Part shown: positions 1 through 64,000 of the stretch, piece after piece
How the letters are laid out: each line of letters starts with the position of its first letter
Numbering within the stretch: position 1 is the stretch's first letter
NCBI GenBank assembly: GCA_028622995.1
Contig: JAJQJQ010000002.1
Span: 9,858,001-9,922,000 of the forward strand
DNA length: 64,000 nt
Direction of reading: 5' to 3'
Source: Panagrolaimus kolymaensis
Lineage: Eukaryota > Nematoda > Chromadorea > Rhabditida > Panagrolaimidae
Notes under the pieces: generated by a model
Seen by the model: only the letters and a program-made list of their open reading frames with translations
Databases searched by the model: none
What the model was told of the DNA's origin: nothing
Made by a program: the position numbers and the translations under genes

Positions 1-2073
1 ACGATTGTTGATACCAATAACCGTAAACAACAAAGAAAGTTCTTACGCTCTAGTTCAAGATTTTCATTTTACTTTGCTTCGTTTATGCATCAATGGTGAA
101 AGATTAGTACCAAAGATTGGGAACCTTCCTGTTTGTGCAGAATTTTTTCGTCGAGTTTACATTATGTCCATTTGTCGTTATAACCGATTATGCAATCAAG
201 TTTTATTGAATTTCAATCGACCACTTGCGCATGGAAATCTTGGACGTTCTAGAGAATCAATCAAAACCTTATCAAGAATAGCAAGTTTGGTAAACGCACT
301 AGCTACAATTTCTGAACCAATGCCTGATGGAAAAGGATATATTTTGCCATCTGCAATGACAAAAACGTAAGTATTTAGCATAAAAACTTTTAACTAAGAG
401 TTGTTATTTTAAGAGAACTTCTACAAAAAACAAATGAAAGAAACATTGAATTGAATCCGAAGCAGGAACTTGAGCGCATAGCAGTTAGTCTTCATTTTCA
501 AAAGGTATGAAAATTAGTTTGTTTTAAAATTTACGATGGTCATTTTAGAGTAATTCATTCACCAAATGCAATGTTTGTTTAACTCTACGGCTTGGCCTGC
601 AACAACAACGTTTTAGACCTGAATTTGTCGAAGCAGCTAAAATGTATTTAAATAAACATTTGGAAGATATCAAATTTGAAAAACGTGATTATTATATAAG
701 AATGAAGCACTCAAGGGATACAAATGATTTGTTAAGTTTAGCACACGATGGAATGTCAAAAGATAAAACAAAATGGCCGCATTTAATGGAAGATCGTTCA
801 AAGAAAATTACAGATCCAATGAAAATGATGAATAGTTTGAACTTGGGTGTTGTTCATAAGAATGGAGAAAACGTTCTAGCCGATCAATTACATGCTTTCT
901 GGAACATTGACCAAATGGCTGGAGGAACGTCTAATACCATCATTTCACAGCTATTTTATATGATTAGTCAGTGTAATCCAATTCCATCAGAAATTTCTAT
1001 TCAAATGGATAATTGTGCAGCAAACAAAAACTATAACGTTCTAGCTTCATTTGGGTTATTGTTGCAATGGGTACCGAGAATTAAAAAAGTAAGGCTAAGG
1101 CGGTTATCTTTATTTAATTAGAAACTAATTATGGGTTTTATAGATTTATCTATGTATGCCTCAAGTTGGTCACACTCATGATGATGTCGACAGATACTTT
1201 GGAATATTTTCTCGTGACTTAAAAGAAAACAAATATATACACCTTTTGGTATGCCCTTATCTTAACTATGTAAATTAAAATTGTGAATTTTAAGGTTATC
1301 AACGCTTCTTAAATGAGACATTAAAAAATTTGATTACGAATAATTTAATGCCAACAACTTACGATTTTCAATCAATAACAGAACCAATTTTGAACAGATT
1401 CAGTCAACTATCTAATAACCACTTTTTTGAAATTTCAAGAGATTTAGAAGGCAACGTTTTAGTTCGAATTGGACACTTTATTAGATCTGAAACTTTCATG
1501 AGTCATGGTCCAAAAAATACAACATTATATCAATTGTTCAAAGTAATTTTTTTCTAAATTTAAGTTTTCTGTAAATTTATTTTATAGGAGAAGCCTGATC
1601 TTTCTAAAATTCCTGAAGTGATTCTTCCAAACGATCTAGACGTAAAAAGATATGATGCATTGGTTGTTGCTATGGAAAAACTTGTACCGAATGATGACTT
1701 CATCGAACTTAAAACTCTTCCAAACTTTATAAAGAATTCTAAACCAGAAGATTTCAATATACTTTTAAAAAGAATAAATGAAAACACGTTGGTAGTTGCT
1801 GAATCTATTGTGAACTCTTCAAATATCAACGAACTAGATGTGAACGATTTCCTGAAGGATTCAAAAATTTGGAAGTCATGGAACCCTCCATCTTTTAATG
1901 AAGTTGAAAGTTTTGCTGAACAAATCGAAGAATCAAATGAGGCCGTGGAAATTCAAATTCAAGATTCTCAAGATAATCAAGCAGGGAAGAACCACCCGAC
2001 TCAATCTTCGCAGAGTAATTCATCTGTTATAAATTCAAGAAAACGTGGAAGACCTCGTAAACAAAAATTATAA
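1..2073 (+). CDS. DUF7869-type, RNase H-like transposon-related protein (5' partial)
   Basis: Exons read as <1-366, 414-504, 549-1088, 1144-1248, about 1318-1542 and 1588-2073 (TAA). Seen: an acidic motif QMDNCAANKN and, after an intron, VGHTHDDVDRYFG; this pair (D-N, then GHT-H-D-D) is the hallmark of DUF7869 proteins, which are thought to have an RNase H/integrase-like fold and are often linked to mobile elements. The last residues, RKRGRPRKQKL, form an AT-hook, a minor-groove DNA-binding tail. The 5' end lies outside the window. One junction is uncertain: from exon 4 the strongest acceptor (1294) puts the next exon out of phase, while a weaker acceptor at 1317 keeps phase, so either the weak site is used or there is a one-base lesion. 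No terminal repeats are visible in the window, so mobile versus domesticated cannot be decided. Confidence 0.6.
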
Positions 2074-2271
2074 TTGTTTTAATACGTACTAGTTATAATT
2101 TGTTTATTTGTTTTTTAATAAATGTGATGTTATTGTTTTTATAAATAAATTTATCACTGATTTATGTAAATAAAGGTATAATAAATCGAATGTTTCACGA
2201 TAATTATCGATTTTAAGTTCATGGAATAAACTTATTTGTATAAGTATATCCAAGTAAACAGTGAATTTGTT

Positions 2272-2344
2272 GGTTCTTTGGCCCAGTGGTTAATGCTAAC
2301 CGCTTGTAGTCAGAAGGTTGGAGGTTCGATTCCTTTTTGCTTTT
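2272..2344 (+). pseudogene. Decayed tRNA (tRNA-like, A box and B box kept)
   Basis: An A-box match TGGCCCAGTGG at 2279 and a B-box match GGTTCGATTCC at 2323 lie 44 bp apart, the spacing of a class I tRNA. The flanks do not form an acceptor stem (most of the seven pairs fail) and no clean anticodon stem can be drawn, so no anticodon is assigned. It is a tRNA pseudogene or the head of a tRNA-derived SINE. Confidence 0.4.
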
Positions 2345-2374
2345 CCGGTTATAATAGCACCCGAAGATATAAAA

Positions 2375-2474
2375 TTTTGTGCTGCACAAAAAATCCAAAT
2401 TTTGTGCTGCACAAAAAATCCAAATTTTGTGCTGCACAAAAAATCCAAATTTTGTGCTGCACAAAAAATCTCAA
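2375..2474. repeat. 25-bp tandem repeat, four copies
   Basis: Copies start at 2375, 2400, 2425 and 2450 and are essentially identical. Each unit carries the 17-bp near-perfect palindrome TTTTGTGCTGCACAAAA. A single isolated copy of the palindrome (with A in the centre) occurs at about 52593. There are no spacers, so this is not a CRISPR array. Confidence 0.85.
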
Positions 2475-3237
2475 TAGAAGAAATCATCAAAATAATGAAA
2501 ACCTCCTCACCGCTGAGGTGAATTTCAAATAAATCGTTGAAATTTAAAAAAATGGACATTTTTCTTGAAAACATTGAAATCGAACAATTTCTCCTCATTT
2601 GCCAAAACAAAGTTTAAAAAAATCTGAGATTTCGATGTTGAGCAAAGTTGGTGAGGAAGATTTCCAAAAAATTTCAAATTCTGTCCATGAGAAATTTGGT
2701 GAGGAAGAATTTAAAAAATACTTTCATTTCGATGATGAAAATGGGGTGAGGAGATTTTTATAAAATGTTGAATTTTCGATGGGGGTACAGAACTTTTTAA
2801 ATATCGGCGTCTTATATTACAAAGAAGAAGAAAATGGCAGAAAAAGGATCTACAACAACAGTCGCCGCAAAATAAAACAACAAAATGTCTTTGAGAAAAA
2901 AATGTACACAAATTTTTTTTATTTTGGTGCGCAAAAACAAATGCATTAGATATTTCTTTCATTTTCAAATTAAAGAAAAAAGAAATAACGTTTTTATCTC
3001 ATTTTTTTTTGAAACTTTTTTTATGGATAAAATAATTGTGAAACGTGCACATTTGAACTCAGAAAAAAAAAAAGAAATTTGGATATTTTGAAAGCAATGA
3101 AACATATGCTATTTATTTTTTTCCAAAAAATAACTTTGCAAAATTTACCATTCCATTTTGAATTATGATGTTACGCCCAGTGTTTGCTCGCCGCCACCGC
3201 CGGCGGCGAGGCGGCGCCGATATCTGCGCTTCTTTGA
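2475..3237. other. Intergenic, with a GC-rich hAT-like end fragment
   Basis: No gene is supported here. From about 3178 to 3228 a GC-rich block begins CAGTGTTTGCTCGCC and is built of CGCCGCC/GGCGGCG, like one end of the element at 17062-17380. No second end or target duplication was found, so it is only a fragment. It lies directly upstream of the broken CTLD gene. Confidence 0.4.
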
Positions 3238-3633
3238 CCCCAAAACATTGTAACCCATTGTACATCCGAAAATTTTTGCCAAAATAATGCAGCTCATTTA
3301 CCTTCCATTAATAGTTTTGAAGAACTTCGTTTCCTTGAAAGTTAGTTAAAAATTATGTTTTCAAAAGCTTTTTTTTGTATTTTTTTAGCTTATGTTTATA
3401 TGATGTGGTTAGACGTTAAGACAGGTATATTTACGGTTGATAGTGGTCGAAAATGGAAAACCTCTGATGGTTCACCGGCTGAGTTTTTAAATTTCGCTCC
3501 ATGGTGCCCCGGTTCACCAACAAATATTCAAGGAGATAGTTACATTTCTCTTTGTAATGATGGTAGTAAAGATTGTTATCACAATCGTGAATTCTCTTTC
3601 ATTGAGTTTACAATATGCAAAAAACAGCTATGA
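3238..3633 (+). pseudogene. C-type lectin domain gene lacking its 5' half
   Basis: Two exons in phase: about 3238-3340 and 3389-3633 (TGA). Exon 1 reads through the ENFCQNNAAHLPSINSFEE block, the first conserved Cys and HLPSI motif of nematode CTLDs; exon 2 holds the WKTSDGSPAEFLNF region (the W-DG-F core) and the closing Cys pair ending TICKKQL. Upstream, frame is lost at a TGA just before 3238, and the signal peptide, start codon and first CTLD strand are absent; the GC-rich fragment near 3178-3228 sits where they should be. Best read as a 5'-truncated lectin gene. A missed distant 5' exon would be the alternative. Confidence 0.6.
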
Positions 3634-3812
3634 ATAAAAAAATAAAATAAAGCTTTATTTTTAAGATTTAACCATAGAAGAGAAAATAAAAATATAATTT
3701 TATCGATTGAATAGCTTTTTAGGTAACTGGCCCAAGTTATGTTAGTATGGGTAACGATAATAGTATGAATTTTTATTGCATCTATTCATTTTTTATGAAT
3801 AATTATCGAATG

Positions 3813-5322
3813 CTAATAGTTGTAGGAACTCTTGTTGTTTTTGGCATATCTGATGCCACAGACATAAGTTGCACGGTAGTTTTCCCTTTATTGAATTTAA
3901 CATTAAACAAAATAAAGCAAACTCTAAAACTTTTACTAATTAAATTAAAGGGTAAAATTTATAATTAAAACTCACTGATTTAAAGCATGACAAAGTTGCC
4001 ATACTAAAGTAGTGGAAAGAAATCCTCCCCATATTGAAGTCAATCGACGGGATACAAAATGCCATGAAACAAACATAGTTGCATAGAAAAGAGATGTCAA
4101 ACATGTCTGTAAAATTTTCATTTTGACAATGGTTTAAATTAATCAAATTTATTTTTAAAAAAGCTTAAAAGATTTTTAAAAATAAGAAAAAAATATCAAA
4201 AGAAACTTTTTACTTTTTTTTGATGTTGCAAATTTTGTTAGAAAATGCAATTAACTGTAATTTTTATTTATTTTGGGCATTCTTAAAAAATTTTTTTCTT
4301 TTTTGCTACCAAAAGTTAAAGAATTACTTTTCATTAGTTTTTTTAGTAAAAGGTCAAACCTGAATAAAAAATTTAATTTCTCTGCTAAACGAAGTGGACG
4401 AATTTTCTTGTGCTAAAAAAATTATTGTCGTATTTATGCACTTCAAATATATGTATTTTTATCCCCATTTGTAAAAGCCACTTACATGATTTTTTGCGAC
4501 TTAATAAATAAACAAAAGTAACACAATCACACAAGATAGAAATCGTCATAGTTATTGAACCCGTTCCAAAATCGACATATAAAAAAGTTGTGTTTGCGCA
4601 TGAATCTTCCCTGACTTTCCAAACATATTCATACGCATTAAAATAAAAATTGCATTCATAAAAAAAGCTTGGAATTATATGAAAAAATGCAATAATTGAA
4701 ACAAATAAAACAATAATTTTTACATTTTCCACAGTAAATAATTTTCGATATTGGGTGAAAAACATTATTGCGAAGACTCGATTTAAGGATTTTATGCTTT
4801 GAAAATAAAGTGAGCCATAAAGTAAATAATTCATTAATGGACCCAAAATTATGCCAAGTGTGGATATTCCAATTTCTTTGTCACTAAAAATGAAATGAAG
4901 CTAAAAAGTCAAAAAACTTAATGGCTGAAAATAATTTAAATAAAAATTTAAAATAAAGAAAAAAATTTGCATATTCAAAGCATTTTTTAATGGATTATTA
5001 AATCTTATTTTTTTAAACTTTTGCATTGTCAGAAGAATTAAAAACTTACAGTAATATAATGGGAGCAGACCAAAATGAAAAACAAAATAATATTATTGCT
5101 TCAGCAAAAGAATGTGCAGCACAAATATATCCAAATGCATTATGAAGTGTAGGCTTTTTATAAATAATTAATAATGAAATTAAACTGCATAAAAATCCAC
5201 AAAAACTTATCTAAAAAATACCTTTCCTTATATTTTTTTTATTCAGATTTTTGCTTTCAAATAATATAACTTACGCCAAAAATAAGGCAAAACATTTGAA
5301 TATCCATATTCGAAATTTCCAT
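3813..5322 (-). CDS. Serpentine receptor, Srx class (copy A)
   Basis: Six exons, all in phase: 5322-5275, 5210-5050, 4883-4486, 4412-4360, 4106-3976, 3885-3813; 287 aa. Srx hallmarks seen: LHNAFGYIC-AH in TM2, SLNRVFAIMFF with QYRKLF after TM3, C-F-FNAYEYVW and a Y-DFGTG block before TM5, then REIKFFIQTCLTS at the start of TM6. Srx proteins are nematode seven-transmembrane GPCRs, usually chemosensory. The start ATG opens MEISNMDIQ directly before TM1, as in copy B. The paralogue at 7045-8339 shares every exon length except the fourth (53 versus 56 nt), so the two arose by tandem duplication. Ligand unknown. Confidence 0.8.
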
Positions 5323-7044
5323 GATTTCTTTAATTTTAAGCAAAATAAATTAATTTATGACTAACCAGTAAAGTTAAATATCAAAAAAGGAGTAATTAAA
5401 AAATTATTATTATGCGTATACTCACTCCTTGTGGATTTAAATAAAAAAGAAACAAACAAAAATATATAATAAGCGTTGACAAACACACAAACAAAAAAGG
5501 CCAAATCACATAGGAAGTAAAAAATATTTTTATAATTTCATTTCAAAAAAGCTAAAGTTTATTCTTAAACATTTTATTTATTTTCTTTTTTCTAAATTAA
5601 ATTAACAAATCCCATTTTTCCACCTTTTTTTATGGCTTTAAGAAATCTAAAAAAGGTGTTAAATCTAATAAAAAGACAGAGAGAGACCACGTTGTAAATA
5701 ATTTTTTTTAACGATGTTTTTTTTATTTTTTATAATAAAATTCATTTTTTTATAATTTATTTTTACAAGCTTTTTTCTGCTCACCAATTTTTTTATGGTA
5801 GTCGTACATCATTTATAGAATTCTGAGTAAATATAAAAAAATGCGATAATCTTATTTCACTTCAGAGGTAACAAAGTTTTTTATATTAAAAAGAATAAAG
5901 TTAAAGTTGAAACGAAAATAGAAAAAAAATAAATAAAGATTGGCAGTTGTTGTTGAAATAAAATGGCGACATTTAAGTTTTTATTTAAATGTGTTTTAGT
6001 GCAAAAAATTAGTGTTTATTGAATTATTTTTGCCAAGAAAATCTTACTTTAACTAAACTATAATTTACGTTTTTTTCTCACTAAAATTGTTAAAATTACA
6101 TATATGTTTTTTCCTTTGCACTTTTATGATTACTTTATTCACATATTTTTTTCGTATTTTTTATTCTTCAAAAAAAAAAAAACTAATTTGCAAGGTAATC
6201 AGTTGGCGGCGGTTCTTGACCAAACTTTATCCTGGCTTTAAAAAAGGTCTTGTACTTTCAGGACTTGTAGTTTGCTTAGACGTGTCGGAACGAGAAACTT
6301 TGTCAGGAATGTTGGTGGCAAATAAATATTTGCAATATTAATTTGTAAATAAATGAAAGGCACTTCTTAAAACATTTGAGAAAAAAAGTTTTGATTTGAT
6401 AAAACATATTTTATTATTAATTTTTAGGAGGATTCAAAAATGACGATGTGCTAAAATATCATACTTTGATCGAAGTATTTGTTAAACCAATTTTGCTACA
6501 ATTTTTTTTATTACTGAAAAGCTTTAAAATTTCTGTGACTTTAATTAAAATTTGTCTAGTTAGATTGTTACTTTAACTAGTTTTTCTAAAATTTATTAAA
6601 GTTTTGGCCATTTATTGAAAAATTAAATTATTTTTAAAATTAAATTATTTTTAAAATTAAAGAAATATTCATAAAAAATTCAAAAAAAAGACGTAAACAA
6701 TTTGTTCGAAAAGGCTTAGAAAGAAAAATGTCGAACAAAAAAAAATTTAATCAATATATTGTCGAAAGAAAAAGGCATAAAAAAAACTCCGCTGCTTTAA
6801 AATTTTATAAACATCATCGAAAAAAATAAAGAAGAGAAGATTACACTTAAAATGCACACAAAGGAAAATGGGGTGAAAAATAAAATAAAAGACGCGGTTT
6901 GAAAGGATATACATTTTAGAGATGGAACAAGGGAAGATAGTGAATATATAAAAATTAAAAATTTTAACTTCAGCTGCTTGTAAATTTTTTTTACTAATTT
7001 TGTGATCCGTTTTTACTTCTTTTTTTTTACAAAATTATTGAGCA
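5323..7044. other. Intergenic between the two srx genes
   Basis: Very AT-rich. The 5' flank of copy A and 3' flank of copy B lie here. A plus-strand open stretch at about 6196-6341 (containing WRRFLTKLYPGF) looks mildly coding, and a short ATG frame begins at 5963, but neither has a partner exon I can join with confidence. I call no gene. Confidence 0.4.
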
Positions 7045-8339
7045 TTAATGGATGTTGAAATTCTTGTTGTTTTTGGCATATCTGTTGCCACAGACATAAG
7101 ACGCACGGCTGCTTTTCCTTTAGTGAATTTAACATTAAATAAAATAAAACAAATTCTAAAATAAAATTTTAAAAAAAAAGCTTTAATCTTAAATAAAACT
7201 CACTGATTCAATGAATGACATAATTGCCATACTAAAGTTGTGCAAATAAATTGACCCAAAACTGATGTAAAATTATTTGATACAAAGTGCCATGATATAA
7301 ACAAAGTAGTATAAAAAAATGATGTCAAACATGTCTAAAATATAGAATTTCAAACGTTCGTTTAATTTTGGCTTAAAAAGGCACTTTAATAGCTCTTTTA
7401 ACTTTTTTGTATAAAATTTTACTAGCCTGAATAAAAAATTTAATCTCTCTGCTAAATGAAGAAGTCGACGAATTTTCTTGGGCTAAAAAAAAGACTGCCA
7501 TAATTATTTCTAAGTAAATATGTACATACAAATTTTTGTCCTAAAAGCTTTAGATAGCCGCTACTTACATGAATTTTTTTTACTCAGCAAATACACAAAA
7601 GTCACCGTGTCACACAGAACTGAAATAGACATAGTAAAAACACCAGTTCCAAAATCAATATAAAATAAAATTCCGTTTGCGCAGGAATCTTCCCTAACCT
7701 TCCAAACATATTCGTACGCATTAAAATAAAAATTGCATTCATAAAAAAAGCTTGGAATTATATGAAATATTGAAACTATTGAAACGAATAAAACAATAAT
7801 TTTTACATTTTCCACAGTAAATAATTTTCGATATTGGGTGAAAAACATTATTGCAAAAACTCTATTAAGAGATTTAACGCTTTGAAAATACATGGAACCA
7901 TAAAGTAAATAATTCATTAATGGTCCAAGAATTATTCCAAAAGTTGATTTTCCTATGTCTTTGTCACTTAAAAAAAATAAGGGGATTTTCAGCCAAAAAA
8001 TAGAATTTAAAAAAACGTAGCTTTTTATTTATTTTATTTTCGAGTTTGGTTTCGTAAATAAAAAGCTTACAGTAAAATAATTGGAGCGGTCCAAAAAGAA
8101 AAGCAAAAAAGTATTATAGCCTCGGCAGAATTGTGTGCAGCACAAATATATCCAAATGCATTATGAAGCGTGGGTTTTTTATAAATAATCAATAGCGAAA
8201 TTAAACTGCATAAAAATCCACAAAAACTTATCTAAATAATATTCTTTTTAGTTTTAATAAATCAAATTATTACCAATGAAAATAAACTTACACCAAAAAT
8301 AATGAAAAACATTTGAATATCCGTATTTGAAATTTCCAT
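7045..8339 (-). CDS. Serpentine receptor, Srx class (copy B)
   Basis: Exons 8339-8292, 8231-8071, 7966-7569, 7482-7427, 7334-7204, 7117-7045; 288 aa. Same Srx motifs as copy A (SLNRVFAIMFFTQYRKLF, C-F-FNAYEYVW, REIKFFIQTCLTS). The intron after exon 4 has no usable GT donor: the only in-phase junction is CAG|GCTAGT, a GC-AG intron, where copy A has CAG|GTTTGA. If the GC site is not spliced the reading frame fails, so RNA data at 7427/7426 would settle whether copy B is functional. Ligand unknown. Confidence 0.75.
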
Positions 8340-9006
8340 GGTTTTTGATTACTTGCAAATTAAATGTTACTGGAAAATAATAAATTTAATGTCAAAGTCA
8401 AATACCAAAAACCTTAATTTAAAGTTTTCTATTTTATTTATATTCCTTGTGGGTCAACAAAGAAACTAAAAATTGATAACTAAAAAAGCATGACAATTTC
8501 CAACACAAAGGAAATAAACTTGAATTTACTAAAATTTATATCTTCAAATAAAGTTAATTTTTATACACTTTCTTCAAATCTTGTAGTTACTAAACTTTAC
8601 AAATTAAATTAAAAAATCACATTTTTTTCTTTCTCCAACCACTTTTTTATTGAATTCCTTAAAAGAATTTAAAAGAAAGCTTAATTTAATAAATTTAATA
8701 AAATACCTCGTTGTTACTTTTTTTAAAACTTTGATTAATAATAAAATTTATTAAATAATTTATTGACATTTTATAAGCCTAATATATGCTGGCAATTTTT
8801 AGCTTTACAATATTTATATAATTCTCAGTAAAATTAAAATTGCTTTAATTTTAAATTACTAAAAACAGTATGATGCATTTTAAATTTTTATATTATTATA
8901 ATATCCCAAATTACCACCTGCTAAAATTATACCATTTAATGGACAATAGATTTTTGTAGTCCATATCTTACATCGAACATTTTTGTCCTTGTTAAATAAA
9001 AATTCT
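8340..9006. other. Intergenic, nothing recognised
   Basis: AT-rich sequence between srx copy B and a truncated lectin gene. The missing 5' exons of that lectin gene should lie here, but no CTLD-like exon is visible. Confidence 0.4.
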
Positions 9007-9866
9007 TAAATATAAATCGTGTCTTTTTTTACACGCAACGGAACTGTCATTTTAAACCTTTTGTTTGTTCTGTTGCAATATTTAATATTCCTACCACGAC
9101 AACAACAACTTCATCACCAACACCTCCTAGTTTTCCCATAGCTTATAATTGTAGTAATCCAGGATGGGTCTATTTATATGAAAGTGGATTTTGCTATGGA
9201 GCCTTCACAACATCATTATTGAATTTTACTGATTCAAAAAATCGTTGCAAAACTTTTGGAGCTCATTTACCTTCAACTCATAATCAAGGTGAAATTTATT
9301 TTCTTGCTAGTAAGTTTTTCAAAAAAAATTAAATATACATATATTTAATTTAAGGTGATTGTTTTTTTTTTTTAATTTAAAAAATGGCAGTAACACTCGC
9401 ATCAAAATAAAATAAAAAAAGTTGCGCTTTTTAGTTTCGAGAGTGGAAAAAAGAAAGATGAAAATAAATATGAAAATTTTTGTTAAATTAATTTTAGATC
9501 TTTTTTAATTTTTTTAAACTTCTAAACATCCTCAAACATAAAATACTTAGAAAGTCTTGAAGCGAAAATAAAATAAAATTGTTAAGCTTTTTTTTAAATG
9601 TATTTTACTTTAATTTTATAGAATATCTTAGTCGACGTTCTATTTGGCTTGGATTATATTCACCTGATGGAGGAAAAACTTGGGCATGGACGGATGGCAC
9701 TCCATTTGATTACCCTCAATGGAATACGCAATTTCCCATTCCAGGAGGGGGTTGTGGTTATTTGATTTCATATTCAGAAGATAATTTTATTGAAACATAT
9801 TATGAAAATACTGATTGCAATCAAACGTTTGATACTATTTGTAAAAAATCATATTTAGATAACTAA
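9007..9866 (+). pseudogene. Two-CTLD lectin gene, first domain mostly missing
   Basis: Exon a runs from an in-frame stop near 9007 to 9309; exon b is 9622-9866 (TAA); the join is in phase. Exon a opens with RNCHFKPFVCSV, the typical last strand of a CTLD, then a Thr/Ser/Pro linker, then the start of a second CTLD (WVYLYESGFCYG, C-TFGAHLPSTH). Exon b has SIWLGLYSPDGGKTWAW, WTDGTPFDYPQWN and the closing DC-TICKK. The second domain looks intact; the signal peptide and nearly all of domain 1 are missing. The gene at 15269 has the same two-domain plan and shows what the intact form was like. Residues giving classical sugar specificity (EPN/QPD plus WND) are not evident, so calcium-dependent binding is doubtful. 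Confidence 0.6.
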
Positions 9867-10385
9867 TTTTATTGTAAATTTTTCTAAATACTTTTGTGGC
9901 GCAAATAAAAAAGTTTATAAATTCATTAATGTTTTTGCATATTATTTTTTTTCTTTAAAAAAAAAGAAACATGGAAACTAACAAGTTTCGAACAACAAAG
10001 TGCAATTGTACTTTAAAAATGCTTCTAAAACATCGAGAACAAAAAAAATCTCAAGAATGACATGTGGCGTTGTTTCTTTGATAAGGACGACCGACGACTA
10101 CAATACAAAAATTAATCAATAAAAAAAGAAGAAAGGTTGTTGATAGTAGGAGCAAAACATAAAAAAAACAAAGATCCTTGATTTTATTGTTTTAGCATCT
10201 TTTTTTTATTATCCTCCTCCAACAATTACTCTTTCTTGCTAATAATTTTTTATCAAAACTTTTTTTTATTCTTTCTTTTTCTAAAAAAAACTTCAAACAT
10301 TCTTTATTTTTTTCTGTTTGATTGTTTTTTTAAAAAGGGTAGTGAGTTTAGGTGAGTGACACCAACAAACTTCGAAGGCAAAAAA
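9867..10385. other. Intergenic and 5' flank of the CTLD-GH43 gene
   Basis: AT-rich sequence with a possible poly(A) region of the upstream lectin at about 9900. No gene. An in-frame upstream start at 10356 exists for the next gene, but the 10386 ATG gives a clean signal peptide and is preferred. Confidence 0.4.
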
Positions 10386-12126
10386 ATGCTGAAATGTTTT
10401 GTATTTATTTCAATTTTAATATTTTCTTCTATCATTGTTCTTATTTCTGGAACTAATTGCCCAAATGGAGCAATCCCAGGGTTTACAAGCGGTATTTGTT
10501 GGCTATTAAATAAAAATTCTATGAATTTTAATGATGCTGAAAAATATTGCAAAAGTAATAAAGGCCATCTTGTTAGCATTCATAGTGCCTTTGATAATAG
10601 TTATTTAGTAGGTAAGTATTGTAATAAGTTGACAAGGCCATTGATTGATGATGAATTTTTCAATCAACCAATACTTTTTAAGAGCTAATAATTAAAAATT
10701 TTTTTTGAGATTTTGGCTTAGAAAAATTTGTAAATAAATTAATCGTTTGTTTTATTGCAGATCAAGCATCTAAAGTCTTTAACCAGTCATCCAACATTAA
10801 TTTTTTTATTGGTGGAAATAATTTGAAAAATCATAATCAATGGACATGGGTGGATGGAAGCACCATGGATTACACGGATTGGGATCCTGGTTAGACTATT
10901 TTAGACCGTTATCACAAAATTATTATTACTTTTGAATCTTATTTATTTTTAGCTCAACCAACAAATTTTTCAACTAAAAATTGTATGGCTGTTAGCGTGA
11001 AAACAGGTTTATGGCATACCGCACTTTGTACTTTGCAAGCACCATTTGTGTGTTCATTTCATGATTCAGCTTCATCCACTTTTGAAAATCCTATTTTACC
11101 TTCTGGACCTGATCCATGGGTGCTTAAACATAATGGAACTTATTATTACACCCACACTTCCGCAACTCGAATAGTTATTTATAAAACTAAAGCTATGAGT
11201 GAATTAAGAAATGCTTCACCAGTAACTATATGGTACCCACCTTCCCAAGGATTATGGTCACAACAAATTTGGGCTCCAGAAATTCATTTTTATGATGGAA
11301 AATTTTATGTTTATTTTACTGCTGATGATGGTAATAATGATAATCATCGAGTTTATGTAATTGAAAATGCATCCCCTGATCCTACCATTGGGGCTTGGAC
11401 TTTTAAAGGTATCTAAGAAAATTTATTAAAATTATTGTGTTCAGCAAAAAATATTTACAAAACAATTATTTCACCAAAACAATATTTAATTAATTTTTAT
11501 ATTTAGGTAAAGTAGCTGATACCCAAAATGATCGATGGGCAATTGATTCGGATACTTTTGAATATAATGGCCAAAAATATCTTGTTTGGAGTGGATGGGA
11601 AGCGGCCGAAAATAATGGACAAAATATTTATATTGCAAAACTTTCCAATCCATGGACGGTTGATGGAAATCGAGTTAAAATTGCTCGACCTGAATATGAT
11701 TGGGAAATGAATGGAGCCCCTCCTATAATTAATGAAGGTCCTATCGGGCTTATTTCACCCAAAAATCAACTTTTTATAACTTATTCTGCAAGTGCATGTT
11801 GGTCGGATTACTATACATTGGGATTATTATCGCTTCAAGTAGGTGGAGATCCAATGAATCCTTCACATTGGACTAAAACTGATGCACCCGTATTCACCGA
11901 CACTCCAGCCAATGGAGCGTTTGGTCCAGGACATAATGGATTTTTTAAATCTCTCGATGATTCTGAATATTGGATCATTTATCATGCAAATAATTTAGAG
12001 GGTCAAGGTTGTGGTGATACTAGAAATCCAAGAATGCAAAAGTTCACATGGAATGACGATGACACTCCTAACTTTGGAGATCCTGTGGCTATCAATACTC
12101 CAATTCCAAAACCTTCGGGTGAATAA
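10386..12126 (+). CDS. Secreted C-type lectin domain fused to a GH43 glycosidase
   Basis: Four exons in phase: 10386-10611, 10761-10889, 10953-11408, 11507-12126 (TAA); 476 aa. Residues 1-23 form a signal peptide; about 25-152 are a CTLD (C-LLNKNSMNF, KGHLVSIHSAFDN, WTWVDGSTMDYTDW, closing APFVC at 148-152). From about 162 a GH43 five-bladed-propeller domain follows: GPDPWV with putative base Asp172, WAIDSD with Asp284, and INEGP with putative acid Glu347, so all three catalytic carboxylates are present. The domain boundary lies inside exon 3, so the fusion does not depend on a read-through between exons. GH43 enzymes usually cleave arabinan or xylan side chains. The GH43 part is likely of bacterial or fungal origin but now has a nematode-type intron inside it. 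The lectin could anchor the enzyme to a glycan; this is inference. Neighbours are lectin genes, which may have supplied the CTLD. Confidence 0.88.
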
Positions 12127-15100
12127 TAAAAAATAACGAAATACTTTTTTACAGTACTAAACAAAAGTGATTTTTTCTGTGTTTCGTTAAAACATTTATT
12201 TACAAACAATATAAAAAAAAGAAAGAAATATGCTTTGTAGAAGAAATATAAATTAACATTATATTTTTTTATTTTTTGTGAAATTTGCTTTCAGTATTTG
12301 AGGTTAATTTAAATATTATTATTTTTTTAAATTTATTTTGCTTCCATTTTATATCAGTTTATCGGTACATAAGGTTTAATTCATCGAAGGCAGCGTCATA
12401 ATGACTATCCTGAATAATAAAATATTTTGGATACTTGACAAAAACAAATTTGCATGTCTTGGCTAAAATTAGCCATGATTCATATGAGATAGGAGTTTGG
12501 TTTTTCTTTATGATATAATTCATAATACTAAATGGTAATGAAAAATTTGGATTATAATTTTTAGAAATTTATTATTAACATATTTGCAGGTTCTGGCTAA
12601 AATTAGCCATTTTCCATATGAAACTTCATGACGTAGGGTTTTTCTCTAATCAAAATCTGTGATGAACAAAAAATAAAAAAAAATATAAATTAATAAAAAA
12701 TTCAAAAAAAAAGTTAATCACAAAAGGGAGAGAGAGATGTGAATGACTCAAAAATAAAAATTTAGGTTATTAAATACTTTGTTTTTTGCAAAATATATAT
12801 TTATTTATTGATTTTTATTTTTTCTTTATGAAACAAAGAGTCAGAAGTGAGAAAAAATAGCGAAAGGGTATTTTTATTGCTCTAAATTTATTTTGCTTCC
12901 TTGTTCTATCAGCAAATTTAAAACAAATCGATAGTATTTTTGATTCCTTTGCAAAAAAAGAAGAAAAATAAGGTCGTCCCCAGCAACAGCAACTAAAAAG
13001 CAATATCATCGCAAAGGAGATTCTTTTTTTAGTTAAAAAGAATGCAAACGTCCATGAAAAAAAAAGACGCAGAAAAAATCAATACCGAATTCAACGCGGG
13101 TTTGTTTGACAAATTAAAATTTGCTTTTTCTTTCTCGAATATTTTATTTTTTTGTTTGGCTCCTTTTTTTGAATACAAATTCGGTGGAAAAGTATGTTTT
13201 TGAATGCCATGTGTCCTTTTTCATCTCGATTTAAATTTAAATTAAAAGCGCTTGTACCCAGATTTTCTTAAATCTTTTCTATTATATATAGTTGCACATA
13301 TCGCAAAAACATTCATTTCTTTTGGAGTTTTTGTCACTTCTTATTCTCTTATATACGTTCAATTGACTGCTGTCATCATCGGGGGTTCTAAGTTGTAAAT
13401 CAACAGGGAAAAATCCAATTTCTGCATTATTAAAAACTAATACATCCTTCTTTGCTTCCATCTTTTCCTTTATTATATTTATCAAACTTTTCATCCATCA
13501 TTTTTTCATCTTTGGATTGGATTTCTCTGGCTTTTACCTCCTTGATTGATTCCCAATTTGGATATTTTTCAAAATAAAAATAAAAAAAGCAAAAAAAAAA
13601 AAATAAAATAAAATATTCAAAAAAAACCCGCAAAAAAAAGAGCCAATGAATAAAAAAGTTTGTTTCGTAATTTGGAACCATGGTTTTATTTATTGGATTT
13701 TTTTAAAAACAAAGAGTTATAAGTGCGAAACTTTGTCACAAGGATACTATTATTGCTTGACTCAATCTAAAAAGTTATTGATTTATGAATACTTTTTTAT
13801 GCTTGAAGGGAATGCCTTTAAAAAAATCTATAACTGATGAAGGCTGAATAAGCTTGGAAGTATTTTTCACACTTACAATTTTTTGTCTAATAAAAACAAA
13901 ATAGTTTGTCCTTGCCATTTTTAAATTTGAGTTTTTTTTGCTAAATTTTTTTGTTAGGTTTGTTAGAATATACATATTTTGAATATTTGATTTTTTTTTG
14001 CTTTTTGTTTTTGTATTTTCAAATTAAACTTAAATTTTTTTTTCTGAGAATGAACCAAGAAGCATGTAATCTTGAATTCTAAATGAAATAAAAGAAGCTA
14101 AAGAAAGAAAAGAAAAACTTTTTTGAAACAGACAACATTTTTATATATTGGAAAGAAAAGAGAGAATTTCACGTTAAAGAAACTGAAATTGAATGCAAGA
14201 GACAAAGAAGCACTTAAAAATTAGAAAAAAACTTTTAAAGGAGGAAGATTCTTCATGCAAGTTTTTGTTCTCTTTTTTTTCAGTCATTCAGCTCTTTTTC
14301 ACATGTTCTTGCGTCGTTTTTTTTCCTCATCATTTTTCTGTGTGTGCATTTTAAACCTCCTAAAAGTTAATTGATCAATAAAGTGACCTTTGCAGCAACG
14401 ACGACACTAGGGTTGGTGATGATGTCGCGACCGGTCGCAACCATGAAATTTCCCAAAATTGGTCGCGACCCCAATCCTAGACGACACAAAAAAAGAAGAG
14501 ATGTTTGGAATTTAATTGACAAAAGGCAAAAACAATTTTAAAATTGAAGATGAAATTTTGAATATTTTAATTTTATATATATTTTTTCTTTTTGTTTGAT
14601 AATAATTCACATAATTTAAAAAGTTCATGGAATTTTGTTCTGAAGTGCTTCCATTTAACAAAGCTTTAAAACATGGTCCAATTTTTTTAGCCACCATACC
14701 CTGAAGACAGCTCTCAAATGTATATAATTATTTTCAATATTTTGATGGTTCGTCATGCACCACATCTTCCTCAAAGAGGTATCGACGGTTCGCTACGTTT
14801 CTATCGTGATGCCAGTCTGTTGTTATTTTGCTTCGATTATTTAAATAAAAAGAAAACAAATTAGTGTTGGTTCGATTTCGGTTGATAAATGTCCAAATTA
14901 AAATTTTATTGTTAAAATTGTGAATAATACATACGTATGTTCTTACTTGATTAAATTAAAACCAGTTTTAATATATATTTTTGGCTGAAAAAATATTTTC
15001 TTTCTTTATTTTATTTGCGACGAATCAAAAAAAGTTTCTCGCGCAAACTACAAAAAAAGTGATATCGCCACGTTGTTTTTACTTTTAGTTTTTAAAACTG

Positions 15101-15268
15101 GTTGCAAGAGTTTGAAGAAGAAAAAAACGTCGATTGCAAAAAAAAAAATAAAACGTGGAGAATTTCCTTTGTAGTGATGGTGTATTTTTTCTTCTTATTA
15201 AAAGTTTGAATATTTTGTGTATTTTTTTTCCTTCTTTTTATTTCTTTTAATTTGTTCAATTATTAGCC
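12127..15268. other. Long intergenic region; small repeats, no supported gene
   Basis: Two copies of the 16-bp palindrome TGGCTAAAATTAGCCA lie at 12460 and 12594, each followed by a loosely similar CATATGA stretch. Minus-strand frames at 13282-13494 and 13430-13681 carry hydrophilic, coding-like stretches that overlap in two frames but match nothing I know. A 72-bp hAT-like element is listed separately at 14408. The rest is low-complexity AT-rich DNA. Confidence 0.4.
14408..14479. mobile_element. 72-bp hAT-like miniature element with 8-bp target duplication
   Basis: Begins TAGGGTTGG and ends CCAATCCTA, imperfect inverted ends (one mismatch), with a GC-rich inverted core (GGTCGCGAC). It is flanked by a perfect 8-bp direct repeat, GACGACAC, at 14400-14407 and 14480-14487. 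An 8-bp duplication with TAG-type ends is the mark of hAT transposition. Confidence 0.75.
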
Positions 15269-16218
15269 ATGGCTAATTTTGTTTTAAGTCTAATTTTTAT
15301 TTTATTGGTAGCTTTCGTGTTTTCTGAAAGTGCATGTCCCAGTAATACTACTCCATGGAATTCGCAATGCTTTATGTTTTTCAATGAAACCACTGGGTTT
15401 GCTGATGCTGAATTACGATGCAATCAAACAGGGGGACATTTAGCTTCAATTCATGATGGATTTGCAAATACACTTTTAGCACGTAAACATTTTTTAAATT
15501 TTTTCTTTGAAGTGCATAACTTTTAGAGGAGGCAAGCAAATACTTTCTTGATAGCACTGAAACTGATTTTTGGATTGGAGCAAATTCTCTCATGTTTCAT
15601 GGAAACTGGAGTTGGACCGATGGAACTCCATTTGATTTCAGTGATTGGAATAAAGGCGAACCACAAAATATTAGTGGTTCCAATTGTGCTGCTCAATCAA
15701 TAAATGATGGGTTTTGGAGTGCTGAAGATTGCTTTAAACCTAAACCTTTCGCTTGCGAAGTTCCAGCAACACCAACTTATCCTGATTTTGAAAACTGTAG
15801 CCTTGGATGGTTTTATTTTGAAAAATCTCATTCATGTTATGGGATAAATTTTGATGATTTAGTTGGAGTTAAACAAAATTGGACAGCTGCGCAAAAATAT
15901 TGTGAAAGCGTTGGAGCTCAACTTCCTTCCATTCATAGCTACGAAGAAGATTTATTTTTAAGATGCAAGAATTTAATTATTGAAAAAAAATATTTAAATT
16001 TTTTTACAGATCCTACTACTATCGTTTGGTCTGGCATTTGGATAGGACTTTATTCTACAGATGAGGGAAAAACATGGTTTTGGAGTGATGGTTCACCTAT
16101 AGATTATGATGGCTGGGTGACTAACTATCAACATCAAATACCACATAATGATACAACCGCCGTATATGCTATCATCGGGGCTGGTGGTTATGACAACTCT
16201 CACATAAATGATAATTGA
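15269..16218 (+). CDS. Secreted protein with two C-type lectin domains, 3' end damaged
   Basis: Exons 15269-15482, 15527-15964 and 16010-16218; 286 aa. A signal peptide (MANFVLSLIFILLVAFVFS) is followed by CTLD1 with GGHLASIHDGF, WSWTDGTPFDFSDWNKGEPQN and closing DC-KPFACEV, then CTLD2 with CYGINFDDL, AQLPSIHSYEED, GIWIGLYSTDEGKTW and WSDGSPIDYDGW. The intron at 15965-16009 (45 nt) has a GC donor (GAT|GCAAGA) at the site where the paralogue at 9007 has a GT intron; because 45 is a multiple of three, retention would also keep the frame. The frame ends at TGA 16216-16218, yet the sequence past it continues in the same frame as YAMCKKPAK and then TAA at 16246-16248, the normal CTLD ending. The third conserved Cys of CTLD2 is also absent. 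CTLD2 is therefore probably losing function. Confidence 0.7.
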
Positions 16219-16515
16219 TATGCTATGTGCAAGAAGCCAGCAAAATAATTTTTCAATATGCAAAAAATTAGCTTAAAAAAGTAGAAAAACAAATTATTAA
16301 AGTCTTAAACCATGTTTTCTAAATATTTAATTCAATGATGAATTCTTTAATTTCAAATAAATTTTAATTTATGGATCGAAATGCTGGAAAGTTGCTTTTT
16401 TATTTTGTTATGAGTTTCTCACTATAGGTAATCGATAAAGGTTACGAAAATAAAATAAAGAAAATTAATAAAAATTTCCAAGGATATTGGCTAAGTTCCA
16501 GTTATCCATTCAAGA

Positions 16516-16825
16516 CTTCATTATTTTTTTACCCATAAGGCTGGAAAAGACAACCATCTGTGTGACTACATGTTAATTATTTAAAGAAACAACAAATAGA
16601 AGCTGTCGTTTAACATACTTTAAATATTTTAAATGAAAAGCTATTCAAGCGAATAGAAGCTATTTTCTGGCTTCATTATTTTTTTACCCATAAGGCTGGA
16701 AAAGACAACCATCTGTGTGACTACATGTTAATTATTTAAAGAAACAACAAATAGAAGCTGTCGTTTAACATACTTTAAATATTTTAAATGAAAAGCTATT
16801 CAAGCGAATAGAAGCTATTTTCTGG
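16516..16825. repeat. Perfect 155-bp tandem duplication
   Basis: 16516-16670 and 16671-16825 read the same base for base, including the A/T runs, which points to a very recent event. It lies in the spacer between the lectin gene and the F-box/LRR gene; the rest of 16219-16985 is AT-rich and holds nothing else I recognise. Confidence 0.9.
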
Positions 16826-16985
16826 CAAAATGTAAACTAAGGCCAAAAATTTTATTTCTTTAAACTTTATTTTTTTGTTCTTTTTTTTGGCGGGTTTACG
16901 AATTTTTGATTTAATAAATCATTGTTATTTTTCTCAAAATAAATCTTGTAAAACATCTTATTTGTTAGATTTTTTTCTTAAAGGG

Positions 16986-18964
16986 ATGATGGAAGTTGAT
17001 TCTATTTGTGGAATGGTATTGACTGATCTACCCAATGAAGTCCTCGTAAGTTGGTTATTATCAGTGTTGTTCCTTGTGATTTTTCCCGCCCGTCGCCCGC
17101 TCGCCGCCCGCGGCATTTCCAAAAAGACGCCCGCGTCCGCCCGTGCGCCCGCCAATTTTCTAATTCTCGCCCGTGCCCGCCCGTCGCCCGCAAAATTTTC
17201 AATTTTTTCTATTAAAAATCGAGTTTTTTCGACAAAAAATTTGAATTTTTAAATTTTTTTAAAAAGTTGCCCTCCGCCCGCCCGGCGCCCGCGAATTTAT
17301 CAAAACTCCGCCCGTCGCCCGCCCGCCGCCCGCGGGCGGGCGCTTGCGGGCGGGCGTTTGGCGGGCGAGTAACATCACTGGTTATTATCTTTAATTTGAT
17401 TATTCTCATTCGTATATATTATTTATATACCAAACTTTATACCTCCTTTTTACATGAGGCTTTTGTAGGGAAAAATTATGGATTTTGTCTCTTTCGATGA
17501 TCTCTTCCGCCTTGAACGAGTTAATAAACGAGTTTGTGATGTTGTAATGAATGTTGCATGGCCGAAAATACATACAATAAACCATGAATCAATTATCAAA
17601 TTCACTGATTACCCTATTATTCCTAAAAGTTATATACATATCAAAGAACCCGAACGACATAACCTTAATAATAAATCAGTAAGATTTCAAAGTGAACAAA
17701 AATAAAATGATAAATTTTTCTTAATTTCCCTTTTTTTTAGGTTAAATTGCTTTTATATCGAACAACAAATCTTAAACATCTTGATCTCTCATTTTATTGG
17801 GATAAAATAACTTCTCAAATTATTTCCCATCTTTACAAGAATCCTCAACTTATTTCACTCAATTTATCACGGGTATCATTAACAAATGATAACTTGAAAG
17901 CCATTGCCAATAGTTGCCCAATGCTTGAAAAACTTTATCTACTAAAATGCTTTAAAGCAGAATTTGAAGATGGTTTAAAATTTTTGTTTAATCGATGCCC
18001 AAATATTTCAAATTTGGATCTTGGAAGCAATGATGATCTTCTGGGTGCCTCTTTTGCTTATATTCCAACCAAATTTAAATATATGAATATCTCTGATTGT
18101 AAAAACCTTACTTCTACAGCCATGAATGTTTTGGCGGACCGAGCAACAAATTTGGAAACGCTTATCATTGATAATTTCTCTCCCAAATCCGATGTGAATG
18201 TTTGGCTTCGAAAATTAACAAAATTACGATGCTTGAAATTTGATGGCACTTATAGTGATCGCTGCCCACCTCTAAATTTATCATATTTGAAAGAATTAGA
18301 AATGCTTTCTCTAACTCGAAACTCTTTGGTAACACTCGAAACTTTGGAATCTCTAAAAAAATGTCCAAAGTTGAAAGGTTTTGATTGTGGTTTCTTTAAT
18401 GATCATGGAAATTCTTTGGAAATTTTTAAGCAATACAAAGCATTGAAATATTGTGGATTAAATTTTTGGAATGAAAAAATGAATGATAATTTAGTTGATT
18501 TTGTTCAAACAAGTAAAATTGAAGTAAGTTTTTTTATTAATGGATCAAATAATTTTTTTGACGGCTTTTTTTAGTATTTATCTCTTAATGATTGCAACTT
18601 TCTTTCATACAATCTTTTAAAATTGTTAATTACTGAATGCAATGTAAGTTTATTTTTTTATTTTTATATAAAAAAATATTTACATAAATGAATTTATTTT
18701 TTTCAGTCCCTTTCTGTATTGGAAGTTTTTTGTTCATATCCTGAAGTCATAAATGAAGATTATAACAGAATGTTTGCAAGTATTCTTTCCAAGGAAAATG
18801 AAACTCGTTCAAATCTTCTCAAATTAATTATTCCACAAGACATACAAAAATTTCCCCCACTAAAATTCTGCGAAATTATTCCAGCTAGAGAATATATGTT
18901 ATCCTACCCATCCACCTATCAATTAATTAGCAAAGCAATCGAAGAAAATAAAATTGATTTATAA
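16986..18964 (+). CDS. F-box and leucine-rich-repeat protein
   Basis: Five exons in phase: 16986-17045, 17469-17678, 17741-18523, 18575-18643, 18707-18964 (TAA); 459 aa. The F-box is split by intron 1: LTDLPNEVL in exon 1 and GKIMDFVSFDDLFRL plus V-N-K-R-V-C in exon 2 (residues about 12-46). From about residue 95 come irregular LRRs of the AMN1/FBXL type (LKHLDLS, ISLNLSRVSLTNDNLKAIA, LEKLYLLKC, ISNLDLGSN). Such proteins are substrate receptors of SCF ubiquitin ligases; the target is unknown. Intron 1 holds a hAT-type MITE (17062-17380). A 770-bp piece of exons 3-4 is duplicated at 23741-24510. Confidence 0.82.
17062..17380. mobile_element. hAT-type MITE, 319 bp, GC-rich, in the F-box intron
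   Basis: Ends are CAGTGTTGTT on the left and, reverse-complemented, CAGTGATGTT on the right, with an exact 8-bp target duplication GTTATTAT at 17054-17061 and 17381-17388. The inside is made of CCCGCCCG-like tracts, pairing as a large hairpin near the right end and wholly unlike the surrounding AT-rich DNA. It encodes nothing; long open frames across it are artefacts of the GC repeats. With its duplication it makes up about three quarters of the 423-bp intron. Confidence 0.85.
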
Positions 18965-19839
18965 ATTTATAGAAATTACTTTTCAAAAGATTTTTTTTAG
19001 ATTTAAAAGTTGTATTGATTTTGTATTTTACTTGTTTTATTATTTAAAAATAATAGCGTCCTAAAAATAGAAAAGCCATAAAAATTGTTTAAAAAATAAG
19101 AACTTTGTTATATTTTAAAACTGTTTATTTATTTATTTCAAATGAGTTAAATCTACCATTGTATTGTTTTATTTTTTTAAAAATAAAAATGGTGGTTAAA
19201 AGTGCAAAGAATTGGGTTTTATTCGTTCAAAAAAAATGATGAAAGAAAAAAAAGTTAAAGAAGATAGCACACATATGGACGTTGCAGGATTAAGAAACAA
19301 AACCTTCTTTTTTATCAGTGTTGAGGTTGGGCTAATTACTTGAATTATAATCCCAATTATTTGTCTAATAAAGCAAAAAATAGTTGCGACCACCAATAAA
19401 ATAATTTATCCTTTTCATTTTTTATGGCCACCATCAACTATTCCAATTCTAAATTATTGACAAATGAATGGCATTTTTTGTTTTTATTGATTTTTTTGTA
19501 AAAAGTTTCTTCTTCATATCTTTTATTCCACTTGATTTTGCTTATTTTTTAAACAAACCATTTAGCGGCCCCACTCTTCTCCATTGTTTTTTAAAGGCAT
19601 ATCTTCACACACGAAAAGGTATTCGTTGATGTTCAATAACAACTTCCATATTTATTGCTTTTATTTTGGCTAAAGATATTCTTTAAGCAAACGAAATATT
19701 TTCAAATCCAAACTTTTAACCAATATTTCTGTACTCTTTTTTGGCAAAAAAATTGTTTCTATTGCCAAAGGTTGCAATAATACTTTTTTTGAAAAGCGAA
19801 TATTTTAGTTTAAAGTTTTGAGAATTCAAAATTCAAATA
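18965..19839. other. Intergenic, nothing recognised
   Basis: AT-rich spacer between two F-box-type genes on the same strand. No conserved frame, RNA gene or element seen. Confidence 0.4.
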
Positions 19840-21837
19840 ATGGATATTGATGTAATTCCATTTACCATCAATAATCTTCGAAAACAATATTTTGCTGTTC
19901 CGAAATTACTCCGAAAATATATGATAAAGAATGCCACTGCTAAATTATTTCGAAAATTGTATAAAACTTGTAAATATTTTTATTTAAAATCTCCCTATTT
20001 TATCGTCGATGTGATTGATTTTTATTGGCCAAAAAACATTCCAATACCAGATAAACGTAAAAAAACGAATCTTTATGATGTTAATCGGTTACCCTTTATC
20101 GAGAATATTTGGGTAACAAATTACATTAGTATTAAAGGTACTGAAGAAGTATGTAATGATTTAATTTGTGAAATAGTTCGATGTGATGCTACTCATCTGG
20201 AAGGTAATAGCTCAACTATAACAAAAGATGATTTTGTAAAATTGGCCAATTTTGGAACTATTCAAAATACGTGTTTTTACAAAGTTAAAGTTCTCGATGA
20301 TTACGGCTCGAAGGTACCTATCGAAGATTTACTAACCTTACTTCTTCCTAATGCTTTAGCTATTGAGTGAGTTTTATTACATAACTAATTTTTTTATATA
20401 TGCGTTTATTCTTTAGAATGGATAATTGTCACGTCACTCCGAAAACAATCGATAAATTGCTTAGAGTTAAACAAAAATGGAAGTTGAATAAGTTTTGTCT
20501 TCGGGGATTGGATGCAGAAATTAATATGGATCAATTCTTCGAATTTATTAAAGTAAGTTTATTAACATTTCTGTACCAAAAGCTTTTTCAATTTTTTAGC
20601 GCCGTTGTATATCTAATGCAGAAATAGATATTCGATTCAACTATGAAAATAGTTATAAATTTTCATTAAACTTTACTGAAACTATTAATTCTAAAATTGA
20701 TGAAGAAGAAAAAGTAGACGAACCAGTTGCGAAAAGAAGAAAGCTTGAAAATGATCCAACAGCAAAATATGCTTTGTGTAAGGGCTATATTTCTATATTT
20801 ACTTATTAAAAGTAAATACAAAAATTACTTTTTTTAGATGTGGAAAATTTAAAAGCAAAAAGATTTCCCTTGAAACCGATTGGTTCGATCGCATACCAAA
20901 ATTTTGGAGTTCGGCAACCTATTCTTAATTATATTATTAAATATGCAAATGCAAGAGTTATGTTAAAGCTTCAAAAAACCTGTAAATTACTTTATACATA
21001 TAAGCCTTTATTTATTGTGGATTTAATTCAATGGAATTTTTCTTCTAATCCCCATGTTCTAAAATTTGAGCTTAATCAAAACGAAGAAGATGTGTTAGAA
21101 GTTTATAGTTTTAATCAAATAAAAAATATTAGAAATATTTGGATTACTGATTCGCTAATTTTATTCAACCACGAAGATAATCCAATAAGTGAAATTATTC
21201 CACGGATAGCAAAATGTGATGCTGAGACTTTTTGGTTAACAGATGTTAATATTTCGCTAAACGAATTTAATATTCTTACCGAATCTGGAAATGTTATCGA
21301 TTGGAATACTGAACGTTGTCATATTCTCGATGATGAAGGATATCTTGTTTCCGCGGGATATATAATTTCGAAACTTCCAAAAGCATGGCAAATTACGTAA
21401 GTTGAAGATTTTTCTTATTCCTATAATCCAAAAATTTATTTTTAGAATCTACCCTTGCAATTTTAACGATGATACTGAACAAGAGCTTGAAGCCCTTCCA
21501 ACAAATAATATAATCGAAAAACTCCATTTATTAGATATTGATAGCCTCGTTGGTTCGGAAATCTTTTTTAAATTTATTCGAGTAAGTAGTCGTTGTTTTC
21601 AGTCCCACCAAATTTTGAATGATTTACGCCCAAAGTTTTTTTTAGAAAGTAGTTTCCCCAGAATACTCTGAAATTAGATTAGTTTTTGATGAGGATGAAA
21701 TTGAAGATGAAGACGATATCGAAGAATTTAAAACAGATATTCAAATGTATTTAGAATCATGGGATGAAGATGAAGCTATACCCTCATTGAAATTTGTTAC
21801 ATGGGATGAATGGATTAAAGAAATGGGTTATGATTGA
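19840..21837 (+). CDS. F-box-like nematode protein made of two tandem units
   Basis: Six exons in phase: 19840-20366, 20417-20552, 20600-20777, 20838-21396, 21446-21581, 21646-21837 (TGA); 575 aa. Each half has a unit with the pattern VPKLLRKYMIKNATAKLFRKL-KTCKYFYLKSP (first) and RQPILNYIIKYANARVMLKL-KTCKLLYTYKP (second), followed by a divergent region and a 136-nt exon in the same phase. The second half has no ATG of its own near its start (its frame enters through the splice at 20838), so I read one protein with an internal duplication, not two genes. The unit resembles the F-box-like leader of a nematode family also seen at 34356-36687; a role in ubiquitin ligases is inference. A basic stretch, AKRRKLEND, in the linker may be a nuclear signal. 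Confidence 0.68.
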
Positions 21838-22886
21838 TAAATTTATCCATGAGAAAAGGGTGTATACTTTGATGTTAAAGTTAATGCTTTGCTTCTTCTA
21901 TTTTTGTTTTAAATCAAATTATCAACAAATTTGTTTCATATATGTAATTTAAATTTTGTGTTTAGCTTTTATCTATTGTGATTTCATCTGCAAAAACATA
22001 ATATGTTTTTGCAATCAAGTTTTTATGTTTGTATTGCAATTATTATTTGTTTTTTGTTGATTAAACCTTTTCGTCTTCGTTGATTTTCGTTTTTACATGG
22101 TTCTTTTTTGAATCAATGAAAGACCCTTTTTATTCTTCGAGCATGCCCAACTAAGGTATTAAAAAAAACGGCAGAACAGCTGTCAGCTGCATTTAATATG
22201 TGTTTATAACTTTTTCTAGCGCGAAACTTTTTTATCCATTTTTTTATTCTAAAGAAAAAAATCAATAAAACTTTTGTGAACAAAAATGCAAAAATAAATA
22301 AATATCATTGGCTTTTATGTGTGCAAAATCATATTGCATTTTTAACAAAAACATGAGTGGCTGAGCCATCATGGACCACCTATTAAAAATCCGCATGTGT
22401 AGTGGGTACACATATGAAATTGATGGATTTTTATTGATATCACATTCTGGTAGTGGATGTGCTGGAGGATCTCATGACTTCAGGCGGTAAAGAATAATTA
22501 AATTGATCCACTTTGATTTCTATCTTGAATTTTTTTATATTTTTTAAGCACTTTTACACATAGATTTGTAAAATAAATTTCATACCAAAATAAAAAAAGC
22601 TCAAATCTAATTCCGTTATTTATTTTATTTATTCGAAAAAAATTTGTTTCTCTCCATCCAAGTCGCTATGAATTTACTGCTTTTTCTTTTTTTTTATTTC
22701 ATTTAAAAGTATGAAACATAAGTTTATTTTTAACGTTCTTCTTGAAGAAAAAAATTAACAATAGCTGCCATAATCAAAAAAAGAATTTAGTTTGTGTTTT
22801 AAATAAAATTCTGATACAAAGATTATCAGTTTATTTATTTTTGGTCATAAGCAAAAAAAAAAAGCTTTTTAAAATCTAGTAATATT
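21838..22886. other. Intergenic with one short coding-like stretch
   Basis: Mostly AT-rich. A plus-strand frame at about 22356-22490 is less AT-rich than its flanks and translates to a non-repetitive peptide including YEIDGFLLISHSGSGCAGG before a stop. It matches nothing I recognise and has no visible partner exon. Confidence 0.3.
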
Positions 22887-23105
22887 TTAGTGATTATTTT
22901 TACAAACAAATTTAGCTATAATTGAATTGCAAACTAGATTATTAAACTGCCCTGTTTTCCAATCGTGTAAAACGCAAGGTGCTAAAAAGATGTTTCCACA
23001 ATTTTCTACTCCTGGATTATTGAGATCATCGCGATTCCAATCAGTGTAATCAAACGGAGTTCCATCAGTCCAATGCCAGTGAACATTGTTATCTTCGCAG
23101 TTCAC
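22887..23105 (-). pseudogene. C-type lectin domain fragment
   Basis: Minus-strand open stretch of about 72 aa with HWHWTDGTPFDYTDWNRDD, an ENCG block and the closing LVCNSIIAKFVCKNNH: the last half of a CTLD. Upstream on the minus strand (to about 23230) no exon with the first Cys, HL-SI motif or signal peptide can be joined. It is an orphan fragment, inverted relative to the other lectin genes of the cluster. Confidence 0.6.
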
Positions 23106-23740
23106 ACATTTGTTGAGCTTTATTAAATATGGTTACATTTTACTCAAATTAATTTTTTAGGTTTCGATTCAATTTCTCGTTTTTTTTTTCATTTACCCTT
23201 TCATCATTGTTATCCATAAGAGTTGCAAAACTTGGAAATAATTTTACTTAAATTTATAGTAATCGAAAGAAAATTTTATTAAATTCAATTTTTTTTAAAC
23301 AAATCTTTTACTCGATGAAAATCAAAAGCTTTAAATACTTTTCAGTTTAATACAGAACTAAAAGTCTTAAAAAAATATTTTTTAAATATTCATAACATAA
23401 AAACAATTGAAAAATATCGATCAACTTTGTGACTAAAAAAACAAAGTGAAGATGATTGTTTAAAAGACATTTTTTCTAAGAATCGCACTTTTTCAAACGA
23501 TTTTGGGATTTGGGAAAAAAATAAATTTCGTAAATTGACTTTTGTTTAGCCCACCCTAGGTTTTCGAGGTCGCGGATGACGAATCTGTAGACAGATTAAT
23601 TGGTTTCGAAGCGAAAGTTGAGATCCAGAAGTCTCTAAACGAAAACTCAACTTTTTAAAAACACTGTTTTTTAAAAAACTGTCTACACCAAAAAATAGCA
23701 AAAAATACGCTGATTATTTTCCTAATTGATACCAAAAATA
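23106..23740. other. Intergenic, flank of the duplicated LRR fragment
   Basis: No gene. From about 23548 to 23690 the sequence is less AT-rich (for example CCCACCCTAGG, GAGGTCGCGGATGACG) and may belong to the element or segment that carried the adjacent duplication, but no inverted ends or target duplication were found. Confidence 0.3.
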
Positions 23741-24510
23741 CCTCAAATTATTTCACTCAATTTATCACGGGTATCATTAACAAATGATAACTTGAAAGCC
23801 ATTGCCAATAGTTGCCCAATGCTTGAAAAACTTTATCTACTAAAATGCTTTAAAGCAGAATTTGAAGATGGTTTAAAATTTTTGTTTAATCGATGCCCAA
23901 ATATTTCAAATTTGGATCTTGGAAGCAATGATGATCTTCTGGGTGCCTCTTTTGCTTATATTCCAACCAAATTTAAATATATGAATATCTCTGATTGTAA
24001 AAACCTTACTTCTACAGCCATGAATGTTTTGGCGGACCGAGCAACAAATTTGGAAACGCTTATCATTGATAATTTCTCTCCCAAATCCGATGTGAATGTT
24101 TGGCTTCGAAAATTAACAAAATTACGATGCTTGAAATTTGATGGCACTTATAGTGATCGCTGCCCACCTCTAAATTTATCATATTTGAAAGAATTAGAAA
24201 TGCTTTCTCTAACTCGAAACTCTTTGGTAACACTCGAAACTTTGGAATCTCTAAAAAAATGTCCAAAGTTGAAAGGTTTTGATTGTGGTTTCTTTAATGA
24301 TCATGGAAATTCTTTGGAAATTTTTAAGCAATACAAAGCATTGAAATATTGTGGATTAAATTTTTGGAATGAAAAAATGAATGATAATTTAGTTGATTTT
24401 GTTCAAACAAGTAAAATTGAAGTAAGTTTTTTTATTAATGGATCAAATAATTTTTTTGACGGCTTTTTTTAGTATTTATCTCTTAATGATTGCAACTTTC
24501 TTTCATACAA
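23741..24510 (+). pseudogene. Duplicated fragment of the F-box/LRR gene
   Basis: Matches 17843-18612 at a constant offset of 5898 bp; I saw one mismatch, at 23747. The copy includes intron 3 (original 18524-18574), so it came by DNA duplication, not through mRNA. It has no F-box exon, starts inside the LRR region and stops mid-exon 4, and its flanks are unrelated to those of the source gene. The open frame of about 248 aa is kept only because the copy is recent. Confidence 0.85.
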
Positions 24511-25196
24511 CACTCACAAAATTTTTGTCCCGTTTAGAAATGGGAATTTTGGGTCAACCCAAAACTTTTGCAAAATTGGGTCAAAACTGACCAAAAAGGA
24601 GACCATTCTTAGGACAAGACTAATGTGACTCATTTTTAGGACAATCTATTTTTCTTTGGTTCCTCAGATCCAATATATTAAGTTATTGATTGATAAATAC
24701 TTATTTTCATGAAGGAGCGAACCTTCATCACTAAAAAAGACTAAACTGTTTGTTTTGCCAAAACTCATTAAACATACATTTTCACTTTCTTTTTTTAAAG
24801 CAAAGGAAGCCAGTAAAAGTTTCAAAATTTTCATTATCTTGAAAAAATATTTGGCCCACACAAGTTTCCTGTTATGACCAAATGAATTAATTTTTGCTGC
24901 AAAAAATGTATAAAGTGTCAAAGTTGCACAAAATTGTCAATACTCCTAACGTGTATATCTAACTGAACAAAAATTAAGTCCAGACCTTAAAGTCTTATAT
25001 TTAAACAATGGCGTGCTTAATATTTAAGTAAGACTTAAACAAAAAGTAAAATTTTTTATTTTTTAACCGCCTAACAAAAAAAAATTCCTTATCATTTTTC
25101 CATTTGAAAGTATTAAAAGCCGCTTACGACTTGAAAGCGTTCTATATAAAAGCTTTTTCGTAGTAACACATTATTTTTTTGCAAGGTTGTAAAATT
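24511..25196. promoter_or_regulatory. Intergenic; likely promoter of the CUB-like gene
   Basis: 24511-24655 has a phased TTTTGGGTCAACCCAAAA-like palindrome and repeated GGGTCAA motifs of unknown meaning. Just upstream of the next gene a TATATAAAAG box lies at about 25143-25152, some 45-55 bp before the ATG, a plausible core promoter; a TTTTTTTGCAAG acceptor-like site at about 25174-25185 could serve trans-splicing. Confidence 0.4.
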
Positions 25197-28100
25197 ATGA
25201 CGATCTTTTTTTATTTTTTCTTATTGCTTTTTAATTTTATAAATTTACTTTCTGCTTTAAACTCAACATTAATATGTGAAGGTGAAACTGTCATTAACCT
25301 GATGACGGATGAATTAATATTTTTTGAAACTTTAAATTTTCCATCGAATATGAAAAACTCTTGCAATCTTACGTTTGTTATGGGAAAATACCAAAATGAT
25401 AGCGTAAGTTATTTATAATTTATACAAATTAATCATTAAAAAATAATTTAACAGAATTTAAAATTTGTTATTTCATTTACAAATGGTTTTGGAAGTGTTA
25501 ATTTATTATCTGGAGATCAAGAGTAAGTGTTTTGTCTTTTTGGTTTTTTTATTAGCCATGATACGGTAGCAATTAGAGATGCAAAAATATGTAAGGAGTA
25601 CCCTTTGAGTTTTAAGAAGATTTTTGAAATTGATTTGCGGCCCTGCGATCAAACTTAAAATGCCCATAACTCGATATCTCTCTTGCAGCAGCCGGTGAGA
25701 GCTGTCGGTGCATCGAAATTTCTTCGATTTGATTTTCAATGCACCGAATCGAATCCCGATTTTTTTCGATTCGGTGCACAGAAAATCGAAAAATCGACAG
25801 CTCTGCCGGCGAGACTCTGATTTTAGCCATAATTTTTAGCGTACTTTCACGTGGTATAAGAGAAATCTTCAAAAGTTGAAATCACCTCTGAAGGTTCCCA
25901 TGTAAGGTTTCTAAAATGTAGGCTTTTTAAGACTTACCTATCCACATTATGTTCTGTAAGATGTTGGGTTGTTGCTCCTCGATCTTACACAATGTGATTG
26001 AGACAATAGATTAAGAGTTTCCGGTTTATTATCACGTTACATGTACAATACAAACAGTACAATCAATAGGGTCAAAGGGGACAAATGTTCGCTTGGCCGG
26101 CCAATAATATCTTCTTTAAAGGACGACTATATTTTCTGTATTTTTCAAATTTTTTCAAACGACGCGCGCGTCTGTCCCCAAGTGGTAAAGCGTTTTGAAC
26201 ATCGAAATACCGTAATGCTACAGTAATATCTCACTTCAAAATTACTGTAGCATTACGGTATGTCGATGTTCAAAACGCTTTACCACTTGGGGACAGACGA
26301 GCGCGTCGTTTGAAACTATTTGAAAAATACAGAAAGTATAGTCGTGTTTTAAGTTAAGTCGACTGGATCGTCTCCAGGGTGCACGAGAAAAGTGACAAAA
26401 GCGATGTGCTTTTATACAATAGTTGCTGGCGGCTGCATCTTGGACGTCGATGGTCTCTCTTGTGAGTGTAGTGTCTCGCGATGTTTTGTCATTCACGTGG
26501 TTCTGGATCATTCGATATTTCCAAAGATGTTTTCATTCGATCATGAAAGCTCTTATGAAATGGTTCTCGATTGTTCCATCTTGCGAAAGCTTGACCGTTC
26601 GATCAGCTATGAACGCATATGCGTCATTTATAGTGGAGGAGTCATAGTGATCGTTTGTGGCTATTTCTACTTCATTGGGCCGCCCACAAGCACGGCCCAG
26701 CCGCAGCCTTTCACATTTATTATTGTACGCGGTCACCTGGCTTGTCGTTGCTTGTGCGTTGATGATCAAAGTTCACATTTTATCCGTGTTTTCAGGCTTG
26801 GAATCGTCAACTCCCTTGCAGTTCCACTCATTTATAACACAACAAGCACACCATTTACTATTCAGCCCCATTTAACAGATTCTCCTGTTGCATTTCAAGG
26901 TCACATCTATGTGGATGATTGGAATGGTGGATGTCCTTTGGAATCAATTATGACAATGGATCCTTTTGTTTTTGAGGATGAAACACAAATTATCTATTTG
27001 TCTGAAAATTTCTACAAAAGCTTATATAAACCTAAATATTGTTTATGGCGATTTACAATACCTAGAAATTTTATGTTAAAATTTGTGATGATTCGTTTAG
27101 GCAGTACTGCATCGATAAGTATCAGGGATGAAAATAAAGAAATTTATTTTGCCACGTATGCTTTTATCTTTTTTTCCATTTTATTATATGTTAATTTTAC
27201 TTTTGTTTGATTTGGAATAAGATGCCATCATGCATTAAAAAAAGGATACGGTACCTGATTCTAAATCAAAGCAAAAATGAACAAATTTGTTTATATAAAT
27301 TAATCCATTTTTCTGTGAATTGGCGTCGTTTTTTGAAAGAAAATCGACATATAATTTTGTAAAAATGGAATTATTTTGCAGAGGATATTATGGTAATGGT
27401 ATTCCTGAAATAATATATGGTTCACCCCCTTATTTTATTGAACGACATATAGCGATATCTTATAAGTTTTCTCCTTCCAACTTCAATACTGATGGGCTAA
27501 AAGCTTATGTTACCGTAACAAAGCTTACACCCAGCATCAAAGGTGATTGTGATATAACCAAAAATGGAAAAAATATCACAACATGGAAAATTAGTAATTA
27601 TCCAAATAATATTTATTGCCATTATAATTTTTCCATACTTTTTGGAACTCAAATACTTGTAAACGTAAAACAATTTTATGTTGAACAATATGTTGATAAT
27701 TTGATATTTTATACTGAAGGAGAGAAGCTTTCTGTCAGTAATGTTATCCTTCGGGGAAATACTTTTGTATTTACTTCACAGAATAATTTATTTCATAGTT
27801 ACGTGGTGGGCGAATTTATATCTGATGGAAGCGTTCGATCAGCCGGATTTGAACTAACATTTGAAACAATTGGTATTCTTTCTTTTATTTTAAGTAAAAA
27901 TTCATAAAATTAAACTTTGTAAAAAAACAAAAACAAAAAAAGCGAAACTCAAAAGTAAAATTTTTTATGAGAGCTCTTTTGTTCTTAATTCCATATCGAA
28001 AGCGTGACTACCTTCGCAAAATTCGCCCTGCTTTCAAAAAAATTCGAAACATTATGAATCTCCGATTTCGTTATGAATTTGAAAAGTTAGAATTTAAGTT

Positions 28101-30045
28101 ATAAAATAAATTTATTTTAAGAATGCAAATGCCACCCGCCAATTACTTTTCCTTGTGGCAATAAAGTCGAATACAATTTTATGGGGAATACTGATGGATC
28201 GTATTGTAGTAACTTTCTTTGCAATATTACCGTATGTTTTCATTAGCACATGTATTTAAATGGAATATACGCATTTACAGCTTGTGAAAAATTTAACATG
28301 TTCTTATCAACATTATGAATTCACTTACAGGCCCATTACTCATGACGCTGCTGATTCTATAAACATTTTTTCTGATGGTGATTTTATTTTTTCAGTTAAT
28401 TTAGGTATTCTAAATTCTTATGCTTTATTAATATTAACATCAAAAGAAACTGTTATTCAATTAGAAGCTTCGGCAAATTTTTTTGGAAACCAAAGATATT
28501 TGAAATTTTATTTAAATGCTATCGATGGTAAGTAGAAAACATTGTCACAATTTGTACATATTCAGTATGAGTTTTCAGACTCGCTCAATTTTATATTACC
28601 TGAAATATCGCTAACATCTGAAAAACCGTATTATATGTTACAATTATCAAAATTATCACCATATTCAGTTTTTACAGTATCTTTGGATCAAAATTTAGTA
28701 GGTTGAGAGTGAAAATTTTGTTATCACTTCTTTTTTTCATAATTTTCTAAATATAAAACTATAATAAATTTTCAGATTGATAATGACGATGTTCTAGAAG
28801 TTTTCAATCATATAAATAAAGTAAACAATATTGGCCGAGCTCGATATTTTGCATACTACACTAACCGAGATTTGACTACCATATTAGAAAGCATTTTACC
28901 GTAAGATTTTTTTATTCTACATAATTTTAGTGAAAACAGTAGAATTTTTGCTCGTAGGATGCCAAGTCCTTTAAATACTGCTCCCAAATATGTAGCAAAA
29001 AACCATACCATTACAGTTTATATTTATAATTATGCAAATACTGTTTATGCAAATACTGCGGATGTTATACTTTTTCGAGCGTTAAAAAGTAATGAAAAAC
29101 TAAAAACTATAATATTTCAATAAAAATTTTTAGAGCATTCTGAAGGTTGCCAATTTGGAAATGTTTTTTTTACATATACAGAAGGCGAAGCGTATGTGAA
29201 ACTGATTCGACTGAACAATAGTTTCATGTCTATTAATAATAAAATATTTTAATAATATGCTTTGTAGGGTAACAGTATCCATAGTTTCCAAGCCTCAAAT
29301 GAAATGTGAAGTTATTATGATTTATGACACTGGTAGTATTCCAGTAATATCAAAAATTTGGACATCATCAAAAAATCAAACTTGTAAAGTTTATGCAGCG
29401 CAAGTACTGGATCAACCGTTGTTTGAATTTAAGTAAGTATAAGTTATGCAAAAATTTTGTGAAATGTTAAACACAAATATATCAGAGGTTATATTTGCGC
29501 ATTCCATTTAAAAACACACATTTTTAGCTATTTTGATTCCATTATGTGGAAAGATATTCCTATGTATTCATGGTGGTATGTTTTCCAAATTCCGCCAGAT
29601 TCAAGTTTATTAATATCCACAAATGTAAAAGCTCTTAATGACATTCATGTTAATACACACCCATTCAAAAGCATGTGGACTATAGTAAATTATGGAACTT
29701 CGACAGAATATGATGTTGATGACGATGGTGATTATGGTTATAAGCATTCAATGTTTTATCACATTCAAAATGATATAATTGCAAACTTCACTGTCCTAGT
29801 TTTTGACCTCCCAAATTCGATTACTTTGACTTTAAAAAATTCTACCGATAATTCAAGGTAATGATGAAGAAAAAATCAATAATAAAAAAGATATTAAAAA
29901 TCCTATTTGCAGTGTTACGCATGTTATTACGCACGTTGGTCAATCATTTCTTTACAGCGATACACAAGTTATAATAAGTTATGGATCGGAATTTAAAATG
30001 ACATCAAATCAAGGAGCTGTCATTGGAATTGAAACCATTCCATAA
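25197..30045 (+). CDS. Large secreted CUB-like (CUB_2/DUF141-type) protein
   Basis: Thirteen exons, all in phase: 25197-25403, 25455-25522, 26796-27155, 27382-27872, 28122-28231, 28281-28527, 28579-28697, 28776-28900, 28958-29088, 29134-29191, 29268-29432, 29528-29857, 29913-30045 (TAA); 847 aa. A signal peptide (MTIFFYFFLLLFNFINLLSA) precedes ALNSTLICEGETVINL, the usual start of nematode CUB-like proteins; repeated beta-rich blocks with many N-glycosylation sites follow, with a second Cys-rich start at CKCHPPITFPCGNKVEYNF. Related nematode proteins are secreted, gut-expressed and often infection-induced. Intron 2 is 1273 bp and packed with mobile elements, yet the frame is intact across it. 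No catalytic motif is seen; function unknown. Confidence 0.72.
25698..25804. mobile_element. hAT-like miniature element, 107 bp
   Basis: Inverted ends AGAGCTGTCG and CGACAGCTCT flank a palindrome-rich core with repeated TCGATTCGGTGCA motifs. The flanks GCCGGTG (left) and GCCGGCG (right) look like a 7-8 bp target duplication with one change. Lies in intron 2 of the CUB-like gene. Confidence 0.6.
25962..26776 (-). mobile_element. LTR of a retrotransposon (minus orientation), interrupted by a MITE
   Basis: On the minus strand the segment has a TATAAAAG box (26416-26409), an AATAAA poly(A) signal at about 26029-26024, and ends CCCAACA at 25962; the likely outer end is TGTGAAC at 26776, giving TGT...ACA termini. 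It is clearly more GC-rich than its surroundings. A TTAA-type MITE (26120-26348) is nested in it, so the LTR is the older insertion. No matching target duplication was found and no gag/pol is present, so this is a solo or remnant LTR. Family unassigned. Confidence 0.55.
26120..26348. mobile_element. TTAA-flanked palindromic MITE, family A, copy 1
   Basis: A near-complete palindrome: arms of about 108 bp (outer end AGGACGACTA) around a 13-bp loop, flanked by TTAA at 26116-26119 and 26349-26352. TTAA duplication is typical of piggyBac-type transposases, though the ends do not start CCC. A second copy, inverted by its loop sequence, is at 43130-43358. Confidence 0.8.
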
Positions 30046-33000
30046 ACTTAAAAGTTTGCCAAAAATGCATTTGTATTAATTTTTTAATCCAAAATATGTT
30101 TTTTTTTAGCTATTTTTTTTTAACTTTCTTTTACAAAAGAAATTGCTTTTTTGGATTATAAACTTTTATAAATAATAAATTAATGCAATTTTTTTAAACT
30201 ACTTTTTCTAAAGAATTTCTTTGCTCGGAAAGTTTTTAAATTTATCTGTATTACACAGCGTAATTAATTTCAATCAAAGGCGGAGTAGAAATGGCCAAAC
30301 GCAAAATGCAGTTTTTGGATTTTTTTAATAATTTTTTAATAGTTAAATACAAATTTAAAAAATCACGAATGGGTTTAAAAAAATCTGTTTCCAGCTTTTT
30401 TAAAGTTATAATATTATTGTTTGCTGTTAGGTCAAGTTTCTGGATTGCTTTGCTTTGCTTTGCTTTGCGATGACACGAGTTGATATATTATTATCAATTT
30501 ATTAAGCATTCCTTTAGTGGTGTCAACATCCTCCACGATAGAAAAATAAATTCTTTATTTTCACCAAGCGTTTAATATTTTTTTATATATGAGAAAGTTG
30601 CTTATTTCGTCAATTCATTTGATATTTAATTGCTTCAATTTATTTTTTTAAACAAGATAAAAAAGATATTTATAAAATATTCAAATAAAAAAATTAAAGA
30701 AAGAAATGTTCTTTGGCTTTCAATTTATGTGAACGAAATGATTTACGTTTGTACGTTTTTATAAAAAAAGGGGTTTGGTTTTTTTCATCAAAGTAAAAAA
30801 AGAAACAAAAAAATGAATGTGAAAGCATAAAAACTTTGAACAAAATTTTTGCGGCGAAAAAAGAACAAATAGATATCGAAGCAACAAACTAAAAAATCAA
30901 AGTGGCAATCGTTGGTTTAGTTTTTGGGAATTTTTTTTCTTTGAATATTTAAATTTTAGAATTTTATTTATTTTTTGAGCAATAGCTTTCGAACCAATAT
31001 GAAGGAGTTGTTGGTGAAATCTTGTCCAGCCGACCAAAAGATGGTGCACGCTGGTAATTTTTTTTTTCAAAGTTCATCTTGTTCCATGATTGTAACAGGA
31101 AGTCCTTCCAATTAATTTTGCATCCAATTGCAAATTTACTAAGGTAACTTGACGCAATAAAGTTGGGATATTTTCTTTCACTAAATGCCTTCTAATTGAG
31201 CAACCACATCCTTCTAGCCTACCTATGGGCAAGAAGAGATAAGACGATGGTGGCTGGTTACACATTATCCGTCTTTTTAATTAAAATCTTTAAAAGAAAA
31301 AAATATTAAATCAAAATATTCAAAAAATAAAGTAAAAATAAATGAACTAACCAGAAGAGGTGCACTTTTTTGGATGTTTGTTATTTGATGACATTGTTCA
31401 AAGTATAAAGTTAGCGTTAATTCGCGACGCTAAAAAAACGCGGAAAAAATTCAGCGTTGGTTCAGCGTCAGCGCTGCAACGCTGAATGATATTTTGGCGT
31501 CGCGCGCTGACGCTGGCGTTTTTGCAGCCCTGCATTCAAGGTTTTTGCAGACAATCTATAAAAAAATTTCGACCGGTAGGAAGTGCTTTTTTTGATAAAA
31601 ATTTAAAAGAATGTGTTTGATCAATTTGAATGTTTTCACCCAATCTATCAGGTCTATTAATAGTTCTTTCTTCTTGGTCTTGTACTTTCAAAGACTAGGC
31701 ATACGACGGTTAGGCTGATTACTCATTGTTTTAATTGAACTTGGGTAAAATTAAAAATAATATACAATAATAACGATAGCTTGAAGTTTGTAACTTGAAA
31801 GTTTTGATGAAATAAACTAAAAATTAAAGGTTCGAAACTATTTCAGGACTCAAAATAAGTTGTATTTAATATAATGAAATAAAGTATCACACTTTTTTGC
31901 AAAAAAAAAAAAATAATTATAAAATATTCAAAAAAATTAAAAGAAGGAAGGATGAGCCAAATTCATATTGAAAAATGAATGAAGAAAACTTGTTTTTTTC
32001 CAACTTATCTTATTTTCTATGCATCTTTTTATTGATTTGTACAATAATCTTTTCAACACTTTTTGTTTTACTTTTTTAGCTATATATTTGGCTCATTTTG
32101 CCAATACCTTCGGTTTTTTAAAGGCATTTTTCACTGAAAAAAAAGGTCAATATTTCATAATTTTGTTCTTTTGTTTTTATTCTAGCAATAATGATACCCT
32201 TCTGCCAATAATTTCACACCTACGATTGATTTTTTTCTAAACGACAAAACAAAATCAAATAAACAAAAAAAGAGTTAGCTACTTTACGAAGAAAAAAAAG
32301 AAATTATAATTTCATTTTCTATCTCTTACTTTTAAAAATAATTTTTTTTGAATATTTTAGTTTTTGTATATTTTTTATGTTTTGTATTTTTCGAAAATAA
32401 AATCACTAAAAAGTGAAAGCACAAAGATTCAAAATATTTCTATAAACTCATAGATTTTATCAAAATTTTATTTTTGATTATACTATTCAATTTCTTGAAC
32501 TTAGTGACCAGGAATTAAATTATTGTGAATTTCAGTTTCTAACTTATAATATTGAAACTGTTCATATTAATGAAACAATTATCAGTATAAAAGAAGACCA
32601 AACATTTTATGCCCCCAGTAATTCCACTAACTACTACTACTGACGCCATTTTCCTTTGTGCATTTTATAATACATAAATAAATAGGAAAATAAATTTATT
32701 TTTCGATGAAAGAAAGAAAGACCGGGTGTCAAATTTTATTTTGTCCTCAAAAGCACAGACAATAATAGTTTCACTCGCATAAATAAAATTCAGCTGCTTG
32801 CGAGCATATTTTAACCCTTAGCTTTTTTCGTGCAAAGAATAAAAAAGAGTTTATTATTGAATGAAAAACGAAACGATGAAATTGAGACACAAAAAAGGCA
32901 AAAAAAGACAAAATTTTTTATTATGGCTAAAAAACGCATTAAACGCTCTTCTTTTCTTTCTTTCATTTTTATACAAAATTCTCGCTATTTTTTGAATATT

Positions 33001-34355
33001 TAAAAAAGTATTTTTTAAAGTTTTTTAATTTACAACCATATTATTATTGTGGTCAACCACCGATCCTCAACCCAAAAATATTACCAACCGCCACAGCAAA
33101 CCAATTGTAATCCAAAAAAAATGCTCCTCTAAGCCAAAATAATCAATCTTTTGATTATTTTTATGAGTATTTTTTTTTTCTGGATTTACTGTTGTTAATG
33201 TCCTGGATATCGGCACTCGACCAAAGTTATGAAAAAATTGCTAAATTTCCAATGGTAACAAATATTGGTGAAGTAAAATACATCATCGAAGATAAAATAT
33301 TTCCATGGCCAAAAGAGCGAAAGCTTTTAAAGTATCCACTGTTGAATATGTGTAAAAAGATATTGCACGTCGCTTTACCATTTCTCTTGGTGGAGTACAA
33401 TATAATGCGGCTCGAATCAATGAAAAAAATTATTTAAAAACATTTAAAAAAAGTGAACGAATAATTTTTGTTTCATTTACCTTTAAAAGAAAAAAATTGT
33501 GTTCACAAAAACTAAAAGTTTCTTTTTGTTTAAAAAAAAGCAAAGGTCCTTGAAAAAGAAAAATAAGAAAAACAAATTAAAATTTGATGTTTTGTTTGAA
33601 AAACAAAATGTGTGTCGCAACACAAAACAAACAACTTTGGTGCAGAAAGCTAGCTCTTTACTTTGTAATTAAGAAGGGAGAAAACACAACAAATTTCGAG
33701 AAAAAAAAGAATTAATTTGTTATTATTTGTGTTCATTTTTTTTTTTGAATATTTTATTATTGCTTTTTTAAACTTTTTTAAAGCATTTAAAATATGTTTG
33801 CTACTTGCAAAACCCTAAATTATTTTATAATTTAATTTAAATGGTCTTCATGAAAATTGGGACATAGAAAAAATAAAAAACATTTTTTTCAAGTAAAAAT
33901 ATTATCCGGTGCAACGTGTGAGTATTTTATTAAAATGGCAAAAAAAAATTAATTAACAATACATTACCAATTTTTAATGAAAATTCAATGAATGATTAAA
34001 ATGAAATAACCGCAGCAGTTTTTGGATGGCAGCTTAAAAACGAAATCAAAAAGTATAAATATAAAAAACAAATTTTTTTATCGAAAACAATTTCACAAAC
34101 ATATTTTCTAAAATCGATCGAAAATTTTTTATTTAAACAATAAATCTCGGCGAAAAATTATAACAAGAAAATATTTTTTTAAAAATATACATTTTTTCAT
34201 AATTTTTTTTAAATGCTGGCTTCACTTTATAAAAAATAAAAAAGAAATTTAATCCAATACAATTCTTTTGTGTTATAATTATAAAAGATTAAGCTATTGC
34301 AAATTTTCGAGACGTAATTAAGAAATCGATCAACAATTTTGTTGCATACTATTTA
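30046..34355. other. 4.3-kb gene-poor region
   Basis: Contains a (TTTGC)n microsatellite at about 30445-30468; a GC-rich block at 31411-31532 listed separately; and two unconvincing frames: minus 31074-31265 and plus 33192-33437 (which includes KFPMVTNIGEVKYIIEDK and looks coding-like but has no neighbours or family I recognise). The rest is AT-rich with long A and T runs. No gene supported. Confidence 0.4.
31411..31532. mobile_element. GC-rich inverted-repeat block, possible hAT-like remnant
   Basis: About 120 bp of repeated CAGCGT/ACGCTG and GCGCTGACGCTG motifs that fold back on themselves, in AT-rich DNA. Read from the minus strand it opens CAGGGCTGCAAAAACG, a common kind of hAT terminus, but the opposite end and an 8-bp duplication were not found. 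Confidence 0.4.
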
Positions 34356-36687
34356 TTAAGCTACACCGAAATAAAACGTTGGTTTTTCATCCAAAGGTTT
34401 CCATTCATTCAAAAATTTTTCAATCGCTTCTTTTAATTGATCTGGCGGAGTTGGGTTAAATGTTATTTGAAATTCAGAATATGGCGCTGCATTATTCTAA
34501 AAAAATGTAAAAACGTAACTTTCAACTATCATAAACGATTCAAGTGTCTTTAACAAATTATAAAAACAAAACAAATTAAGTTCCAAATTTTCGCAGTGGG
34601 ACACAAAAAAAATATGACGCCAAATAAAAAAATGAAAACTTACCAAGAAAAAGTTGCAAATAGTTGTAATGTCGTCGATTTCATTGCTCACTTGTTTCAT
34701 ATGAAATTCCAAAAATTTATGGTTAAATTTAAGTTCAGCGAATTTATTGGAAATTAAAAGAATATTTGAATCATCAAGTCTTATACTGCAAAAGCAAAAA
34801 ACAAATTTATGACATTTTTCGTTAAGATTTTTTTAAAGGATAGGACTTACTTAAACTCTCGAAGATTTGGAAGTAAAATTAAAATATGTTCCAAATTAAT
34901 TTTATTCTCTCCATCCTCTGCCACCAATTTACAGTCCTGCCAAAGTTTAAAAGATTCAACTTTTTGACTTTTGCATAAAAATTTGAGATCTTGAAGCGAA
35001 ATAATTTGCTTCCAAATTTCGATATATTTTACATCACATTCATAAATATAATTATTGATAAATCTTGATAACCGTAATTCATCGGAAATATCAATAAAAT
35101 CCAAAGACATCATAATTACGATTTTTTTGTTTTTAAATGGCTCATATTTCTTTTCTTCAACGCATCGAGTTATAAGTAATGATTGTTCAAGAAATTGTAT
35201 ATCTTCGAAAAAACGACCATAATCAAAATAAAATCGACAACAGCAAAGTTTGGGTTTTTTGATAAAAAATTGTTTACAACTTTTTTGAAGAAAGAATAAA
35301 ACTTCAGGTTTCGAGTTTTGTGAAATATATTCAATTATTGGCTTTGGCAAAGACCAATGTTGCTTGAAAAAGTTTGAAAGTTTGAAATTTTTGTCCATTA
35401 CAAACTTTTTCGAATCCGAATCTTCATCAACATCCTTAGCTTCTTCGTTAGTCGGGTCAGTCGAAAGAAGAGAATTTTCAAACTCGAATAAATTTTTCCA
35501 TGGAACATAAACAGGGCCATATTTTTCAACTGCAGTTTTATATTCATTTTTCATTTCAAAATCATCCAAAAAAATCTACAATATTTTGAATAAACTTGAA
35601 GCAATTCTTTTGGATTATTTTCTCGAAGGTAAGAAATATATAATTTCCATAATTTTATATTACTTAGTTTTTGTCCAATTCGATATTCAACATTTTGTTT
35701 AACAAATTCTGGATCATCACTTTCTTGCAAACATTCAAACCATTCTTCGAGATTATCTTTGGAAGCTTTAATTTTCCAATAAAGTTTTTCCATGTATTCT
35801 GCAGCTTTTATGTAGTTTTTTTCGATAAAGCTGGCTAAAATAATTTATGTACATATAAGAAAAATAAAACAAGATTTTAAACTTACATGAATAATGTTCA
35901 TACGTCATAAAAAATTCTCTAACTTTTTGATGAGGATACACGATATGATTTTCAGCATGTATGATATGTTGATGTACTTTATCAAAAAGCTCCTTTTGCT
36001 TACTGTACAATGGGATAATGTGGGAATAAAAATATATTTTGGAGTGCTATAAAAGTAAAGTTTTATTCTTTTCATTAATAATAATATGACTTTTTTAAAG
36101 AATTATAAATTTTTGATGGTTTTAGGAAAAATATACAAATAACGAGGCAATTTTTTTGCATCGAAACGAAAACACTAATTATAAATGAAAGCAATTTTTT
36201 GAAATAGATCCTCATTTAATTCAAAAAAATTTAACTTAAATGAAATTTAACCCATGAAATTAACAATTTAAAAAAAAGCGCCAATAATTGAGGAATTCAA
36301 CAAAGGTTCGCCATCTTTAGCCAATATTTTTTAAAGAGTTAATAACTAGCCTCAAAATTTGCGAACATTAACAATTTTTTTGCTATGGATTTTGAAATTT
36401 ATTTTTGTTTATTAACTTACCGACAAAATTTCGACATCATAATAAAAATGTGATATTCCTTCATCATAAATTTCCCAAGCTCGATTAGTGGGAATATAGG
36501 GATTATCTCTTTTGTCTTCAATTTCTAATAATTCAAGCCAAAGGGATTTTGGCATTAAATAATTTTGAGAAAATTCAAGATAAAGTTTAGCTTTTTCTTC
36601 GTCAGTTGAAGCATTTTTTACTTTGGTTTTTAAATCACAAATAAGTTTGGAATATTGTTGATTTTTAAATGATTTTTTTCCAGCCAT
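34356..36687 (-). CDS. HAT-repeat plus F-box-like protein, with a one-base frameshift
   Basis: Exons 36687-36421, 36046-35887, 35834-34851, 34785-34644, 34496-34356 (TAA). All junctions are in phase, but exon 3 changes frame at the 7-A run 35568-35574 (poly-T on the coding strand); one more base there would give an unbroken protein of about 564 aa. The N-terminal half (LYLEFSQNYLMPKSLWLELL, LWKLYISYLRENNPKELL, AVEKYGPVYVPWKNLFEFE) has the W-L-E and aromatic spacing of HAT (half-a-TPR) repeats as in RNA-processing factors such as SART3. The C-terminal half (SLPKPIIEYISQNSKPEVLFFLQKS) is the F-box-like unit also found at 19840-21837. Either a sequencing or assembly slip in the homopolymer or a young pseudogene; I favour the slip because both sides are otherwise clean. 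Confidence 0.6.
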
Positions 36688-37093
36688 CTTAAAAAAGAAA
36701 TTTTTGAACCAACAAAAAAAGACAGAAAAACTAGAATGGTTTCTATGTATTTGCAATAATGAATATTTTGAAAGTCAAAACAAAAAAGGTTTGGCTCTTT
36801 TCTTGAGAAAATACTTTTAAATCGTGCCCTCAAAGAATTTCTTGTTGTTACTGCATGTATTTTTTTTGACTCAAAAAAGTGTGTGTAAGAATGAGAAAGG
36901 CCTTTAAAGAAAAAGTAAATCACCATATTTTCCTTAAAGTTATGAGAGGCATCTACAAAATTTTTGATTGACATGCACAGAGAAATTCAAAAGCACCTTC
37001 ACACTATTTTTTTTTCTTCACTTTATTACATTTGTTTTTGTTTTTTAAAAAAAAGTATGAATTTTTAAAGAGACATTTTAAAAAATTTATTTT
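36688..37093. other. Spacer between two minus-strand genes
   Basis: 5' flank of the HAT/F-box-like gene and 3' flank of the sre gene. AT-rich; no distinct element. Confidence 0.4.
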
Positions 37094-38641
37094 TTAGTTT
37101 TTCCATATATTTTTTAATTGTAGGAAGTGATGATCGATATTATTTTCATGAATATTAAAATTATTAGTTATGGCAGTAACTTTAGTGCTGTTTCGATATC
37201 GCTTTTGCCACATTTGCTTCGGTTTATTAAGTTTTGTCATTTGTGAAAGTAAATCATTAACAACTTCATAACCAATAATAAATGGAAGCCAAATGTTAAT
37301 TAACTAAAAAAACATTACTGTAAAAATGAATCATGTTTTTGATGTAAAGTAGAGAGATGACTTACCCAAAAATAATAAAGGCTTCCTGTTTTATCTTTTG
37401 AACTACCCCAATGCGAAACGATGCCACCAAAAATTATGGCAAAGGTTCCAATAATGAGAAAAGGAAGAGCATATTTGAGCATGCGAATATTTTCATAGAT
37501 CTAAAAATATGTGTTTTTGAAAAAAAGTCTTTGGATTATTTTTTTCAAAAAATAATTTATTTATATTTTTCTAGTAATAAAAATTACTATTTTGTATAAA
37601 TTTGCCTTACCTGATATCGATTACTCAAAACTATTTGAGAGTTTGAATGAATTTGTTTTAATTTAAAATTTATTCTCCATAATATTAAGGTGCACTAAAA
37701 AATAATGTTTTCGTTAATTTTAAAAAAATTATTATAGTTTTCTCATTTGCAAAACGCACAAAAAAAAAACTAGAAAAGTCGAGAGAAAAAAAACTTACAA
37801 TCACAGTTATAAAATCTACGATATAAGCAACTCGACTCATTAAACTTCCATCATACCCTAAAAAGTTTATAAAACCTTTTAAAAGCTATTGATTGCACTT
37901 TCGAATAACTTACAAATATTCCATGCTAAAACATTCCAGATTCCAAAAATCCAACAAAGCATTGAACCAATATAAACCAAATACAATTTTTTAATTTTTT
38001 CATAAAAATTCCTTTTCATTGTTGCAAAAACTCGTTCAACAAAAAGCAATAAAAATAGCGCGGACATAGATTGTTGGGTTAACGTTCCAATAATATTAAA
38101 AATTTTAAACGTCAAAACAACTATTCGATTTTTATTATAATCCAAAATGCAACAAATACCCATAATGAAATTAGATATAATAAATCCAATTAGACAAATG
38201 TGGATTTGTAAAAATATTTGCCTAAATATATATTTCAGTTATTTTAAAATCAAAACAAAAGAAAAAATAAAATTTTTCAAAAGACTTTTGTCCCTAAAAC
38301 TTTTACATAGATAATTTTTGCTTTTTTCTTGGACCTTAAACCACGAAAATAAAATGATTATAGGAACTTCATTTTTTAATTAAAAATTAAAACAAAAATT
38401 TCAATCAAAAGTTTGTTTTAGTGAAACATAAAACTTAAAGAATTTCAGTGTCAAAACCTACAATTTTTTTATTGTTGCAAATTTTGTATTTAGGAAAAAT
38501 TGCTCAAAAAAAAATTGCTTACCAATAATGACAATGAGCTTTGGGCTTTAATTTAATAAAAACTATCAAAGCTTTAGGCAAAAATAAACCATTAAAAAAT
38601 GTGGTGATAATGGTTAAAATAAATAGCCAAGTAGCATCCAT
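37094..38641 (-). CDS. Serpentine receptor, Sre class
   Basis: Six exons in phase: 38641-38523, 38221-37914, 37857-37799, 37694-37611, 37500-37366, 37303-37094 (TAA); 304 aa. Hallmarks of the Sre family: LLFVERVFATMKRNFYEK after TM3 (the ER-x-x-AT...YE signature) and LSNRYQIYENIRMLK before TM6 (RYQ-x-x-EN-R). Seven hydrophobic segments are visible. Sre proteins are nematode-specific GPCRs, mostly chemosensory. The ATG opens MDATWLFILTIIT directly in TM1. Ligand unknown. Confidence 0.82.
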
Positions 38642-40364
38642 ATTTTTTCTTTCTTTTTTTTATTCGCCACCAATATAAATGGAAGTGCCAAAAGGTTACA
38701 AAATCAAAATATTTTATATTAAAATAACTAAGAGAGCAAAAAATTATTTGTACATAAATTAATAATATTTATACACGCCAATCTAATAACAGCATTTTTC
38801 AAGAGTTAGCAGCACATGATGGAAAAAAAATGATAATTAAATTTACATAAACATTTAAATACAATTTAATAATAAAAAAAATTTTTAGACACCAAAAAAA
38901 ATTCAAAAATTTAATGGCCAAAGATCAGCAAAAGTTTTTATAAAAAGGAAGAAGCAAAGAAAAATGAATAATAGCGTCCTTAATTTAATAACGCTATAGA
39001 AAAAAAAAGTTGACGTAAATTTAACAAGAAAACATAAAACGAGCCCACCTTTTTTTAAGGTTGAAAGTTAAATTAGTAAGAATTTTAGACATGAATGATT
39101 CCAACCAAAAAAAATTAGCCTCATCATTGTTTTGTTGTTCCTTTTTGAATTAATTAGTAAAAAAACATATAAGTCTTTTTTTCTCGTTATTTTTAAAATG
39201 CTTATTTATTACGTGCTTGCAATGCACTTTTTATTCAAAAAGTGTGGTAAAGAAATCAAGAATCATAATAAAGAAAAATTTAAATTATCAATAATGTAAT
39301 TATCTTTGAATAGCAATAGTACAAGTGTACACATTTTATTTTCATAAATATTTCTATACAAACTTTCTGAAAGAGAATGGGCATAAATTATTTAAATTTA
39401 TTTCCTTTTTAAAAAACTTTTATTCAAATGCAAAGAATTATAATAATGTACCATACGTCATAAAAAAAATATGGAAAAATCGGGAAATTTCCCGCTACAA
39501 ATCCTTACAAAGTCTAACAAAGTGTTATGAAACTTTTGTAGGACTTTATTATACTTTGTAAGGCTTTGTAACAGGAAATTTCCAAGCAAAAATCAGAAAA
39601 TTCCCCTTTGACAACCCTAGTGTCGATACTAAAGAAGTGCCGTAAAATATTTTACAAAACAAAAATAATTCCATGATTATCCAATATGAGGTGCCATATC
39701 TGTTTTTTTTTATAATCAGAACCACATTATTTTGGTGTAAAAAAACATTAGCAAACGCTAATTTTTAAAAGCTTACAGTCTCATAGTTGGCCAATCAATT
39801 TTATTTGGTGCCAGAACTTTTAGAACATCTCAATAATTGGGTCAAGAGATATAAAGCAAAAACAAATAAAAAAAAAGTAAGCAGGGTATTTTTTTGTTGC
39901 ATTGCAATTATAGGTATTTTGAAGCAAAGCATAGTAAATTGAGGCAGGCATGGTATGTATTTAGAAATGGAAATAAAAAAAGTGATATAAAATAAAAATT
40001 TTGAATTTATATTTTTCAATTTTTTGTTGCTTTTTTTTGTTGTTTAAAAATATCCAACATTTCCTCAAATTATTGAAAATGCCCTGCTTCACTTATTTTT
40101 TTTCTTCAAAAATTTGTAAAAGTGCTTTGTATTCATTTTTGTAAAAATTAAAGATGTCACTCTGTCTTTAAATTGTACCCAAAAAATGTTGTCCTTCTTT
40201 TCTCCAAAAAGAAAAAGTAATTGCTTTTATAGTAAATCAATAAATTGAAATTTTTTTATTCTTTGTGATCATCAGCAGAAATTTCTTTAAATACAAAAAA
40301 AAATTATTGCTCATTTTTTAAAACAAAACAAAAAAATGTTTTAATTATTATAAAAAAAAACATA
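38642..40364. other. Intergenic; one partial hAT-like end
   Basis: AT-rich. A stretch at about 39470-39620 contains GGGAAATTTCCCG and ends TTTGACAACCCTA, like the right end of the element at 41925-42016, but no matching left end or target duplication was seen. No gene. Confidence 0.4.
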
Positions 40365-43300
40365 TTAAAATTCTAACATTTTTACAATTTTATTATTAGA
40401 ATAATGGCGAATAAAATATTTTCTGCTTTCATTATAAATTATTAGATATATTCCAACGATCGGAGCAAAAATCCATACATATGCTGGAGGTTGATAAATA
40501 TCCATAAAGAATTGCATAGCTGGAGTATAAATAAATAAAAAAAGTAATAAAATTTCAATAATTACAGCAAAAACTGAAATTAAATTTGAAAATCCATGAT
40601 TTATGATACTTGTTCGTCTTGTTTTGCACATAAATAAATGAATAACCTAAAAAATTATTATAATTAAATTTTTTATACATTTTTTTGTTGTTATTGCTTA
40701 AAAGAGCACTCCCATTTGACTCAAATTCTTGCTTATGACATGTTTTACATACCTCCTACCTACCTCGAAAGTTCTTTGTCAAACCCATTTCTAAAAACTA
40801 AAAAAAACTTTGTAAAACTTTCAAAATTTTTCGAAACCTTTCGAAATGGACTTGACAAACAAAGAACTTTCGCACTAGGAAGTAAAACATTTCGTAATCA
40901 AAAATTTGATTCAGGTGGGAGTGAGTGCCCCTTTTAATTATTATTACTTGAGATAAAACAAGAGTAAGTTGCCATGCTGCAGCGGCTTGACCTCTAATAA
41001 ATATTTGATTTTGAGCAGAAAAAATTTTACCATTAGATATGGTAAAATTGCCTGAATCTATTTTCCATTGGGTATTAGCTGTGAATAAAAGTTCTGTGGG
41101 ATATATTCCATGATAATAATAAACAAATAAATATGCTGCTAAACATCCTATAGTTATACTACATCCAGCAAAACCATATGAATATATAAGTAAATTTTTT
41201 GTGACTAATCTTTCTTTCTTTGATCTTGGAGGTAATTTCATTATATTTCTTTCAGGATTTTCATATACTAAAGCAATGGATGGAGGTAATTCGGTTGCTA
41301 AATCAATACTTAAAATTTGTAATGGTTCAAGACCCAATGGCATTCCTAAAATAAAATTAAGAATAATTGGAAATATTTCTGCCCATAAATGTGATAATGT
41401 ATATGCAATGGACATTCGCAAATTATCAAACATTAATCGACCTTCTTCGATTCCTTTAACAATTGAAGCAAAATTATCATCGGTTATAATTATATCGGCT
41501 GTCATTCGAGATATATCATTTCCACTATGACCCATAGCAATACCTATATCAGCTTTAGCTAAGGCTGGAACATCATTAACGTTGCCACCTTAAAAATTTT
41601 TTTTTAATTTTTTATTTCATTGTTTCTTATTTTAAAAAAATTAAAAAAGGTCGCAGGATGGTTTTTTGTAGATAAAATCGAGCACAACTTTTATATTTAG
41701 TAAAAAAAAGAGAAAAAAACCTTTACTTTTTTGTTTCGAAAATTTCATTCACATATATTTTCTAGATTTAAAATGAAAATAAAAAAAGAAAGTTAAAAGG
41801 AGGCCTTTCAGCAAAACACTGCGAAAAAGAGCTTTAGCAATGAAAATTTTGAACTTGCATTTTTTGTTTTGTTTTGCCGACGACAGGCCTCCTTGAAAGT
41901 ATAAAATGAATTAATTATTCCAATTAAGGTTGTTGAATTTCCCGGGAAATGGGAAAATGGAAAAATTTCCTAAGAAAAATCATGAAATTTTCCATAAATC
42001 TTTTTTGACAACCCTAATTCCAATCATGAGAATTTAACATTTTATTATATTTTACTCAAAATTTTTTTTTATTTTGTTACTTACCTGTAACAGCAACAAT
42101 TTCATCTATTTTTTGTAATTCTTCAATAATTTTTAATTTTTGATCTGGATTTGTACGAGCAAATACAATATATTTATGATTTAATAATATTTTCCATTGT
42201 TTTGATGTCATTCCATCCAATGATTCACCCAAAACAATCGTAGAATGGTCAGTTTTAGATTTAAATTCCAAATTTCCTTTATTTTTTACTAAATCATTTA
42301 TTAATCCTATTTGACTTGCTATAGCTGCAGCAGAAGTAGGATGATCTCCAGTAATCATATATATTTTTATTCCAGCATTTTTACATTGTTGTATAGCTTC
42401 AGCTGCTTCAGGTCTGGGAGGATCCACCATAGCTGCCATACCTATGAAGATGAGATTATTTTGAGGATAATTAGTTGATGTGGTTTTAAATTTTTCATCA
42501 AATGATGATATAAAATGTTTTTGTGCAAATCCAAGTACTCGATATCCTTCACATCCATAATGTTCCCATGCTTCCTTAAAAAAATAATTAAGCAAAAATC
42601 AAAAATAGAACAAACAAAAAAACAAACCCTGCATCGCTCGACAAAAGTTTCATTTATTTCCATTAATTTATCATCCAATAAATAATGACTACATTTTTCT
42701 AAAATTACTTCAGGTGCACCCTTAATCATAACAATATTTACTATTTGATTTTCTTCTTTAGTTTCAAAAATTTCAGATTCAACATTTATACTTTGTGGAG
42801 TTGTTTGTTGACATCTCGCAATAACAAGTTGCCATCGACGAACAGAATTAAATGGAATTTCAAATAATATTGGATATTGAGCACGAAATGCATCGACAGC
42901 TGTTACACTTTCAACATATTCCAATAATGAAGTTTCAATGGGAGTACCAATGATTTTATTTTTATTTTCTGGTGAAGAAACATAAAACTTTTTTGCATTT
43001 TTTCCTTCTTCAATTTGAACTGAATTATCGGAAGGTTCTTTGATAGTTAATTTTCCACTTTGAGTTCTAAAAAAAATAAAAAAACAATTATTAATAATTA
43101 ATTTTTGTTTTCTCCGAACAAAACTTTAAAGGACGACTACACTTTCTGTTTTTTTCAAATTGTTTCAAACGAACCGCGGTTCTGTCCCCAAGTGGTAAAG
43201 TGCTTTGAACATCGAAAAACCGTAATGCTACAGTAATTTGGAAGTGAGATATTACTGTAGCATTACGGTTTTTCGATGTTCAAAGCACTTTACCACTTGG

Positions 43301-46300
43301 GGACAGAACCGCGGTTCGTTTGAAACAATTTGAAAAAAACAGAAAGTGTAGTCGTCCTTTAACCTTTTTTTTGACAAAAAAGGGATATTTTTTTTATATT
43401 TTTTAAAAACTTACATAACAGTAAACTTTTTCTTTAATTTTACAACAGATTGCAATTTAGATTTTTGTTCTAAAACCATTTTAGTTGAAACTCTTGGCAT
43501 ACCTTCGACTTTATCTTCAAATTGGGCTTTGTTACAAACTGACATAATTGAAAGCAAATCAATAAAAGATTTATCAAATTCATCTTTTAACATATTTTTG
43601 CTAATTATAGGGATGTGTTTTTTATTTAAACCTAAAAAATAAAAAGAATACTTTTATAAAAAAAATAGTGTTTCATCCTTTTTCTGTCCCAGTAATTTGT
43701 TGGTTAATGAACTTATAATTTAAAAACCATTCAAGCTCTGCATATAAATATATTCGTTTTAATTAATTTTGTTTTTCTTGATTTATTAATTCTCAGGCAC
43801 TTTATTTTCTTTACTTAGTGGTTTTATTAAAAAAAGAAATTGTTTTCTTGCCCAGAAAATTTCCCAATAAAAAAAATATTTGTTTTATATAATATTTAGA
43901 AACTATATCCAAATCTTAATTACAATCTAACCTGGTTGCTCCTTTCCATTAAACCAAACTTTCATGACTTTCATATAATTTTGAGTTAAACTAGCTTTTT
44001 TGTCCGTGCAAATAACCGTAGCTGCGCCAAGTTTATCAATTGCATCAGGATTTTTAATAAAAACATTTTTCTTTGCCATTCTTTTTGATATAATTGATTT
44101 TTGTGACATAACAATTGCGGGTAAACCTTGTGGAATATTTGCAATAACAATAATGAGAAAGCCATAAACAAAATAATATAAAATATTTTGAAATTTAGAA
44201 AGTATGCAACCAATTACAAAAAAGAAAAATGCCATGGATAAAGCAAAACATGAAATATAATTAACAAATTGATCTAAATCTTTTTGTAATCCTGATTTTG
44301 GAGTTAACCACGTTGTTTGATAATTGGCTATTTGGGATAAAGTCTATAAAAGTAAAACATATAATTTTTAATTTTACATTTACTTTATAAAAAAATCAAG
44401 CCGCATGAGATATTTCAAAATGCTAGAGTTTTTTAATTGTTAAATTCACTTTGAAAAAAAATCGACTCAGTATTTATATTCGAAAATAAAAACCCTATTT
44501 TTTAGTTCATTGCAAATATAAGTCTTTTAGGGGCATTAGTTTACTGTATCATTACATTGACTTTTTTCGTTCTTTTTTAGTTACGCTTTTAAAAACTTGC
44601 ATATTTTTTACATTTTTTTGATGAAAAAAAAGAACATTCAAAGAATTTTTCTTGATAAATGTTGTTCAGAAAAGTGATAAATAAATAAATTTTAAAAAGT
44701 GAGAGGATGATAAAATAAATTAGCTTGATTTTTTATGTTTAAAAACTTACTGTGTAAACTCCAGTTCTTATAACTAAGCCAATTCCATCGCCTTCAACAC
44801 AATAAGACCCTTTGAAGGCAACATTTTTAGCATCATAAACATTTATATGCCGAGCAACAGATTCACTATAATATTCATCAATTTCGCCTATAAGTTTCAT
44901 TTTTTATATATTTTATAAACAAAATATTTGTGTTTTATATTTAAATTATTAAATACCTGTTAAAATAGACGATTCAATTTTTAAGCCATTAGCCTTTAAA
45001 ATTCGTATATCAGCTAAAATTTTTTGACCATAACTAAAACAAAAAAACTTTAGTTTAAAACATAAAAAAATTAAAAAAAATTAACCTAAAAATAATAATA
45101 TCACCAACAACCAAATTTTCACATGGTATATTAATAGCTTTATTTCCTCGAATTACTGTAGCCTTTTCAGACATGACATCTTTAAAAGTTTTTGAAACAC
45201 TCATAGTTTCTTTTTCTTGTTGATATGAAATATAACTCATTAATATTACTATAGCTATTAATAAAATAGAACAATATAAATTCATGGATTCCATTCGATC
45301 ATGAAATAAATGAATTGTATATGTTATTAAACTAATTAAAGCAGCCAAAAATAAAAGAATCCAAAATTTATGTAAAAATTGTTTTAAAAAAAGATAAAAA
45401 TTATTTTGTTTTTGTTTGTTTGATTTTGGCAATGGTGAAATATTTTTTCCTCCATCATTTAAACGGCTTTCAGCTTCATCTAAATCAAGACCATCAGAAT
45501 TTTCAGGATTTTCTGGATCAATGTATGACGAGGAATGAACATTAGCAAGTTCTCGCAAAGTTAAATAATGTTCAACAAAGGATGTATTAATTTTTTCATT
45601 TGTAACATTTGCATTTTCAATAGATTCTTTGGGTGAAATACGTTTTTTACGAAAAAATGAAAAATTTAATTTGGCTAAAAAATGTAAAATTATTGTCAAT
45701 TTTAACATAATTATGTATTATTTTTCCTATCTCTCTCTCTTTTTTTCAAGATATTTTGCGACAGTCTATATATGCGAAAATTTGCATGAAAAATACTTAC
45801 AAGGAAATGGATTAGCACGCAAATCGCTGGGGAGATTTGGCTTAAACCAATCGATAGAACTCTGAAAGTTGGGCTATGGGCCAAAATCCTATCGACCCGT
45901 CAATCCAAAAAATAATAGCTTTGTCAGGTCAAAAGATGAGCAAAAACAATGAAAAACCATCATTTTTCCGATACTTAGAAAATTTTTTAAAGTTTCAGCA
46001 AAACGCCAAAAAAAGGAAAGCAATAAAAAAAATGACTGAAAAAGGAAAAAAAAGTGCAAAAAGTTTCTAAATCCAGGAATTTTAAACTTTGACCTGGCAA
46101 AACTATTTTTTTTTTTGAATTGGTAGGCCGCTGGTATTTTGACTTTTTGATTAAACTTTTGGAGCTCTTTCAGTTGGTATAAGCAAAAACTCCCCAACGA
46201 TTGGATGACATGCTAATCCGTTCCCTTGTTAGCTTATGGCGAGGTTAACTTTATTTATGGATATAACAATATTTAATTATCCGGGATTTTTTAATACAAT

Positions 46301-46357
46301 TAAAAAAAAAATAAATTTAAATTTTAATGCTGCTAACTTACAATTATTTATAGCCAT
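40365..46357 (-). CDS. Na,K/H,K-ATPase alpha-like P-type ATPase with degenerate catalytic motifs
   Basis: Ten exons in phase: 46357-46342, 45674-45086, 45033-44957, 44887-44751, 44343-43932, 43631-43415, 43066-42628, 42574-42085, 41588-40948, 40646-40365; 1099 aa. Order and spacing follow type IIC P-ATPases: M1-M2, actuator, M3-M4, P and N domains, M5-M10. Key motifs are altered: TGES is TGEI (227-230), the phosphorylation loop DKTGTLT is DKKASLT (387-393; Asp kept), PEGL in M4 is PQGL (344-347; the cation-binding Glu lost), and TGDGVND is TGGNVND (792-798). KGAPE (598-602) and MITGDHP are intact. Loss of four motifs with an intact reading frame suggests a protein kept for a non-pumping role. 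Known precedent: C. elegans CATP-1 was reported to act apart from its pump function. Introns 1, 6, 8 and 9 each hold a mobile element. Confidence 0.85.
40702..40933. mobile_element. TTAA-flanked inverted-repeat MITE, family B
   Basis: Inverted arms starting AAGAGCACTC (left) and AAGGGGCACTC (right, reverse strand) and sharing ATGTTTTAC and CGAAAGTTCTTTG inside, between TTAA at 40698-40701 and 40934-40937. In the last intron of the P-type ATPase gene. Arms are diverged, so it is older than family A. Confidence 0.65.
41925..42016. mobile_element. 92-bp hAT-like miniature element with 8-bp target duplication
   Basis: Ends TAAGGTTGT and ACAACCCTA, with an exact 8-bp direct repeat ATTCCAAT at 41917-41924 and 42017-42024. 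The core has GGGAAAT/ATTTCCC motifs. In intron 8 of the ATPase gene. Same kind of ends as the 14408 element. Confidence 0.75.
43130..43358. mobile_element. TTAA-flanked palindromic MITE, family A, copy 2
   Basis: Near-perfect palindrome with arms of about 108 bp, outer end AGGACGACTACACTTTCTG, 13-bp loop, TTAA at 43126-43129 and 43359-43362. Same length (229 bp) as the copy at 26120-26348 but with different GC core words (AACCGCGGTT here) and the loop in the opposite orientation. In intron 6 of the ATPase gene. Confidence 0.85.
45798..46231. mobile_element. Inverted-repeat element in ATPase intron 1
   Basis: About 434 bp bounded by inverted arms of some 40 bp: left TACAAGGAAATGGATTAGCA, right (reverse strand) TAACAAGGGAACGGATTAGC, each continuing to a GGGGAG word. 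The inside is AT-rich without a transposase. Target duplication is not clear, so the superfamily is unassigned. Confidence 0.6.
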
Positions 46358-48389
46358 CAACTTTTTTTTCACGTAAAGAAATACTTTTAATTATAATTTC
46401 GATTAAAATAATTGAAAATAAAATCTGAAAAAGAATTTGTAGTTTATTTATGTATTTCGATTAAATGTAAAACGAGGAAAAAAGAGATTAGCTGATGGAG
46501 AAAAAAAAGGTTTTTGCGACGACAAAAAAAGAAGTATTTAGTTTATAACTAGTGCAAAATATTGTCTATTCCAATTCTATGGAGAAAAAAAAAGTCATAA
46601 AAAGTCTTTCGTTTTTTTTTTACAAATCGATAATGTGAAAATAAAAAGCGATTAAAAGATTGAAAATCATAAATATGGAGTAGAAGAAGAAAAAAAAGAG
46701 AGTAGGCAATCAAATTAAAAAAAAACTAACTATGAATTGTGACAAAAAAAGGTAACAAAGATCAAAAAATAAAAAAAGATAATAAAAATTTGGCAAAAAA
46801 ATAAAACATCATCAAAAGATTCGTGACTTTGTAAAAAAATTAATAAAAACAAATAATATTAAAAAATTTTAGGATTAATTAAATGAGTAAACGAAAATTG
46901 CTTTTAATTAAACAATTCATTATAAACATTTTTAACCTTTTGACGAGAAAAAAATAGTGCTCGTTTCATTTCCGAAGATTTTATTTTTCATTTTTTTTGT
47001 CCTTCTCCGTTTTTTCTTAAGAATTTTGGCACCAAGAATGGATCAAAAAAGAAAAAAAAGAAAAGAAAATAGGTAGGTAATTCTTGTCATCCCAAATATC
47101 ATCGTTATGGTTCACTAACTTTGGGGGCTTTTTTTTATCCAAACATCGTTAATCCAATCCAAAAACAAAATGAAGCGATTTTTTTTTCTTACAAAAGATT
47201 ATTGACTTTTGATTACTTTCATCCAAAATTGATAACACGTTACTTTTATTGAGAAAACTTGTTTTCATTTCAATTAAAGTGTTTGTTTAATAACATAAAA
47301 CTTTTTACAAATTTTTCTTTTCTCTTTAAAAAACGTGCTAAGCTTTTATTATATTTTATTTTATTTTAATCTTCTCACCCTCAAATTTTAAAAAAATACT
47401 TTAATGCGCGCGCAAAGTAATTCCTTTGTTGGTTGGTTTCAATGAACTTGTTTTCTTTCAACTTGAAATAACTTTTTATACATACACTTTTTTAAAAATC
47501 CTTAAAAAAAATTATGTGGGAGTAAATACTAGAGTGTCTCAAACTATAATTAATTATAAATAACCCATTTGTTTGACAGGACAGTTAAGTTCATATATGG
47601 CTGTATATGACGGTTAAATTAAAATGGCTGACAAAAAAATGTATTGGATGCGTAATTGACCTAGATTTTTTAGAATTTTTTATTAAACACCATGAAAAAC
47701 AAAAACAAAAATAGAACAAAAATAGAACAAAAATCACAATAACATCGACCAAACATGCGTTCATAGGCTTTATAGCCATCTTGGTCAATCATATCTCAGG
47801 AAGCAGAAACTGTCGAAAAGACGTCGCCGCGATGCCTTTTTTTATTTTTCTTCCGTCCAAATTTCAAAATCCGACACCTTTGGCATCGTTGAGTTTAATT
47901 TCGGCAAAAACTTCATTACTTTGAAATTTTTTACAAACTTTTTCGAAACCTAAAGATGATATAACTCGAACATAACTGCCAAGAATATTTGTAGGTGTTT
48001 CATCAAAAATTAGCGGAATTAAAAATGCGGTGACTTCATTCATATGGCTTGAAAATTTTGTTAAAATTTTTTTAATAGCATTATTGAACTTTTTCGTAAC
48101 GATAAAGCAAAAAGATTTTCTAGCCATTGGGCCCCAAAAAAAATTCATTCAAACATGCGTTAAGACACCTGAAGTGTTTGAATTTGTGTTTTGGTTAATC
48201 CTGCCTGGCGGTTTGGCACATCGTTGAGGAGGATTTTCAAAAAATCCAAAAAATGTTTTTAAAATTTTGCTCTCAGCTAACCAAAAATATGTAACACACT
48301 TTCTTATCCATTTTTTATCTAAGAACTTATTGATCATAAAATTTTAAATTTGGATATTTTTTTTTAGATTTTTCAAATTATTCACTTAC
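46358..48389. other. Intergenic; ATPase 5' flank and an unplaced minus-strand frame
   Basis: 46358-47590 is AT-rich and empty, presumably holding the ATPase promoter. At 47864-48148 (minus) a frame of about 94 aa with NEVTAFLIPLIFDETPTNIL looks coding-like but matches nothing I know; it lies where the missing 3' exons of the next 7TM gene would be. No gene called. Confidence 0.35.
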
Positions 48390-48971
48390 AAATGCTATTT
48401 CGAAAGTTTTTTGGTGCAGAATCAATAAAACCTTCAAAAATAAAAAACCATGAACTAAATGAAATAAAAAATGTTAAAATAAGAGATAAAAATTGGATTC
48501 GCTTTAATGTAGTAAATTTATAATATATAAATATTGTACATCGTTCTATACTGAGAAATAACATGGATACTGCTGGAATTGGAAGCAATGGTAATGATAA
48601 CATAGCCGTATACCATATTATTTCTGGTTCATATTGTGTCGCTAAAATTAAATATTTTTCATATATTTTTTTTTTTTTTTAAATTAAATTTTAATAGATT
48701 TAAACCAAAAAAGTCATTTTAAAAAATAATCAATCATACTCGATGTATTCCAAAATATTAAAACATATGCATTTTGGATAGACCATCCTAAAGAAAGTAA
48801 AATCCATGAAAGAATGTGAAAAATCATTAATGGAGAAAAATGAATAATTTTATATTTAAAATAATCCAACGCTAACCAATATAACGTTCGAATGTTAATT
48901 AAAGTGCTAACAATCGATGCAAATTCACTTAAAATAGATTCAACAAAAATTAAATAATTTAAATATGACAT
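48390..48971 (-). pseudogene. Truncated seven-transmembrane receptor gene
   Basis: Two exons joined in phase, 48971-48740 and 48641-48390, encode about four hydrophobic segments (MSYLNYLIFVESILSEFAS..., then LPIPAVSMLFLSIERCTIFI with an ER-like motif after TM3). A normal donor follows exon 2, but no further exon is visible downstream, so TM5-TM7 are missing. Nematode chemoreceptor type; the family (Sra/Srbc-like or other) cannot be fixed from this part. An unseen distant exon remains possible. Confidence 0.5.
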
Positions 48972-49626
48972 TAAATTTTATTAAAAAATAAATGAAAAAT
49001 AAATAAAATTTAAGATTTTTTTTATTTATTAAATTTTTAAGATAGTGTTTAAAACAAATTATTAGGTTGTTTAAAAATCTTTCCCTTAACATATAAGACG
49101 CACATATATAAAAAGTTCGGTACCCGCCTCAAAATTTCAGCATTTTGCAAAAAAAAAAAACATGTTTCATTTGCCATTTTTTATAATGGAAAAAAGGCAA
49201 ACGAGGAGTTTTTCATAGAACTAAATAATTTTTAGCACAGTGCTAAAACTTTTTAAATATGTATGTGCATATTATATTTTAAAAAGACTGTTTATGAAAA
49301 GAAAAAATTAATTGACGGGTGTTCCCTGAATTATCTAAAACTTTTGACGTAACAGAACAATTCTGTGTGATATGCATAATAAAAATATTTATCATTCCCA
49401 TCTTTACTTATTTTATAACAAAATTTTAATCCACTTTATTTTAACATATTTTTGAGTTAATTTGATGTTGGGATTTCTTTCTATCGAAAATGATGTTGCA
49501 TGAAGTTCATTTTAAAAGTTTTCGAAAAGAAAAAATTTATTAAAAATCAAAATTTATTATAAACATTTACAAATTTAAATAAATTTTTTTTTTAAAAGAA
49601 ACTAAATTAAATTAAAAAAAAAATAT
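48972..49626. other. Intergenic, nothing recognised
   Basis: AT-rich spacer between the truncated receptor and the Gly/Tyr-rich peptide gene. No conserved element seen. Confidence 0.4.
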
Positions 49627-49899
49627 TTATTTTTTTCCAATGAATGGCCATAAACCAACGCCATAATGATGATATCCTCGACTTCCATAGCCACCGTACC
49701 CACCATAGCCCCGACCATAGCCATGATGATGATGGTGATGATGATGATGTCCCAATCTAAAAAGCAAAATTATATTTATATTTTTTACAACCATAATTTT
49801 TATTTTAATAAAGTTTACTCACCCAAATATACCTGCCACGGGTGAAGTAATGATAGCTAAAGCTAAAGCAAGATAAAACATAAAAGTAAATGATTTCAT
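49627..49899 (-). CDS. Secreted Gly/Tyr/His-rich peptide, antimicrobial-like
   Basis: Two short exons in phase, 49899-49823 and 49756-49627 (TAA); 68 aa. A signal peptide (MKSFTFMFYLALALAIITS) is followed by a run of eight His and then GYGRGYGGYGGYGSRGYHHY and a hydrophobic, basic tail VGLWPFIGKK. Nematode nlp/caenacin antimicrobial peptides share the short signal-plus-GYGGYG layout; the poly-His run could bind metal. Expression in epidermis or gut after infection would fit, but this is inference. The small size means it is easily missed by gene finders. Confidence 0.7.
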
Positions 49900-50959
49900 T
49901 TTAGCAGTAACAGAAATAAGAAAGTAATAAAAGATTCTTATGTTTATGGATTATTTTTTTACTCTCCTTTTTATACCCATTTTTTCTTGATTTTTAAAGA
50001 TTAAAAATTGATTTATAATTAAATAAATAGTAAACAAAAATTTACTAATTTATCAAATTAATGTTGTTTGGTGATCCTATATTTTTTGTTATGCATTTAT
50101 ATTTGGCTACGTGTGTAGTTTACAGGAGAGTAAAAAAAAAAACAGGTTATTTTAGTTTTTTTTTTGATTTTAAAAATTTAGAATGATACCATCTTTTTTT
50201 CTTCATAATTAGATGTTACATCATTAAAGGTCAAAATTTTAAAGTTTGATCAAATTTTTGAACCAATGTACATGAAAGAAAAAATATTTTTGTCATTTGT
50301 AAATAGTTTTGAAAATTATTTATGTTGAATAAAAGTTAAATTTTTATGGTATTTTAACTACTTATGTTAATTTATTTTTTGGATCAAACTTTTATAAACT
50401 TTTTTTTCTTCTAAATTACAGAAAGGTTCATAAGTTCTTGAATTAATTTAAATTTCTAAAGTAAATTCAAATTTTTAAAAATAAAATATAAATTACATTT
50501 TAAATTCTAAGAAAAATATTGTTTATTAGCAGTAATAAATTAATTAAAAAATCAAGCCAATCCAAAGCAAAACAAGAAAAAATCGTATGTAACAAATTTC
50601 ATGCAAAGTTTCCATAGACCGAAATTATTTTAGATATTTATTTATATATGCTTTTAGATAAAAGAGTTGAAATTGAAAAATAACAGCCAAAGAAATGTCT
50701 AAAAATTTTCTGAATATTATTTTAAATGTTAAAATTGACAAAAAATTATTTTTACTTAATTACTGCAAATATTTATAAAATTTTAAGCTAATTTATTTAT
50801 TGTATTTGATTAACATAATCGAGTTTGATTTTTTAGCAACAAATCAAAAAATAAGTAAATACATATTTTAAAAAAATGAGATTATAAAGTTAGTTAACTG
50901 AGGTACAACAATAAAAGATATTTACAATGAAAATTATTTTTTTTATTATAAAAAAAAAT
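49900..50959. other. Intergenic; mostly first copy of a segmental duplication
   Basis: From about 50082 on, the sequence is repeated at about 53874 onward (see the duplication entries). Between 49900 and 50081 lies the 5' flank of the peptide gene. No other gene. Confidence 0.5.
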
Positions 50960-51388
50960 TTATTCATGAGCTTTCCGTCCCATTTCTGCATATCCTTCAC
51001 TAATAAGTTGTTGCTTGCGAGCTTCACCACCTTTTACAGCAATTTCATGAACTCGTTCGGGATCCATTGAAGCAAAGCCTTGATTTCCAGGCTCTTCTTT
51101 TGAATCATTAGAAGATTCATTGTGAGATTCAACGCCACCGCCGCCCATTTTTCCAAGCTTTGAATATGCATCCGAAGCAATTTGTTCTTTTCGGGCATCA
51201 CCGGCTTCATGTCCAAAAACGGGCAATTCACCTTCTTTAACCCCTAAACCACCAAGAGCGGCAATTTGTTTAACTCGATCAGTATCCATTGAAGCAAAAC
51301 CTTGATTTCCGGGCATGATTGATAAATATTAAATTTGTAATTTATCTTAAAAAAGAAATCATTAGCAATTTTTATTCTTCTTAATATT
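50082..51388. repeat. Segmental duplication, copy 1 (carries KGG/LEA gene 1)
   Basis: About 1.3 kb matching 53874-55190, in direct orientation, 3.8 kb apart. The last 0.85 kb, including the gene, is nearly identical; the first part has more substitutions and small indels. Copy and copy flank are the gene plus its 3' side, with about 70 bp of 5' side. Confidence 0.85.
50960..51316 (-). CDS. KGG / group 1 LEA-like stress protein, copy 1
   Basis: Single exon, 118 aa, no signal peptide or membrane segment, Gly/Glu/Lys-rich and almost without hydrophobic residues. Two units alternate: GNQGFASMDTDRVKQIAALGG (3-23) and GNQGFASMDPERVHEIAVKGG (77-97), as in bacterial KGG stress proteins, and ARKEQIASDAYSKLGKMGG (41-59) and ARKQQLISEGYAEMGRK (99-115), the 20-mer motif of group 1 (Em, LEA_5) late-embryogenesis proteins. 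Such proteins protect cells during drying. Group 1 LEAs are known from plants, some bacteria and Artemia, whereas nematode LEAs are mainly group 3; a transferred origin is plausible. The ATG is followed directly by the first unit, which supports the start. Confidence 0.82.
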   Translation of the reverse strand: MPGNQGFASMDTDRVKQIAALGGLGVKEGELPVFGHEAGDARKEQIASDAYSKLGKMGGGGVESHNESSNDSKEEPGNQGFASMDPERVHEIAVKGGEARKQQLISEGYAEMGRKAHE

Positions 51389-53212
51389 CACAAGTAAAAA
51401 TAAAAAAAAGGGAGTTGAGATAAAACTAAAAACATTTAAAAAAAACGAAAGTGCAAAAATATATTTTAAAAAAAGTGGATTTTGCAATCATTTTTTTCGA
51501 CGAAAGTTGTTTTCTTTTCTATTTTTTTTCATTTTATATGAGTTTTCCAAAAAACGCCTTCCACCGACAACAACAAAAAAATGGCGAATGGAGAGAAGAA
51601 AAAAAGTTAGACAAAAACACAAACTAAAAAAAAAAGAAGCAAGACATTTATTGCAAAAAATTGTATGTGTGCGTAGTTTTTTGTTGTTGAAAAACACTCG
51701 ATAACCATTCATCAAATTACATGTGGAAAGAGAAAGGAGGAAAGACTGGCGTATGTCTCAAAAAAAAAAATGTTTTTTATTTTATAGTAGGGGATTCCCC
51801 AAACAAGCAAAAAAAAAATGAAATTTCAAAAAATAAGACACCAAAAAACATGACAGCGAAAAAAAAAACAAGAAAAAAAGCATTTCAGCATTCCAAGCAA
51901 AATTTTTTTTTTTTGAGTATTGCTTCTTTTTTTGTTGTTGTTGATGTTATTATTGGAAAAGTAACCATATACTCGACAACGTTAGAATAGAATGAAGGGA
52001 AGTTTTCTTTTGGCTCAAAAATGTGTTTTGATTTTTACTAAAAAAACAATAACAAAAAAAAGAATAGAAAAAACACTACAGTTTTTTTAAAAGAAAAATT
52101 AGTTTTCACTTTTTTTTCTTCATTTTATTTGTGTAATGGTAAAAATAAAGAAACCATAAATATACATACATAAAAAAAAATGGGTAAATAAATTTAATGC
52201 AATATATTCGTCTTTGGGATTCTTTTTTTATTTTTTTTCGAACAACTAACATCCATTTTAATATGGAAAAAGAAATAAGGAAAGCTTTTTGGCGCTCGAA
52301 ACAATTTCTTTCTTTTTTAATTTCATTTTAGAAGTTTTTCCAAAACAAAGCGAAAAAACTCTCTCTGTTATTAAAAAGCAAAATAAGAATATCCAACAAC
52401 AGAAATGAAATGTTCAACCCAAAATTATATGTTTAAAATGGTTTTTTTTGTTGACAATTTTTTTTCTCATAAAGCAAGAACGAACGCATAAATAATAATA
52501 AATGTTTTTGTGAAGCACAAAATTTTTCTTTTGTTGATTTTTGTTAGTGCTTAGATACCAAAAGGTAAATATTTTGCGCTGAAAGTTAGAAATTTTGTGC
52601 AGCACAAAACCATTTTTTTATTTATGTTTTTATGTGAAAAGAGAAGAGAGAAAAACCTTGGGTTTCTTAAATGTGTTTTCCTTTTTGTTCAGAAAAAAAA
52701 ACAATAAACAACAAACAAACGTCGTAAAAAAAACCCAATTTTTAAGAAATAAAAGAGAAGCAAGCGACAGTAAAAAGGATTTTCTTAAAAAAAAGAAAGT
52801 GTTGCAGCAATTGTTGTAAGGCATTTCCAAACAGAAATGGACGAAATTTCACTTCCTCTTTTTTCAGAATTCCACCTTTTTTTCATTTTCGAGTTTCCTC
52901 AACTCATTCAAAATTTCATCTTTTGATTTTAAAAAAATGTCGATTTCAATCCGCGAAAATGTCAGTTTGCTTGAAAGGTAAGAGGTTCTTTTATTCATTT
53001 TTGAAACCATAAATTTTTGCAATTATCACACCACAAATTATAATGCTAACATTTAAAGATTTAAAGGTATAAAAAAATTTTTTATTTCAAAACAAAAAAC
53101 TTTTTAATTTTTTTGCAGAATAATAATTTTTAAAAAAGTATAAACATATGAAAATTACAATATAAAATACATTGAAACAAATAAAAGCAAACGCACAAAA
53201 TTTATAATTTAT
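51317..53212. other. Intergenic between the LEA-like gene and a secreted-protein gene
   Basis: AT-rich with many long A and T runs, which produce several lysine- or phenylalanine-rich open frames of no value. A lone copy of the palindrome TTTTGTGCAGCACAAAA sits at about 52593, matching the 2375-2474 repeat. No gene. Confidence 0.4.
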
Positions 53213-53560
53213 TTATTTTCCAGCATTATATGTTCCTGAATACAAACTTTGTGAATTTGTTTCATGCCTAATTACAACAGGTTTAACTCTATGATGAACC
53301 AAAGATAACGAGTGACCAGCTTTGTTCAATCCAGCTACCGTGCCACTAAATGGCCTTCCAGTGATATCCAAATGAGCTTTACTTTTTCCCCCACCAATTC
53401 TACCATTTTTAATTCCATGGCCCATTAATGGTTTAGAATTAGGAACTTTATCTAATATTCCAGTATATGGAATATCATATAATTCTTTATCTTTAGCTTG
53501 AACAAAAATGATCGACGAAAAATAAATAATTAATAAAGAATTTAAAAATAAAGAAAACAT
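53213..53560 (-). CDS. Small secreted protein with a weakly attacin-like segment
   Basis: Single exon, 115 aa. Residues 1-22 (MFSLFLNSLLIIYFSSIIFV...) form a signal peptide; the mature part is basic and Gly/His-rich without Cys. The stretch GTVAGLNKAGHSLSLVHHRV recalls the Gly-rich (G) domain of insect attacins (GL-x-x-x-GH-x-SL-x-x-x-x-x), but the match is short and the rest does not align, so this is a suggestion only. It lies between the two copies of the LEA-like duplication and may be an antimicrobial effector like the peptide at 49627. Function unknown. Confidence 0.6.
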   Translation of the reverse strand: MFSLFLNSLLIIYFSSIIFVQAKDKELYDIPYTGILDKVPNSKPLMGHGIKNGRIGGGKSKAHLDITGRPFSGTVAGLNKAGHSLSLVHHRVKPVVIRHETNSQSLYSGTYNAGK

Positions 53561-54761
53561 AATAATTGGTTTTTTTTGTTTTGTTAATTTTTTAAAAAAA
53601 GTTCAAAACATTTTAAACATTTTATACTCTAAAAAATGTACACAAGTCTAAAGACTTTAATTTCTTTCGATTTGAAAAAAAAAACAGAAAACAAAAAAAC
53701 ATCAGAGAAACAAAACAATGAAAAAAAAAACGAGTTTAAAACGAATCCTTAAAAATTGTTTTTGTTTATTCTTTTTTTTTTATTTCATCAAAATTAAGAG
53801 GAAGAATTAATTAATTTTTATCTCTTTAGTAATGATCCTATTATTATTTTTTATTATTGTTTTTGTTATGGTTATTTTTTTTGTTATGCATTTATATTTG
53901 GCTAAGTGTGTAGTTTACAGGAAAGAAAAAGAAAAAAACAAACAGGTTATTTTAGGTTTTTTGATTTGAAAAAGTTAAAATAATACCATCTTTTTTTCTT
54001 CATAATTAGATGTTACATCATCAAAGGTCAAGTTTCTAAAGTTTTATCGAATTTTTGTATCGTGTACACGAAAGAAAAAATATTTTTGTCATTTGTAAAT
54101 AGTTGTGAAAATTATTTATGTTGAATAAAAGTTAAATTTTTATGGTATTTTAACTACTTTTGTTAATGTATTTTTTGGATCAAACTTTTATAAACTTTTT
54201 TTTCTTCTAAATTATAGAAAGGTTCTTGACTTCTCGAACTAGTTAAAATTTGACCCTTTAAAGTGAAATCAAATTTTTAAAAATAAAATATAAATTACAT
54301 TTTAAATTCTAAGAAAAATATTGTTTATTAGCAGTAATAAATTAATTAAAAAATCAAGCCAATCCAAAGCAAAGCAAGAAAAAATCGTATATAACAAATT
54401 TCATGCAAAGTTTCCATAGACCGAAATTATTTTAGATATTTATTTATATATGCTTTTAGATAAAAGAGTTGAAATTGAAAAATAACAGCCAAAGAAATGT
54501 CTAAAAATTTTCTGAATATTATTTTAAATGTTAAAATTGACAAAAAATTATTTTTACTTAATTACTGCAAATATTTATAAAATTTTAAGCTAATTTATTT
54601 ATTGTATTTGATTAACATAATCGAGTTTGATTTTTTAGCAACAAATCAAAAAATAAGTAAATACATATTTTAAAAAAATGAGATTATAAAGTTAGTTAAC
54701 TGAGGTACAACAATAAAAGATATTTACAATGAAAATTATTTTTTTTATTATAAAAAAAAAT
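53561..54761. other. Intergenic; second copy of the duplicated 3' flank
   Basis: 53561-53873 is the 5' flank of the secreted-protein gene; from about 53874 it is the duplicated non-coding flank of LEA-like gene 2. Nothing else. Confidence 0.5.
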
Positions 54762-55190
54762 TTATTCATGAGCTTTCCGTCCCATTTCTGCATATCCTTC
54801 ACTAATAAGTTGTTGCTTGCGAGCTTCACCACCTTTTACAGCAATTTCATGAACTCGTTCGGGATCCATTGAAGCAAAGCCTTGATTTCCATGTTCTTCT
54901 TTTGAATCATTAGAAGATTCATTGTGAGATTCAACGCCACCGCCGCCCATTTTTCCAAGCTTTGAATATGCATCCGAAGCAATTTGTTCTTTTCGGGCAT
55001 CACCGGCTTCATGACCAAAAACGGGCAATTCACCTTCTTTAACCCCTAAACCACCAAGAGCGGCAATTTGTTTAACTCGATCAGTATCCATTGAAGCAAA
55101 ACCTTGATTTCCGGGCATGATTGATAAATATTAAATTTGTAATTTATCTTAAAAAGAAATCATTAACAATTATTTTTTTCTTAATATTAG
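53874..55190. repeat. Segmental duplication, copy 2 (carries KGG/LEA gene 2)
   Basis: Direct repeat of 50082-51388. Identity is highest from about 54290 to 55160. Confidence 0.85.
54762..55118 (-). CDS. KGG / group 1 LEA-like stress protein, copy 2
   Basis: 118 aa, identical to copy 1 except residue 76 (His here, Pro in copy 1) in the linker between the two halves. Single exon, no signal peptide. The domain plan is that of copy 1: GFASMD units at 6-11 and 80-85, Em-type ARKEQ/ARKQQ motifs at 41 and 99. Near identity including the 3' flank means recent duplication or gene conversion. More than one copy may raise dosage of a highly expressed protectant. Confidence 0.82.
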   Translation of the reverse strand: MPGNQGFASMDTDRVKQIAALGGLGVKEGELPVFGHEAGDARKEQIASDAYSKLGKMGGGGVESHNESSNDSKEEHGNQGFASMDPERVHEIAVKGGEARKQQLISEGYAEMGRKAHE

Positions 55191-57013
55191 AAAAAAATGA
55201 GCAGAACTAAGGTTTCAAAGATACACATATTGATTTACTTTGCAGAAAGTTTGAATATTTTATTCTTTAATCTTTTTCTTTGTTTTTTGTTTCGAAAGAA
55301 TAAAACTTAAAATTATGCTATAAAAATTTAGTTTTAAAGTAAAAAAAATAAATACACCTTTACTCCACAGAACGCATATAAAAAAATGCTAAATTAGTGT
55401 AATAAATCAAGACTATGCAACTGTAATTGCGATACTCGTTCTGAATGTTTCAAATACATTTGTAAAACTATCCTGCTTACATACAACTAAACCAATCAAA
55501 AAAAAGAAAGAAAAACCTGTCGTCGAGCATTCTTAAACATCTTTTTTTAAAAATAAATTTCTTTATCTAAAAAAGCTTTTGAGCTTGTTTACTCAAAAAT
55601 ATTACTCACGCAAAATGTAACATTTTTATAAAAACCATGTGCGCCTTTCGAACAAAGCATAAATATTTTTAAATAAATAATCATTATTGTTTTATACTTT
55701 TCTTTTTCGGTGACAACGACGTAAAAAGGCGTTGCTCGAAGACAGCAACAAAAAAAAAACAATTAATTAATTACTTTTCTTTATATTTTTCTTATTTGCT
55801 ATGTCAGTGGTTAAAAAACTGATGATCAAACTTGGGTTATTGATTGCGTTAAAAACTTTTATTTGAATATTTTAATGATTTTTTCTTTCTATTTTGCTTT
55901 GAAAATTAAAATAATGACATTATTTAACAAATAATTGTCCAATTTCATCAAGCCTAATATTATCATAGTTTGCAGATTAGCTAAAAAAAGGTACCAATCA
56001 CGTTTTTAATATTGTGATTCCTAACCTAACTGTTTCTCATAAATATGGATTCCACATGTGTTGTGACGCCATGCTTCAAGCAGTTGGATGAAAAATAAGT
56101 GGAGAAAATAGTCAAGTAATTTTAAATCCAAATAAAGTTTCTTACCGTCGTCTTGTATAAAACAAAAAAAAATTATTGTAGATTTATAATTTAAAAAGAT
56201 TCAACGTCTATTTCATCAAAGAAATGACAAAATGGATGATTGAGTAATGTGGAGCAATACAGAAATTATAGGATTTTATTTTTTCATAATCTTGACTCTT
56301 CAATCAAATTTGTTTTCTATAATTAAATGTGAGAATTTTAAACAAATTAGAGAAGAAAAAGAGACGTTTTCTTTTAAAATAAAATATTTGCAAAGGTGTG
56401 ACAATCAAATGATTCTGTAATTTTGCTTTAAATTATAATTGTGAATTTTTGAAATGATAATTAAGAATGTGAGTATTTAGCGCTACCATATTTTTTTGGA
56501 ACTAATTTAACTTTTAAATTTTTTTGTTATTTATGAATTTTGGATTCTTTATAAATGTATCAGTTTTTCTATTTTTTTCTTTCTGAAAATTTGAAGCTCG
56601 TTTCTAAGCCTCAATATTTGTCACAAAAATACTTTATAAAAATTTTTTTAGAAGAAAAAAAGATATGATTTTATCATCTGCTTTTTTGACTTCGTTAACT
56701 TTGTTAAGTTACTTACCAATGACAAAAGCAGTATATCCAACTTTTAATGCAACTGCGCCAGGACGTGGATGGGTTTATTCACAAAGCAAGTTTGTAAAGT
56801 TTTTTATATTTTTATTTATTGTTAAAAAATCAAATGTTTAATTATTCAAAAAAATAAAATAAAAAACAGACAATATAAATAAAAAAAAGGTGAAATACCC
56901 GGCATAAAAAAACAAGCAAACAAAAATTAAGTTAAAATTGATTAAATAAAATTAAATTAAATTCACGGATAATAAAGTAAAAATTAAGGCAAAGAAAATA
57001 AAGTTTTTAGCTT
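55191..57013. other. Intergenic with weak coding-like traces
   Basis: A short plus-strand frame starts at ATG 56665 (MILSSAFLTSLTLLSYLPMT...), with a membrane-like start and then a TFNATAPGRGW stretch; it might be one exon of an acyltransferase-3/NRF-like gene, but no partner exon is found. Near 56045-56160 two short plus-strand frames (HMCCDAMLQAVG; GENSQVILNPNKVSYRRLV) look coding-like and may be remnants. No gene called. Confidence 0.3.
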
Positions 57014-60000
57014 TTATTCTTCAGTTTTCTTTTCTTCGGTTGTTTCAAAATTTTTGGGTTCATCAAGTTCAATTTTAATTTCTGGAATTTCGGTTTCGAT
57101 TGAAACTCCATTTCCAACTTTGGAAACTTCAATATCAATGGAAGCTCCATTTCCAAGTTTAGGAACTTCAACGGATTTCTGTGTTTGTAAAGAAGGATAA
57201 AGGCTTTTTTGATTTTCAACAATAATTTTAGCATCTTCAACTTTCAATAAAGCATCCATATCCGAAACATTTCCAAGTCGATGGGTAATGAGAAGCAAAG
57301 TTTTATCCATGACTTTGCTTCGAACACATTCTTGAATAACTTTATCTGCTTGGGAATCAAGATTGGCGGTGGCTTCATCAAGAATAAGAATCTTGACATT
57401 TCTAAAATAAAGTTAAAAATTAAAGAGAAATCGCAAGGGATTGTAAAAGAAAATTATTTCCAGAAATTTAAATTTAAGTTTTCTTGACAAGATTTTAAAA
57501 AAAATGATAAAATTTGCTTCAAGAAAAAAAACTATCAAAAAAAAGTGATGATTCAAAACTATTCCTAAAATAATTCTTAGAATAAAAAGTTTGGTTATCT
57601 AATTTTTTTTCAAAAATTTCAGAAAAAAGACGCTATTAATGTTGGATAAAAAGTTAAAGCTCATTTCATATTAAAATTTTCAATAAAAAAACTCAAATTT
57701 TCTTTCTTAAAAAAAAATCTTTCTTTTCAAAAAAATAAATAAATAATAAAGTTTACCTCAAAAATGCTCTTCCAACACAAATCAATTGTCTTTGTCCGGA
57801 CGAAATATTGCTCCCATTAGATTCCAAATTAAATTCGAGTTTTTCATTAAAACCCAAAACAGTTTCTTTGAGTCCAACATCTTCGAGTGCTTTCCAAATT
57901 TCTTCATCCGTTCTTGCTCCATCCGGATCCAAATTAAATCGAAGACTTCCAGCAAAAATGATTGGATCTTGAGGAATTATTGCGAGAGCTTTTCTTAAAG
58001 ATTTAAGCGAAATCATTGAAATATCTTTTTCAGAAATAATTATTCTTCCAGCTTCCAAAGGGTAAAGTCGAAAGAGGGCATTGCAAAGACTTGATTTTCC
58101 TGATCCCGTTCGACCAACAATTCCAACTTTATTTCCATGTTCTATTTCAAATGAAACATTGCTCAAAGCTGCAGGGGCATCATTTCGATATTTGAGGGTG
58201 ACGTGATCAAAAGTAATTTGACCATCTCGAGGCCATGTGGCTGGTGGATCTGCAGCATCATCAGATTCTTGTTCAATGTTCTAAAAAACACAAAATTTGT
58301 AAATAAAAAGAAAATTTTGCTTTAAAACAAAGAAAAATTGTCGAGATAAGACTCGAATTACTAAAAAATAATTTTTTATGTCATTTTGGTCTCTCTGGCT
58401 CAAAGGGGATGAGAAGAAAAAATAATGCATGCCGTCACTAAAAACCATATATATTTTTACTATGTTTTTTCCTTTAAAAAATTCAACAAACTTTTTGGGT
58501 TTTTTTTCGGCATTAATCAAAAAAGAAAAAGATGCGTAGATTTTATGATGCAAATGTGTTAAAGCTCAAAAGGTTATAAAATACCCAAATTTGCTTTTCA
58601 ACGCTATACTTTTTTACCAACAGCGCAGCTTTTTTAAATACCAAAAAAGTCTCTTCTCTTCTACTTTAAGAAAACATTTTATTGATTAGCTTTTTTTCGT
58701 TAATAAAAAGATGCGATTGTCGAAAGTTTTTTATTTTTTATTTTTCATTTTCTTTTTTTTGAATATTTAAGTGAATATTTTTTGTTTTTTAAAGTCTATT
58801 TTTTTATAACCAATAATTTCCTAAAAAGATTATTTCAAAAATTTATCTGCAGAAATTTTGAGCTCATAAAAAACAGAAAAATTCTAAGTTCAATAATAAT
58901 ACTGATTAAAACTTTTTTTCTTGATTTTCAAAAAAGATTGCTTATGGATTTTAAATTATCAAATAATATGATTATCGAAACATTTAATATTTAGCATAGC
59001 GGAACCTATATTTTGCCGATACAAAAACTAAACTAACTTTATAATAATATGAAACCCTTTCAACTGCAGTTAATTTCGATTCCAATTCAGTTTGTGATCG
59101 AACAGCAAATTGAAATACTCCACTCATTTGAAGTGCAAAAGCCAAAGCCATTCCTGCATCTGCAGGAGTAATCGAGGTCGTCAAAATAACTATTAAACTT
59201 GAAACAATAAAAGTTACTGCAACCACTAATAAATCAAGCCATACAGCTTGCCATCGCATTGCAGATTGAAACATAAATAATGCGCCCGAATGTTCGTCTA
59301 ATTTAATTTTAAATCCATCAATAAATCGATTGGTTTGTGAAAAACTATGAATCGTTACTGCGCCTTCCAAACTGCTTGAAACATGAGAAAATAATGGACT
59401 TCTCGAAATATTTTCTGTTCTCTTGAGACTTCGAATCCCAGCACGAAAGCAAAGGAAAAATACTATAAATATTGCAAATAATGGAATGCAAGCGATCAGA
59501 AAAAGTGGAAAAACATATGCAATCATAATTAAAAATCCAACACAAATTATCATATTTTGTAGTAAAGCTTCAGCAGAAAATGGAAGCTTCACATCAATTT
59601 CATCCAAATCTTTTGAAAATCGATTTAAAATTCGCCCCGTTGGAGTTACATCAAAAAAGTTGGTTATTCCAAAAAGCACAGAATTTAACATTCGATTATG
59701 CAAATTTGTGGCAGCTTTAAGGGTGACTTTCACAAAAATCATAGCTTTAAAAAGTCCAGTAAAAAATAAAATAAATAATGAACATGAATAAACGGTGGTG
59801 TAAAAAGATAAATCTTTTTGATTGGCTAAAGTTTGATGGAAAATTGTTCCATTTTCATCCACCATATCATGATGGGCATCATTCATCCATTTAGATAACC
59901 AATAAGTTGAAAAAATCCCAGATGAAACATTTATGAGGAAAGCCAACATGACGAAAGAGAATACAAGCCATCCGCCACCAGCTTGAATATATTCACTAAA

Positions 60001-63000
60001 ATAAATAGAGGAATATAAAAAAATTAATCTTTTTTACCCACAAAAAAAGTTTCAAGCCTCATTTTTTTAAAATTATGAATTATTTTTTTGTTAAAGTTTG
60101 TATTAGACTAAATTTTTTTTATCGAAAGACGCCTCAAAAAGAAAATTTTTTGATCTAAGTTTTTTGACGATTTAGAATTAGGTGGATGTTTGTGAAATTG
60201 AAACTCGCTTTTTTGAAATATTTTCAATGTTTAGATAAAGCCAAGAAAAAAATTGCATAGATAGTTTTTTTAAAGAATTAGCTAAAGTCAAAAAAATTCA
60301 TTAAAAAATGTCATTGATTTTGAAATTTTTAGAAAAAAAATTCAGGATAACTTTTGCAATATTTGCTTTTTTAGTATTATAAAAATAATTGCAAATATTA
60401 GTTGTTCATCGAAAATGATAACGAAGTCACTCGACCATATTCAAAATTTTATATTTTCTTTCAAATTAAAAAACTCACTAATAAACACTTTTAGAAATTT
60501 CTTGTAAGCCCAAATCTTCTTCCTCTTCTCCAAGTTTATCATTTGTTTCAGTTTCGACTGCTGCTGCTTCTTTTCCATTCATAGCCGCCGCCGCATCTTT
60601 GCTGTTTCCATTTAATTCAGGCTTGGGTGCTTCAGAGGAGCTCACTCTTGATTGAAAAGATTGGGGCTGAATATAATGTTCAAAGAAATCTTTATATTCT
60701 TCGGAAACATCCAATAACTTTTCATGAGTTTCAAATCCAGAAATTTTTCCATCTTTGAAAAAAATAATTTTATCACATTTTGATAAATATTCCGCATCCG
60801 AAGTAACTAATAAAATAGTTTTATTTTCCAAATATGTTTTAATTGCCTTTTCAAAAATTTTATCTGCAACTTGTTTATCGATTGAAGAAAAAATATCGTC
60901 GAGGAGATAAATATCCTTTGAAGCATAGAGGGCTCGAGCCAAGCTTAATCGAGCTCTCTGTCCACCGGAAAGTGTAACCCCGCGTTCGCCAATTTCAGTC
61001 ATTTCATTTCGAGGCATAGTTTCTAAATCTTTTGTTAATTCAGAAGAATCTATAGCTCGATAATATCGTTGATTATTCATTTGAAGCCCAAATAAAATAT
61101 TTTCTCGAACAGTGGCATTTAGGATGCAAGGAACTTGAGAAACAAGCACTGGTGAACCAGCAACAGCAAATTCACCGGATTCATGCAAAAGTTGACCGAT
61201 AATGGAATGGAGGAAGGAAGTCTTTCCTGATCCAACAGGGCCACAAACTCCAATGAGTTCTCGCTGAAATAAAAAAACTCATTAGATGGTTGCGGAATTA
61301 TGTAATTTGGTTTTGGAAGAAAATTTGATCAAAAAATTGATTTTTTTTTTAAAAAACCAAACTAAATTTGTTGACTTTTCGAAATTCTTAAAAATTTATA
61401 AACAAACATTGGGGTTGAATCGATTTTTCATGTCGAAAAATAAAGATAAATCATACAAAATTTTGTATTAAAAAATTAACTTTAAGATCTAAAAATTCAA
61501 CTTTAAAAACATTGTTTTTAAAATTTAATTATTTTTTTACAATTTTGGTATTTTTTGTGGGTTAAAAAAAAGGTTTTTTGTTTAAAATTAAAATTCAAAA
61601 GTTAATTCTATTTTTTTTTCGATTTCTAAATTTGGAATCGACTTAAAATATGGTTCGAATGTTTGATACTCGACGACAGCTCGTCTCTTCCCCTAAAATG
61701 CTTCAAACATAAAATTAACTTACCTTTTGAATGCTCAAATTTAATTCACTCAAAATAAATTCCTTATTTTCTTCTTTTTTTAATGGTTCGGTTTCAGCTG
61801 CTAGAGCTGCGGCTGCTGCTCGCTTAGATTTTTTACTTTGTTTAACAGGTTTTTCTGTTGCTTCAATAACATCCCAAATAAATTTAGCATTTTTAAGTGA
61901 AATCGCTACATCTCGAGTTCTTGGCATTGGTAGGGATTCATCATAAACGGGATATAATAACATTTTTTGAATTTTTCTAATTGATTGTGAAGCTTCTGCT
62001 AAATATCTCGATCCATATGGAATCATTCGAATACCAAAAAGCATAACAAAAAATACGGTTATCGAACTGAATGCCTAAAAATTAATATCTAAAAAGTGAA
62101 AAAAGCAGGCGATAGAAAACTAAAAAACTTACATCGCTTGCTTTTAAATCTGAGCCAACAGAAACCACAACTAATACTGTAACGATTGTAGCAACCACAG
62201 GAACAATAGTGCCAGTAGCGATAGCTAAACTCACAGCATATCCAGCTACTTTAAGACTACGTTGTTCTTTTGCACGAACTTCATTGATTCGACGAATAAA
62301 TAAATGTTCCCATGCATTCATTTTAATTATTCGAATACATCTAATTACTTCGCCCATTAAATTCATCTACAAAAAATAAGCAATTTTATTAATCGAAAAA
62401 AAAGTTGTTAAAAACTAACTCGTTTTTCAGTTTGTTTAATTGCTTGATTTCTGAACTTAACCATTGTCACCCCAAGAATAGCTTGGACCACATCGAACAA
62501 AACAAAAATTCCAATTCCCGCAAGGGAAGGCCATCCAATAACTTTGAGTAAAAATATTAAACCTCCAACAAGAACGAAAGGTCCAACCAAAACTAATGGA
62601 GCAAAAGTTACGGCATCGAATAAACGTTGTCCGTCATTGGCGCAAACATTTACGATCTGAAAAAAAAAGCAGACGATCAAATTTGGTTGGGATATGGAAA
62701 TGAAGGAAAGGGCTTACTTCAGCTGGAGTATGTTTTTTCATAGTTCTTGCATGCATTAAATGTTTGTACATAAGTGAAAGAACAGCTCCTCGAACTCGAA
62801 TCCCTGTTCGATAACTTACTGCCCAACAGGCGCCATAAAGGAGAACTCGACTTATTTCAACCTAAAATAATGGAGTTTAATAAACAAATTTTGTAACTTT
62901 TATATATTCCAATGTATCAACAAAAAATAATTTAGGGATTTTTAACTTTTTAAAAAAAGTAATCGATTTTGATTTGAAAAAGCACACGATTTTTGTAACT

Positions 63001-63660
63001 ATAACTATTAAAACTAACCAAAAGCATGACAGCCACAATATATGCGCCATAAATATAATCAATTCTTCCACTTTCAGTTTTGGGTTTTTCTTCAACATAT
63101 GCAATTAAACCTCTAACCAAACATGTAGGACCAATGAAACCAAAAATAAGGCATAAAGCAAAAATGAAGCATGCAAGAATTAAGCGATATTTCATAAAAT
63201 TTAATATAACACAGAAAAGTGAGGGGTTTTCGGGTTTTCTTTTAAGTTCGTCATTCCACATTATTTCGAGCCTAAAAGCAAAAAAGTTAAAGGAATATAT
63301 AAATTTAAAAAAAATAAGTTTGGGCGAGTTTTGGATGAGGCGAACCTGGTCATATTAACATTAGCTGAATCAAAGATGCTGCAAGTTGTGGAAGCGGTGG
63401 GTTCCACTTTGCCTTTATAAGTTTTCCATAAATAATTAAAAACCCATCCAAATGAAATAAATGATAATATTCCAACTTCATCTATTTTAGCGCAAACTGA
63501 GACTCCACTAAAAAAATTAATTTACTGATTAGTCAGAGTTTTTTGAAAAAAATTTATATTTTTAGAATTACCCTGGTTTTTCATTTATAAACCTTTCAGT
63601 TCCATCTTTTTTACTATTTCCATTATTACCATTTATTGTTGGAGGATCTTCGAATGACAT
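57014..63660 (-). CDS. ABC transporter, ABCC/MRP subfamily (full transporter without TMD0)
   Basis: Eleven exons in phase: 63660-63572, 63507-63346, 63271-63019, 62861-62718, 62656-62420, 62366-62133, 62074-61724, 61263-60479, 59995-59038, 58280-57757, 57401-57014; 1374 aa. Order TMD1-NBD1-TMD2-NBD2, starting directly at the MRP leader (GILSFISFGWVFNYLWKTYKG), so TMD0 is absent as in MRP4/5-type exporters. NBD1: Walker A GPVGSGKT (498-505), signature LSGGQ (588-592), Walker B YLLDD (609-613), but the H-loop His is Ser645 (LLVTSDAEYL). NBD2: Walker A GRTGSGKS (1127-1134), signature SSGQ (1231-1234), Walker B with catalytic Glu1255 (LILDEAT), His1286 (LITHRL). ABCC proteins export organic anions, conjugates or haem; the substrate is unknown. 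An Ala-rich insert (SKKSKRAAAAALAAE) lies before NBD1. Confidence 0.9.
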
Positions 63661-64000
63661 CCTGCAAAAAAAAAAGAAAAAGAAATTTTATATATAATAA
63701 ATAGTTTAATAAATTTTTAAAAATGATAATCGATGTTCGAAGAAAAAACGGAAAATGTTAAGAACGCGTTCAAACAATTTTGAATTACAAAAAAAAATGG
63801 CTTTGTTTTTTAGGTGCCATTTTGGCTAAATGCAAATAGAAGCAAAAAAAAGTAATAAAACTATTATAAATTTTCAGCATTTAAATTTTACCCATTTTAT
63901 TTTTGCGCGATTAAAAGATTTTCCTCCAAAAAAGTGAATTCACGATTTATTTATTTATTTTTCGTTGCTCTAAAAAACCAAACTTGGCAATCAATCGAGC
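63661..64000. promoter_or_regulatory. 5' flank of the ABCC transporter gene
   Basis: AT-rich upstream region, no clear TATA box. It presumably includes the promoter; nothing distinct is visible up to the window edge. Confidence 0.3.

Follow-up and report, generated by a model that had tools for sequence, protein, structure and literature searches.

How does a glycosidase of family GH43 come to stand behind a C-type lectin-like domain (CTLD) in a single nematode gene, and what does the lectin-like half do for the enzyme? The gene in question lies in a stretch of 64,000 nt (the window) from the permafrost species Panagrolaimus kolymaensis, a free-living, culturable worm. Cryptobiosis is a known trait of this species (PMC10374039). 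We consider it probable that the protein joins a nematode CTLD to a GH43 domain likely of Bacteroidota origin, that it acts as a predicted secreted exo-1,5-alpha-L-arabinofuranosidase, and that a single transfer followed by a single fusion produced it.

The locus carries a real CTLD-GH43 fusion gene with intact catalytic residues (Table 1). Its protein runs from a hydrophobic N-terminus through a CTLD, whose six cysteines (25, 38, 55, 129, 144 and 152) we infer to be paired as in the C-type lectin-like fold, and a short linker to a GH43 domain that reaches the C-terminus, and the frame closes with TAA at 12124-12126. Searched exon by exon with Pfam, Lectin_C (PF00059) matched exon 1 just over the cut-off (E 1.6e-4), exon 2, as a single piece, below it (E 9e-4) and the start of exon 3 weakly (0.17), while the whole CTLD matched 169 sequences in the PDB at E up to 0.001. 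Glyco_hydro_43 (PF04616) matched exon 3 at E 4.8e-23 (profile 1-109) and exon 4 at E 1.4e-31 (profile 117-288 of 288), and together these two exons cover the profile over nearly its full length; NCBIfam gave one match far below its cut-off for exon 3 and none for exon 4. Thus, the CTLD and the GH43 domain which an earlier note on this DNA had proposed for one protein, behind a predicted signal-peptide-type leader, were recovered by the domain search. The three catalytic carboxylates which that note had named, Asp172, Asp284 and Glu347, are likewise not misplaced, as they align with D168, D283 and E344 of PDB 9nxg (positions counted by hand), the mutagenesis-tested triad of AtAbf43C.

Table 1. 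Positions in the window of the fusion gene, its parts and adjacent CTLD genes
Feature	Position	Strand	Details
Whole fusion gene	10386-12126	+	four exons; three GT..AG introns, all phase 1; 476-residue ORF
Exon 1: predicted signal peptide (hydrophobic leader), N-terminal half of CTLD	10386..10611	+	donor GTAAGT
Intron 1	10612..10760	+	149 nt, phase 1; shared in position and phase with the unfused two-CTLD gene (15269)
Exon 2: middle of CTLD	10761..10889	+	Pfam
Intron 2	10890..10952	+	63 nt, phase 1; GT..AG
Exon 3: CTLD end, fusion junction, first third of GH43	10953..11408	+	Pfam; D172 at 11111-11113
Fusion junction: linker codons 153-160	11054..11077	+	same place in P0001 and P0002
Intron 3, within the bacterial-type GH43 domain	11409..11506	+	98 nt, phase 1; position identical in 5/5 genomic copies
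Exon 4: rest of GH43 and stop	11507..12126	+	Pfam; D284 at 11545-11547, E347 at 11734-11736
Unfused neighbour gene with two CTLDs	15269..16218	+	first CTLD: exons 15269-15482 and from 15527; model without 3' end
Upstream CTLD gene pieces	9000..9866	+	gap of about 520 nt to the start of the fusion gene

The gene is not alone in its genome. We searched 265,843,910 bases in 807 contigs, with the window gene on contig 1; the assembly is described as triploid, with 266 Mb in 856 contigs, 49 of which were identified as mitochondrial (PMC10374039). With all 11 candidates scored, the GH43 family search yielded ten matching exons, which belong to five loci, each on a different contig of megabase length. 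At all five a CTLD lies upstream of GH43, no internal stops occur, and splicing gives an open frame of either 476 or 485 residues, the three intron positions being identical throughout. Two groups of paralogues can be told apart: contigs 1 and 7 carry group A, contigs 14, 19 and 34 group B. Contig 47 (1299500-1309400) carries a sixth, truncated copy, of group A, whose match to the window ends in exon 2 near position 10785. Next to it the neighbour CTLD gene stands in inverted orientation, and the same family search found no GH43 on this contig. Two groups with five intact copies and one truncated copy fit two paralogues in three subgenomes, with damage to a single copy.

Codon 152 encodes the final cysteine of the CTLD, and GH43 begins close to codon 161 (from 11078), so that the junction falls within exon 3, where the earlier note had placed it. 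That note had concluded that the gene was no read-through, and the wider evidence agrees: chance and read-through are excluded because five intact copies share the same introns and two fused relatives come from other sources, and a read-through produced by gene prediction is already ruled out by a junction inside one exon together with the five copies. The GC3 of the GH43 part (19.1%) is host-like, as the CTLD part has 22.4% and four other pieces of the window 17.8-22.3%, against a median of 57.7% and a minimum of 25.9 in 80 bacterial GH43 loci. An artefact of assembly, gene model or contamination would be in keeping with the fact that the named GH43 relatives outside nematodes are bacterial, but we give it almost no credence in view of the introns in GH43, the host-like GC3, the five copies on five megabase contigs and the fused relatives elsewhere. 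Bacterial contamination in particular is ruled out by introns, GC3 and the long contigs.

Where, then, did the enzyme half originate? Among the best 80 of 573 confirmed stretches in the genome collection, its relatives were titled Bacteroidota and, in some cases, Acidobacteriota, and the named relatives among the listed protein matches, many of which are nameless, were all bacterial apart from two nematode entries. A GH43 phylogeny, one of the checks proposed in the earlier note, was built from 96 rows (six nematode or nematode-like rows, 45 of the 136 other listed proteins and 45 of the 80 loci), and the six rows formed one clade amid bacterial sequences with support of 100/99. The clade reappeared in a FastTree of 222 rows (96) and, enlarged by four other copies from P. 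kolymaensis itself, in a tree of 52 rows (10 rows, 100/99). Branch support inside it is moderate, and one member, P0071, stood with the window in the 96-row tree (100/95) and with the genome's own copies in the 52-row tree (81/39). All of these trees are unrooted, and their resolution stops short of the nearest bacterial branch. From this pattern the GH43 half was likely gained horizontally from bacteria, with a member of the Bacteroidota as donor. Hence the horizontal transfer suspected earlier is upheld in its bacterial form; the fungal source also considered is unsupported, since the named relatives in the general collections, where many entries are nameless, are bacterial or nematode.

Relatives of the whole protein were sought with the window protein (3381 matches among 5946 candidates) and with a profile (3474 among 6561), the best 120 being listed in each case. 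PF00059 and PF04616 occur together in 2 of the 120 proteins listed by each search, namely P0001 and P0002, which were also the top two of the protein search. P0001 (479 aa, matching the query at 58% across 100% of its length) is full length and comes from a single JGI contig, whose 1579 nt barely exceed the reading frame. Given the three introns of the window gene, this uninterrupted frame of 479 codons looks like that of a spliced transcript. P0002, from Panagrolaimus sp. PS1159 (Panagrolaimidae), has 439 aa (56% over 93%) in a model without leader. Domain order and the place of the junction are the same in both as in the window protein. P0005 and P0007, also inside the nematode clade, consist of a leader and GH43 without CTLD, their longest contigs (1346 and 1106 nt) being little above reading-frame length, and P0071, a protein of A. 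nanus (Acrobeloides; Cephalobidae), begins inside the GH43 domain. P0002 and P0071 alone are named as nematode by their source, whereas P0001, P0005 and P0007 are placed there by the GH43 tree, and P0001 by its CTLD as well. None of 47 pattern matches in viral contigs encodes a relative, and a protein search with the CTLD only, whose length limits left out fused proteins, gave 8 candidates and no significant match.

Are these fused genes the outcome of one fusion or of several? We compared seven fused CTLDs with 14 unfused ones, that is, the neighbour at 15269 and 13 from the same genome. The latter were those of 27 loci, some of them fusion exons themselves, that satisfied a filter on length and absence of stops; several stem from a single gene present in nearly identical copies, intron-split CTLDs with stops were left out, and some retained rows include in-frame intron residues. 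All seven fused CTLDs fell into one clade (100/100). P0001 and P0002 are parted from the genome's own copies in both trees, with moderate support (CTLD 93/84 and 81/79; GH43 92/89 and 97/96), and P0005 and P0007 lie within the P0001/P0002 branch (95/80, 52-row GH43 tree). Forcing the three fused rows of the 96-row tree into a clade of their own gave an AU p of 0.028, or 0.058 when P0071 was added. As the fused rows alone are rejected as a clade, a single fusion requires later loss of the CTLD; the p value of 0.028 is expected under such a loss, and equally under two captures. A resident unfused GH43 gene resembling P0005 or P0007 that captured a CTLD two or more times would indeed explain both this value and the unfused rows inside the clade. 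Nevertheless, we regard repeated capture as improbable, because the fused CTLDs form one clade, both trees separate P0001 and P0002 from the genome's own copies, and the junction has the same place in all three proteins. With a single CTLD clade, and with P0005 and P0007 inside the P0001/P0002 branch, one transfer and one fusion appear the simplest reading of these trees, in which the CTLD-free relatives suggest that the domain was later lost.

The earlier note had looked to the surrounding CTLD cluster for the donor, and this expectation fared less well. The neighbour at 15269 belongs to the same CTLD family as the fusion, as the first CTLD intron is shared in position and phase, but its CTLD is 37% identical to the fused CTLD of the window (44-48% among the three fused CTLDs compared), and its nearest rows in the tree are other unfused CTLDs. 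As a specific donor this two-CTLD gene is ruled out by the separate clade of the fused CTLDs; the other nearby pieces were outside the tree. The genome harbours a very large CTLD family, with at least 188 exon matches when 150 of 1106 candidates had been scored. The donor was some member of this family, and a source in the local cluster is unsupported.

Elsewhere in the window, two LRR-type ORFs (17843-18142 and 23741-24040), 5.9 kb apart, are 100% identical over at least 300 nt. The segments 26114-26352 and 43124-43362, 17 kb apart, form a direct repeat of 239 nt (86%) and also an inverted pair of 237 nt (89% complementary), which makes it a self-complementary element, probably a dispersed one. 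The ORF at 549-1121 matches DUF7869 and is possibly of mobile-element origin, and scans of the window for Rfam families and tRNAs gave no hit. Two near-identical ORFs occupy 50960-51328 and 54762-55130, both on the minus strand; the first matches KGG (E 7.7e-13) and LEA_5 (E 1.4e-10) in Pfam, and this group 1 LEA-like protein, of desiccation type, may be another transfer.

With regard to function, 9nxg and 3akf, two structures of subfamily GH43_26, are among the closest solved ones in a comparison by sequence and in one by fold, the latter made with the P0001 model. The Foldseek top ten of this model (9nxg/h/j, 5m8b, 3k1u, 3aki/f, 5m8e) span TMt values of 0.61-0.92, the GH43_26 status of the 9nx and 3ak entries being taken from PMC12493170. 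The GH43 part is modelled as a five-bladed propeller with nearly all blocks at a pLDDT of at least 90; the CTLD part lies mostly below 50, and two fused sequences alone cover it in the alignment. The GH43 domains of AtAbf43C (9nxg) and SaAraf43A (3akf) are each 40% identical to that of the P0001 model (319 and 315 alignment columns), and AtAbf43C shares with the window protein both the triad and an N-terminal accessory module. According to PMC12493170, alanine mutants of the AtAbf43C triad are inactive, the same three residues are essential in AtAbf43C and SaAraf43A, and each of ten previously characterised GH43_26 enzymes is an alpha-1,5-arabinofuranosidase, with 1,5-linked arabinan and arabino-oligosaccharides as substrates. 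We therefore predict by homology that the window protein would be a secreted exo-1,5-alpha-L-arabinofuranosidase. The two bacterial enzymes carry a CBM42, however, whereas the fusion, known here from sequence, carries an animal CTLD in a nuclear, intron-bearing gene.

What the CTLD contributes is less clear-cut. The calcium/sugar site of C-type lectins is canonically marked by EPN or QPD, plus WND. These motifs are absent from the window CTLD, which reads QPT and WHT instead; the other four copies have HPS or EPT with WHT, P0001 has EPV with WHS, and P0002 has EPN with WYS. A binding role is thus unsupported by the sequence, and the case for the glycan-binding arm envisaged in the earlier note is weakened. 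The fusion may even have provided nothing but a signal peptide and a stable N-terminus, with the enzyme acting by itself. Besides the missing motifs, this would agree with P0005 and P0007, which imply that the enzyme can manage without a CTLD, and with the faster evolution of the CTLD than of GH43 between the two group A copies (dN/dS of 0.54 by NG86 and 0.35 by YN00, compared with 0.11 and 0.05). On the other hand, the CTLD is kept in all five genomic copies, and between groups A and B its dN/dS (NG86, 6 pairs) is 0.21-0.24, comparable to 0.20-0.25 for GH43, which indicates constraint beyond that of a leader; since copies within each group are nearly alike, the six pairs amount to about one comparison, and YN00 values apply within groups only. 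Within group B, values are 0.04-0.10 for the CTLD and 0.01-0.06 for GH43. Constraint acts on both domains, more weakly on the CTLD when the copies of group A are compared with each other, and a merely passive CTLD seems to us quite possible while falling short of probable.

Two more specific roles appear doubtful, though conceivable. First, the CTLD may have replaced the bacterial CBM and, with a calcium-independent specificity for plant cell-wall polymers, may steer the arabinofuranosidase; if true, this would be a targeting solution unseen among its bacterial relatives. Second, the protein could serve in defence or at the surface, trimming arabinose from microbial or the worm's own surface glycans rather than in digestion. 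The abundance of CTLD exons in the genome would suit such a role, and P. kolymaensis is not a known plant parasite. It sits poorly with the closest characterised enzymes, which act on plant arabinan and arabino-oligosaccharides (PMC12493170).

Fusions of animal and transferred sequences are not new as such. In arthropods, 104 origins of HGT-chimeras were reported, including a copepod chitin-deacetylase/peritrophin gene (PMC13389597), in which, as here, a transferred carbohydrate enzyme and an animal domain of carbohydrate-binding type share one frame under purifying selection. By the definition used there, the fusion genes of P. kolymaensis likewise hold animal and non-animal regions in a single reading frame, and their NG86 dN/dS points to purifying selection. 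The arthropod cases involve other domains and had RT-PCR support in 36 of 41 tested, while the present fusion is known from genome sequence; that survey deals with arthropods only, and neither "nematode" nor "Nematoda" occurs in its main text. The oskar gene (LOTUS plus bacterial OSK; PMC7250577, PMC13389597) also unites animal and bacterial-origin domains, which are unrelated to ours in kind and function. Transferred GH43 genes have in turn been described in Panagrolaimus, where GH43 is among the conserved Pfam domains of transfer candidates (PMC6889759), in root-knot nematodes (PMC3511272) and in the springtail Folsomia (FcAraf43; PMC9460274), and the available passages of these papers mention no fusion. 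FcAraf43 is active on pNP-alpha-L-arabinofuranoside, and as it groups with Thermoanaerobacterium and Paenibacillus enzymes (PMC9460274), it likely stems from a separate transfer. The main text of the P. kolymaensis genome paper (PMC10374039) contains none of the terms "horizontal", "lectin" and "glycos", and our searches of an open-access library brought up no description of a CTLD-GH43 fusion. By the earlier note the architecture would be new; it is not confined to this locus, for two other sources and a further four intact genes of the same genome also have it.

The history that we favour would begin with one transfer of a bacterial gene into an ancestor of Panagrolaimus, perhaps already one shared with Acrobeloides, followed by a single fusion, inside an exon, behind the CTLD of a lectin gene, from which the enzyme would have obtained a leader peptide of animal type and an N-terminal module rich in cysteines. 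An intron would then have been gained in the enzyme half of the fused gene, and a duplication would have led to groups A and B, both carried into the subgenomes of the triploid. In the protein, the CTLD would stand at the N-terminus, as CBM42 does in AtAbf43C, and may retain the enzyme in the extracellular space or lend it stability there, while the five-bladed propeller would trim terminal arabinose from the arabinan or arabino-oligosaccharides of plant debris.

The fusion thus represents a clear nematode case of an animal domain joined to a transferred bacterial enzyme, kept intact through duplication and triploidy with both halves under constraint. It lets one test by what route enzymes gained through transfer come to be secreted by an animal and equipped with its accessory domains, and whether a CTLD can be the binding module of a glycosidase.
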